From the NCBI GenBank assembly GCA_025617745.1, contig CM046853.1:875501-939500 (forward strand): a DNA stretch of 64,000 nucleotides, given 5' to 3'. Shown in pieces: positions 1 through 64,000 of the stretch. Each line of letters opens with the position of its first letter. Position 1 is the stretch's first letter. The DNA is from Heliocidaris erythrogramma (Eukaryota > Echinodermata > Echinoidea > Camarodonta > Echinometridae). A program made the position numbers and the translations under genes. The notes under the pieces are model-generated. The model was not told the DNA's origin. It saw only the letters and a list, made by a program, of their open reading frames with translations, and did no database searches.

Positions 1-154
1 GTGTCCCCGGTAGCTATATTCTGGTAATAACGGGAAATAGATTCTCACACAATCACTACTCCGAATATTTAAAACAACGGTGAATGATAGAAGCCAGTGA
101 TTTTGATTTAAATTGCTAAGTGATGAATGAAGATGACGAAATCGGTTCAGTCGT

Positions 155-170
155 TCCAACAAATATATGG
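155..170. repeat. 5' target-site duplication of LINE insertion
   Basis: The 16-mer TCCAACAAATATATGG here recurs exactly at 1476-1491, at the other end of the LINE. The flanking bases then differ (TGCAAATC inside the element, GCTCCTTGG outside the other copy). This is the usual result of target-primed reverse transcription. One or two bases at the 3' junction are ambiguous because the tail of the element is itself a CAAT repeat. Confidence 0.9.
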
Positions 171-1141
171 TGCAAATCATTGGTACAACTAATATTTCCC
201 CATTCCTGACACCTAATATTCCACCTTGGGTGATCAGTGATCCAGTAATTGACATGACATTAACATTCAAAAGGGGCTCTACAAGTGATTTGGTCTACCT
301 TGATAAATTTGGAGAAATAGGACATAAATATAGGAATTGTCATGCTATAGATACAGATGGATCAAAAGATCAAAATAAAGTTGGATCAGCCTGCATTAGC
401 GGCACTATAAACGAACAAGTGAGACTACCGGACAGTTCTTCCATATATACTGCCGAACTGTTGGCTTTGAAGATGGCCTTAAACATTATAGAAAACACTG
501 ATGGAAGACGTTTTGTAATTTTTACGGATTCGCTATCTAGTTTAATGGCTTTACAATGTAGAAACCTTAAACATCCCTATGTTGTACAGTTACTAGAATT
601 TATGTACAAACTCGGTGTACTATGTAAACGGGTGGTATTCGTTTGGATACCAAGCCATATAGGTATTAAGGGAAATGAAAAAGCTGATTTGTTAGCAAAA
701 GAAGCCCTCAGTATGGATGTAACAGAAATAAAAATACCTTATACAGATCTCAAGTCAAAGATTAACACCTACATTAGAACGAAATGGCAAGCATTATGGG
801 ATTTAAATCTTGGCAATAAACTCTACCAACATCAACCAATAATCGGACATCATAATACAATCCCGCTAACCAAACGGCGGGAAGATATTGTGCTGACCCG
901 TATTCGAATTGGTCACTCTCACTTAACTCATGCATATTTGCTTGCAGCAGAGGACCCACCACATTGTATATCATGTGACTGTACACTTACAGTTAAACAT
1001 ATTCTTATTGAATGCATTGAATTTGCTCACATCCGTAACAATTTTTATAATGTCCCTGATCTGAATACCTTGTTTAGCGAAATTCCACGATTATGCATCA
1101 TAGATTTTCTTAAAGAAATCAACCTATTTATTAGATTCTAG
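167..1141 (+). CDS. LINE ORF2 C-terminal fragment: RNase H domain plus CCHC knuckle
   Basis: An open frame of 324 codons encodes the C-terminal part of a non-LTR retrotransposon polyprotein. The RNase HI domain spans about residues 60-182. The four acidic catalytic positions are visible: D64 in TDGSK, E97 in YTAELLALK, D121 in FTDSLSSL and D174 in NEKADLLAK. H164 sits in the WIPSHIGIKGNEKAD motif typical of these RNases. A C-x2-C-x7-H-x4-C knuckle follows at C267, C270, H278 and C283. Endonuclease and reverse transcriptase are missing because of 5' truncation. The apparent start codon at 167-169 lies in the duplicated target site, so it is accidental. Residues from about 3 onward are element-encoded and the true ORF began far upstream in the full-length element. 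It cannot support transposition alone. Confidence 0.88.
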   Translation: MVQIIGTTNISPFLTPNIPPWVISDPVIDMTLTFKRGSTSDLVYLDKFGEIGHKYRNCHAIDTDGSKDQNKVGSACISGTINEQVRLPDSSSIYTAELLALKMALNIIENTDGRRFVIFTDSLSSLMALQCRNLKHPYVVQLLEFMYKLGVLCKRVVFVWIPSHIGIKGNEKADLLAKEALSMDVTEIKIPYTDLKSKINTYIRTKWQALWDLNLGNKLYQHQPIIGHHNTIPLTKRREDIVLTRIRIGHSHLTHAYLLAAEDPPHCISCDCTLTVKHILIECIEFAHIRNNFYNVPDLNTLFSEIPRLCIIDFLKEINLFIRF

Positions 1142-1476
1142 ATTAGGAACTTTTTCCCACAGCTATGCCTTTGGGCAATTTTATTCAATTTTTTAGTCTT
1201 TCGGAGGAGACTTTAAGCCGTCGGTCCCGTGTAAAGGAGAGTCACACCACTTGCACGTTAAAGAACCTGCTTCTCTGTTCGAAAAGAGTAGGGAATTTTT
1301 CCCGGAAAAGTAGTTAAGCTTACTTTTACCCAATATACTTCGTAATTAAACCTACTGATCACATACATACACACTAAACAAATATTGTACTTTAAGAAAC
1401 TTTATACATTAATGTTTAGACACTTATATGACATATTGTGTTGATAGTGTCGTTAAATTTTAATCAATCAATCAAT
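171..1476 (+). mobile_element. 5'-truncated LINE (I/Nimb-like), 3' end of ORF2 plus 3' UTR
   Basis: A non-LTR retrotransposon fragment keeping only the RNase H and C-terminal zinc-knuckle part of ORF2 and a 3' UTR of about 335 bp. The UTR contains GCACGTTAAAGAACC at 1253-1267, a motif I associate with I/Nimb-type LINE 3' UTRs (from memory). The element ends in a short (AATC)n tail at about 1461-1476. It lies between perfect 15-16 bp target duplications, so both boundaries are visible: 5' truncation at 171 and 3' end at 1476. The open reading frame and exact duplication point to a fairly young insertion. Clade is inferred from the RNase H plus CCHC layout. Confidence 0.88.
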
Positions 1477-1491
1477 CCAACAAATATATGG
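1476..1491. repeat. 3' target-site duplication of LINE insertion
   Basis: Exact second copy of the 16-mer at 155-170, directly after the (AATC)n tail of the LINE. It fixes the 3' end of the element. Confidence 0.9.
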
Positions 1492-2683
1492 GCTCCTTGG
1501 GGCAAATGTGGGTCATGCTTTTCAAGTTTTCGTTAGTTGGATTATATTTTGCTATTACTATCCATGTAATTACAAAGATACCTAACAATCCCATCTAGTA
1601 TACCTTGCCAATCAGGTTAAGATAATTAGTAGGTCTTCTAGCTTAATTTCTGTACTTCCTCGCCATCGATATACATTGACTCATCGTTGAAATACCCCTT
1701 CCTTATATCATACCCTCAGTTCTACAACTGCAACGACTACAGAACTGGTTCCTTGCCAGGTTTATGAGCTTTCGATCAATAAAATTATTATTTTCATAAA
1801 CATGGTTGAAAATCTCGCCTTGTCTTTCTTCCGACGTCCTGGCTCCTTTTATGTTACGATATTTGAAAGAGAGATAATAACCGATGGCAACATAACATTC
1901 AACCGTAGTAGTAATAACATATACGATAGGAAGATCATCTACTCAGGGAGCTGGAAGGGGATATCTACTGTTCAATTCTTCGCGTTTAGTACTTGAGAGG
2001 AAGGGATGAGGAATTTTAAATCATTTATTTTCGATCAATGTGGAGAGGCTTTTTTCTTCCTATTTTCTCCTCCTCCTCCACCACCTTGTTCTTGTTCTTG
2101 TTCTTGTTATTCTTGTTATTCTTCTTTTTCTTCTTCGTCCTCTTCTCCTCTTCCCTTCTTCTTCATCGTAAAAATCCTTTTCTTTTCCTTTTTTAAATTA
2201 TTTAAATCTATTTTTCTCCTTATTATTTTCGTTTTTCTCACTTTCTCCCTCTGTCTCTCTATTTCTTTCTCTCTCTCGATCTCGATCTCTGTCTGTCTCT
2301 GTCTCGGTCTATCTGTATCTCTCTCTCTTTATAAATGAAGGACCTAATCTTTGGTGTCATCTTGCTAGTGAAGGGTATATTCCCTGGTAGGTAAGACGCT
2401 TGCCACCAATTTGTGTAATTGCTCAGAAATGTTACCCCATTCAGAGTTTCATCTTTATCATCGTGCAAATAGATCATTGCCCTCGATATCCGTAAGTAAT
2501 CACCAATTTGAAGCTTGCCGTTTTACTGATCTTGAGGTTTTGATTGTTGTGGGTGCTGTGCTTGCTCGTTAGTTTTTGTTAGCCTGAAGCTTGTACCGGT
2601 GTTAGAAAGTTTTTTTCTTTCTACAAATTAGCGTTGATGGAAAGCTGTAACTTCCGTATTTTTATGGGGTAATGGGGTAGTTT
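1492..2683. other. AT-rich gene-free DNA with a TTC/CT-rich tract
   Basis: No gene or element recognised. From about 2060 to 2330 the plus strand is pyrimidine-rich, with tandem TTCTTG/TTC units (about 2088-2160) and later CTCT runs. The open frames here translate to poly-Ser/Phe/Cys or Arg/Asp/Glu and are products of this composition. Confidence 0.6.
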
Positions 2684-2770
2684 CAGGCGCGGATCCAGGG
2701 GGGCGCGCAAGGGGCGTGCGCCCCCCCCCCCCCGTTTTGTCTGACAAAGTATGCCCCGGACCCCCTAGAT
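2684..2770 (+). mobile_element. hAT-like MITE remnant (left end)
   Basis: Begins CAGGCGCGGATCCAGGGGG, close to the terminus of the other hAT-like MITEs here (34661-34820, 43965-44175). It continues into a C-rich run and ACAAAGTATGCCCC. No matching right terminus or 8-bp duplication was found, so I treat it as a truncated copy. The right limit is approximate. Confidence 0.55.
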
Positions 2771-5379
2771 GGCCGTTTGGCTTCGTCAAAGCAGCCGGTT
2801 TTAAAATGATATGTACAGTACATGTATTCCCTGATGATGTCATTGTAGACACATTGTACAGAAGGCTCAATGATATGCAATTTAATTAACTTTAATTAAA
2901 ATGAACTTATCCTCCACTGCCTAGCTAACTTTTTTCTCAATTTTCTCCATTTACTTTATTCTCTTCCCTAATCGATTCCTTCTGTATATGCAAAATTCGT
3001 ACTCATATCATGATGTTCTCTCAGTAACTTGTGTTTAATTGCTCCGTTCCCAACGCAAAGCTTTGATACCCGGGTTTTCACCCCCTTCTATCTTCTGAAT
3101 TATTTACTGGATTGTCCTCTATAATGTTCACGTCATTGCTACACATGTATCCTTTGTACGGTATATAACATTGTACCGATGAGAATGAAATAAATGTTAG
3201 TTTCAATCAATATATTGTTATCCCTGGGTCAACATCTGCCCAGTTTTATGTGTGAGGCTACTCTTTTATAATCGTACAAACAAATAACACATTTCAAGTG
3301 GATGATAGTTTACCTTGTCCATTACGCAATATTATTGTTATATACCATTAAGCTATAGGGCCCTATATCGAGCTCTGATATGACTTTTTTGGAAAAAAAT
3401 TATGATTTTGTACATACGAAACAAAATTATATTTTTGAAACAATCTAAGGAGAGCCCGTAGATATAAAAAGAAAAAGTGAAGGCGATGTATTATGTCGAA
3501 AACTACCGGATCTTGGAAATACTATAAAAGAATACATGTTGTAATACTTACATTTTTATGTTTTAAAAAGGTAATGCATTGATTGAAATGATATATATAC
3601 AGTCGGTTTTGCATTACAGTACTTATTAGTTCTACCTTTATTTCCGGATCTTAAGGTCTTCAAAATGTAACTGAGCCTCATCTTCCATGCTTATATCTTT
3701 TTCATTATGTTTTTAAAGCGAGATATAATTAGAACCGTGGTTGTCAGTCATACCATCAATGTCTAGATCTATCGTGAATTATGCACGTGATTGTCAATAT
3801 TTATATCAAGGTCATGACCTTTTATATCATGAATTTTAGCCATGATAGCTGTTGGCTGCTTTGATGTAATGATAGCTTCCATCTTACAATCCCCATGATT
3901 TCTTACAAATACTGGTCAGTCTTTGGGCTTTTCTCTCTGTTCCAGATCTCACAGGTATAGGAGAAAGCATCCACAAAGGATTGTTTGTATGAATAAATAA
4001 AATATATCAATTTGCAGGTGTGTCGGCTATAGTTCTCTCTTGGTTTTTCCTTTAATTTTCACACAATCACACAATTTTCACAGGAAAACTTTTATATTAC
4101 TTATACATTATGAGATGAAGGAGGAAGAAGGGGTCTCCCCCCCCCCCCCCCCCCCCATCCCACCCCTTCCGTTCTCTTCATGCGAGAATTATAGCTGTTT
4201 GAATAATTGCGGTCATTTCACGGATGACGGGAAACCTCAACTGAGGAAGCAAATGTCAAGCACAATATTCGACCATCTCGTTTCAACAGTTTCTTCACAC
4301 GACCATGTAGCGACATACATATTCAAGCAGATTATATACATGAATGTCATCAGAGTTTACTTCTTGACTTGAAGTAATGACTTCAAAAGAAAACTTTGTT
4401 TTTAAATTCTTATCTCTGCTTCAGTTTGGAATCAGTCTATTTGAAAATAAGTCAGACGGAAAGCAAGGGGCGTCAAAAGGTGGAATGTTTCTGCTTTAGT
4501 CATGTTTATAATGCTCTGTGAGAGGCTGTATTCATTCAACCATCTTCTGTGACGCAACCAGGACAGATAGAGGTACGTCACATTAATCGCTGTATATCTT
4601 AAGTGCAGTGGATCATGATATTAACGAATCACTCACATCGTCAACTCTGATCCCCATCTAGCATGAATCCCTATCTTGAGTGTTGTCTGCTGGTATGAAA
4701 TACTAAGAAGACAAACCCAGGAAGGGGAAGATGGGGGTAGCCCATCACCCCCATGAGACTCTTCTGATCCAATGCAAGCTGAAGGAGAACAAATGAGATT
4801 AAAGGTCATCTTATGTGTAGAAGATTTGAAGGTGAAGGTGCAAGGGAATTGTTTTTCTATCCCTCAATAAACATGGCGTCAAATCCGATTAGCTCTTACC
4901 ACCGTCAGGTTTACCGTACCTATCACGACAGGTCTCTAACCTTTGCTTATATACCTTCCGAAACAGCTCCATCCAGAATCTTCTAAGACATCCACACTAT
5001 CATGCACTTAACATTCTTATATTTTTTCTTCTTCTAAGACATGCCTTGTCACACACTTATAATTCTCATCAAATACTAGTACTTTGCTTTTCAAGACATG
5101 GACTGCCATACGCTTAAAGAGAGAGAGAGAGAGAGAGACTGACAGAAAGAAAGAGAGATGGAATTTTTAGTCTGGTTGAAGATAAAACCATAGTGACCTT
5201 GAAAGTTCATTATCAAGAAACAGCCGGCTATTTATAGGACTATATTAATGACTAGTAAATGTGTTGTCTCTGTTCATCTCGCTCTGATCAATGAATCGTT
5301 AAATGTCAGCTTCTATGACTCCTTACTAATAATAATGTAACACATAACGTCTTGACAACACATTACGTTCAAGTAATTA
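2771..5379. other. Gene-free AT-rich DNA with a poly(C) tract
   Basis: Nothing recognisable apart from a run of about 21 C near 4137-4157 and a short (GA)n tract near 5119-5140. No coding domain or terminal repeat was seen. Confidence 0.5.
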
Positions 5380-5434
5380 AGGTATTCTTTCTGTGGCGTA
5401 TACATAATATAGGATGGAGACGATGCAGGTCCCC

Positions 5435-5600
5435 TTTTGCCAATATCTGCATTTTGCCGCACTTGACCCAGGTGAGGTAAATGGGTACCTGGCGAATTAA
5501 TTCTTTGAAATGCTACAGCGCATAGACCAGCCAAGCTATAAAAGTCGGGGTAATAAGAGATGTGCGCTATACAAGAAAGCACTATTATTATTATCATTAT
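5435..5600 (+). mobile_element. tRNA-derived SINE, 5'-truncated copy
   Basis: Matches the body and tail of the complete SINE at 6211-6489: a TTTGCCAA...ACCCAGG...AAATGGGTACC core, then AATTAATTC, a GGGGTAATA box, GCGCTATA and an (ATT)n-like tail. The tRNA-like head is not recognisable upstream. The start is approximate; homology is clear from about 5435. The open frame on the opposite strand is a by-product. Confidence 0.72.
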
Positions 5601-5734
5601 TCAGCAAAAGGAAAAAAAATTCAATCAATAAAACCTCAATCTCTACCAGAGCAGCCCACTAAAGTCCAAATCAATATGTTTTATAATGAAAATAATAATT
5701 ACATAAAACCCCGTTCTTGTATACCGCATTTATC

Positions 5735-5862
5735 ATAAAGCCACCTAGGGTAATAATATCCAAACACTTTGAAAGCGTATACATAGGGATGTTAACCTAA
5801 CCTGATAATTATGTGCTATATACAAGAACTTTTTTATTATCATCATTACTTTTATTACAAAA
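5735..5862 (+). mobile_element. Degenerate SINE 3' end of the same family
   Basis: GGGTAATAATATCC, CTTTGAAAGCG, TGTGCTATATACAAGAAC and an ATTATCATCATT-type tail follow in the same order as in the neighbouring SINEs, with many changes. Probably an old 3' fragment. Confidence 0.4.
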
Positions 5863-6192
5863 CAAACCTTTTTGAAACATATTCATTGTGACTTGAGTGT
5901 CGAAATTATCAATTTATTGCAACGCCACAGACAAACCTCAAAATGTCAAATAGATCACGTGAACAATTAAGAATTTTTTACAGTGGCCATAATAATTCAA
6001 TGTGTTCATTGGAATGAGGTGGTTGACCAGAATAGTTGCAAAACTACGGTTCAGACTTCATTATCCTAGTTATGATGCACAGAAATTACAAATAATCTAG
6101 ATTTAGAGAGTTTAAAAGGTCAAACATCCACTCGTCTCTAGAATAAGAACTACCCAGTAATGATGTATAAAGATGATGTCGACTGTGATAAC

Positions 6193-6210
6193 GGGGGGGG
6201 GGGGGGGGGG
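6193..6210. repeat. poly(G) tract, 18 nt
   Basis: An uninterrupted G run directly abuts the 5' end of the SINE at 6211. It is one of many G or C homopolymers in the window. Confidence 0.9.
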
Positions 6211-6489
6211 TGTCGTATAGTCGAGTGGTTTAAACACTTGACTGGAGATGGGAAGGTCGTGGGTTCGAACCCCGGCGCGGCACTACTGTTTTTTGGCAAG
6301 ACATTAAACTACATTTCCCACTCTCCACCCAGGTGTTAAATGGGTACCGGCAGGAATTAATTCCTTGAATGCTGTGAGCGCCGAAATCGTCAGCCTAGCT
6401 AGAGCCGGGGTAATATTGGAGCGCCTTGAGCACCATTCATGGTGGATATGAGCGCTATATAAATATCCAATATTATTATTATTGTTATT
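6211..6489 (+). mobile_element. tRNA-derived SINE, near-complete
   Basis: The head resembles a tRNA. An A-box-like TATAGTCGAGTGG lies at 6216-6228, and the B box GGTTCGAACCC at 6262-6272 differs from consensus by one base. The body has the GGCAAGACATTAA...CCACTCT..ACCCAGG...AATGGGTACC core shared with copies at 5435 and 37155. It then has GGGGTAATATTGGAGCGCCTTGAGCACC in part, and a GCGCTATATAAAT tail ending in (ATT)n. RNA polymerase III would drive transcription from the internal A/B boxes, and a LINE would supply mobility in trans. The tail resembles other deuterostome SINEs (memory, not searched). It is not a tRNA gene: no cloverleaf can be folded past the head. Confidence 0.85.
6216..6272 (+). 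promoter_or_regulatory. RNA polymerase III internal promoter (A and B boxes) of SINE
   Basis: A-box-like TATAGTCGAGTGG (6216-6228) and B-box GGTTCGAACCC (6262-6272) lie 33 bp apart, normal spacing for tRNA-type promoters. Whether this copy is transcribed cannot be seen. Confidence 0.65.
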
Positions 6490-9262
6490 AAGGGGCGGAT
6501 CATAGACTTAAAAAAAAGGAGTTCACACTATTCCGACTGAAATATTCCGCATCTAAGGGGGCATTTTGTACGTGCATATACTGAAGGTATGCCAAGTAGG
6601 TTCCGAGGGGGGGGGGGGGGGGGGGGGTACAGGTGTTACCATTTATACTTTTCAATTTGTATTTGATATCTGTGACATGGTGCTTGAAGAAGGGAAATGT
6701 AACTTTCCCTGCTTGAAGAGATGAGCTGCTGCTTCCTGAATGCTAGACAGGTCACGTGATAAGGGCAGAACGAACAAAGTGCAGACCACCATGTGTTGAG
6801 TGAAAATGAGAAAGAGAACCATACAATGAAAGAGATGGGTGGGAAATTTATTGAAGAAATAAATAATAACCTTTTATTTCCAGAGCTGTAAACTGTGAGG
6901 AGACGATAGGCATGATAGATTGATTGTCTCATAGGATTACTTGGAATCTGTTTCTATTACATGGCACTAATGATCTTTTTAAAGTTACATGTACAGTTTA
7001 TCAATCATTTAATATAACAATCGAAGAATATAACTAATATAAAGCGTTTTTGTTTGCATTCATCTAAGTATAAGAAAATAATTCAAATTTGAGTTTGAGT
7101 AAAGGTAATTAGATTATACTAGAATGCTCTTCACATGGTGGCTTAGTCTTCGGTCAATCTGTAGATAACCAATATGGATGTGGGTTGCAATGAACAGCCC
7201 TAGAACAGCTGAAGGGTGTTATACTCATCACGTCTTTAAATTAGACCAATTCATCACACTGATATGATTACGTGGGACTGATAGCTTTATCATATATCCC
7301 TGAAGCCACCACGCTTAGTATCGTCTGTAGGTGGACATGGATAATATACTGCACGCTATATGGAGTGGGACATAATGGTTCTCTTCTTAAAACATCATAT
7401 ATTTCTTTAAGAAAAACTCACAAACAAGGCATTATTATGTCCAGTCTAATACAGCAACCAAAAATGATATTATAGTCTGAACTTTTAAAAACAACTGATA
7501 ATATTCGCAACATTTCAGGCTCTCATGAAAACACAGTGCACTGTATATTCTTTCAAATACAAAATGGTTGCTTTCATTAAAAAAAAAAGAACTGTTGTTG
7601 TTGGTTCTTGTTATATGGCAATCAGTCAATTTTAACTATAATTTTTTTTTCTCCCCACAATCAGACTTTAATCATAACAAATACTACTGGATGAAGATAA
7701 CAATTAAAAGAGAAATACAAACAAAAAGAATCAAAGTGGAGCTATATGTAACTGTCAAAACTGCCACCAGATTCAGCTTTAATGGGGTTTGCTATATGTA
7801 TATATAGATCCAGTATTACATGATTATATGCTAACATGTGCATCTATTTACATTTTCCCTACAATTTTTTAAACAAAACTTTACAAATAATTTTCTTGGT
7901 TAAGATCTTTTATTTACCATAGCTATTTGAGATGTGATGATCGACGGAAAATGCTGAAATAATATTCCCTTTTCCTCTCAGGCTGGCAGATCCAACAGAC
8001 TAATGGTCATCCTTCTTATTCACTGCATGATTATGATTTAAGGAACTAAAAAAAGCAATTAAGCATGTTATTAGAGGTCAAATAAACCTTGAAATTTGAA
8101 TGAGAAACCACTCAATATGAATATATAAACTGGAATTCAATATGTTAAATCTCACTGATCTACATTATAGTTGTTGTTTGATGTAAGAAATATAATCGAT
8201 GATCAATGAAGTCAAATAATAACTTACGCCAAGTGTAAATAAATTAATAAATTAATCAAATGAATTAATCAATCAAGCTGCCATTCATTATACAGAAAAT
8301 AAAGCTGTATTTATAAAGCATTAACTCTTTAATTTGATGCCCTTATTTTACAACTCGACCATTATTAATATTGCATCTTATAGCTGGCGCTTCCAAGCAT
8401 TCAGAGATATTTATTTTGATGATCTTCTCGGCTGCCCCAAAGTCTGCTCAAAATGCTGTCAAATATTTGCTGAATCGATGAGAGGTAGCCTTCCAGCATG
8501 AATTCGTTGGGTTTTTTTCTGTCCACTCGAACAGGACTGGACAAAGAAAGTAAATACATGAACCTACTCTCCAGGATCCCATGGTACCAGATTGCATGCA
8601 TCGCACGGATCAACATCTCACAAGCTAATATCCAATAGGCCTACATGTATACGACAAGGAGACTTTCATCGTACCTGGTAGGAGATCTTATCCTCTGCAT
8701 TGTTGAATATCTTTTGTAGCCGAAACTCAAAGATTCATGTAGAAACTCCAGTGATGAAAGACATAACCAAAAACAAAATATATTTCAGACCCATCTTTGT
8801 GTTATGTAAGAAAATTACACATTGGTATTGTTTAATGTAGTAACATCTGAACGTTATGATGTGAATTTGATCAAGTTTTTTAATGCTATGTTTTCCCATT
8901 CATTGTATGGTTCTACTTAAAATTTGAAAATTCTTGAAAAGAATTCTTGAAAATTCTTAAAAAGAATACTTAGACGTACTCTTTATAAAAAAAAAACCCA
9001 ACTAGCAAAATTTGCCAGTTATGAACTATGGTGCAATATGAAATGTAATCTACAGAGTGGTCTATTATATTTACTGACATCGGCATGATTATTATCCAGG
9101 TTAAGCATATAGTGTAATCGCGTAAAAGGCTCTTAAGCACAGTCATTAACCATTCCGACATGAACGCTAAGATTAGTCGGCTTGTTACCAGTTCAGCGCA
9201 TACTTGGCAGCGAGTCCTATTTTGGGAACAAAGGGAATGCATGTATCAAATGTCTGGTTTTT
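6490..9262. other. Gene-free AT-rich DNA with a poly(G) tract
   Basis: A G run of about 20 lies near 6608-6627. No domain-bearing ORF or repeat termini were recognised, except for the weak coding-like stretch at 8401-8616 listed separately. Confidence 0.5.
8401..8616 (-). CDS. Unrecognised short open frame, possible exon
   Basis: A 71-codon minus-strand frame with mixed, protein-like composition (for example SPVRVDRKKPNEFMLEGYL) in a locally less AT-rich patch. It ends in a stop, and an AG precedes the frame upstream, so it could be a terminal exon. I do not recognise the family and see no neighbouring exon. It may equally be chance or an old transposon fragment. Confidence 0.15.
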   Translation of the reverse strand: MLIRAMHAIWYHGILESRFMYLLSLSSPVRVDRKKPNEFMLEGYLSSIQQIFDSILSRLWGSREDHQNKYL

Positions 9263-9263
9263 C

Positions 9264-9395
9264 TTCCTTCTTCTCTCTCTCTCTCTCTCTCTTCCTTTCT
9301 TATTCCCTACCTCCCTCCTCTCTGTATTTTCCTTTCCTTTTTTCTCTCTCTCTGTCCCTCTCCATCTCTCCCTATTTCTCTCATTCTTTCTTATC
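9264..9395 (+). repeat. (CT)n-rich microsatellite
   Basis: Interrupted CT/CTT/CCT repeats. The three overlapping Ser/Leu/Phe-rich open frames here come from the repeat and are not genes. Confidence 0.85.
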
Positions 9396-12300
9396 TCTTG
9401 GAAGTGTTTTTATAATTTCCAGCTTTATTTTCCCAGGAAATGTTGAAATGATCCCGGATGACCATATCTCTTTGTACTAGTATTCCATTTTATCCATGTA
9501 ACCGAAGACACTGCTCTAGTTTACTTCCAAACTTTTTTCAAAGCACCTTCCAAGAAAATGTATTACAGTACTGAAAAACGACTATAGAAGTAAGGAGGCG
9601 CTTATGTGTCGTCGGTTCGATAATAAGATACACATGTTCTCCCAATGACGCTCCAACTAGCTCTTACGTCATCACCTGGAGCTGTGAAGTGAGGATTGTA
9701 CACAAAGATTATTCATTGAAAACGGATGAAGCCCACCATGATAGATTTTACGCTGGTGTCGCATTTGTGATATCGGAATGTCGAGTATAAATCGATTAAA
9801 TCAAAAGAGATCAGACCAAAGCCAGTTAAAATAAGTACAAATACACAACAACAACAAAAAACAATATAGTATATTAAGCGACCATCGTAAAAACGAGAAA
9901 AAACCCCTAAAACCCCCTAAAATAGTTCATACTAACGGATTTTAAACACACAGGCCAAGTATTTTAGGTATAAAATGATAATATGAAAGTGAGGGGGGGG
10001 GGAGAGATTTCTTCATATACATGTATTGTTGTAAACCCTCTCAAAAGGCATGCTTTAATTTACTATCTTATTAGGTTGGAACTATTTATAGAGAATAACT
10101 TTACCTACATGTAGGCTTTATCAAAATACTTGGTTTGGGTCGCATTTTTTTCTGAAATACATCCAGTATTCTTTATCAATTGAAAACGCTTACTAAAAAT
10201 AATAAAATAATATTCACTGATCGGCAAGGGAGCATTATACTTATGGATGATAAGGTACAAACGAATCATCTGTAAAACATAATAGTTTAAAATATTATGT
10301 AGTTATTCTCTTTTCATTCAACAAAAATGATTTATGGTTTAATATGATTTATATTTCTACATAAAAAGTAAAATGATCCTGGTTGTACCAATGTTAAAAG
10401 TTTATGTAATTATCTGAATTCCATGAATAAAAGATCATCATGCCTATAAAAAAAACCTTGGTATTATCTTATACAATGCTGCAGAGATTTCATTTAGTTA
10501 GGGTTTGGATATGAAGTTTATGATTAGAGCTGTTTAGCGTGTTTATACATTCACATTGTGAGATAACAAAGATGAACATTGTCTGGCTTTGATATTGCTC
10601 CCCCGGCCCTCTGCCATGCTTGTTGGTGTAATGGAGGTAATGGAGTGCCTCATCAGCTGCATACCAGACCCATATCTCAAAGCTAACGAGCATGTTTACA
10701 TTATCAGTTGGGCCAACTATCCCAGCTAACAGGCATGGGAGTCTCTGTACATTACAGAATCACGCCTTGCCTGTTAACCAATCTTCTACTCGGGAGAAAT
10801 TCAATTTGTGTGCGTGGATTTAGTTCAAATTGAGTCCATTAAGAAGAGCACTCAAGAGAGGGTTGCAAGAACGTAATGTATGGTCACGTGATCGATAGGA
10901 CCAGTCGACGTAAAAGAACAAGCACCCCCGCCCCCGGAAAAAATGGATGCAAATTCAAAATAAAAACAAACAAACGCAAAGATAACTTTTAAACATTAAA
11001 AAAAAAACACATTGCAACTGATGACGAAGAGCCGAGAGAGGATTTAAGAGCAATAAAATTATGTAAGTCAGCACTACTGGATCAAGTCCAAAGAAAGTCT
11101 GTGAAAGGCACCCAGCTTGCTAATTGATCGTCATCACTGTGATTTATATTCCTTAACCTTTGTCAAGACTAATGATAGCTGTTCTCACAAGGCTCATGAT
11201 AATTCATAAACGAACATGTGAGAAATATTTACGAGCCTACAGAGAGGATTTACGTGAATCTGTATTGGTGGTCGAGCTCCAAACAGATGGAGAAAGGGAA
11301 TTGAAATTTGTGTTCAGTCGAGACGTTCACGCCAAACACACGGTACTCTTACTCTCTATCACTCTCTTTCTCTGGCTCACTTTGTCTATCTATTCGATGT
11401 TCTCGACTTATTTGTACTGCACCTGCCCATAGAGACGATTTCCATTAAGTCGAGATGAAACTGTTGCCTGAGGACCACACGTCACATCAAGAAGAATTAA
11501 TTTCCATCTTACTTTGACGAGCAGTGCAGGGATCAAAGCAAACAATCGTAAGGTAAGAGTCATCTTTCCCATGACTTGTAACAGTAGACATTACTGATGT
11601 CAATATGTCGTCTTGTAAATGAATGTGCTTATTCAAATGGCGCCTTAAGTAATTCATATATTCGTGTAGAATCGTATTGAATTGATTCTCTGATGATACA
11701 TATCTTTTGATCATTTTATGTTTATAAAGAACTACTCGCATTTTTCTTTCTCCGAAAATATGTTGTCTGACGTCATTTCGAATAGAATGCCACGATAGTC
11801 AAAAAGAAATGGCTAAAAATAATCAAACCACAATAAGCCCAGATGAGATGCTTATCAGGAACAATTGACCATCTGCATGTAGTATTATTCAACCCTCTTA
11901 TCCTTTGGTATTGCAATATAATAGCAAGCAAACATAATAAGATCTTCTGCATTGAAGTATCATTGGGAAGGTCATCATGTATTTTAATCATATTATTTCG
12001 TGATGAAACAAAGAGTCTGACTTGCATTCCTAGCCAGCTAATTATGCTTATTTCGTAATATTCAGTTTGAAGGTTGCATCATTCTATCTTCAGCTATTCA
12101 TATTTCGTTCCTCTAATATTGCTAAGGAGGATAAATTGTGATTGTATTTCTTGACTTTCATATTCTGATAAAAAATTACGTCGTGATATTTTTCCTCCGG
12201 AAACGATATCAAGATGTATCACTGTTTTGTTGCTGTTGTTGTTTCATGTTGTTTTTAATATTTGGATCTGTGGCCATTTACCTTCAATATCTTGGCATGA

Positions 12301-14114
12301 ACTAGTCTTGCCATGAAGTAACAATGGATATAACCAGCTAGCGAGAATAAGCGTTCATTTGGATCTGAAATGATATTTGTATTTTCAAATGGTCAACTAC
12401 ACAAAAAGTAAAAACAAATATTGACCATGGTACCTTTCTTCATCTACACTCTTTACTATACTTACAAAATTTACTCAGTAAGTTTATAAAGCAACATAAA
12501 AAACAGTAGGAGATGTCACATCAAGTAGGTGAAATGTTTAAAATGGGACACTACAGCAATTTTTTTTCTTCTGAATTATAATGCAGTTTAATCATTTAAC
12601 CTATTTCTTCTTTCTTTTCCCCACTTTTATGAAATAATAAAAAAGAACAAGTTGCATATATCTGCTAAATATAAACTGAAGCGTGAGCAAACAACACAGC
12701 AGGCATGGCAGGCAGAAAATGAGATGAGAATCTAAAATGACTGGAAGCATTGTAAGAAAGTGGAGCTATTTCTGGGTAGAGATATTGGTTGTTAGAACGA
12801 ACTTCTAACCTTAACCGACAGCTGCTGATGGCAGTGTGCAAGAATTCATAAACCATCTAGGGATTTGTTTCTTCTCCCACGAGCGCGTTTATCTAATAAC
12901 TTATGCTAATTTGTAGGGGCAGAATGTACACTGTGATATTGTAAAAATCAAGATGTATTTCTTTCCAAAGAGGTTCAGGTTGAAAATGAAACAAAATAAA
13001 TTGATAAATACTTCCTTTATACATAATTTGATTTTTGGGGGTCATAATTAGCCCCTTGAATGATGGTTACATGAATCAATTTCTTCGTGTCGACTTAAAT
13101 CATGATTTTATATAAAAAGTCACGTGATCGTGCACTTTTGAACACTCAGCTAATCCAAAGCTATAGAATGCACGTATAGACGATAATTCATATCTTGCAA
13201 TATTTATTTGTTACGAAAATGTTACCAAATGGATCATTAACATTTGTGCTTACTTTTCGAGATTGAATCCTAAAATGATGATACTTTATAAATATTTTAC
13301 AATAATATAAGCACATTTTGATAATATTTGGAAGCAAACCAACATGATCGATATAGGCAATATTTCCTTCATTCCTTACGTTAGATTGTATATTTATGTG
13401 GTACCTAAATCAGACTTATTCTAACACATCTTCCCTAATCCGAATCACAGTTAGCAAAATAACATGTTATTATGAAATAACATTGTTGGATGCTTCATTT
13501 GTTTTAAGTGTGTTTTTTCTGTACTAGAGGCGTAGAAAGCATAGGGCAAAGCCGGCATTTATCCATACTTGCATGGCTTAGATTAACAGAATAATCTCTC
13601 CCTGTTTATCCATTTTTATTGTATGTAAGAAGATGAAACTAGTGTATGCAGAACAAACCATTTGTTGTGTTGTAAGCAATGTAAAGACCATATTAATATC
13701 TTGTCTCCTTCAAGCCATCATCAAGTCATTTAGTCTGCGCTATTAGGGTTTATCTTCACTTGTAGACTCCGAGAACAGAGACTAAAGGGAAACCTAACCG
13801 AGATGGATAAATTACATACCCACTCTCCTCCTCCTCATCTTGCTTTAAACTAGCTTCGCAGAGTAGTCCTAGGACTGACTTGGACATCAATACTGCAATA
13901 TACAATATAGAGGCACGGCTAAAGGGATGCAGTTCTAGTATACCAATTAAAAGAAAAACAATCAAACAAAAAATGAATTATTATGATTATTGGGAAATGT
14001 TACTGAACATGCTTCAGGAAGGACGAATGCAAAAATTTCAATTACATTTACGACAAATCGATTCTGTGTAAATTTTGTATGATCTTAATAATTCATCGAA
14101 TTCATAATATCTTC
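9396..14114. other. Gene-free AT-rich DNA, nothing recognised
   Basis: No domain-bearing ORF, RNA gene or transposon terminus was found. A less AT-rich patch at about 10590-10800 contains no recognisable frame. Open frames are short and of random composition. Confidence 0.5.
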
Positions 14115-14286
14115 CTCGTTATCTTTATTTCTCTACATTTTTCTGTTATTTTTTAATACGTTTTGTAATCGTTTGTTTGTTCCTCTATCATATGGATCAT
14201 TAGGTTGATGGCCGAATAGAAATCATTGCCAAGAAAACACTGATAGGGAGAAAAAAATAATAGAGAAGAGAGATGGGATGAGAGAG

Positions 14287-14381
14287 TGAGTAAGAATGAG
14301 AGAGGGAGAGAGAGAGAGGGGAGAGAGCGAGAGGGGGAGGGGGTAGAGAGCGAAGGGGAGGGGAGGAGGAGGAGGAAGCAG
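14287..14381 (+). repeat. Polypurine GA/GGA tract
   Basis: Purine-only GAGAG and GGAGG repeats, with one GA unit fewer than the matching tract at 58545-58641. The opposite strand gives a Pro/Leu/Ser-rich open frame that is not a gene. Confidence 0.85.
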
Positions 14382-14964
14382 GGAGGAACGGTATTCTATT
14401 GTAACGCCATTATAAATTGGCGCCTCTATCGTCGAGTTGCACGGTCCTATGTCTACAACGCCTCTGTGTCTGATGTTGAGATAAAAATATACTCTCTGTA
14501 GCCTCAAAATGTCAGGTTGTCTAAACATAGGACGGGGAGAAGCTAGGGATATGTCTCACAATCTTCTTCATATATCGGAATATTGGATAGGGTCATGGTA
14601 AAACTACTGTGTTTAGTGAACGCATAGAAATACATCTGCAAGGCTTGCATCAAAATTACCATTTTGCCTGATTTAAGTCCATATTTGAGGAGTAACATGA
14701 GAACTCTAAATGTAACCATATCGAAAATTGTAGTTGAATGATCCATTCATTATTGTGCATTATAACTAAAACGACGACCTCATTCACTAGACTCAGTCTA
14801 AACATGATGTGCACCATCTCCAAACCCTCCGGTATATTTGTATTCCTTCTCATCATTGTGTGCATCATAAACTTCTTGATTTTAGAAGATTACCATTCAT
14901 AGATATTTTATTTTTATCTACATGTAATCCTCAACCTCAACCTCAATTCTCATCTTGCTCCTAG

Positions 14965-15000
14965 TTCTCTCTCTCTCTCTCTCTCTCTCTCCCTCCCTCA
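14965..15000 (+). repeat. (CT)n microsatellite
   Basis: Near-perfect CT dinucleotide run, repeated identically in copy 2 at 59225-59260. Confidence 0.9.
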
Positions 15001-18000
15001 ATCTCCCTCACCCTCCTCATTCTTTCCCTTTCCCTCATCTTTTTGTCTTTTTAACATGTTACTATTTACTTTCTATTTCTTTGTATTATAACATTACTTT
15101 GGGATTACCCTCGATAAGCCTCTTTGGCTTTTGGTAATCACTCCATATTCGATTATTATATATGTTGTTCTTTTTTCCTTATTGTCAATCGTCACAAAAT
15201 GTATTTTTATCATGCTTGTAATTTGTTCTCGTTTGTATTTGTTCATGTTGTTTTTATCTTTTTAATTTGAATATGGAAATAAATGAAATGAAATAAAATG
15301 AAATGAATACATTATAATTCATTATCCAAGTATATAAAGGGCAGTGTAAAATTCCTGATATCAAAAGTAATCACACCCAGTGGCAAAATATCTTTCTCTA
15401 CCAGTCACTGTAAGGATGATATGAGGTATTTAATTTTACCTTTTCATTCCGATGAGAACCGATCTTTATCTCATGTCACGTGGTCTATTCTTCCAAACAC
15501 AATTCAACATCTGTCATTAGAAACCTCGGTCTTAACGGACACCTCCCAGCCTATACACAAAATAAGCAACATTTATTTGCTTTCTCTTTGGCGAAATAAT
15601 GTGCATTTAGCATCTTACTTCATCAAAAATCTCCGTCAACATATCTTTTTTTTTCCACGAAGGAACATGAATTGCCAGTGCCTAAAATTTGAGACAAATA
15701 ACATCTCTCATAATGTCTTATACTGGATCAATAATAGCATTATGAACTAGATCTTTCAAATTGAGGCATAATGTAAAGCTCCGGCATTCATGTCTACATG
15801 AGGCAGTTTCAGCGTATAGATTTCACATTCGCTATACGTCAGGCGATGCATTCAAAGGAATGAATGAAAATTACTCTTAATTGTATTTTGGATGGGTACA
15901 GGTGTGTCCTTCTAGCCATGTTATGAAGACTATTGACTTTTAATTGCTTTATCACCTTTAGGTCTGTTACTATAAATGGGTTATATGGTGACCCTATGGG
16001 GAAAACTAATCAAGAAGATGGAGGGCATATCAAATTAACGTTAAAGCCCTTGTCGAGTGATGGCAGTAAGCCCAAAAATTTATTGTAAAAGTTCTGTTAT
16101 CTCTTCTTCGTAAACAATAATACTATGCAGCCCTGACGACTGCTTTTTGTAGTTGAAAAATATGAAATTAGTTCTTTTTCCTTCTATTTTCTTTGCTTGT
16201 TTGCTGGGTTGTTTGTTTTGTGGATAATTTTTAGATGATACAATTTTGCCTATGAAACATAATACGTGATGACATTGTAATTCCTTGTTTTTATTATAGA
16301 GGTTAATACTTTACATGACCTTTGAGATATATTTATGTTCACTGAGTAGTGAGTATTTTTTTTTTGAAATATATATCTGCCGATATTCTACCCCTCATGT
16401 GATTGGGCGGCTAGTATGTGCGAAAGTGATGTAATAATTATAGTCAGCCTTTCTGGATACACAATTCAACTAAGACAGCTTTCGCTGTGATACGTTCAAC
16501 GTTAAAATGAAGGAATACACATCAGATTTCTATCAAAACCTTACAATATCATCCTATGGTACAGGTACACATACCATCCATTCATCTCTCTGGTATCCAA
16601 CCGCGTACAGTCAAATCAAAATAAAAGACTATCAACAAAACTTCACTATCTATTTCAGCATGAATAATTCATTGAAGTTTAGGCGATTTTTTAGTTTGCC
16701 ACTTCCCGTGAAACACTCAATGGTTATGAAATTTGAGCTTTTTGCAATGTACATAAATCCCATTTTGTAATGGAGAACGTGTTACATGGTATATCTTCAT
16801 CTATTTAGAATGCAAAGCATTCCATTTTTTACTGAAAGTTGAGATGGAGTTTCCAATAGGTTTTCACTGGAGTGAATATTTCAATAATAAGAACATATAA
16901 TCTCATTTTCACCACTCGTATGGTTAAAAGAAGTTAATGATTTTAGTTGATGATGTTTATCATGGTTCAATGAGACCATGTGTATAGGAAAGTTCTGTCA
17001 AAATGGAAATGTAAGCTTATTTTCTTTCAACATCACCTTTATTCTTAACAAAAGGAAATACATAAATTCAAGGTTACTTGTGGTTCAGGACTATAACATT
17101 GAAAGACTTATATTGCAGAATATAACAAGACGTAAAATATACATAAATATACATAAAAAATTGTGTTTTTTTTTGCACTTATTTTTTTTGAGTGTGGATT
17201 CAGTAGATATTAAACCTATCATATCTTCTTTTCAATTCACTACTATTATTATGCACATTTGAATTTGATGGTTTGACGTTTTAACGTTAAATGAAAAATG
17301 GTAAGTAACTGAATAAGATATCAAATTGTATATACAAGCATGTATGTTAATACTCTTGGGAACTGAGGAAAAAATTAAGATGATAAAGTAGGAGAACTTG
17401 TAAGAAAAGTAAAAGAAAAGGGGAAAAGAAAAAGAATATTGAATGCAAATAAGTTTTCATGAGCCAAGATGTAATACATTTTGTATACACTTCACATACA
17501 TGAAATGCTTCTTATTGATTAAAAACTTCAATACTTGCAATTATTAATAAACAAGTCACATCTTTGTTCAAGATTTTTTTCGGTCACCATTATAAAGTGG
17601 TCTTCCATGTGCCCTGCAAAGAAATCATACGGAGTGAAAATGCAGAAGTTATTAAATTTTGAAAACAGTCATAATTACAAATTGTCCTCAGTGATTGTGC
17701 ATTCTAAGACAAATACAAAATTGCATGCAAAGAGAGAATATGAATTACAAGTAGTGATGCGTATAGTGAATATAAATAACTGTTATCTAAATCAATGTTT
17801 TATCAGTAAATAATACTGACCTCTTTCGGTCTGCAAGGGAAAGATACCGAACAAAACACAAGAATAAGTGAGCATACTTTGTATCATAAATTAACTCCAG
17901 ACAATATCACATTTGAGTTACCATCGACAGATGAATGGCATATATTTCGGGTGGCTGATGAACTTCCGGGTCAATTCATTGCTATATTGTTAGTGTCATA

Positions 18001-18365
18001 TCTCAAGCGATTGTAATTCTACTACTACAACCTACTTGCAAGTGAAACAGAATGCTTCCCGAGATCCTTTACCTTGGGAATAAAAGGGTGTTATTCTCAG
18101 TCAAGTTTACCTCACTTAACTTCAGTTTGTATGACTAGGGTTAAGCAAATGTGGAAGACTAGACATTGTGACCCAAATGCATTGAATGAGAGCTGGATGA
18201 GAGGATGAGCATCTATCTACGTGTCTGCTAGGGGATGGACATTACAAGATCACAGTGATGTAGATCCAGGAACCTAGAAGCTAGGGAAGCATAGGGATTC
18301 TGCAGCATTCTCTGGTTATTTTCAGGCGCACTAAAGATAAATCATCAGCAAGTACATTGCAAAGT

Positions 18366-18443
18366 ACAGAGGGGGTTTTATCTTTCGGGGGATTTTCGGA
18401 CTTTTGCCCCCTCTCCGGTCAGAAAATTCTGGATCCGCCTCTG
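18366..18443 (-). mobile_element. hAT-like MITE remnant, one terminus
   Basis: Reading the minus strand from 18443 gives CAGAGGCGGATCCAGAATTT, the terminal motif of the hAT-like MITEs here, followed by a G-rich interior. The partner terminus was not found, so the other boundary is approximate. Confidence 0.5.
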
Positions 18444-19736
18444 GTGTAGCATGACTCTCTACTATTAGCACCCCAACGAATAGAAAAATCAATCCCAGTG
18501 CCTTGTGTAGATCTAGATAGCCATGTGTTTTAGTATTTTGGTTTTTGTGTTTTTTAAATATAATATTGCATTACCGAAGTCATATGTTTATAAGGTATTT
18601 TGAATTTGTTTTCAATTTACATATATATGTAGATGGGATTGCTATAAATTTGATCTTGAGTTGAATGAATGTGTTAATACATAATACATTATGTTACAGA
18701 GCATGGACCTGGGGAGCTGGGGTGCTACGGGAGTTGCTTGTCACATAAGTGAAAAGGACCCCTCAGCACCAAACTGAAAAGAATTATCTCAGGTTCCTTT
18801 TGCCGAGGGCAGTTTGCAATCAATCATTTTCTTTATATTGCTTATCTCACCAACTGTGAGTAAGAATTCATTCAAATATATATAACGGGGAAATAAACAT
18901 GGGTTATCATTTCAGTCAGCATATACATGTAATAGAGTTGGTTTTACATGCCAATCATTTTCATCATTCCATGTAATTCTTTATTCTACATCTGTATTTA
19001 TCTTCGTCACATCATACCTTTTATATGCAATTCTCTGGCTTAGCGTCGTCTCTTAAGAGTTAGTGTCTGCAACACTGAATGTTATATAGTATATTGTGTC
19101 CATATTCTTTGACTTCACACAGCTCTTTTCTATTTACGGAAATAAATCGTGCTTGTATTTAGCAAGGATAGTGTCTCATGGATAATATATTGGTATGACA
19201 TTTAGATAATGAAGGTTTATTATGTTTATTAAAACCACTGCGTTCGGAAACAAGATATTGAATTAATGGATATAAAAAAGATGTCTCATTAAAATACGGC
19301 ACGGCCCAAGGGATACTGAACAAAATAATGTCTCCTTAAATTTACATACATTTACTATACTTACCTTCTTATGCAGCACTCACATTAAAAAGAATGCTCA
19401 ATGAGCATGATCAGTCGATAAATATGTAATGTCTGTCTTGTTCCAAAGACTATAAATATACTTTGTTTTTGTAAGAACATTTCTGATAAAAGTTTAAAAG
19501 CATCATTTGTTGGAAATTTTTAAGGTGAAGTGAGATTTTTAGCATATCGAACCACAGGGTACTAGCTCGTGATTGAGATATAACCGACATCAATTCCATT
19601 TCTGAAGAAAGAACTTTTTGAAACTGTGCATGGTTTGATGTATGGTCTACCATATATCTTTCTATACTCAGTTTCTCCTGGTTCTCCAATATATCATACA
19701 CGGTGTTCGATTTTTTTTAAATTGTAAATGATGCTC

Positions 19737-22020
19737 GAATATGGCAACCTGAGAAGGAAATGTGTTATTCTATTGAGCTGGAGTGTTTGTTGATCTTCAC
19801 CATGCTGTAATCACGTTACAGAGGTAGCAATCAGCAATCTTGTCATGAACAACGTCTGAAGAGAACCTGTTCCATCAGCAACTAGACACCACATGAACCA
19901 CTTAAGTCTAGAAACAATGATTTTAACTCCATTCTCCCTATCCTCTTTTCTATTTCTCATTCTTAAATTACTCCTCCCATCTTCCTCTTACACCTTCTTT
20001 TCCTTTCTACAGTCTTTCTGTTCAATAAATATTTGCTTTATTATGGGTATATAATTTGATATCTATCTATTCTAGTGTAGCATTATCATTAAATATTGTT
20101 TTCGTTGCCTTTCAATTGGTGGAACATTATTATGTGTGTATTATATCGTACAGGTATTTGGTTTTCATTTTCATTTCAATAATTCACCTACTCTTAACTT
20201 TACCTCTCTGCCTGTGATACAAAATATGGCCTTATTTGAGAGGAATTATGCAATCAACATGGGACAGTAATATGAAGTCAAAGATACTGTTAATATAAAA
20301 AATATCCATTTAGAAAATATAAAGCAATCTTTTTTTGATAACGGTAAAATCAAATTTTATTAAAAATCTTGTTCCCTGACATGATTAGGCACCATACACC
20401 AACAGTTTAACATCTACTAAAGATTATGCTTTTCAAGAATATGGTTTTGGAGCATCATCTAAAACGTTGAGCGTTAGCTATCAAATGGACAACTATAAAT
20501 GATTTCTAAAACTGTTTTTATTTCTTCATTCTAACAGTGACATTTAAAAACGAGACTTCATTATGATTTATCATTTTTATTCTTGATTTTTTTTAAATGT
20601 CAAACTTTACATCAACATTGCCGTCATTACAGCAGTCATTATTCTTCGAAGCTTCAAGTAAGATTTGAAGGATTAATATGTTAACACCTTCTACGTTGGC
20701 ATTCAATATCCATCATTCGTTTACAAGCTGAAATCTACAGAGGATATGTATCACAATATCTTGCTTCACAGAATCCAGTTCTTACACCTGCGTTGTTTCT
20801 CTATCATTTTTGCCTAGTAAATCTCTCTGCATGTCTTTAATTTTTAGTTTGCTCATGACCTCTTTCTCCATTATCATGTATTATGTTCTTTCCATATCTC
20901 CGCTCCTCTCTTCTATTCCTTATTTTCCTTCCCGTTTATCACCATCTTATTCTATATTCAGCTGTTAAGGAACCTTAAACCAAACTTTTTGAATATCACA
21001 TAAAATAATAGCACAGAAAAAAATCCAAAGTGAGCAAGAACATCCATTCCTACCCCGCTTCCTAAAATGAGTAACATTACACTTATTATGGTAAAAATGT
21101 CGATGCATGCTCACATGATTCAATATCATTATGAAGTACATGTCGACAGCGATGATGATGATGACGATGTGCGATGTCTGATTCATCAGTATTCATGAAC
21201 ACGATGTGTTTGTGAAGAATTCCCGGGAGCGAGGTAACTCTATCCTTCTAAAATGTACAATTAGAGCAAAATGGGCCAACAAATTAGAATTCGCAGGCAT
21301 AGACCGTGACGCAGGGCAAGCGTTTTGGAGCATTTGGGTGACATCTTAATTTTGAAAAAAAAAGAGCTATAAAAAGAAGAAAGCACTGTAGTGACCAATT
21401 CTAGCGGTGGTAATATCGTAAATTAGGTTAGGTGTAAAACGTATTTTTTGAGCTTGAAAGAGCACACAGTTTCCCTAAGAGCTACATTGAGATTGATCAT
21501 GATTGAATTACTAGTGTATAGGTGTATGATTGTGTTAGATATATTAACTGATTGTAGAACCGTTTTATTTATAGATAGATGTAAATCGCAATGTATAATA
21601 TTCCAATAGAACTACTTCACAAGAAATGTCATCATTTCTGTTTCACACATAATTATGTCTGCTTTTTAATATTTCCCTTTCTCCCTCGCTCGTTTTATTT
21701 CTAATGTGTTTGTGTTATCATCTTGCGTATCTATTCCAAAGGGTCCAAGACGTATGGCTGATATCGTATCTAGATAAAGTGAAGAGCTTTAATGCAATTT
21801 TATCAACATGATATCTCATTTCAAACTATTTGGCTTCTACACGGTGCTTAGCAACAAACTAAATTTATCAGGAAGAAGGTTAAGACTAGGTCTGAATTAC
21901 TCGTCACTAATGGGTAGTTCGTGTCGAGGGAGAAATAGTATATGCAAGGCTTTATTCAATATTGAAAAAAGATGCATATGTCCTGAGAAGCCCTAAGGCA
22001 CAAAATATTCTTCTCAAGCC
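19737..22020. other. Gene-free AT-rich DNA, nothing recognised
   Basis: Only short open frames of random composition and T/C-rich stretches are seen; no terminal repeats were recognised. Confidence 0.5.
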
Positions 22021-22034
22021 TTACATCCTCCACA

Positions 22035-22036
22035 TC

Positions 22037-22071
<35 letters not shown>

Positions 22072-22178
22072 CTCTTTCTCTCCCTCCTTCCCTCTCTTTT
22101 CCTCTCCCTTTCTTTGTCGCACCTGCCTCAAATTTATTATCATCATGAGATCGTCTCTCTCTCTCTCTCTCTCTCTCC
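22035..22178 (+). repeat. Two (CT)n/(CTTT)n microsatellite blocks
   Basis: CT and CTTT repeats at about 22035-22110 and a purer CT run at about 22155-22178, which stops just before the MITE at 22187. Confidence 0.85.
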
Positions 22179-22182
22179 AGAA

Positions 22183-22725
22183 TTAAAGGGAAAGTTCACC
22201 CTAGTATTAAGTTGATTTGAACACAAGAAGAAAAATGAGAGAAACAGATTAATTAAAATATAAGCAAAATCTGATAAGAAATTAGAAAGAAATTATGAAT
22301 TTCTGAAGTTGTAATCGATCAAACACAAATTGGCAACTCTGTGACGTATCTTGCGAGCTCTTCTTTCTTTTGCTCAGTACAGAAAATCAATTCTCTTATT
22401 TTTAAAGAATTTTGTTAAAATAAAGGAATAGATTTGATTCACACAGGGTTTTGTGCAAAAACATATGAGCAATGAATAAAGTTGCATGTATGAATGTTTT
22501 CTTTAGAGAAAATGGAAATAAATGATTTTTAGGGTACAGGGCAAATGGGAGAGAAGCTAACCAGATACGTCACGGAGTTGCCAATTTGTGTTTAGTTGAT
22601 TATAAATTTAAAAATGTATAACTTTCTTATTTCTTATCATATTTTACACAAACATTCACTAATCGGTTTCTTTAATGTTTCTGCTTCTTTTAAAACCAAC
22701 TTATTAGAGTGAAATTTCCCTTCAA
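22183..22725. mobile_element. Long-TIR MITE, T2/Kolobok-like, TTAA target
   Basis: Two inverted arms of about 160-165 bp (22187-22352 and 22562-22721) enclose about 210 bp of unrelated AT-rich sequence. The left end reads TTAAAGGGAAAGTTCACCC; the right end, reversed, reads TTGAAGGGAAATTTCACTC. The arms match through to their inner ends, GGCAACTCTGTGACGTATCT against GGCAACTCCGTGACGTATCT. TTAAAGG ends are the signature of T2/Kolobok MITEs, with TTAA as the duplicated target; the right TTAA has decayed to TCAA. No transposase is encoded, so it would need an autonomous relative. Arm divergence suggests middling age. Confidence 0.8.
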
Positions 22726-25700
22726 AGTGAACCAATAGATAAAATCTGCAATAGGTTTGAGGTTCTATCACATCCATGATGGTATCGATACATCAGCAAC
22801 CAAAGTCACGATTTATAGCCTGATTAATGATAACAGAGTTCTGAATATAGAATTGATGCCTTGATCATTATGATAGGAAACTTGCGATAAACTTCTTTTA
22901 AAAAAAAACCAGATTATAGGTTATGTAATTTGATTCGAACCATTTAATCTTTAACCGAATAATTTCCTTAAACATCTGCTGATTTTGTTTCATTTCTAAT
23001 ATTGTCGTTCTCATGATAAGTTATTATAAAAATTCATAATGTGTCACCTTTAACTCAAAACCTTTTAGCACCGTATTGCAAGTTCACGTCATGGGGACTT
23101 CATCCATTACTATTTTTGTAGTAATTTGTAGTAAACATGAAAATGTACATTGATCTCTTTTCAAGGTCGCCACAAGAAAAGGTCTTGAAACTGCTCATCT
23201 ACTAATGTGTTTTAAGACGTTTCTTTTTCTACCTATGTTGTAGACTTATCTCAAACTCATACCCGCGATGTGGAGATAAAATATCAAATGCCATTGATAT
23301 CCTCAGGGCCAATGAAACCTCGGAGAAGAAATGATTATCCATATGTTCCACTTTCGTGGGTGTAAACTGTCATTGAAGCCAGATTTCTGACAGTAATACA
23401 AAGCCACGTCATACATTATACAGTCCCACACCTTCATACATGTTGCTTCGTGTATAAACCAAGATACAAATCCAACCAAATTTCTCAGCTCCTATAAACG
23501 AGAATTCCAGCGTTTTCTGTAGAGTTTTTCCAATATGGCTACATTATAAGTTACATTTTTGCTATATAATCTAGGCTATGTTATTTACAAGATAATAACC
23601 ATTATCGGTCATCCACCATATCGGCATTAATATGTTTTGCACGTTTTGCTTTAGGATAGCGGGACGCAAATGTATTTTATCAAAATTCTGAGAAAACTAT
23701 GGCGCTTTTGTGTTCGCGGTTCGGGCATATGAAGCCATTGCAAGATAAATTGGGCCTATACTATTCTATGTCTAAAGAAATGCTGAAAAAGTTATCCACA
23801 TTCTTGTACTATGTATTTCTTTTTAAAACATTTTTTACAATTACCTTACCAATTGGAGATGAAAAAAAAGTTTGAAAATGAACAGGAAATATCAACAACA
23901 AAAAGTCCTCGTTTCTTGACAAAAGTATTATCTTACCTAATGATTAAACTACCTCAATTCAATTAAAATTGAATAGGAAATATACAGAAAAGATAGTCGT
24001 AGTTTTCTGAAGAAAGAATTGAATTACCTCCTCCATTATTTTGCACAGTAACTAGTTGTGATCACATATTCACCCAATCATGGTCCTAGAACAAGGTTTG
24101 AGAACGAGAATTATTAGTTTCAAATGGATAAACCTTAGTCATGATTGGAAAGTGGAATTAAAGCTTTACTTACATGTATCTCCCTAAAGTTTTGTGCATG
24201 TGTAAGGAGTCTTGTATGTTTTATTTTGGCTACAATTCGATCATTTGAGATAATTCTTTCAAAATCCCAGTTGAATACTGTTACTAAAAGACCTAGTCTC
24301 CACAAAATCAGATTCGTTTATCCTACCTCAAGTGTCTACCCTAGTTAATAGTAAGAGGAAATAGCTGGAATACCACTCCAGGGAGAGCTGGGATCGGGTT
24401 GCTTCCGGTAGGAATCCCATCATGCCTTGCGGCTACCCTCAAGAGGAGGAGAACAACAAGCAGACGGAGCAGAGATGTCACGTTGTTGACTTGTCATTCT
24501 TTGTGGGGAAAGAAATACTAGCCGCAGTCTATGAGAAAATGCTAATAAAGTGGTTCTAATCATAACATGATATTGTAATTCGTACATTTATGGCCAGAGA
24601 ATATTGTTCTGAAGGCCTAGCTATGTTTTCGTAGAAAGGCATACACAAAACAAAACGGTATAATAGACACTTTTGAACAATACATAAAGATTCTGTCTCT
24701 GCTATTTAGATATTGGGACATTGTTATGAAAAATAAGTTCATTAGAAAGATATCATGTATATATACTGAAATCTAGAGCCTAAGATTGATACAAGACCGT
24801 AAAGTTGAGTAATATGACTATTATGCACTTGATTTTGTATAGCCTCGACTAATAGCATGAATACATTGCGACCTGTAATTTTAAAGATAATTATATACTA
24901 TTGAAAACTATGGCCTACCAAAGTGGCTGTTTAGTTGAAATACATATTTACTTGGATTAGTATTGATAAGATCAGTTGAACCAGCACCAAGTAATATAAT
25001 AATATACACAATATCACATCGATTTGTGAAATTAAAAAGCGAAATCTAAGACTTGTCTTTACCTTTGTATTATTCCCTACAGAGATTCACCAAGACACAA
25101 TTACAATACAGACTGCGCCAAACCTCACACGGAACATTATCATTTCATTTACGTCAGTATCCTTCTGGCAGATACATCTATCGCACTTACGACCTTGTGA
25201 CATTTGTGATGGGTACCAGTGATATCCTCTTGTGTTGACACTGACCAAGAAGATTTATTATAAGAGGTCAGAAAGAAGGCTAGTATTTCCTCTGTACCAA
25301 TTACTCTATGACACATCTCATTGCATCTGATACATGCTTAATACTGTAGCAAGGACCCTGCGAGAAATGTAGTCTACTAACAAACAGTCCCACTCATTAC
25401 TGATATCAAACATATATATATATATTTCACTTGATAAAGACGGTGTGAATACCGCCGAAAATTCGTGAGAGAAAATAAAGAAGCTGGATAAAAGCATGAC
25501 AATTCTAATAGTTTGTTTTGATATTCTACCAACACGTGGACTTTGTATTTAACATAATATGTATTTGAACGTTCAAATTTTGTTAGCACTATAATGAATA
25601 GATAATTTACCCATCAACATTTGCCGTCACGTTCTAATGTATAATATTTATTTTCTTATCATGCTCTATATATCCACCACCATGACATTTTAATAGCATT

Positions 25701-27689
25701 GATTCATTGAATAGTATCACAAAAATACAAAGGAAGGTTTTCGCTTGGAATCATGCACGTTACATTGGTACATTTTCTCAACATTCTCAAAATGTATCAA
25801 AATTTATCAACGTGACCAACTCATACTTTCATTACAGTTTTCTTCATCGTAACGATCAGCTTAATAGTTGTCACTATAACGATAATTTTGTACATAAATA
25901 ATAAAAGATTCATGAAAAAAATAATTGTATATTAAACTCAAGTATAATTATACTAGTCCCCGGTCGACCGTAATTCATTTCATTTAATGAAGTGCATTTG
26001 TCAAAATACAATGCAATCGTTCTTTATAGAAAATGATGTCGAACACTGTGATTACCTTTTGTTCAAAATGTCTCATCATGAACAGAACTCGATCGCAAAT
26101 ACTTTCGAAAAATCAACCTCTAGATAATTTCAATAGCTTTGCTCATCACCCATTGATGGGGTCATTACATACAATGACGTATTAAGTAATCCTAACATGA
26201 TTTCTATGGTAATAATAGGGTATTGATATTGTTTTTGAGGTGATTTCTCTCGAGTCTTTGAGATCGTGTAAGAGAGACCATGGGCTCGATCTTTTAAAAC
26301 ATATTAAAGAATAACTGTCCCCAAGATGATGATTCTCAACTAAATGCTTCGGCAATGGATTAAAATTAGTTTCATTCAACTGTTGTAACTTTATTAATGT
26401 CTCAGGATAAAGACTACTTGGCATGGATGTGGAGGAAATGAGTTGATGGATAAGAGAGGGAAGAAGAAACAAACACAGATTTACGCCTCAGGGTAATTCA
26501 AGCTTGCGATATGTTACTGATTGTGTATAAGATCATGTGATAAAGTCTAAGCAAATGCATGAAAGATTCATATCGCACTGAAATGTGGATTCATCACATA
26601 GGCCTACAGGATTATGGCTGCTTTAAAATCCATAAAACTTGCCCGACAAAATGAGAATATGCGCAAAAGATTTATCGGATGAATGTATCATACGCGGCTT
26701 CTATAATACAAGTATGGCTTAAATTTCATTTTTTTGTTGAAGAGAATTGGAATCCATATTCCAGGTATGTGTTATCTGCATAAGACGGGCCGGAAACGAG
26801 GGATATGCATGAAACGTCTCTTTATCGCTTGCTTGTGCATGATGCAAGGACTCATTTCATGTAAACTACATGCACGCAATCGGCGCTATTTGTCGTATCA
26901 TTATCCACGGCCAGCAAAAGAGCGACGCACATTGAGACGATAATTTTATATTCTATATAACTTCTATATTTGAGGAGAATTCGAGGGGATTAGGGATTAT
27001 GGCCGCTGTAGAAAAGCAGCCTTGGGCAATTTAATGTAAGCATTCAGGATTTATTCAATGCTTTCCATCATATAGTTTAAGTTGAATTGTGCATATTGAA
27101 TAAAAAAAATCTGAACATTAAGATCTAAAACACTTTGTGTTTTGCATGTTGATAAGAGATCCATGCATGAAGAACTAAATTGTCTTGTTTAATATTATGC
27201 AAGGACCATCAGCTCATATAACCCGGTTTTATTATTCCAAGAGAGAAGATTCATTGTGATATACTCACATCTTTCTTAAGTCACTAGACTTAATCTATGG
27301 TCTGACCTGACATGTTTATAAACAGACATCAATCGTATAGGACAGCAGACTACTGAGTACATACCTTGTGTATGCACTCAGTTCCAACATTATTAACTTT
27401 TCACACATTGTACATGATTGTGTATAGGAGTTCAGAGAGATGTTTATAGTGACTATGTGCGTAAATTTAAAATCCATTTTGATATAATTAATGTGTAAAG
27501 GGTTATTTAATTTTATTATGCTGTAGGGAAGGCTTCCCAATATTTTTATGTCATCAACATTCTATCTCTATCTCTCTCTCTCTCTCTTATATACACTGTA
27601 TATTTCCTGACTTATTCATTAAAAGGCCTTAACTTAGACAGTGCAGTGTAAAGTAAAGATATATCTTTTATGCTTTCCTTCACCACTCT
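22726..27689. other. Gene-free AT-rich DNA, nothing recognised
   Basis: No coding domain, RNA gene or terminal-repeat pair was recognised. Small features are an (AT)n run near 25411-25425 and a CT run near 27570-27586. Confidence 0.5.
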
Positions 27690-27730
27690 CTCTCTCACAC
27701 ACACACAAACACACGCACATGTACACACAC
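27690..27730 (+). repeat. (CA)n microsatellite, left block
   Basis: Imperfect CA repeats ending in CACACAC directly against the poly(T) edge of the minus-strand LINE fragment. Together with 28355-28395 and 28592-28625 it looks like one ancestral CA tract later split by insertions. Confidence 0.8.
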
Positions 27731-28354
27731 TTTTTTTGTTGTTGATCTTTTATTTTCTCTCTTTTTCAAAATAAAGAATTTACTATTATATACAAATAAC
27801 AAACAATATGAATTAACAATATTAACACAACTTTCATAGTATCAATAATACAAATGAAAAAGAAAGTTTCATATAATATAACAAAGCACCCCTCCCCACC
27901 ACCCCCACCCCATTCAGGTGTACCTGCTCACATTCCCATTTCTCACTTACTCAAATTAAAAAGTTGGAAAACTGATGCTGTCAGGGAAGCTTCGTGGATG
28001 GGTAGGCAAAGAAAAAAAATTACTCCTTATGCATGACTGACCAGCACAAAGGATATTCGGTAAGGTATTAACTGAAGTACTACAATAGAATTCTTTAAAT
28101 ATTTACTTGTTCCCATTTCAGTAAATGTAACCCTATTTTACCATTTGTTATTGCTAATTCCTTTTCTCGATCTTTATAATCTAAAATCATCTTTAAAAGT
28201 TTGTTCATTGAAGGAAGCACTCCTTCTGATCTAGAAAAATATATAATATATTTCATTATAAAAATAATAGAATTACACATTTTGATTCTATGAGAGTTTC
28301 CTTCGATCCCTACAAATATTAAATTCCAATTGCGAATGTCTACTAGTATTTCCC
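27731..28354 (-). mobile_element. 5'-truncated LINE fragment, L1/Tx1-like
   Basis: On the minus strand a frame ending at 28095 carries residues resembling the extreme C-terminus of L1/Tx1-type reverse transcriptases: FVGIEGNSHRIKMCNSIIFI followed by MKYIIYFSRSEG and a basic, KWE-containing end. It is followed by a 3' UTR of about 360 bp with a G-rich stretch and an A-rich end (poly(T) on the plus strand at 27731). CA repeats flank both sides, so target duplications cannot be told apart. Catalytic domains are absent. Clade is inferred from the N-x-I-I...K-Y-x-I-Y pattern alone. Confidence 0.55.
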
Positions 28355-28395
28355 TCACACCACCCACCACACACACACACACACACACTCACACA
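28355..28395 (+). repeat. (CA)n microsatellite, middle block
   Basis: CA repeats lying between the LINE fragment and the small inverted-repeat element. Confidence 0.85.
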
Positions 28396-28591
28396 CGTTT
28401 ACATGGCTTTACTTCCGAGGACAACTATTGTTCCTCTATTGTTACTCGTCCTCGGACAGTCGACGGAATAAGGCATAAATTCATTGTTCGACGTTCGAGG
28501 ACTATTGTCCGGCTTCCGAGGACCATTGTTGTCATGATTTTTTTTTTGTTCTCTGTCCGAAAATGTCCTCGGACATAATGCTAAACAAACG
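28396..28591. mobile_element. 196-bp inverted-repeat element inside a CA tract
   Basis: The ends form ungapped 27-nt inverted repeats (28396-28422 and 28565-28591) matching at about 20 of 27 positions. Both begin CGTTT and finish TCCGAGGAC. Three more copies of CGAGGAC or its complement lie inside (about 28450, 28496 and 28518), two of them followed by NATTGT. CA repeats flank both sides. No coding capacity. Superfamily is unknown and no target duplication can be read in CA repeat. Confidence 0.5.
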
Positions 28592-28662
28592 CACACACAC
28601 ACCCTCACACACAACCACACATACACAGTCATGCACGCGCACTCTATCTCTCTCTCTCTCTT
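28592..28662 (+). repeat. (CA)n then (CT)n microsatellite, right block
   Basis: Imperfect CA repeats (28592-28625) grading into a CT run near 28645-28662. The opposite-strand Val/Cys-rich open frame is composition only. Confidence 0.8.
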
Positions 28663-29117
28663 TCCCCCTCTATCATTCTTTGAAATGAATTTGTCATACT
28701 CGCTTGATAATATTACCCACTCGCAAACAATTTGATGCAATCCCCCTCAAATTTCATAACCCATTTAAAAACCGGGTTATCCAAATTGACAATTCGAAAT
28801 AAATGCAGTTCTCCAAGAAAAATAGGTGCACATACATACAGAACCAATGGGTTCTAGAACGGCAATGACCTTAAAATCAATTTGCAGATTTTAAAAACTG
28901 AAATAAGATATAATATCAATATTCGCTTCTTTTATTGTCGGCTTGCATGACTTAAAGTAAATGCACTCGGGTATATGCATGTTTCTAGAACACGTTTTAT
29001 TTTTGCCAAACCAGTAAGTAGACAAAGTGATGAGCCATGCATGGGCGCTTCTATATCAGGTCCATTTCGTTTCCAAATGTTTCCAAATCCAAAATGTTTC
29101 TGATAGGAGCTGTGATT

Positions 29118-30790
29118 TTAAAGGCTTCAGCCATGAAGGTGTTTAAACTACGACATGTATTTAGCACATGGTATCTGATAACTTAAACTACGACATGTAT
29201 TTAGCACTGGTACACTCTTAAAAATGCGGGGTCGCATATTGCGTGGTCGAATTTATTCGACCACGTTTCGGGGTTGTTTTCGATCAATAATGCTCCCGCT
29301 GCATTAAAATGACCAGTTTTTGCGTGGTCAAAATGACCACGCAAAAACTGGTCATTTTATGACCACGCAAAAACTGGTCATTCTAATGCACTCTAAAAAA
29401 GGACTGGTCAAAAAATGTACTAATGCGATTGGTCAACACCATATGGGTTATTTCCCAAAATATGTTGGTCACAATGTTCCAATTTCACTGGTTAATCACT
29501 AACCATTTGAAATATTGCTTATTCATCAGCAAAGTATTGGTCCGACTTCTACTTGGTTAAACGTTGGGCCATTGTCATGAATATTCATGATGTATCCTGA
29601 ATACCCATGAGCAACCGTAAACAACCAGAATTTATATATATAAATGACACTTGATTTTTAAGTTTTTATGCAATGATTGCACTTTGAAATGTGATGAAAA
29701 ATGTATGTATACTAATTATTATGTTGTACATATTCAAACATGTAATTAGGTTTAAGATCTAAAAATCTACATTAGAAAATTAAATTAAAATCTTTAACCA
29801 CTTTTAGCAAGCACTGCAATACAGTCCCTATATAATAAAGTAAAGGTTTTCAGGATATATAGGTATAGGATAGGTATAGGATGTAGGACTATAATAGGAG
29901 TAGGGTTAAAGTAGGATGATAGGTGTATGATATGCTATACGATAGGTGAGGATAGGTTATAGGTCATAGTGAGCAAAATATACAAAATATGTTATGTTAT
30001 GATATTACTTGACATTAGCTTCTTTTTTTTAATCTTTGAAACGTGGATGGTGCACGCGCATCTGGCAGAAGTATCAACCCCGTCCGACGGGAAATGACCA
30101 CGTTGCGTGGTCGGAAGAAATGACCCCGTACGTTTTGACGGGGTTATAAGGTAATGATCATTAGTATGCATGCGGGGTCAAATTATGCGGGGTCAAGTTA
30201 TGCAGAAATGACCACGCAATCGTGGTTAAATTTTGACCACATTCGGGGTCGAAATGTAACCACGCTATGTGGTTACTTTGGGTGACCCCGCACGGGGTTT
30301 GTGCATAGTTGATCCCGCATGCGGGGTCATTTGTAACCCCGTTTGGGGTTATTTTTGACCACGCATTTTTAAGAGTGTATCTGATAACTGAAACTACGAC
30401 ATGTATACTGGCATCTGATAACTTAAACTACGACATGTATTTAGTACTGGTATCTGATAACTTAAACTACGACATGTATTTAGTACTGGCATCTGATAAC
30501 TTAAACTACGACATGTATTTAGTTCTGGTATCTGATAACTTAAACTACGACGTGTATTTAGCACTGGTATCTGATAACTTAAACTACGACATGTATTTAG
30601 TACTAGTATCTGATAACTTAAACCACGACATGTATTTTAAAGGCTTCAGCCATGAAGGTGTTTAAACTGCGACATGTATTTAGTACTGGTATCTGATAAT
30701 TTAAACTACGACATGTATTTAATACTTTTATCTGGTAACTTAAACTATGAAATGTATTTTGTACTGATATCTGATAACTTCACATCTAAC
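29118..30790 (+). repeat. 39-bp minisatellite, split by a transposon
   Basis: The unit is a 39-mer containing TATCTGATAACTTAAACTAC and GACATGTATTTAGTACTGG. About two units lie left of the transposon (29140-29212) and about ten right of it (30378-30790). A variant unit carrying AAAGGCTTCAGCCATGAAGG in place of the TCTGATAAC part occurs at about 29118 and 30638, so the array has some higher-order structure. Because 39 is a multiple of 3, a 13-residue peptide repeat (SDNLNYDMYLVLV type) stays open at 30309-30665; this is expected of the repeat and is not evidence of a gene. Confidence 0.9.
29213..30377. mobile_element. 1,165-bp non-autonomous DNA transposon, TA target
   Basis: Terminal inverted repeats read CACTCTTAAAAATGCGGGGTC (left) and GACCACGCATTTTTAAGAGTG (right). 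TA at 29211-29212 and at 30378-30379 flanks the ends; removing the element and one TA restores the CTGGTATCTGATAAC of the minisatellite unit, so this is a clean insertion. Both subterminal regions are crowded with GACCACG/CGTGGTC and GGGGTC/GACCCC motifs in both orientations, as expected of transposase-binding repeats. A hairpin-forming stretch at about 29308-29385 has alternating copies of TGACCAGTTTTTGCGTGGTC. An inner CACTCTAAAAAAGG (about 29391) suggests a related element end captured inside. A loose ATAGGT-type repeat lies at about 29857-29970. No transposase. Superfamily: TA target and the CACT end suggest a Tc1/mariner-like relative, not proven. Confidence 0.85.
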
Positions 30791-32569
30791 GTAGACTGTA
30801 TGTTCTTTATTTAAGTTCATTTATGTTTATTACATTGTGATCACTTAATTCATTGTTGAAAAGAAATGCAAATGTTCCGAGAAGCCTAAGGCTTGTTACC
30901 ATTCTAACTCTTTATATCCTCTCTCTCTTGCTCCCTCTCTCTTACCCCCCCCCACCCCTCTTTACCCTTCCCTACGCTCTCTCTGTTTTATATAATTAAT
31001 ATTTTTGTTGTTGTCACGTCTATGACGTGATATTTCGTAGCATGTAAGAATCATAATTTAAAAATTACCGTGTCTATGACGGTATCCACTATTCACTTAT
31101 TTGGGGTATTTTCCATCCATATTCAGAAGAGAGAAAGAGAGAGAGGGGGAAAGGGAGCTAGAAGAATGAATGAAAGAGAAAGGGAAATGAGAAGATGATA
31201 GTAGGAGAATTTAAAAGCAACAGGTTTAGGGCTTTATTGCTGTCTGCTTTACCTGGATATGTCTGTAGGCAGAGGAATCATTCATTGACAATCATCACAA
31301 ATAAAATATATTTAAAAAACGTGTAAGAGGCGTAAAAGAGAGTGAAGTTATACGATGCACCAGAATATATAAGAATGATGTATTTTTTACCTTTATCATT
31401 TGCCTTTGCTTCATTTATCTTCCAATTGTGGTAAAACTCATCAATCATTCTTTAAGATTTAACCTACTTTCAGAGTGAGTGAAAGGTTTCAGTATTATAT
31501 CTAGGTAGACAGATGGCTAAATCCGATTAGCCTGACGCAGATATGTTTTGTCGAGCTCGAAATCTAATACAACTTAAATTTGTTAACCTCTGTCTGCTGA
31601 GGGCTCCAATTTTTGTTGCAATTGCAGAGATATTCGTCCAACCCTCACCCTCATCAATTCCCGAGATAGTTCGATCCTCCATCAAGTCTCATTCGAAACC
31701 TTAAAAGAAGATTATATCCCTCCGCGAGACTCTTATCAAATTTACAGTTTGATACTGTCGCCTAGTGTTCTTCATGAACTTCGCTTAAGATATTTTTACG
31801 ACCTTTCGATTTTTTCAGTCCAAATCAACCAGATTGAAAAGACACATAACCCAGTCTGCTATCAGTCGCAAGTGTTGGTCGACGCATGCACCGATATAAC
31901 TTGTATGAAGATTTTAAAATGTTCAGATGGTTTAGTTCTGATGAAATGATAAAATAGATGCATGTCTATGTTTTTCGAATAGAATACATATGTTGGGAAG
32001 ATTTGCAGAGAACAAATATTCATACATTGAAATCATGGAAAATGTAAATGATACTTACAGAACTTGGACTTGCATACATTATTGATCCGAAGGTCAGAAA
32101 CTGAAAAATATATTTGTATCTATTAGTATTGTAAGCAAAAGATGATGTTCGGGATATTTAAAGATATGGTATAGCTTGCAGATACTTGCTTTTCCTCATT
32201 GATTTGCTTCTTCATGTGAGTCGAGCTCGTAGAACTTGAAAATGATGTCTCGAGATATGTCTCGAAATATATCTCGAAATATACCTTTATCTGAAGCGAG
32301 GGGATATAAAATAATAGTGATGTGATTCTTATATTGCACTCTATATAAGCCGAACGCTCTCAATGTGTTCTGCAGATTGCCTTGGTCGACAATAAAAGGA
32401 CTATGAATAAGATTGAACTGACGGTGTGTTATACCCGAAGTGTATTTTGGAGATATCTTAACCTATAATATCGTGTGTTGAAAGCTAGAAGGTCTTAAAG
32501 CCTTTGTCAATGTATATAAATTGAAGCCTTCCTGACTCTCAGCGAGCGATATTCATACAGGTATGTTAA
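30791..32569. other. Gene-free AT-rich DNA with CT and GA tracts
   Basis: CT-rich run at about 30919-30960 and GA-rich run at about 31126-31160. No coding domain or terminal repeats recognised. Confidence 0.5.
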
Positions 32570-32981
32570 GCCCACCGCACACTATACCATCTGACTACGA
32601 TCCGATTTTGGAAAAATTTGCAATGGAATTTGAAATTGAACTTTCCATCATGTTAAATCTACATGATGGAGGTTCTGAATAGTCATTTGAATAATAAAAT
32701 CCAAAGAAGCGGGCGGTCGCTAGCTTCCTTGTAGAAGAAAAGGGCAAATCTGCCCCGAATCGTAGAGACGTGAGATTGTCTACGTTGTGAAGCCGACTGG
32801 ACATTAATTTTATTCCAAATAGAAGGCTTACAATGCACTGAAATTTCGATTGTGTATTCACATTATTATTCAGAACCTCAATCAGGAAGATTATGTTGTC
32901 GTTTTTTTATTTCAATATTTAATGTAATTGCAATGTTTTCAAAATTCGGATCGCAGTCGGATGGTGTAATGTTTGGTGGGC
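32570..32981. mobile_element. 412-bp MITE with long imperfect TIRs
   Basis: The left end GCCCACCGCACACTATACCA and the reversed right end GCCCACCAAACATTACACCA match. The similarity continues inward through TCTGACTACGATCCGATTTT / TCCGACTGCGATCCGAATTT and again at GAGGTTCTGAATA, giving arms of roughly 130 bp with indels. Left flank is TTAA; right flank is TTTA, so a TTAA target is possible but not demonstrated. The two opposed open frames here are by-products of the inverted arms. No transposase. Confidence 0.7.
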
Positions 32982-33379
32982 TTTATTATAATGTCCTGCA
33001 TATCGTAACGATTCGATATAACCCCTCATGTGTATCATTCCCACCATCAGACAAGACTCTTGATAAGACAAGAGGAGGAGAAAAGATCGGTCGAAAGAGG
33101 GACATGACCTTACTTTCATTGATTGGTGGCGTCTAGGAGTCCATCTTATATTTCATCAAATGGCACGACATAAGAGAGACAGAGAGAGGGGGATAGCCGA
33201 CAGCTAGAGCATCAACATGATATAGGAGATACTTTTTGGTGGAGTGTTGTTGTCATGGAAGAAGGAGGTTCATGTTTTAAAGTGCATCCCTGAGGCTAAC
33301 CTGGTCATTATGTTCGGTAGAGTAATAATGACCCTGGACAATAATGTCAAAGGTTATTTCTCACCAGAAGATATGCTTT

Positions 33380-33650
33380 TATCATATTATTTATGTTTAC
33401 GTGGGGACATCGCTGTCAAATTTTATCGAAGGTGTCAAAATAGAAATGGAAAAAGAAATGGAAAAGAACGTAACCGAGACCGAGAAATCACCAACAACGA
33501 GGGAGCAAAATATTCTATTAAAAAATATCATCAGAATCACAAATTCGCCGACAATGGTAAATGGGGCCTCGGTAGTAAAATTTTGCAAATAGGGTTTTGG
33601 AACAAGTAATCTAAAATAAAAGAAATAAATAATCAAATTGCAATTTACCG
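33380..33650. other. Stretch open on both strands, unidentified
   Basis: Plus-strand frames (33244-33609, 33344-33592) and a minus-strand frame (33397-33654) are all open over the same 200 bp. Sequence is A-rich with repeated GAAATGGAAAA. I do not recognise any product. It may be an old repeat with biased composition; no terminal repeats were found. Confidence 0.2.
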
Positions 33651-33729
33651 ACAAGCGTAATGAAAATACATTTCACATATAATATGTTATAATTTTGTCA
33701 TACACTCTAAATATCGTATCTATGTCTTT

Positions 33730-34520
33730 ATGCCTCCGCCCATCGAAGGTGGGTGCCGGAGGTATTATGTTTTCGGGTTGTCCGTCCGTCCGTCCGTCCC
33801 ACTTCTCGTTACCGCGATATCTGAAGAATCATTTGAGGTAGCAACCTCAAACTTGGTACTAGTATTTATCCCCATACGAAGATGAACTGATTAGATTTTG
33901 GGGTAAGTAGGTCAAAGGTCAGAGGTCACAGAGGTCAATTTACATGAAATTACATGGAATTCTTGGTTTTTAGCACCGTTACCGCGATTTTTGAAGAACT
34001 GTTTGAGGTAAGAACTTCAAACTTGGTACCAGTATGTATCCCCATAGAAAGAGGAACTGATTAAATTTTGGGGTAGGTAGGTAAAAGTTCAGAGGTCACA
34101 GAGGTCAGTTTACATGAAATTACATGGAATTACTGGTTTTTAGCACCGTTACTGCGATATCTCAAGAACTATCTGAGGTGAGAACTTCAAACTTGGTACC
34201 AGTATGTATCCCCATAGAAAGAGGAACTGATTAGAATTTGGGGGTAAGTAGGTCAAAGGTCACAGGTTGCAGGTCTCAGCGGCCAATTTACATGATATTA
34301 ATACAGTTTTTGGCTACATTTCCACGATATATCAAGACCACCTCATTATATTGCTTTATAGTCAGAGGTCAATTAGTAATATAGGATTTTAGTCTTTTAA
34401 ATCACAATTTCGCAATAACCATTTGATGAATGCGCATCAACTATATTATACTTGTAGGTGATCAGGAATTATCTGAATACAAGCGGAGGCATATTGAAGG
34501 CGCAGTCGTATCTTGTTTTA
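33730..34520 (+). repeat. GCCTCCGCC-bounded repeat element with 170-bp tandem units
   Basis: Starts TATGCCTCCGCCCATCGAAG, with a short hairpin to GGTGGGTGCCGGAGG, then (CCGT)n. It then carries tandem units starting near GTTACCGCG at 33808, 33978 and 34148 (170-bp period) and a degraded fourth near 34315. It ends near AAGCGGAGGCATATTGAAGG (about 34482). The element resembles one widespread in marine invertebrates (memory). No protein is encoded. A reverse-strand relative occupies 43320-45680. Each unit carries AGGTCA-type half-sites; see the separate entry. Confidence 0.8.
33909..33937 (+). promoter_or_regulatory. Candidate nuclear-receptor direct repeats (AGGTCA x4)
   Basis: Four AGGTCA half-sites lie at 33909-33914, 33916-33921, 33923-33928 and 33932-33937. 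The spacings are 1, 1 and 3 bp, that is DR1, DR1, DR3. DR1 is the known preference of HNF4, RXR and COUP-TF type receptors. Degraded versions recur in the next two units (about 34079-34110 and 34249-34285). Binding is inferred from motif only; the repeat may carry it by descent without function. Confidence 0.4.
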
Positions 34521-34660
34521 ATATAATTTATGTATGATAATACACATTTCATATGTTTGAACAAAATATTGATGTAAATCAATGATGTTTAATGACATTC
34601 AATTCATGTACTTCGTTGAATCAAGTATTTATGGAATTGTCGACAGGACATTAAATTAGG

Positions 34661-34820
34661 CATTGGCGGATCCAGGGGGCACTTCCGGTCCGTTCCCCCC
34701 CCCCCCCCCTCCCCACCCCCTTTGGAAGAAAAGTATGCTTTTTGACCATAGACGATCCGCCATTTTCTCGATTGTGCCCCCCCCCCCCCCCCTTTATACT
34801 CAATCCTGGATCCGCCCCTG
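34661..34820. mobile_element. Complete hAT-like MITE, 160 bp
   Basis: The left end CATTGGCGGATCCAGGGGG and the reversed right end CAGGGGCGGATCCAGGATTG are inverted repeats. Flanks are AAATTAGG (34653-34660) and AGATTAGG (34821-34828), an 8-bp target duplication with one mismatch, as expected for hAT elements. The interior has two long C runs and GACCATAGACGATCCGCC, which recurs reversed in the remnant at 41915-42036. Confidence 0.85.
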
Positions 34821-34828
34821 AGATTAGG

Positions 34829-36904
34829 GATGTATATCCTCTTTTTACTCTGCTGATCTTAAATATATTTTATATGACCTCTTTTCAAAGATTGACTCTT
34901 ATGCTTCCAATAGATTAAATCGATGAATTGCAGGCTAAAATGAAAATACTTTACAATTTACATATTAGAAGCCAGGTGATCTAATTTTATTTTGATAAAC
35001 ACTTCTTGGAACCTGCAATCTCTTATCCAATAAAGGTCAAGTTTTCAATTCCAGCTGTACCGAGGATATTTCTGCACTAAACTACAATTCAGAGAACCTT
35101 ACCTAACACGCTGACCTTATTCCTGGCCAACATATGCTAGTTAGATTTGATGGTAAAACGCCGCAAGCTGCTTTCATTGTCCTTTCAAACTTAATTAAAT
35201 CTCACAGCAGATAACTTAATTTGAAGAAGTGTTGAGCACTAATCTATTCAACACCTATAAGTGTAGCAATTTTCTTGACCTTGTTGTGTAAATGTTGTGG
35301 TCAAGTACACACAGGCAAGGAAACTCAAAGAGCATCCCGTTTATCTTACACGATTCAGAAATGTACAAAAGTAGGAAACTAAAACTAGGATGCGATTCCT
35401 TTAATATCGTCGTTTCTGGTAACTTTTAGTGTTTATATTTCGTATTATAAAGCAAAAATTAAAATAACATTATTTTTCGACAATTTTGAAAGAAATATTC
35501 AGTATGACTTGTAATCCTGAAAGTAGCGGACTTGGTTGATTTGTAATGAGAATTCTATTTGTCCTGGGTTACGAATAATCGAAAGATAATACATAATACT
35601 ATAACACTTTCATATATTCCTGCTTCCAATAACCTTTCGGACTGATATTTTATTATAATACACATGATAGCACCTGATGTCTATTCCATTAGAAATAGAT
35701 TCTTGTGCATTAGGAAATATAAATAGACAGGAAGGAAATATCAACACAAAAGAATATTCAAGACAGGAACACAGAGCTCGAAAGAGCGGACAGTAAGCTG
35801 ACCCACCAAAACACCTGTTTTTAGTCCGCTTTTGACCCAAACCATTCTCTATTGCATCAAGCAGGATTTATTTATATTCATGAATCAATAAGTCTTCCTA
35901 TACCCTTCTCTGCTCAGAAATACCCAATAGCTCCATATACACCCATCAGATGTCTAAAATTTTCGTAGTTCCTTATCTAATTGAAATAATGTATTATGAA
36001 GGTACGATATCACTGGCGACAACTTACGTCGATGTAAAAGCAAATACTCGGCGCAAATTGTCTCCATATCAAGAGCCCTTATCCTCACTCTAGTTGTGCA
36101 CTGATGACTGGTGCAAATAATTATATGCCTTGCCTTGTCAAATCAACTAGTCCATAATTGAAGTAGAATAATAATTTTTCTCCCGTTTTAATAATTGGTC
36201 TCGAGCATTTAACCAAGATGGGCAGTATTTGTCAGCCATCTTAACGTTATGAGGAAAGAAAAATAAAGACTGAATTGATGACGTCGTGGTTGTTTGTAAA
36301 GTGGATTAATGTGTCAAATCGATGTTATCCCAAGAGGGTTTTTAACTTTATCCCGGATTTAAAAAAAAACTTCTATGAGCAATCAACGGGGAATTATTCC
36401 AGTTATCATTCAGACGAGATATTAATGATAAATTAGGGATTAGTGAATTTGACAAGATTGATCTCTGATTTGTTACATTTCTTGTCGAACGAATTTGTCC
36501 CAGTTGAAGATATAACAGTGCATTGTGGAAGCAATTAGAGTTGAATTTTAAGAAGGAGGGCATTGTCAGTATAAGTTTAAGCTAAAGCTGAAGCCTAACG
36601 ACTTCGTCATCTGTTTTGAATTATATTCGATTTCTCCACGGATCCTATCCTATGATTACTATTCCGCTGTTGAGGTGGACAGGATAATATCAAGTGTGGC
36701 GCCGAGAACAAATCTCTCTTCTCTGAATTGATTGATTTTTTGGTCATTTTTCATCAGAATCATCATCAGATACCGTTGTTTTGCTCGATCATATCGACGA
36801 AAAATCCAGATGAGATGAGAAACATGTTGACTCGATTCTGACCTGACGAAGTCCCGATTTCTACAACATAACCAAAGTAACAGGTAGGTTAGATGCTTAA
36901 TATT
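34829..36904. other. Gene-free AT-rich DNA, nothing recognised
   Basis: No coding domain, RNA gene or paired termini. Open frames are short with random composition. Confidence 0.5.
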
Positions 36905-36999
36905 CTATTCAGTAAGCCGCAAGCTTAGGGAGCATTCCTACCATTTTGCACAGTTCACATGCATGCATGTAGGGCAATGGCAAATACAGTCACATTGAC

Positions 37000-37154
37000 T
37001 TTTTGGCAATCCTCACAGGTACCCATTATCTCCTGGGTAAGAGTGGCAATGTAGATTAATGTCTTGCCAAAGGACGTTAGTGCCGTGGTTGGACTCGAAC
37101 CGCGAACCATGCGATCCACAGTCCGGTGACGTATCCACTAGACCACAGCACCTC
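37000..37154 (-). mobile_element. tRNA-derived SINE on the minus strand
   Basis: Read on the minus strand from 37154: a tRNA-like head with TGGTCTAGTGGATACG, a perfect B box GGTTCGAGTCC (plus positions 37091-37101), then GGCAAGACATTAATCTACAT, CCACTCTTACCCAGG and AATGGGTACC. These are the same order and wording as the SINE at 6211-6489. Similarity fades beyond about 37000 and the tail is not recognisable, so the 3' part is lost or from a different subfamily; a possible extension reaches about 36905. Confidence 0.8.
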
Positions 37155-39128
37155 TACAAAGCAACGTCATCTTATTTCAACAAAAAGAAATATTGAAGTC
37201 GGGTAAATCCACTCTCTATGCCATTCTAACAATGAATGAAAGGGATGAACAAAGAAAACACTCAACCCCTTTTCGATTACAACGAACAAGCCCCAACTTG
37301 GACTGAAACAAGATTGTTTATTTGACATTCAGAATAGAAGAAAATGGAGAGAACTGCAGAGCCTTGCTATTTTCACGACCTTTCACAATATTATTGTCAA
37401 TAAAACGACTAAAACTTGAGGATTACTATTTTGCTTAAAGTTCCAGTTGTTTTCTCAACGGTTCCGTGCTTGATAGCAAAAACAAAGCCACTTTTGACAA
37501 ACATTTTCATTGGAAACATGAATGAGGAAAAACATTATAGGATAATCTGAATATAAGAAGGATTTCTCATTAGATCACATTCCGTCATTTATTCATGTTG
37601 TTATGTATGCCTTATAGTTTGTCAATTGAGGGTTATCCCATATATGCTCATGTATGTCTACATTGCTTATCAGTCTATTTAGCAGTCGGCAACACTTCGT
37701 CAATTTTGTTGTTTTCTTATAATACTAGTTTATCACTCTTTTTATTCCAGTCTAAGACGAGTAATCCTATTTATCCCAACATCACGAAATGACACCAGAC
37801 AGATTCTTCCCCAAGTCACATTGCATCATTTTATAAGGAAGACGTATTCTAAGGTTGGGAAGGGTATTGGACAAGAAGATCACGTAGGATATTTTTGTCT
37901 TTACCTCAACTGAATTTCCAAGGTTTGCGTGTGAGGGTGGTATCATAGATCACATCTTCGTGTTGTTGCTTCGTTCATCCATCATGATTCTCTTTCATTC
38001 GATCTAACCAAGTCAACACCATACCAGGCAATCCTTAAAGACATGAATTGAAATCAAGATGATGCTGACATTTGCTTCTTGTTTGCATTCCTATATCTTC
38101 TTTCCAATCTCATGGATTTAACCGTTGTGACATGCTTCAATATAGAAGACAGAAATAGCGGGCACTCATGTGGATAGTGAGAATTTGAAGGGTAGGGGTG
38201 AAATTTAAAGGGGGAAAAAAAAGTAAAATAGACCCATTTGTAAATCTGTAATGAAAATAATATTACCAACAGACTGAGGGTATCATTCGTCCTCTGAATG
38301 TCTTATTCTGTCTTACTACTTAAGTAATACCAAAGAATGAAAATACTGAACCCTGATCATTATCTTTAAATGTAAAGCAGAAAGGGTTTACTTTAAATCA
38401 TGATTAATCATACTCAGTGACATTGATTTGCCCCGTTGTAGTGGGTAATTAGTGGAAACATTTACGACCTACTTGACGCAGTTATTGCGATCGATCGCTC
38501 TCGACTGAGTCGATCGTAGCAACAACAAACCTCCCACATTTTGATTTGGATTACCGCTCTGCCTCCCTAACACGCAGATTGAGTTGTGCTGGAGACAAGC
38601 CTGAATAAATAATTCCGCAGAAACGCTTACATTCAGTTGAGGCACCGGTATGCACTAAGACTGTTGATAGAAGATCGAAGGAAGATGTGAGATAATTCTT
38701 ATCTTGTCCGAGGGTTTTCTCTTTAGCTCTTGTAAGCAAGTCCGATATGAATATCATTTATGTTACATACGTAACGGAGTTTAGAAGAATACAGAAACAT
38801 TGACATTTAATTGTATCATTCTCCTTGGTATTTTGGACATGTCCAGCCCCTATTTAGTCATCACTTAAACTATTATCTTTAAGTTGATTTGATTAACTGA
38901 AGTGAAAACTTAATGAAGACTGAATTGAATGGAGAATGTAAGAGGAGGTCTTTTAAGTATAGGTGCCTTTCAAATTAAAATAATCACATGAACAAATCCT
39001 TTTAACTTGTGGAGGCAGGAAATGTGAAAAGCATGTCGACAGGTCAACATGAAACATTAAAGATTGCGTAAATAGTAGAATAGTTCAAGTACGATAATAA
39101 ATTAGCATCAATTTGAACTGTTCTTCAA
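37155..39128. other. Gene-free AT-rich DNA, nothing recognised
   Basis: No recognisable genes or element ends were seen. Confidence 0.5.
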
Positions 39129-39270
39129 TAGAGGAAGAAGAAGACGAAGAAGAAGAAGAAGAAGAAAAAAAAAGAAGAAGAAGAATAAGGAGGAGAAGGA
39201 GGAGGAGAAGAACAAGAATAAAAACAAGAACAAGTACAAGAAGGAGAAGGAGGAGAAGAAGAAGAAGAAT
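39129..39270 (+). repeat. Polypurine (GAA)n/(GGA)n tract
   Basis: About 140 bp almost wholly of GAA, GGA and AAC-interrupted purine triplets. Poly-Glu/Arg and poly-Leu/Ser frames on the two strands come from the repeat. Confidence 0.9.
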
Positions 39271-39927
39271 GAAAGTACATTTACTTAGAGTGCACACCTG
39301 TATTCTAAGATGAAATGAAATTTGACAAAGCCGGAGATCTTTGTGGTGCATGCACGGGGAAAACCGTTATTAACATCTGAATAAACTTCAGAGAGAATGC
39401 TAAGAGAGAATACGTTTATTGCTTCTTTTTGGAAAAGGTCAATTATTGGCTTTCCATTGGCTTTACATTAGATTTCTATTGGCTTGCAATAACAAACGCA
39501 GATGGTCTACAGACCCTGTTTATGGCTACTATAGGTTTGCCCCATTGTGTCCGATCTTTAATTTTATTTTCTTCTTTGTAAAGCAAACTTGACAAAGTGA
39601 ACTTAACCAAAAGGAAGAGTCCGTATTCCTATCCTTTATTTTCCCAAGCTTAACTGTAACTCGTCCCTCCATCCACTTATGTCATTATTGATTGTGTATC
39701 TCACTATATGTTCTCTGCCCTGTGTACACCTGTCAGACTACATCACAAGGTTGGCTAAACTCTGTCTCTTCACGTGACATCCTTCATCAATATCCCTTCC
39801 CATCATTATCGTCACTTGACCGTGGATGTGATCTAAGTTGTTTACCCTTCTACTACCGCCTTCTCTCAAACCAGTCACTATGTAGCCCATTTGAAAAAAG
39901 AGAAGAAAGAATATTATTTTTATACTT

Positions 39928-40427
39928 NNNNNNNNNNNNNNNNNNNNNNNNNNNNNNNNNNNNNNNNNNNNNNNNNNNNNNNNNNNNNNNNNNNNNNNNN
40001 NNNNNNNNNNNNNNNNNNNNNNNNNNNNNNNNNNNNNNNNNNNNNNNNNNNNNNNNNNNNNNNNNNNNNNNNNNNNNNNNNNNNNNNNNNNNNNNNNNNN
40101 NNNNNNNNNNNNNNNNNNNNNNNNNNNNNNNNNNNNNNNNNNNNNNNNNNNNNNNNNNNNNNNNNNNNNNNNNNNNNNNNNNNNNNNNNNNNNNNNNNNN
40201 NNNNNNNNNNNNNNNNNNNNNNNNNNNNNNNNNNNNNNNNNNNNNNNNNNNNNNNNNNNNNNNNNNNNNNNNNNNNNNNNNNNNNNNNNNNNNNNNNNNN
40301 NNNNNNNNNNNNNNNNNNNNNNNNNNNNNNNNNNNNNNNNNNNNNNNNNNNNNNNNNNNNNNNNNNNNNNNNNNNNNNNNNNNNNNNNNNNNNNNNNNNN
40401 NNNNNNNNNNNNNNNNNNNNNNNNNNN
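39928..40427. other. Assembly gap, exactly 500 N
   Basis: A block of exactly 500 N. The second gap has the same length, so this is a placeholder of conventional size and the true distance is unknown. Frames spanning it are meaningless. Confidence 0.99.
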
Positions 40428-41914
40428 ACCAAGATATACTTCCATACAAAGTCTGACAGAAATCCGTCAAGAAATGTGACCGCTAGAGCACACACTTGAA
40501 TGTTGCTGAATCCAAAGCATCCTCCGGCATACTGCCGGGGGATACAATTAAACAAACCATCTTTTTTTAAGGTTACTTGACCATGCAACAGACCACAGAA
40601 TAAAAAAATATTCATTTAACGGAACGGGCTTGCCCTGTGAATATGCAGCAAGTTGCTGTCACCTCTGCTGTTTCCTTCAATGATAAATTTCCAGATCACA
40701 ACTTTCCTGCAAAATCTATGTTATGGCGAACGATAAGAAAATATCAGCAGGGAGGGGCAAGGGTCTATGTTAAGAAGGGTCTATGTTAAGAAGGGTCGAT
40801 CTGGTCGAAGTACAGTTGCCATTTCAGAAGAGAATGTGGCAGAAGTAGGGCATGTCATCCATCAGAATACCTAATCCGTAATTTTCTGCCTTTTTATACC
40901 CCAAGTCCCCAAAACAAAGAAATTATTCATTATGATAGAAAGGTTATGCCATGAAATCACGTTTCCTCTTCTGTAGGACACACTGTGTAGTAATAAAACT
41001 ACACATTTCCTTGTCCGACCAAAAATTACATAACAAACATAACAGCATGACAGTCAGGACACTGTCATTGCGCTCCTTTGAAACCTGTATGGTTTCTTTT
41101 GAACATTCAATGGCTATTATCAACCTCATAATGTAAACTTTGTTCGATTCATGAGAATTTAAAACTGCAAAATCACTACAAAAATATTTAAGGTTGAAAG
41201 AATGATACTCAAAGTATGATTTGACCAAACCGGCTCCCACATTTGCTGTGGTCGTCAGCTTATTGGTTTGACAGTAAATATGGCGTGGCAACAAGACATT
41301 TTTTTGAGCTATTGCCCATCTTATGTTTCTTGGCAAGTACACATTTACATGAAATTGCCAAAATTTTTACAAAGAAATTTTATGATGTACATGTAATTCT
41401 GCACAATTTGCAGTATCAGTTCAAAAATGGCAAACTAACTGGAATGTGCTGTAACAGGCTACTTATAATTTCCCAGTCTGATTCCTGTTCTGCTGCACTA
41501 TGTCTCTTTGTTCATTGGTCAACACACTGGCAGATCAAAAGTACCAGAGAAGAACCTTGGTGACCATCTTATAATATAATACACTAAGGATTTCAGGCTC
41601 TTTTTTTTGTTCAAATAGGCTCCCCTGGCTCTTTCGGTCCCCGCATTTTGGTACCCACGGGTGGGGAAGGGTTCTTAGGGTGGTGGGAGGCACTTCTTGA
41701 GGGCTGACGTCCCGTCCATATTTCATAAATTCATTTTTAAACAATGAATTTCCGCAGGGAGTAGGCCTAATAATTCCACCAACCCATGAAGCGGGTTTGT
41801 AGCTTCAGCGAGAATTTTTTTTCGTCAGACCTAGAAAATTCGCTCAGGAGGGGGTGGTTATGGGGTCCCTCCATAATTCTCTGACAAGCAAAAAAAAGAA
41901 GGTTTCATTCTAAA
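40428..41914. other. Gene-free DNA, nothing recognised
   Basis: A short direct repeat GGGTCTATGTTAAGAA occurs twice at about 40769-40801. The 132-codon minus-strand frame at 40944-41342 has no recognisable domain. A hairpin-capable G/C-rich stretch lies at about 41630-41700. Confidence 0.45.
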
Positions 41915-42036
41915 AGGGGGCGGGGGCACAATCAACAAAAGGGCGGATCGTCTATGGTCAAAATGCATACTTTCCTGCCATTGAACGGGGGGGGGGGGTG
42001 GGATGGCACGGGCCAGAAGCACCCCCCCCCCTGGTA
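41915..42036 (-). mobile_element. hAT-like MITE remnant, reverse orientation
   Basis: On the minus strand this matches the interior of the MITE at 34661-34820: a C-rich start, then AAAGTATGCATTTTGACCAT, AGACGATCCGCC and TTGTGCCCCC. Both extreme termini are missing or degraded (the right edge stops at CCCCTGG), so no target duplication can be read. Confidence 0.65.
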
Positions 42037-43319
42037 AAAATAACTTTACCCGACTTTTTTATTTATTCACTTGATTATTGTAACAAATATACGGTACAGT
42101 GATTAATCATAAACACAGCTAGCGCCCGTGGATGTCCACGGGCTGCTTCTGCTAGTACCCTATAATGTAGGTCCATAACAAGAAATGCCAAACGTCACAA
42201 TGAAAGCTGGAAGTTAGCCTAGAGAGGTTCTCGATCCTGTAATGACATAGAAACATATAAATTATTGATTGACACAAAATTAATGCTTCTTCAAATCTGA
42301 ATTACACAAGACTAAAACTTGAAGGTTGTTCCTAAGGGGCCACTTTCAACAATTCTTCTGGCTGCATTTTCTGAAGAAGAAGTAAAGTTTTGCAGTGATA
42401 CTGATAAGAAATTTTTTCTCAATAGACATTCATGAGTGCATACTGCATTGTTTCCCTGCATCAATACTTGTTTGACTTATTTCTTAAAAAGCAATCTATG
42501 CCGACTGTAAAGCTACATGAACAATTTCTTCATATCACTATGGATATTTCTCATCTTGGAAGTGCAAAGGATTTATGTCCAAAGTTAAACCGGAAATAGA
42601 ACAGAAAATAAAGTAAATCCATGCGCTGGAAACTCCATCGTCTGCAATTCTCATTTGTTTTCACTCGACTTTTTTAAAAAAGAGCAATAAATAAAAGCAG
42701 CAAAAGAAAACAAACTAGCACTGGAGTAGCTAATGATAACTTAATGTACTTTATACAATTGAAGAGAAAAACACCATGACAAACAAACAAAGTTCAAATC
42801 TTCTAAACAGAAGGGGAAGGGGTGGAGATGTACATGTAACTAATATGATATACATGTATTATTTGTGTGCTATTTACCCAAGATTAGGATGTTGAATGAC
42901 CAAGCATGAGCTGCCTGAACTCCAAAGTCTTCCTTTATTGCCCTTATTTCAAGGACTGCCAACAACAGTTCCCAAGTCACACATGAAGTACAGCGAGGTG
43001 TGTGGCCTGCCCTATATCACATCCCTGGCTGGTATGGTTCCTCATCTACAAGAAGTGACTGCTCTCCCTGGCAGCTTGCTTGCTCCAACTACATAACATG
43101 CTTAACTTGTAGAGCCATCATCTGCATTAGGCCAGTATGAATTTTATCCATCCACATCCTAATGTGTGAGGGCCTGGAAGAGACAACAAAATTCACCCCA
43201 AGACATAATCTCATTTGACATTGATCATTCTTGTGCATACAGTATCCAAAACATTAGTACACCCCTTATAATTAGTTTAAAACTCCAGTGCAGCATCTTT
43301 AAAAAAAATGTAACTAGAT
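42037..43319. other. Gene-free DNA with one less AT-rich patch
   Basis: A patch at about 42890-43100 has an open frame of 66 codons with protein-like composition (plus strand 42896-43096), but no recognisable family and no splice context I can defend. A perfect short palindrome, CCCGTGGATGTCCACGGG, lies at about 42125-42142. Confidence 0.4.
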
Positions 43320-43964
43320 GAAGCTTCGACCGCGCGCGGTCGGAATTTATGCCTCCGCCATCACCAGATTGGAAATGTATGGCATACAAGTACATGTACA
43401 CTCTAAAAAGGATTGGTCCAACAAAATGACAAATCTTTTCACTTAAAATGCACAGGAGACAGAAAATTTATTTCATTTCATTTTCATATAAAAGACTTAC
43501 CATTAATGACTTACAATCATTAAATACACCAAGGAAATAGATATTTTATAGTAAATAAACCACTGTCCCCTAGAAATTTCTAAAATAGGTAGGCCTAGAC
43601 TCATCACAAACCATTTTTATGTATATAATGACCTCTATGACCTTTGAACTTTGACCTTGAGACCCTAAAATCTAATCAGTTCATCGTCCCTCACATATGC
43701 ATACGGCTTGTCTCGAATGGGTGGGGTGCGGGAGCGGGAACGGGCACACCCTTTCGAGACAAGCCCCCCCCGGTTATCTCGAATGGACGCGTTCCCAGCG
43801 AGAAGTTCAATGAACGCGCCACTTCGAGACAACCGGGGGGGCTTTCCTCGAATGAGTGTGTTGAGTAGACTTTTGTAATAGACGTTTTAGAATTTTTTTG
43901 GAAAAATGTACTCTTGCTGGTTTTTTCGTTTTTCTTTTGTCTAAGATGTAGAAAATATAACCGG

Positions 43965-44175
43965 CAGTGGCGGCACCAGGATTTTTAAAGTGGGGTGGGG
44001 GGGGGGGGAGGGCAAATGGGGGGCAAAAGAAATTGTTGGGGGCAAGGGCGGACAAACAAAATTGTCCACCCTTTTATTTTTTTCACTCCGAAAATTATTG
44101 GGGGCAACTGGGGGGCAAAGCTTCTGACTGGGGGGCAAATGCCCCCCCCCTCCATGCCCCCCGGTGCCGTCACTG
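43965..44175. mobile_element. hAT-like MITE nested in the long-TIR transposon
   Basis: Ends CAGTGGCGGCACCAGG and, reversed, CAGTGACGGCACCGGGG. The 8-mer ATAACCGG flanks both sides (43957-43964 and 44176-44183), a perfect hAT-type duplication. G- and C-rich interior with repeated GGGGGCAA. It lies at the inner edge of the left arm of the host element, so it inserted later. The Pro-rich open frames across it are composition only. Confidence 0.9.
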
Positions 44176-44466
44176 ATAACCGGGGGTTGTCAAATGAATG
44201 TATGAGGTTGCATGAATTCATAATGGAATGTTCATTTAAAATTTAAAGGTCTGGTCGGGCAGACAGTCCAGAATAGAATGTTAATTCACTGCGGCGTATT
44301 TTTTTTCACAGGGGGAGGCACAAGATGGCCATGCCCCACCCCTTATTGGTGGGTGAGTAAGAAAATAGGAAGTTGAATGAGGAAGATGAAAAAATATTCC
44401 CAGGAAAATGTAAATAGGGGTCAATTTTCGCAGACTCTGGTGGTTTCCTCCCCGGGGATAGGTGGG

Positions 44467-44482
44467 GGGGGGGGGGGGGGGG
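44467..44482. repeat. poly(G) tract in a GGGGATAGGGGGT-rich stretch
   Basis: A G run within about 44440-44580, where degenerate CCCCGGGATAGGGGGT units repeat about four times. This is interior sequence of the 1,534-bp transposon. Confidence 0.7.
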
Positions 44483-45323
44483 TTAATTTCCTAAATTGCC
44501 TGGATAGGGGGTCCAATATCTCAGAAAATTCCCCGGGATAGGGGGTAAAACAAATTCCAACTTCTCCGGAATAGGGGGTCACTTTTGAAAAGGAGTTACG
44601 AGCATAGGCCTACCCCTTGTATGGGGAGTTGGGGGCCGGGTACAAACGACCTTTTGATATGAGTTTTGACTTTTGATAGTGGGTATTGATAGAATGATAG
44701 TGGCATTAAAAGGTGTTTCTAACTTTGGAAAGATGATAAACACACCTTGGCTTATGTCAGCACATGTCTGTAACACAATTTCACAATATTTAACAGGTCA
44801 CGCCAAAAAAAATAAAAATAAATTAACAATCCTAGCTACGCCACTTGCCCTTTCTTCCCCGTGTGTTTTAATGCATAATTATTCAATTCTCCTATTTATT
44901 TTGCACAAATAATGATTTCCTTGTCAAAAGCATTTTTAGATACCGTTTTTTTTATATTTTCTACATCTTAGACAAAAGAAAAAACGAAAAAACGAAAAAA
45001 AACCAGCAAGAGTACATTTTTCAAAAAAAATTCTAGCACGTCTGTTACAAAAGTCTACTCAACACACCCATTCGAGGAAAGCCCCCCCGGTTGTCTCGAA
45101 GTGGCGCGTTCATTGAACTTCTCGCTGGGAACGCGTCCATTCGAGATAACCGGGGGGCTTGTCTCGAAAGGGTGTGCCCGTTCCCGCTCCCATCCCGCTC
45201 CCATCCCGCTCCCGCACCCCACCCATTCGAGACAAGCCTATGCATACATGGGCCAAGTTAGAAGCTGATCGGCCAAACAGTTCCTAAGTTAATTGCGAAA
45301 AATAACCATTTTTATGTATATAA

Positions 45324-45345
45324 TGACCTCTGTGACCTTTGACCT
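45324..45345 (-). promoter_or_regulatory. Candidate nuclear-receptor direct repeats (TGACCT x3)
   Basis: TGACCT at 45324-45329, 45333-45338 and 45340-45345, spaced 3 and 1 bp (DR3 then DR1 on the complementary strand). The next unit has TGACCT at 45468, 45484 and 45491, the last pair again DR1. The split first unit has similar sites near 43630-43660. Motif-based only. Confidence 0.4.
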
Positions 45346-45908
45346 TGAAACCCCAAAATCGAATCAGTTCATCGTACCTCCCATATGCATACATGGGCCA
45401 AGTTACAAGCTGATCCGCCAAACGGTTCCTAAGTTATCACAAGAACGAACCATTTTTATGTACATAATGACCTCTACGATCTTTGACCTTTGACCTTGAG
45501 ACCCCAAAATCTAATCAGTTCATCATCCCTCCCATATGCATACATGAGCGTAGTTACACGCTGATCCGCCGAACGGTTTTCAAATTATCACGAGAACGAA
45601 AAGGGGATGGACGGACGGACGACCCGAAAACATAATTATGCCTCCGGCACCACCTACGGTGGGCGGAGGCATAATAAAACCACAAGCCTTAGGCAGATAT
45701 CAGTGTTAGAGTAATCATTTCAGGATAAACATGAATGTATCTGTCTGCCCATTACATGACAATAGCCTAGAATACTAGAATACTAATCATTCAAACTGTC
45801 TGTACAAAAAAAAAAATTGCGATATTTTATCTTTTCAGTATCATTAAACATATATGGGTATGCCCGATGGGGAAGGTTGACAAATGTCAGTTTTAACTAT
45901 AGCACTCA

Positions 45909-45909
<1 letters not shown>

Positions 45910-45943
<34 letters not shown>
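45910..45943. repeat. poly(G) tract, about 34 nt
   Basis: Longest homopolymer in the window; its real length is uncertain because such runs are poorly called. It could form G-quadruplexes. The Gly-rich open frame through it is not a gene. Confidence 0.9.
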
Positions 45944-45944
<1 letters not shown>

Positions 45945-46097
45945 ACAGTCCGAGTACATGTACATGTATCCCCCGAACCTGTCACCCATCTCCCATTTGA
46001 ATCAATTTGAAATGGATAAAGTGGCAATTTGGGACCTCAGGTATCACTGCTGACAAATTTGACCTTTTTGTACTTTTGTCATTTTTTAGTTGTTTTG

Positions 46098-47035
46098 AAA
46101 TTGAAGGTGATCTGACAAAAACTTTTAAAAATTTCTTTAAAAAATAAGGTTACCATGGCAACGATGACTCCACCCACACCAAAAACAATAGGCGTTTTCA
46201 TCTTACCATAATGCACCACCATATGCGAAATATGAAGATGATCCGACAAGAACTGCAGCCGGTAGAATGCTCACAAGAAAGTCTTTACCTTTTTCTTTAA
46301 AAAATAAGGTTACCATGGCAACGATGACTCCACCCACACCAAAAACAATAGGCGTTTTCATCTTACCATAATGCACCACCATATGCGAAATATGAAGATG
46401 GTCCGACAAGAACTACTACTCTTTTTAAAGAAAGTCTTTACCTTTTTCTTTAAAAAATAAGGTTACCATGGCAACGATGACTCCACCCACACCAAAAACA
46501 ATAGGCATTTTCATCTTACCATATTGTACCTCCATGCAAAATTTGACGGTGATCCGACAAAAACTGCAGCCGGTACAGCACTCACAAGACAATCTTTACT
46601 ATTTCTTTAAAAATATGGTTACCATGGCAACCATGTCGACCCCGCCCACACCAAAAACAATAGGTGTCTTCATCTTACCATATTGCACCTCCGTGCAAAA
46701 TTTGAAGGTGATCCGACAAAAACTGCAGCCGGTAGAGCGCTCACAAGAAAATCTTTACCATTTCTTTAAAAAATATGGTTACCAGGGCAACAATGTCGAC
46801 TCCGCCCACACCAAAAAAAATAGGCGTCTTCATGTTACCATAATGCACTTCCACGTAAAATTTGAAGGTGATCCCACAAGAACTGCAGCCAGTAGAGCGC
46901 TCACAAGAAAATCTTTAATACTATTTCTTTAAAAATATGGTTACCATGGCAACCATGGCAACCATGTCGACCTCGCCAACACCAAAAACAATAGGCATCT
47001 TCATCTTACCATAATGCACCTCCATGCAATGGTTA
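46098..47035 (+). repeat. Tandem array, about six 152-162 bp units
   Basis: Units start at GGTTACCATGGCAAC near 46148, 46309, 46461, 46617, 46777 and 46939, preceded by a partial unit from about 46098. Each unit runs through ACTCC(A/G)CCCACACCAAAAAC, AATAGGCG, CATCTTACCATAATGCACC, GAAGATGATCCGACAAGAAC, TGCAGCCGGTA and CTCACAAGAAA. The last unit stops after the CACCTCCATGCAATGG segment. Unit lengths are not all multiples of 3, so the 154-codon frame at 46468-46932 is open by chance plus repetition. The GATCCGNCAA...CACAAGAA part resembles the 144-bp units at 45306-45590. Confidence 0.92.
46149..46953. promoter_or_regulatory. Candidate RFX X-boxes, one per repeat unit
   Basis: GTTACCATGGCAAC, a near-palindromic match to the RFX X-box (GTTGCCATGGCAAC type), occurs exactly at 46149, 46310, 46462, 46618 and 46940. 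At 46778 it is changed to GTTACCAGGGCAAC. The motif is better conserved than much of the surrounding unit. RFX factors are known regulators of ciliary genes in animals; there is no evidence here of binding or of a target gene nearby. Confidence 0.45.
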
Positions 47036-47222
47036 GGGTCACGATGATAGAAATTATTTAGAATATCTTCAATGAATATCTACAAGGATTTTTAGGCAGT
47101 TTTTTGGCAGGAGATCTTTCACTTTTCAAGCACACATGTGCCAAATATCACACACTTGCTAAGTATGAGAGCCAATTTATCGCAGTACGAAGGTAGAAAT
47201 TGCGAGGTTATCTAAAATTATA

Positions 47223-47470
47223 CAGTAACCTCGAATAAGTGACCGCCGTGAATTTGGTCACATATTCGATAGTCAACCTGTGAAGTTAGAACTAGAAGCA
47301 TATTAGGTATATTCAAATTAAACAGGTTTTTATGGCTACACCGTGCAGGGTCCAGTCCAGCAAGATGCTTCTACTTAGTTCTCAGTTCTAGTTCTAACTT
47401 CACAAGTTGAATATCGAATATCGAATATCATATGTGACCAACTTCATGCCGGTGAATAAATGTGAGGCGT
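47223..47470. mobile_element. Pogo/Tigger-like MITE, degenerate
   Basis: The left end TA|CAGTAACCTCGAATAAGTGACC resembles pogo/Tigger termini (CAGTNNAACCTCG type, from memory). The right part is an imperfect inverse: TTGGTCACATAT...TTCGAT...TGTGAAGTTAGAACTAGAA recurs reversed at about 47390-47450 with an expanded ATATCGA repeat. The extreme right end is degraded and no TA is certain there. Non-coding. Confidence 0.55.
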
Positions 47471-47694
47471 GAGGCTAGAGCTAGCCTACCCTAGCTTAGG
47501 GTTAACCTTTAGGCCTTACACTATATAGGAATTAGGATAGGGTCAGGTTCAGGGTTAGGGGGTACGAAAGTCGAAACAAAGTTTGGCACTACTTCACTTT
47601 CGCACCTAATTAGTAATAATAGTAGTAGTACCCCAAAATCACATCCATAGATCTACATGTAGTCATAACTCATACTCATAGTAGGCATAGCTAG
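47462..47694. repeat. Degenerate telomere-like (TTAGGG-like) patch, left part
   Basis: Scattered TTAGGG, AGGGTTAGGG and TAGGATAGGGT words at about 47490-47560. It resembles the sequence at 49050-49290 on the other side of the 1,354-bp element, suggesting one domain split by insertion. Confidence 0.45.
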
Positions 47695-49048
47695 CATACC
47701 TGCCAACATTGGAAAGTCAAAAAACTGAGTCATGCGAGCGCGGCGTCTGCAGCGTTTCGCAACTTGGTGTCCAAGTGCCGCGCCATGGCAGAGGTTCAGA
47801 AGGTAGTCATGGTAATGCCCCCCCTAAAACTCCTGCATTATAATTATACTATCTTAAACTGTCACTTGTCATGCAATCTACAAAGTAAAAAAAAAAAAAA
47901 GAAAAAAAAAAGGGTTTAAGCGGCTCTTTTAATATTTTGTATCATTGTGGGTGTGGGTGTGTGTGCATGTGAGTGTAAGGTTTGGTGTAGGCTTGGATGT
48001 GCATATGTGTTTTATTAAATAGACTAACTTTGCCTTTTAATACCATTCACAAACAAATATAGTACACTATCACACCACTGTAGTTTTTCTCATACCTTAG
48101 AAACAAAATAAGTGTTTTGAAAACGCAGAAGTACATATAATTTACATTTCATTTGGGGGGAGGCTAAATTTGGTAAGAATGTGTCAATCATCTACTCAAA
48201 TATACTGTACGATGAATTTATCATCAAATATTATATGTAGTATTCAAATAAATGATGATAAGTAAAGTGTTTCCATAACTGAAATTTCTTCAATTAAGCA
48301 GCTCAGTGAGGCATTTACTGAGGACTCCTCCCCCGAAGTTCAGGCAGCCAAGGCTGTTGAGAACAGCTCCGACTAACAGCGCCGTCATGGCGGAGTATTG
48401 GCGAAATAGAGAATAATTTCGTAAGTTTTGAACTAAATACAGAATAAATAGGGACAAACAAAGTCCAAAAATACAGTTTCTTACATTTTTTTGTGCTGAA
48501 AAATGTCACTCCCGACCAAAATCAACCCTAGGAATTAGGGGTGAGCTCTGCGATACCGCAAGTCATGCAGTCATTTGAGTGTATGTGGAGCACATACAAA
48601 TGCATCGCAGTACGGTGGGTACCACTCCTAGAACTGCCACGGGGTACTTATCACAAAATAATGTGAGATGAATATACCACAAACTTCTAATGAGTCGGCA
48701 GTAAGTAACGGACATACCCCTGTCCTAATTCAGTAATTGCTTTCTTAGAGGGTTCCCCCCGGTGAGAGAAGTGCGATAAACTCCCAAACTGAGGCTTTGT
48801 TTGTTAAAGAAAGAAAAGAAAAAGGAGGAAAAAAGATCGGGAAATCGTATTTTTTACAGGCAATATCGTATTGTCGTATTTTACTTTTTTTATCGTACAA
48901 AATACGATAAAATCGTACTACTACTAGTTTCGGGTTTTTTTCTGGGAAACAGAAAAACGGAGTAGGCCTACTCCGTTTTTTGGCCTCTTAAAAATGTTAA
49001 AAACGGAGAAACTCCGTCTAAGTTAAAACGGAGGAGTTGGCAGGTATG
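47695..49048. mobile_element. 1,354-bp non-autonomous DNA element, 13-bp TIRs
   Basis: Termini are CATACCTGCCAAC (47695-47707) and GTTGGCAGGTATG (49036-49048), exact inverses. AGCTAG lies immediately outside on both sides (47689-47694 and 49049-49054), a possible 6-bp target duplication. The interior has no recognisable ORF. It contains an AAAACGGAGTAGGCCTACTC-type 28-bp palindrome near 48953-48980 and ATCGTATTT/AAATACGAT pairs near 48846-48916. Superfamily not recognised. The 6-bp duplication is short and the local sequence is GCTAG-rich, so it could be chance. Confidence 0.65.
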
Positions 49049-49049
49049 A

Positions 49050-49290
49050 GCTAGGCTAGGGTTAGGGTTAGGGTTAGCTTAGCCTAGGGTTAGGGTACCC
49101 GAACTACCGTATGTGATTACATCAAATTTTGGGAAAGTAAATTAGCGCCGTGTTCCATGGAACACGGCGCTAATTTACTTTCCCCAAATTTGGGAAAATT
49201 ATGCCTGGTTATGGCATTATTAAACTCAAAGAGTTGGGCCTAGGCCCTAGTTAGGGTTAGAGTCTTAGAGTTAGGGTTAGGCCTTAGGGT
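49050..49290. repeat. Short interstitial telomere-like repeats
   Basis: Three perfect TTAGGG units at 49059-49076, more single copies at about 49084-49096 and 49253-49288. Far too short and degenerate for a telomere; read as interstitial or coincidental GTTAGG-type repeat. Confidence 0.6.
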
Positions 49291-49347
49291 TCCCAAAGTA
49301 TGTGATTACATCAAATTTTGGGAAAGTAAATTAGCGCCGTGTTCCAT
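49110..49347. repeat. 49-bp direct repeat, one copy forming a perfect 54-bp palindrome
   Basis: A 49-mer (TATGTGATTACATCAAATTT...GCGCCGTGTTCCAT) lies at 49110-49158 and again at 49299-49347. After the first copy the sequence turns back on itself: 49131-49157 and 49158-49184 are exact inverse complements (GGGAAAGTAAATTAGCGCCG at the outer end, TTCCATGGAA at the centre). The second copy lacks the return arm. Confidence 0.9.
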
Positions 49348-49350
49348 AAG

Positions 49351-50582
49351 ACTAATACATGAAACCATTGGGCCATTAAATACTTGATTTTATATAACAA
49401 ATTACGGTATAACTGCAATTGCTTGCCGAGGCTCCCGAGAATCACGCAGACAATGCGCCCCTCGCCCAGCTCAGCGATCGGCTAGAGCAGGGGGGTAGAC
49501 GATTACGTTTACGTACAAAACGGAGTGAGAAAAACCAATAATATAGAATAGAATGATAAATAAATATAACTTCAGACACGCTTATGATGAAGAAAAACTT
49601 ACCACAAACAAATGTGAAGACGTTAAAGCTGTCTTGAATGGTTAGAAATGCCGATAAATAAGCTTCTACTAACTTCTGATCAGAACCGGTCGGCAGAAAC
49701 AATAACATTACCGACTTTGCATTGAGTTTGTACATAAAAAATATGCAATATTTCACCACTAGAGGACGCTCTACATTTTGCTTAAAAAGACTTGGTTTCA
49801 ACACAGTTTTTAACATAAAAAACATGTAGCAAACGACAATTCAATACCTAAAAGTTAAACTATTACAATCAATTGATTTTTTAAAACTTAAAATTTCTCA
49901 AAAAAGGTTTGAAAATTGGGTATAAACTGTAAATAATAATGGACCATAGCAACATGTCTCATTCACTTAAACACAGAGGAGAGCTAGATGGGTCATATTT
50001 CAATATGCATATTCCTTGTTTTTTCCACATTTCTACACAAATATTTTCATAAATGTGTAAAAGCACCATGTCATCCGTTATTCTCCACAAAGATAAATGC
50101 ATCAAACCTGGGGAATAACAATATTCAGCCGTTTAAAAGAAATGCAATGTGGACAATGGAAACAAATTAGCAAGTTCATGGCTCTCCATATAATTTTTGA
50201 ATTTCATTGAAGATCTTTAAATTAAAAATACTTAATGGACAAAATGATTTTAAAAAGACATCTGTTTCACAGCTATGATACACATTTCATAGAAAAAATA
50301 ACACTTCAAGTCATATACATCACAAATTAATGAGGAATAAGACTTTATAAGTATTGGCACAAAACATTATTTTTTTTAATGTACTATACGTGATCAAACT
50401 TACAACTTCACTGCATTTTCGGGGAACAACCGAAAACATGAAAAAAGTTATTTGAATCATAAGAAAGAGCGTAAAATTCTCTTTCTAATGATGTAAGTGA
50501 GATCTCCATTCACATAAAAATGACAGAATTATCAACAAAACATGTAGTGCCCCATAGCCAGTTGGACCACCCATGCACTTAA
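49351..50582. other. Gene-free AT-rich DNA, nothing recognised
   Basis: The 127-codon minus-strand frame at 49442-49825 is Phe/Leu/Ile-rich with no recognisable domain. No terminal repeats found. Confidence 0.45.
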
Positions 50583-50583
50583 G

Positions 50584-50641
50584 CGAGAGAGAGAGAGATA
50601 GGGGCAGAGGGGAGAGAGGAGGAGGGAGGGGGGGGGGGGGT
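50584..50641 (+). repeat. GA-rich tract ending in poly(G)
   Basis: (GA)n, then GGAGG repeats, then a G run of about 14. Confidence 0.85.
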
Positions 50642-50837
50642 AGTAGAGAGAGGGTTACCGGAAACTATACGACACAAACTATGATACACAAGAGCAATAA
50701 TTGCATTTAACCTTGGGATGAAGATGTTGATGACAAAAAATTGTGAAATATCATGATTCATCCGTCCCCTGTTATTCATGAACGAGAAAATTGCATAGTT
50801 TAATATCAGTCTCCTTCCGTCTTACTTCTTTTTCATT

Positions 50838-51075
50838 CTCTCTCTCTCTCTCTCTCTCTTTCGAGTAAATGTAATAAAATCATTCTTCCCGTTTATAGGC
50901 TCACTTAAAGTATCATTCAGTTCATCGCTCTCTGTCTCTGTCTCTCTCTCTCTCGCTCTCCTTTTTTTTCTCTCTCTTCTCTCCATATAGTTTTATCTTC
51001 TTCTTTCTGTCCATCGTCTTCATCGTCTTCGTCTTATTCTCTCTCCTCAATCTCTCTCTGTTGCTTTCTCAACCT
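50838..51075 (+). repeat. (CT)n-rich region
   Basis: Several CT and CTT runs (about 50838-50862, 50930-50990, 51035-51060) separated by short unique sequence. Confidence 0.8.
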
Positions 51076-53871
51076 CTTCCTCTTTTTCTCCCCCTAGGTC
51101 GCTCTCTCCCCAAACCTTCTATTTAAAACCAACATATTTAACGATCAATAAAAATGAATACTAAAGAGGTTCACTTGTAAATGTTCCACAGTATACAGAA
51201 ACAGAAACATATTTTGAAAATCAATATACAGTAGAATAAAGAAAAAATAGGAAGAAAATGCATGTACTTGAAAGAAATCCTGTTGACAAGGATCAAGCCA
51301 ATGTTTACTGAATAGCTCACGTTTCATCGCCACAGTCTTATTTACGTTTCTATATTAAGGTATTTGGTTGTTTGTCAAATCGACTTCTCTATAAGCGTGA
51401 ATCTGTACTTGTGTCTCCAATCACACACGTATATGAGCATAATTTCGCCTGGAGGACTGACATTTCTTCCCGAGTATCAACTTTCTTGTTCCTACATTTT
51501 TTCTGCAAATTTTGACACTTTATTCATAAAGATTACAAGTAAATCGCTGCCCGACACTGAGATGACCACCACCCCCCACTCGTACTCCCATTCCTCCAGT
51601 CACTTTATTGAGTCATACATAATATTCCTATTGTTCTGTTTCTATGCTTTTCCTGACGGCTTGATATCACCAATCTATATATTTATCATCATCATCATAG
51701 TGATTGTTAATGAATGTGAAAATTAAAATAACTATAACAATATTTATGTATTTATAGAGAATATTGTCCATAAAGCGTATATTGTTCAAATGCGCTTTAC
51801 AATCATTGACATAGCCCTATTAACTGAATAAGCCTCGGAGAGTATTGAGAAGCCTTTTGAAGACTTGAGAGATTGCTGGTTGCGGCGAAATTTAGGTAGG
51901 CCCAAGTTGATTCCAAACTGTTATCATCACCATTATAAGAATTAATTGGCAACTACATAAAACTAATTGTTGTCATATCACTGGGCTCTATGGCAGTGTG
52001 TTTCTCTCTAACAGTGTAAGTAAAGGTTTTATATTCACTTTCTTTCTCCCCCATTTTATTCTTTCCCCTCTTAAATATCGTCCTTATAATTAAAACCAAG
52101 CCATACAAAGTGTTTCAACTGTCTCATGTAAAGATGTTTACAATACTTTGTAATACTAATTTTAGAAATGGGTCAAAGATCATCAATGGAAACTGTCACA
52201 ATTTTGAGAAAATAATGAAATCTTGTTTATCTTTGAAATATTTGCAAATTCTTCTTTAGGTCATCTAATCGGAACCAAAAGAAGATTTGACAATGGTCTA
52301 AAAGATATAAAAATTTCACGTCTTACTTATGTCTAAAGGGTATATAATCAGCAATATGCGTGTCAAATCGAATGAAAGAAATATGACATAATAATTTGAA
52401 GGTTTATTCAAACCGATATGTGGTTTCAAAATAGGGTATATTTTATGATTCATTACATTTCTTTCTAGACTTGACGTTGCATGATATCAGATTCTTTCTC
52501 ATTTTGCAGTATTTCCTCTTTCTGTTCCTTTACTTTCTTAATTCAACAAAGTTTGTCATACACCCCTTATACCCAATTACAATATTGTTTATCCTATACG
52601 CTAGAAGTTCCAACCCTCACAGCCAATCAAAATTCCGGAAAATGACGTAGTTGTTACGTCGTGCGAACGATTGCCAAATATGGAATTCGTGACGTCATGT
52701 ACACCATTGTTTGATGCGATCTCGAGGTCAAATTTGCTGCTCTCGTACAAAGGTCATGCATGTGAATGGGTATGAATAGCATTGGCATGATCTACCTGTG
52801 TGCTCTGCGAAAGGGCGATTCGTTTTCATAATAAATGTATTGCGTACTCTCGTCAAATGAATACATATTTTTTGTTGACATACTGAATAATCACAGCTCT
52901 TGATCCGTCACTGTTTTGATTCAAACACAAAGAGAAATATTCAAAATAATAAAGACATGAAATGCTATCTTTTTCAAAGAGTGAGGACTGTATGCGTTCA
53001 CGTATGAAGGCGAAAGGTTGTCAAGATTGAAAGAATAATCAAATTAATGATGTGAAATCAACTATCAAAATGACGAAAGTATTGTCCATACTGTTTCATT
53101 TCGCTTCCATTAAAAGAAAAACAAGTGGGTTTCTCACTGGAACTTCCGGAAAGTAACATGTTTGTAATAACTACACTCATGCATGATCACATTCATAATT
53201 CCATGCGTAAATGTTTGCAAAATATTTGTACGAAACACTACTTGAAATTGGCCTTGCTTGTGTTGGAATCCACAGAATAGAAAGTTTCTGAAAACATCAA
53301 CATAAACATAAGGAAAAGAAAACCTTAACAGACTGTTCAAGCAAAACAAAATCTATTTTTATTCACAGTTAAAAACAAAATCATCCTATATCTAATTCTC
53401 ACGACTCGCATCCATTTACATCAATCAAATTTGTTTGAAAAAAAATGATCATGATCATAGTTCGAATATCACTACCGCTATATTATGACGTTGTTGTTGT
53501 TGTTGTTGGTATTTTGGCGTTCAGTCAAGATTGACGCCTAGTTTAGTAAAGTACAAGTTGTCTAGTTGGGTTATTTATAATGATAATAGTCTTAGCTTGG
53601 AAACTATGTGCGCCTGTGCTGTCGCTGGTATTATGACGTTCATCATATCGGATTTTAAGAAAGAAAACACTAGTTAAGAATTAGGTGTATTATCAATACT
53701 CTATTTTTGTATTGTTAAATTCTATATAGTCCCATGTTTTCGGTGTAACGAGGAGGACATTTCTTACTTGAGCCGAAATGAAATTTGTGGAAACTAAAAT
53801 AAAGCGGGATGGAGAGAGAGAGAGAGAGAGACGGGGATGAAACGAATAAACAAGCATATTAGAAGAAAATA
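51076..53871. other. Gene-free AT-rich DNA, nothing recognised
   Basis: Short (GTT)n run near 53490-53508 and (GA)n near 53813-53831. A segment near 52655-52705 (GAACGATTGCCAAATATGGA) has a diverged copy at about 54645-54690. No genes recognised. Confidence 0.45.
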
Positions 53872-54206
53872 CACTCAGAAAAGTTTTTAGGTTGGTTGAA
53901 ATATGAACCTACCAACTATTGGCTTAGAAAAATCCATGGTTTAAACCCCCTCCTGGGTTTTTTTAAGCGTACTTGCGCACGGAATCTGATCCAATCATAT
54001 ATTTTCTTTGAGCGCGCGCATGGGCAATGCGCCCTTATTTACGCTTATATTTTATTACGCTTACAGGGGTTTAAACCTTACCCTTGATTTAAATCTCCTT
54101 TGTGAATACGGGCCCATATGTTTTACATACAATTTTTTTTAACCAACAGTTGGTAGGTTCATATTTTAACCAACCTAATGATTTTTAACCAACATTTCTG
54201 AGAGTG
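53872..54206. mobile_element. 335-bp MITE with CACTC-type termini
   Basis: The left starts CACTCAGAAAAGTTTTTAGG and the reversed right starts CACTCTCAGAAATGTTGG. Within the arms AAATATGAACCTACCAACT and TTGG match almost exactly in inverse (53898-53922 and 54150-54175 roughly). TA precedes the left end; AA follows the right end, so a TA target is possible with one mutated copy. Inside, GGTTTAAACCCC (about 53938) and AGGGGTTTAAACC (about 54065) form a second inverted pair, perhaps a nested element. No transposase. Confidence 0.75.
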
Positions 54207-55180
54207 AATTTAAAAAGACGATGTTATTAATTACCTGCATATCGCTGAAAATCACTATAAGATAAAAACTTAAAGTATTTAACTGATTGTGTCGGCATTC
54301 CCTGATCGACATAATTATCTGGAGAGTGGAGAGTCGAGTTATTTCGATCTCAACCACCGTTTCATTGACCTTTCACGTTCGTGTACTCTTCTCCAGTTCG
54401 CTGGTCGCTTTAAAAATAGAACTTCGAAATTCCTCTGCGAACTTCCGGAATTCTTAGCCCAAAGTTTTCCATTTTGAGGTGTGATTTTCTGCTTAACATT
54501 TGAAGAAAAAAAACACACACAGAGGATTGGAATCATTTTTCCCCCTTCAGGTTTCTGGAATGATATTCCGGAAACCATTTTACATCGACTGTTACGTCAA
54601 GAATGAAGTAAGCATTATCAAAATTACCCGGGGGGGGGGGGGGGAATTGTTACGTAGTGAGAACGATTGCAAATATGGAATGTAGTGGCATGTTTTCAGA
54701 AACAAATATATTTCTATTCATTCGTTCTACGAAAGCATTGCAGATCTGAATATGTACGCAGTTACGATTTCTTCGCATAAATATTTCAGACCAGTCAAAC
54801 CATTTCATATAATGATAAGGGGAAACAATAGAAGCAATTCCTGTTAAAATGAAATCTAAATAGCTTTCTTAATAATTTCTAACAAAATTAATATTCATTC
54901 TCTCCCAACACTTCCGTCGATAGCACAATGGCTGTATGATACATGTATATGCCACAATCTCGTATCGGTTTGATTCATTTTGCAGACAGTTTAGTTGCTA
55001 AATAACTGTTTATGGACATAGATTATATACTTTCAAGGAACCTTGTTTGTTACCTTTGTTTAAATCACATTAAATGACAATGATCTTATTGAATATTATA
55101 ATGTATATGGTGAGGCGAATCGTCCTCTTTTAAGAAGATAAACTGATTTTTTTTTAACGTTTGGGAACTTGCTCCTACAA
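54207..55180. other. Gene-free AT-rich DNA with a poly(G) tract
   Basis: G run of about 14 near 54630-54643. Nothing else recognised. Confidence 0.45.
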
Positions 55181-55312
55181 CCCCCCCCCCCCCCCAGCAG
55201 TTGGGGGGGGGGGGGGTCGCATAGGGTTGAATCACTTCTCAACAAAACAACAAAACAAAAAAACCCAACATAAAACACAAACAAAAATTCCCCCCCCCCC
55301 CATCCGCCCCTG
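55181..55312. mobile_element. Probable hAT-like MITE remnant with C-run/G-run hairpin
   Basis: A C run and a G run of about 14 each, separated by AGCAGTT (55181-55216), then AT-rich sequence, a third C run and CATCCGCCCCTG at 55301-55312. The latter resembles a hAT-MITE terminus in reverse (CAGGGGCGGATG). No left terminus or duplication was found. Confidence 0.4.
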
Positions 55313-56297
55313 ATACTCGAGTACGGGAATTGCTTGTTATAGCCTTAAAACAACATCATTGACAACAAGCAGAATGATCAAGTGTTGATGATCTCACTTC
55401 TTATATCGAATCTTGGGTGATTTTGAGCATTGTACTCGAAATGTGCGTAGGAGGAAAAGTCCCTGATGATGAGCTTTTTTTTCTTGAGAAGAAAATCAGA
55501 AATTTGAAAACCAGAGCGTAGTCGGCTCATCTAACAGTAAAGAAGGACATGAATTACGCTTGCATTTCCACGGAACGATTACATAACATCCAGACTCAGC
55601 TGGGTAATCAGTTTTATATCAATATTTACAATTTGACTTCCCCGTTTAGCAGGAGGGGCTGCATTCAAAAGATTTCCTCGAGGTCATGGATTTGATGAAA
55701 AAGCGTCTTTTTCTTGTGGAGACAAACAAAGACAAAAATAGATAATAAATTTATTTTAAATCAGGTTTTCCCCAAGTCATTTTGATGCATGGACATGACA
55801 AAGTCGGTCGGAATTATCCGTCCCACTGGACATGTTATGTTCCCTTTTGAATAAAATACTTTTATTTTACCGTTGTTTGTTCACACTGTTAAATCCAACA
55901 GATTTCATTTTTATTTTTCTTCGAAATGGAAACATATTTTGACATGTTTGAAAAAGAAGATTTAGCACAATTGACTTTCATAATTCCTTGGTAAAGTCAA
56001 GTCGGTACATCCAGGAAATTCTTTATTGTCAGCTACTTTGTAACGCAATAGTATTATTTCATTCAAGTCATATTTACAAAATTTAAAAGAATATTGCTCT
56101 GTATTCCTGGCATTCTTTAAAAACTTACTTATCATCATTAATGTGTTTGTGCAATTTTAAACTTTTATATTTTTTCGCAAAACGACGTATATAATGTGAA
56201 ATTGATTAATGAATGTAAATTGAAGAATTTGAAAAGAAGAACAAGATATGATGATTCATGAGGCAGTGTTATTGCGTGTACTAATTTGTTCTATATA
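55313..56297. other. Gene-free AT-rich DNA, nothing recognised
   Basis: No ORF with a domain, RNA gene or terminal-repeat pair recognised. Confidence 0.45.
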
Positions 56298-56353
56298 CAG
56301 CCCTGGAAAAAATGATTAGACCAAGCTTCTGTAATAAGGGTATACTATAATAA

Positions 56354-56975
56354 GCTAAGATAAGATAAGATTTTATTCACTCTATCGACCCCCTCTCGGG
56401 TATGAAAGCAAAACATATTTACAATAATATAAATATACTTGTACATGGTATATAGTTTTACATGTTAAACAACATTTCTCAACGAAACATTAAAAAAACA
56501 TATATATATATATACACACAGTGTAAATACAACTAAAGTATTAGACGTATATGGTTTTTTAATTTTCACTATTATACCACTACGTGTAACTACCTGACTT
56601 TGATTGTCACCTACAACATCAACAACTGCATCCTCTTTGGATTTATATCTAAATTGCTGCATAATAAATTTAACAAATTTAACAAGCTTTTTAAGCTGGC
56701 AAGCATTTTTTTGTAAGAAGAATTTCAGCCATTACTGTTGTATTTGGTCTATATTAAAATCAGACAAGTACGGTTTTCTCTCATTAATAAAAAATGGGCA
56801 ATCAAGCAAATAGCGATATTCATCACCAATATCTAATGATGTACAGAGTGTGCATATACTTTCATTTAACAAATTAGAGTTGAAACGACTGTTATTAACT
56901 GGTAATCTATTGTGTTCGACATCTAAACTTACATAATAGTGTAAACAAAACATAACTTACATAATATGCAACCAA
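56354..56975 (-). mobile_element. 5'-truncated LINE fragment nested in the Tc1-like element
   Basis: On the minus strand, the coding end of a non-LTR reverse transcriptase is followed by a 3' UTR ending in (TTATC)n at about 56355-56372 (read AAGATAAGATAAG on the plus strand). The 5' edge at about 56955-56975 is approximate and no target duplication was resolved. The order of events is clear: the LINE interrupts the Tc1-like element, so it is younger. Confidence 0.7.
56732..56953 (-). pseudogene. LINE reverse transcriptase C-terminal fragment
   Basis: A 73-codon frame containing CTLCTSLDIGDEYRYLLDCP, the C-x2-C...GDE-x-Y...C pattern found near the C-terminus of many LINE ORF2 proteins; C34, C37 and C52 are present, but the usual histidine is not. 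After the stop at 56732 the same frame continues with NACQLKKLVKFVKFIMQQFR, resembling the normal end of such proteins, so this looks like a premature stop in an old copy. All catalytic domains were lost by 5' truncation. Confidence 0.6.
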
Positions 56976-57128
56976 AATTATAAAAATGATTTGTCTTTGT
57001 ATTTCATTGAATGCATACCAAATTCCAGCAATCATACCTTTGCTTTTATGATATTTTATTTCCTTCTTACCACAAAATAACACTTTCAGTAACCATTCTT
57101 GGTCTAATAATTTTTTTCCATGGCTGTA

Positions 57129-57872
57129 TCTTTAGGATTCCATTAATGGAATGACATGCTAATCTTGTTGGCGATAAAGTGATGATTTTGTTTGCCATGT
57201 TTGCGCTAGAATAGTAAGTACTATTCTACATCTATACCACCACAAAAAAATAAGCATGAGGAGAGAGGGAGGGAAATAGACATGATATAGAACGGTATAG
57301 TATTACTGAAATACTACTGTTAGCGCAACTGAAAAAAATGGACTCGTAGATTGAGTTTGATGATTATATGCTGCAGATCATCTTCTCCTTTTTATATTGA
57401 TTCATTTCTTTCGCATATTCGTTCTGTTGCCACTAGCAACTGCACGTATCTTAAGATGCCAGTCTGACCTCCGGATGAATAATTATCAACGCACAAGACC
57501 AGTGAAATCATAACAAACCATTGAGATGGGAAAATAAAATCTCTTATATACAAAGAGGTTTCACAAAATAGAAGGTTTTCTGTTTTCTCCTTGTCATCAT
57601 TTTTTGTATTCTGTGCAAGCGAAATCTTTGTAAAGGAATCCACTGTTGTTTCAAAAGTCGTGTTTCAATTTGTCTCTTTTTTTATTAAGTCTGTTTGCCT
57701 CAAAAAGAAGTAGATAGCGTTCTTTTGACATTATTCAACTGTTGCTGAAAGTTGAGTGTTGAGTGTTGAATTAAAAATATATAATATGAAGGAGAAAGCT
57801 GTATCACTCACTTCATGCATGCACCACCACCACTGCCAAACATCCACAGCAGCAACAACAACACAAGAAAAA
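57129..57872. other. Gene-free AT-rich DNA up to the gap
   Basis: Nothing recognised. The last bases before the gap (ACAACACAAGAAAA) are not similar to sequence just before 14115. Confidence 0.5.
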
Positions 57873-58372
57873 NNNNNNNNNNNNNNNNNNNNNNNNNNNN
57901 NNNNNNNNNNNNNNNNNNNNNNNNNNNNNNNNNNNNNNNNNNNNNNNNNNNNNNNNNNNNNNNNNNNNNNNNNNNNNNNNNNNNNNNNNNNNNNNNNNNN
58001 NNNNNNNNNNNNNNNNNNNNNNNNNNNNNNNNNNNNNNNNNNNNNNNNNNNNNNNNNNNNNNNNNNNNNNNNNNNNNNNNNNNNNNNNNNNNNNNNNNNN
58101 NNNNNNNNNNNNNNNNNNNNNNNNNNNNNNNNNNNNNNNNNNNNNNNNNNNNNNNNNNNNNNNNNNNNNNNNNNNNNNNNNNNNNNNNNNNNNNNNNNNN
58201 NNNNNNNNNNNNNNNNNNNNNNNNNNNNNNNNNNNNNNNNNNNNNNNNNNNNNNNNNNNNNNNNNNNNNNNNNNNNNNNNNNNNNNNNNNNNNNNNNNNN
58301 NNNNNNNNNNNNNNNNNNNNNNNNNNNNNNNNNNNNNNNNNNNNNNNNNNNNNNNNNNNNNNNNNNNNNNNN
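57873..58372. other. Assembly gap, exactly 500 N
   Basis: A second 500-N placeholder. The sequence after it begins in the middle of the segment already seen at 14115. Confidence 0.99.
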
Positions 58373-58544
58373 CTCGTTATCTTTATTTCTCTACATTTTT
58401 CTGTTATTTTTTAATTACGTTTTGTAATCGTTGTTTGTTCCTCTATCATATGGATCATTAGGTTGATGGCCGAATAGAAATCATTGCCAAGAAAACACTG
58501 ATAGGGAGAAAAAAATAATAGAGAAGAGAGATGGGATGAGAGAG

Positions 58545-58641
58545 TGAGTAAGAATGAGAGAGGGAGAGAGAGAGAGAGGGGAGAGAGCGAGAGGGGGAGG
58601 GGGTAGAGAGCGAAGGGGAGGGGAGGAGGAGGAGGAAGCAG
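58545..58641 (+). repeat. Polypurine GA/GGA tract (copy 2)
   Basis: Counterpart of 14287-14381 with one more GA unit. Confidence 0.85.
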
Positions 58642-59224
58642 GGAGGAACGGTATTCTATTGTAACGCCATTATAAATTGGCGCCTCTATCGTCGAGTTGC
58701 ACGGTCCTATGTCTACAACGCCTCTGTGTCTGATGTTGAGATAAAAATATACTCTCTGTAGCCTCAAAATGTCAGGTTGTCTAAACATAGGACGGGGAGA
58801 AGCTAGGGATATGTCTCACAATCTTCTTCATATATCGGAATATTGGATAGGGTCATGGTAAAACTACTGTGTTTAGTGAACGCATAGAAATACATCTGCA
58901 AGGCTTGCATCAAAATTACCATTTTGCCTGATTTAAGTCCATATTTGAGGAGTAACATGAGAACTCTAAATGTAACCATATCGAAAATTGTAGTTGAATG
59001 ATCCATTCATTATTGTGCATTATAACTAAAACGACGACCTCATTCACTAGACTCAGTCTAAACATGATGTGCACCATCTCCAAACCCTCCGGTATATTTG
59101 TATTCCTTCTCATCATTGTGTGCATCATAAACTTCTTGATTTTAGAAGATTACCATTCATAGATATTTTATTTTTATCTACATGTAATCCTCAACCTCAA
59201 CCTCAATTCTCATCTTGCTCCTAG

Positions 59225-59260
59225 TTCTCTCTCTCTCTCTCTCTCTCTCTCCCTCCCTCA
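59225..59260 (+). repeat. (CT)n microsatellite (copy 2)
   Basis: Identical in length to the tract at 14965-15000. That is unusual for independent copies of a dinucleotide repeat. Confidence 0.9.
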
Positions 59261-62200
59261 ATCTCCCTCACCCTCCTCATTCTTTCCCTTTCCCTCATCT
59301 TTTTGTCTTTTTAACATGTTACTATTTACTTTCTATTTCTTTGTATTATAACATTACTTTGGGATTACCCTCGATAAGCCTCTTTGGCTTTTGGTAATCA
59401 CTCCATATTCGATTATTATATATGTTGTTCTTTTTTCCTTATTGTCAATCGTCACAAAATGTATTTTTATCATGCTTGTAATTTGTTCTCGTTTGTATTT
59501 GTTCATGTTGTTTTTATCTTTTTAATTTGAATATGGAAATAAATGAAATGAAATAAAATGAAATGAATACATTATAATTCATTATCCAAGTATATAAAGG
59601 GCAGTGTAAAATTCCTGATATCAAAAGTAATCACACCCAGTGGCAAAATATCTTTCTCTACCAGTCACTGTAAGGATGATATGAGGTATTTAATTTTACC
59701 TTTTCATTCCGATGAGAACCGATCTTTATCTCATGTCACGTGGTCTATTCTTCCAAACACAATTCAACATCTGTCATTAGAAACCTCGGTCTTAACGGAC
59801 ACCTCCCAGCCTATACACAAAATAAGCAACATTTATTTGCTTTCTCTTTGGCGAAATAATGTGCATTTAGCATCTTACTTCATCAAAAATCTCCGTCAAC
59901 ATATCTTTTTTTTTCCACGAAGGAACATGAATTGCCAGTGCCTAAAATTTGAGACAAATAACATCTCTCATAATGTCTTATACTGGATCAATAATAGCAT
60001 TATGAACTAGATCTTTCAAATTGAGGCATAATGTAAAGCTCCGGCATTCATGTCTACATGAGGCAGTTTCAGCGTATAGATTTCACATTCGCTATACGTC
60101 AGGCGATGCATTCAAAGGAATGAATGAAAATTACTCTTAATTGTATTTTGGATGGGTACAGGTGTGTCCTTCTAGCCATGTTATGAAGACTATTGACTTT
60201 TAATTGCTTTATCACCTTTAGGTCTGTTACTATAAATGGGTTATATGGTGACCCTATGGGGAAAACTAATCAAGAAGATGGAGGGCATATCAAATTAACG
60301 TTAAAGCCCTTGTCGAGTGATGGCAGTAAGCCCAAAAATTTATTGTAAAAGTTCTGTTATCTCTTCTTCGTAAACAATAATACTATGCAGCCCTGACGAC
60401 TGCTTTTTGTAGTTGAAAAATATGAAATTAGTTCTTTTTCCTTCTATTTTCTTTGCTTGTTTGCTGGGTTGTTTGTTTTGTGGATAAATTTTTAGATGAT
60501 ACAATTTTGCCTATGAAACATAATACGTGATGACATTGTAATTCCTTGTTTTTATTATAGAGGTTAATACTTTACATGACCTTTGAGATATATTTATGTT
60601 CACTGAGTAGTGAGTATTTTTTTTTTGAAATATATATCTGCCGATATTCTACCCCTCATGTGATTGGGCGGCTAGTATGTGCGAAAGTGATGTAATAATT
60701 ATAGTCAGCCTTTCTGGATACACAATTCAACTAAGACAGCTTTCGCTGTGATACGTTCAACGTTAAAATGAAGGAATACACATCAGATTTCTATCAAAAC
60801 CTTACAATATCATCCTATGGTACAGGTACACATACCATCATCATCTCTCTTTATCTCTGTATCCAACCGCGTACAGTCAAATCAAAATAAAAGACTATCA
60901 ACAAAACTTCACTATCTATTTCAGCATGAATAATTCATTGAAGTTTAGGCGATTTTTTAGTTTGCCACTTCCCGTGAAACACTCAATGGTTATGAAATTT
61001 GAGCTTTTTGCAATGTACATAAATCCCATTTTGTAATGGAGAACGTGTTACATGGTATATCTTCATCTATTTAGAATGCAAAGCATTCCATTTTTTACTG
61101 AAAGTTGAGATGGAGTTTCCAATAGGTTTTCACTGGAGTGAATATTTCAATAATAAGAACATATAATCTCATTTTCACCACTCGTATGGTTAAAAGAAGT
61201 TAATGATTTTAGTTGATGATGTTTATCATGGTTCAATGAGACCATGTGTATAGGAAAGTTCTGTCAAAATGGAAATGTAAGCTTATTTTCTTTCAACATC
61301 ACCTTTATTCTTAACAAAAGGAAATACATAAATTCAAGGTTACTTGTGGTTCAGGACTATAACATTGAAAGACTTATATTGCAGAATATAACAAGACGTA
61401 AAATATACATAAATATACATAAAAAATTGTGTTTTTTTTTGCACTTATTTTTTTTGAGTGTGGATTCAGTAGATATTAAACCTATCATATCTTCTTTTCA
61501 ATTCACTACTATTATTATGCACATTTGAATTTGATGGTTTGACGTTTTAACGTTAAATGAAAAATGGTAAGTAACTGAATAAGATATCAAATTGTATATA
61601 CAAGCATGTATGTTAATACTCTTGGGAACTGAGGAAAAAATTAAGATGATAAAGTAGGAGAACTTGTAAGAAAAGTAAAAGAAAAGGGGAAAAGAAAAAG
61701 AATATTGAATGCAAATAAGTTTTCATGAGCCAAGATGTAATACATTTTGTATACACTTCACATACATGAAATGCTTCTTATTGATTAAAAACTTCAATAC
61801 TTGCAATTATTAATAAACAAGTCACATCTTTGTTCAAGATTTTTTTCGGTCACCATTATAAAGTGGTCTTCCATGTGCCCTGCAAAGAAATCATACGGAG
61901 TGAAAATGCAGAAGTTATTAAATTTTGAAAACAGTCATAATTACAAATTGTCCTCAGTGATTGTGCATTCTAAGACAAATACAAAATTGCATGCAAAGAG
62001 AGAATATGAATTACAAGTAGTGATGCGTATAGTGAATATAAATAACTGTTATCTAAATCAATGTTTTATCAGTAAATAATACTGACCTCTTTCGGTCTGC
62101 AAGGGAAAGATACCGAACAAAACACAAGAATAAGTGAGCATACTTTGTATCATAAATTAACTCCAGACAATATCACATTTGAGTTACCATCGACAGATGA

Positions 62201-62631
62201 ATGGCATATATTTCGGGTGGCTGATGAACTTCCGGGTCAATTCATTGCTATATTGTTAGTGTCATATCTCAAGCGATTGTAATTCTACTACTACAACCTA
62301 CTTGCAAGTGAAACAGAATGCTTCCCGAGATCCTTTACCTTGGGAATAAAAGGGTGTTATTCTCAGTCAAGTTTACCTCACTTAACTTCAGTTTGTATGA
62401 CTAGGGTTAAGCAAATGTGGAAGACTAGACATTGTGACCCAAATGCATTGAATGAGAGCTGGATGAGAGGATGAGCATCTATCTACGTGTCTGCTAGGGG
62501 ATGGACATTACAAGATCACAGTGATGTAGATCCAGGAACCTAGAAGCTAGGGAAGCATAGGGATTCTGCAGCATTCTCTGGTTATTTTCAGGCGCACTAA
62601 AGATAAATCATCAGCAAGTACATTGCAAAGT

Positions 62632-62709
62632 ACAGAGGGGGTTTTATCTTTCGGGGGATTTTCGGACTTTTGCCCCCTCTCCGGTCAGAAAATTCTGGAT
62701 CCGCCTCTG
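62632..62709 (-). mobile_element. hAT-like MITE remnant (copy 2)
   Basis: Same remnant as 18366-18443, carried in the duplicated segment. Confidence 0.5.
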
Positions 62710-64000
62710 GTGTAGCATGACTCTCTACTATTAGCACCCCAACGAATAGAAAAATCAATCCCAGTGCCTTGTGTAGATCTAGATAGCCATGTGTTTTAGT
62801 ATTTTGGTTTTTGTGTTTTTTAAATATAATATTGCATTACCGAAGTCATATGTTTATAAGGTATTTTGAATTTGTTTTCAATTTACATATATATGTAGAT
62901 GGGATTGCTATAAATTTGATCTTGAGTTGAATGAATGTGTTAATACATAATACATTATGTTACAGAGCATGGACCTGGGGAGCTGGGGTGCTACGGGAGT
63001 TGCTTGTCACATAAGTGAAAAGGACCCCTCAGCACCAAACTGAAAAGAATTATCTCAGGTTCCTTTTGCCGAGGGCAGTTTGCAATCAATCATTTTCTTT
63101 ATATTGCTTATCTCACCAACTGTGAGTAAGAATTCATTCAAATATATATAACGGGGAAATAAACATGGGTTATCATTTCAGTCAGCATATACATGTAATA
63201 GAGTTGGTTTTACATGCCAATCATTTTCATCATTCCATGTAATTCTTTATTCTACATCTGTATTTATCTTCGTCACATCATACCTTTTATATGCAATTCT
63301 CTGGCTTAGCGTCGTCTCTTAAGAGTTAGTGTCTGCAACACTGAATGTTATATAGTATATTGTGTCCATATTCTTTGACTTCACACAGCTCTTTTCTATT
63401 TACGGAAATAAATCGTGCTTGTATTTAGCAAGGATAGTGTCTCATGGATAATATATTGGTATGACATTTAGATAATGAAGGTTTATTATGTTTATTAAAA
63501 CCACTGCGTCGGAAACAAGATATTGAATTAATGGATATAAAAAAGATGTCTCATTAAAATACGGCACGGCCCAAGGGATACTGAACAAAATAATGTCTCC
63601 TTAAATTTACATACATTTACTATACTTACCTTCTTATGCAGCACTCACATTAAAAAGAATGCTCAATGAGCATGATCAGTCGATAAATATGTAATGTCTG
63701 TTTGTTCCAAAGACTATAAATATACTTTGTTTTTGTAAGAACATTTCTGATAAAAGTTTAAAAGCATCATTTGTTGGAAATTTTTAAGGTGAAGTGAGAT
63801 TTTTAGCATATCGAACCACAGGGTACTAGCTCGTGATTGAGATATAACCGACATCAATTCCATTTCTGAAGAAAGAACTTTTTGAAACTGTGCATGGTTT
63901 GATGTATGGTCTACCATATATCTTTCTATACTCAGTTTCTCCTGGTTCTCCAATATATCATACACGGTGTTCGATTTTTTTTAAATTGTAAATGATGCTC

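Follow-up and report, generated by a model that had tools for sequence, protein, structure and literature searches.

Why does a short tandem array in the genome of Heliocidaris erythrogramma carry an X-box, the site bound by RFX factors, at the same place in every one of its units? The array lies at positions 46098-47035 of the analyzed stretch of 64,000 nucleotides (contig CM046853.1; hereinafter, the window). An enhancer, a decoy, a nucleosome-phasing element or simple ancestry of the repeat had been offered as explanations in the initial annotation. The motif itself, related elements in the same window and the surroundings of the array all bear on the choice between these options.

Organization and conservation of the X-box array

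The region contains about six units arranged head to tail, with a length of 153-162 bp and a single X-box apiece, and all six motifs are on the plus strand (Table 1). The sequence GTTACCATGGCAAC is present without mismatches in five units and the variant GTTACCAGGGCAAC in one more; motif-to-motif spacings are 160, 153, 156, 160 and 162 bp. TRF reports the array at 46131-47029, with a period of 160 and 5.6 copies. On the left side, a unit fragment extends to approximately 46098, and on the right side, the array stops within a unit at approximately 47035, both ends being cut inside the unit at about the same phase. A scan for GTTACCATGGCAAC with up to two mismatches, counting both strands, yields 12 matches, a number reached in none of 100 shuffled windows. 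The scan and the TRF result confirm the previously reported five exact motifs and one one-base variant in tandem units of ~155 bp. The motif has a single origin and was subsequently copied: given that one founding unit was amplified, the six X-boxes count as one event.

All six motifs fit the restricted RFX consensus RTNRCC N1-3 RGYAAC, as given in PMC2375033. Elsewhere in the window, this consensus is found at four further places; the strict form of the X-box, GTTRCCATGGYAAC, does not occur in the window outside the array, even with one mismatch allowed. Among 20000 dinucleotide shuffles of unit 4, treated as a circle, the strict X-box appears once, the restricted consensus 89 times and the most degenerate consensus 4313 times, and these chance figures are too favorable because the motif family was picked after looking, from among many recognizable families. 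The match to the X-box that had been pointed out earlier is nevertheless real, with both half-sites intact in all six units.

Conservation was counted over the 100 ungapped alignment columns that contain letters in all six units. Of these columns, 28 are variable, with 47 minority letters in total; a single minority letter falls in the 14 motif columns and none in the 12 half-site columns. Sets of 12 randomly drawn columns lack minority letters, like the half-sites, at a frequency of 0.0145, and random sets of 14 columns match the whole motif at a frequency of 0.03. The columns of an alignment depend on each other, and the contrast is milder for contiguous stretches than for such random sets: among 87 contiguous windows of 14 columns, 7 equal the motif in this respect (counting the motif and its one-column shift), as are 4 of the 87 placements of a 6+2+6 half-site mask (the motif's own included). 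Thus, the X-box is well kept in the array but not uniquely so. The blocks ACACCAAAAA, AATAGG and TTACCATA of the unit backbone are invariant as well, so the earlier statement that neighboring parts of the units vary more holds on average and fails for these three blocks. Moreover, because the units of an array can homogenize, conservation within the array cannot separate selection from copying.

A coding repeat was rejected, and the search for an RNA gene yielded nothing. A stop-to-stop frame of 167 amino acids (46429-46932) spans about three units, but the unit spacings are not all multiples of 3; its sole Pfam match, Nsp1_C, is below the curated cut-off (E 0.0062; 16.8 vs 24.1 bits). As for an RNA gene, no Rfam family at the gathering threshold and no tRNA were detected in the window.

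Table 1. Positions of the X-boxes, candidate ends and related elements in the window.
Feature	Position	Strand	Description
X-box, unit 1	46149-46162	+	GTTACCATGGCAAC
X-box, unit 2	46309-46322	+	GTTACCATGGCAAC
X-box, unit 3	46462-46475	+	GTTACCATGGCAAC
X-box, unit 4	46618-46631	+	GTTACCATGGCAAC
X-box, unit 5	46778-46791	+	Spacer variant GTTACCAGGGCAAC; RTNRCC N1-3 RGYAAC still matched
X-box, unit 6	46940-46962	+	GTTACCATGGCAAC plus a 9-bp internal duplication that yields a second CCATGGCAAC
Candidate subTIR of element C, left (RF-like) end	45965-45975	+	TGTATCCCCCG, 11 bp
Palindrome near element C	45955-45968	.	TACATGTACATGTA, 14 bp; overlaps the candidate subTIR by 4 bases
Fragment F40	40429-40546	+	X-type unit segment at 40429-40500, followed by hairpin end at ~40517-40545; cut by an assembly gap
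Element A	33728-34494	+	Related, HINE-like; units of 170 bp at 33807-34267, read on -
Element A, LF	33728-33806	+	Hairpin and (GTCC)n
Element A, RF	34484-34494		subTIR with one mismatch; eroded palindrome beyond
Element B	43347-45674	- (LF to RF)	HINE-like; subTIR TTATGCCTCCG at both ends
Element B, units	43606-43705 and 45239-45600	read on +	151 bp; TGACCT half-sites in the slot
Element B, LF	45604-45674	-	subTIR, complementary IR (hairpin), (GTCC)n microsatellite
Element B, RF palindrome	43327-43342	.	CGACCGCGCGCGGTCG, 16 bp, perfect; 4 bp off the RF subTIR
Transposon inside element B	43706-45238		1.53 kb; TIRs of ~220-240 bp; 9-bp target duplication TATGCATAC

HINE-like elements A and B

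HINE-type elements are described in the literature as carrying satellite-like short arrays enclosed between terminal modules and as being mobilized by the Rep/helicase of a partner. Their expected traits include subterminal inverted repeats (subTIRs) of about 11-15 bp at the two ends and insertion into TT or T-rich sites with no duplication of the target. In the oyster HINEs, the LF consists of a subTIR, a complementary IR and microsatellites, which in several elements are GTCY, GTCC or GTCK, the arrays contain few units, predominantly of 140-180 bp, and the RF consists of a subTIR and a palindrome (PMC7492417). Much the same architecture is reported for DINE-1 and other HINEs, and DINE-1-like elements are reported in sea urchin and molluscs (PMC4067079).

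Two HINE-like elements, denoted A and B, are found in the window, and both their ends are identifiable. These elements carry the HINE feature set, namely both subTIRs, the LF hairpin, the (GTCC)n microsatellite and the RF palindrome, which is eroded in A. The subTIR TTATGCCTCCG lies at 33728 (plus strand) and 34484 (minus strand, with one mismatch) in A, and at 43347 (plus) and 45664 (minus) in B, so that three of the four ends are exact. A scan for this sequence with up to one mismatch yields five matches, the fifth being the IR of the hairpin of B, and none of 100 shuffles reaches five. The LF hairpins fold better than shuffled sequences (z -2.47 for A and -5.15 for B), and the two LFs align across 85 columns. 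The RF palindrome of B, CGACCGCGCGCGGTCG, aligns with its eroded counterpart in A; its folding in B is no better than that of shuffles (z 0.40). The units of A and B are clearly related to each other (z 44.6; 0 of 300 shuffles as good), and the order RF - units - LF relative to the unit direction is the same in both elements. The array of B is in two parts because of the insertion of the 1.53-kb transposon. No Rep/helicase protein was found among the 8 of the 25 long open reading frames of the window that were scanned against Pfam.

Several other repeats and one coding region are present in the window. The segments 14115-19736 and 58373-64000, ~44 kb apart, are direct duplicates that align over 5633 columns at 99.7% identity, with 11 gap openings and no mismatches; they stem either from a duplication in the recent past or from faulty assembly, for instance, haplotypes left uncollapsed. 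At 47242-47453, ~200 bp to the right of the X-box array, lies a MITE-like hairpin of nested inverted repeats (36 nt at 94% and 24 nt at 88%). A 39-bp tandem array with 10.4 copies occupies 30377-30780, with a related, separate piece at 29143-29212, ~1.2 kb away. The open reading frame at 137-1141 contains an RNase H domain (Pfam RNase_H, E 2.3e-10) and is probably the end of a non-LTR retrotransposon.

The repeat unit, the motif slot and the surroundings of the X-box array

The X-box array, hereinafter element C, was compared with the units of A and B against 354 window segments taken on both strands (708 controls), with the arrays, F40 and gaps excluded. A global multiple alignment of all units is noisy, with gaps poorly placed at the position of the motif, and local alignments were used for this reason. 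The overlapping pairs of units 1-2, 2-3 and 3-4 score above all 708 controls in the comparison with the units of B, and the pair 4-5 scores above 706; the two control segments that match the latter are overlapping pieces of a single A/T-rich place, and the result for this pair is softer against window segments than against shuffles (0 of 300 as good). The match of the pair 5-6 is weak, above 655 of the 708 controls, with 53 as good. These alignments are one-stranded, the reverse-complement scores being ordinary, and the phase is identical in the printed alignments of units 4-5, units 1-2 and the whole array. The alignment path pairs ACACCAAAAAC-AATAGG with ACCCCAAAATCGAATCAG, continues through TTCATC and then GATCCG-CAA, and ends with TCACAAGAA, as far as the A/T-rich stretch that precedes the motif. 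Comparison with the units of A gives no significant match (113-456 of the 708 controls as good). Judging from these alignments, the X-type unit is probably homologous, in phase, to the unit of B outside the motif slot and, via B only, probably also to the unit of A.

The position that the X-box occupies in the unit is that of the TGACCT half-sites in B and A, which in several cases are spaced by 7 or 9 bp. Of the 52 such half-sites in the window, 17 fall in these two arrays, 8 in the units of A and 9 in the units of B; we take these TGACCT copies to be nuclear-receptor half-sites. No site matching the restricted RFX consensus is present in A or B.

The fragment F40 connects the X-type unit to a HINE-like end. 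Its first 72 bases score above all 708 controls against each of the pairs 1-2, 2-3, 3-4 and 4-5 (four of the five pairs), and this segment is homologous to the X-type unit. The hairpin end that follows folds better than shuffles (z -2.70); no microsatellite was seen at this end. The outer arm of the hairpin contains TGTATCCCCCG, which is found at only two places in the window, both exact: on the minus strand at 40536-40546, in F40, and on the plus strand beside the X-box array, 122 bp to the left of it and inverted relative to the units. The strand and side of the latter copy are those expected for the opposite end of an element of the F40 kind. At least two matches to TGTATCCCCCG, with up to one mismatch, are present in 4 of 100 shuffled windows, and 6 of 2466 control segments (300 bp, overlapping, both strands) share at least 11 bases with the F40 arm. 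The order of parts relative to the unit direction in C and F40 agrees with that in A and B as far as it is preserved, that is, for one end each.

Other features of the flanks of C are less regular. The palindrome TACATGTACATGTA overlaps the candidate subTIR, an arrangement that differs from the 4-bp separation in B; it folds no better than shuffles (z -0.40), and its core, GTACATGTAC, recurs within B at 43390. A run of 35 G occupies 45909-45943, immediately to the left of the candidate end. No partner subTIR of TGTATCCCCCG was found around C with up to one mismatch. Likewise, comparison of the 300-bp flank to the right of 47035 with the ends of F40, B and A revealed no LF (262, 405 and 404 of 414 controls, respectively, as good), and in the left flank, no resemblance to the RF was seen for either B (281 of 625 controls as good) or A (396 of 625); these flank controls were taken on the plus strand only, with segments containing N left out.

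Searches of contig collections and of the literature yielded no relatives. Pattern scans of viral contigs gave one match, inside an open reading frame of contig L014, which shows no similarity to the window at E 0.01. The pattern scan of genome contigs gave 13 matches, bacterial by their titles. BLAST of two units against these 13 contigs (E up to 1) produced short alignments of 21-52 columns, which are taken to be due to chance; the best one (E 0.002, 44 columns) involves the unit of B and contig L008, at the pattern. Because these collections are viral and prokaryotic rather than animal, the misses say little on relatives. The letters of unit fragments gave no match in the literature; those of the motif appear in two papers, which by their abstracts deal with pre-eclampsia and with Drosophila IDH2, and these were taken as chance or primer matches.

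Origin of the array and possible RFX binding

The most plausible explanation of these observations, with a probability of roughly 0.7, is that the X-box array represents the middle, tandemly repeated part of a Helentron-type element (HINE, also DINE-1-like) that is non-autonomous and decayed. The HINE trait of central repeats of satellite-like length is present throughout, with the spacing of 153-162 bp in C and periods of 151 bp in B and 170 bp in A. As only one candidate end of C is found, either truncation or decay of the right end has to be assumed, or else the element is no HINE at all. If it is one, it presumably once moved, and the X-box unit would have arisen once in a HINE lineage and multiplied in the array via unequal exchange or during rolling-circle transposition; the units would have been homogenized inside the array, and the element would since have decayed in place. 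One X-box would have become six simply through multiplication and homogenization of units within the array.

Among known systems, the Cg_HINE elements of the Pacific oyster appear most similar, with short arrays between LF and RF, ends ordered as in A and B, constant orientation of units and ends, and families that share only some blocks of the unit (CL4 with group 1) (PMC7492417). The similarity is one of architecture; the X-box element differs in having one candidate end only, and factor motifs in the units go unmentioned in the accessible portion of that article. The resemblance to DINE-1 and HINEs of Drosophila, mites and other animals is likewise one of described architecture (PMC4067079). 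The sea urchin Tsp elements (Cohen, Liebermann and Kedes 1985), which are known here by citation only, through the mention of DINE-1-like elements in PMC4067079, may be the nearest published relatives. Going by titles and the beginnings of abstracts, none of the literature matches listed describes X-boxes in tandem repeats or Helentrons.

Alternatively, C could be a minisatellite or satellite of the usual local kind, with no connection to mobile elements; that no complete pair of ends was found around it speaks for this possibility. It is unlikely considering that its unit is homologous to that of F40, with its HINE-like end, and probably to that of B, and that the terminal 11-mer of F40 recurs beside the array. 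If the array does belong to a Helentron-type element, the motif could serve the element itself, as an iteron-like site that binds its own Rep or promotes replication or amplification. Repeated binding sites are common in rolling-circle replicons, and the near-palindrome at the X-box, with one mismatched pair allowed, is 20 bp long in units 4 and 6. However, the slot in A and B is occupied instead by direct half-site repeats, and a hairpin role was rejected given that the X-box stretches of the two units tried fold no better than shuffles (z 1.15 and -0.44), which makes an iteron-like function very improbable.

The remaining alternatives concern the motif rather than the element and differ in whether RFX plays any part. 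Under the simplest of them, a near-palindrome that arose by chance in the founding unit was amplified without any binding role, which amounts to the element origin minus function. A single origin accounts for all six copies, backbone blocks without a recognized motif are equally invariant, and the restricted consensus has other occurrences in the window and in shuffled units; on the other side, the strict full site is rarely produced by chance, and the repeated, well-known half-site in the slot of A and B becomes a coincidence. The odds of this ancestry-only scenario appear to be about even. Of the options considered initially, that of the motif being part of the ancestry of the repeat is the best supported one because the array probably lies in a mobile element and neither of the relatives of this element, A and B, contains a restricted-consensus site. 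The absence of such sites from A and B also weighs against a true regulatory array, in which RFX would bind the six X-boxes and the array would be under selection for an enhancer, decoy or phasing function, compatibly with residence in a Helentron-type element. The preservation of both half-sites in all six units compared with random columns, the rarity of the strict site in shuffled units and its confinement to the array speak for such a role, as does the over-representation of palindromic X-boxes among dRFX-regulated genes noted in PMC2375033. But other placements of the half-site mask are equally clean, and possible homogenization makes conservation among the units of one array a weak argument; the motif family was selected post hoc, and its most degenerate consensus is common in shuffled units. 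According to the same source, an upstream X-box alone does not predict dRFX dependence, and X-boxes that function far from transcription starts are described as likely exceptions in PMC5838959. A selected regulatory array thus appears to be distinctly improbable.

Putative binding of RFX to the array in vivo, as suggested by the motifs, is possible but doubtful, and a benefit to the host is less likely still. If RFX does bind, the role would most likely be local, with the six sites, clustered at regular intervals of 153-162 bp, being opened in RFX-rich cells, for example, ciliated or male germ cells; the latter are named in view of two studies that have RFX2 in spermatogenesis as their subject (PMC2797782 and PMC4498915). 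A precedent for mobile elements of this class spreading binding sites is provided by the helitron-derived ISX and ISY elements of Drosophila miranda, which have dispersed sites bound by a chromatin factor and whose copies undergo gene conversion (PMC4384637). In that case, the factor is the MSL complex and the function is demonstrated by experiment, whereas the X-box array is known from sequence.

The putative element itself is ordinary, and the point of interest is its apparently exchangeable motif slot. Conceivably, although this is a long shot, Helentron-type elements of this animal share a repeat backbone in which one slot accepts different host transcription-factor sites, the X-box in one lineage and tandem nuclear-receptor half-sites in others, such that their arrays recruit a factor and scatter clusters of sites at nucleosome-like spacing over the genome; factor recruitment would perhaps leave the element in an open state in germ cells or those of the early embryo. 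Many genomic copies, if present, would each provide an independent test of whether the X-box decays more slowly than its unit. If the slot truly differs between repeat families, Helentron arrays would be a route for the origin and spread of clusters of regulatory sites; if this idea is false, the locus illustrates that tandem duplication of a single motif can mimic a designed regulatory array.
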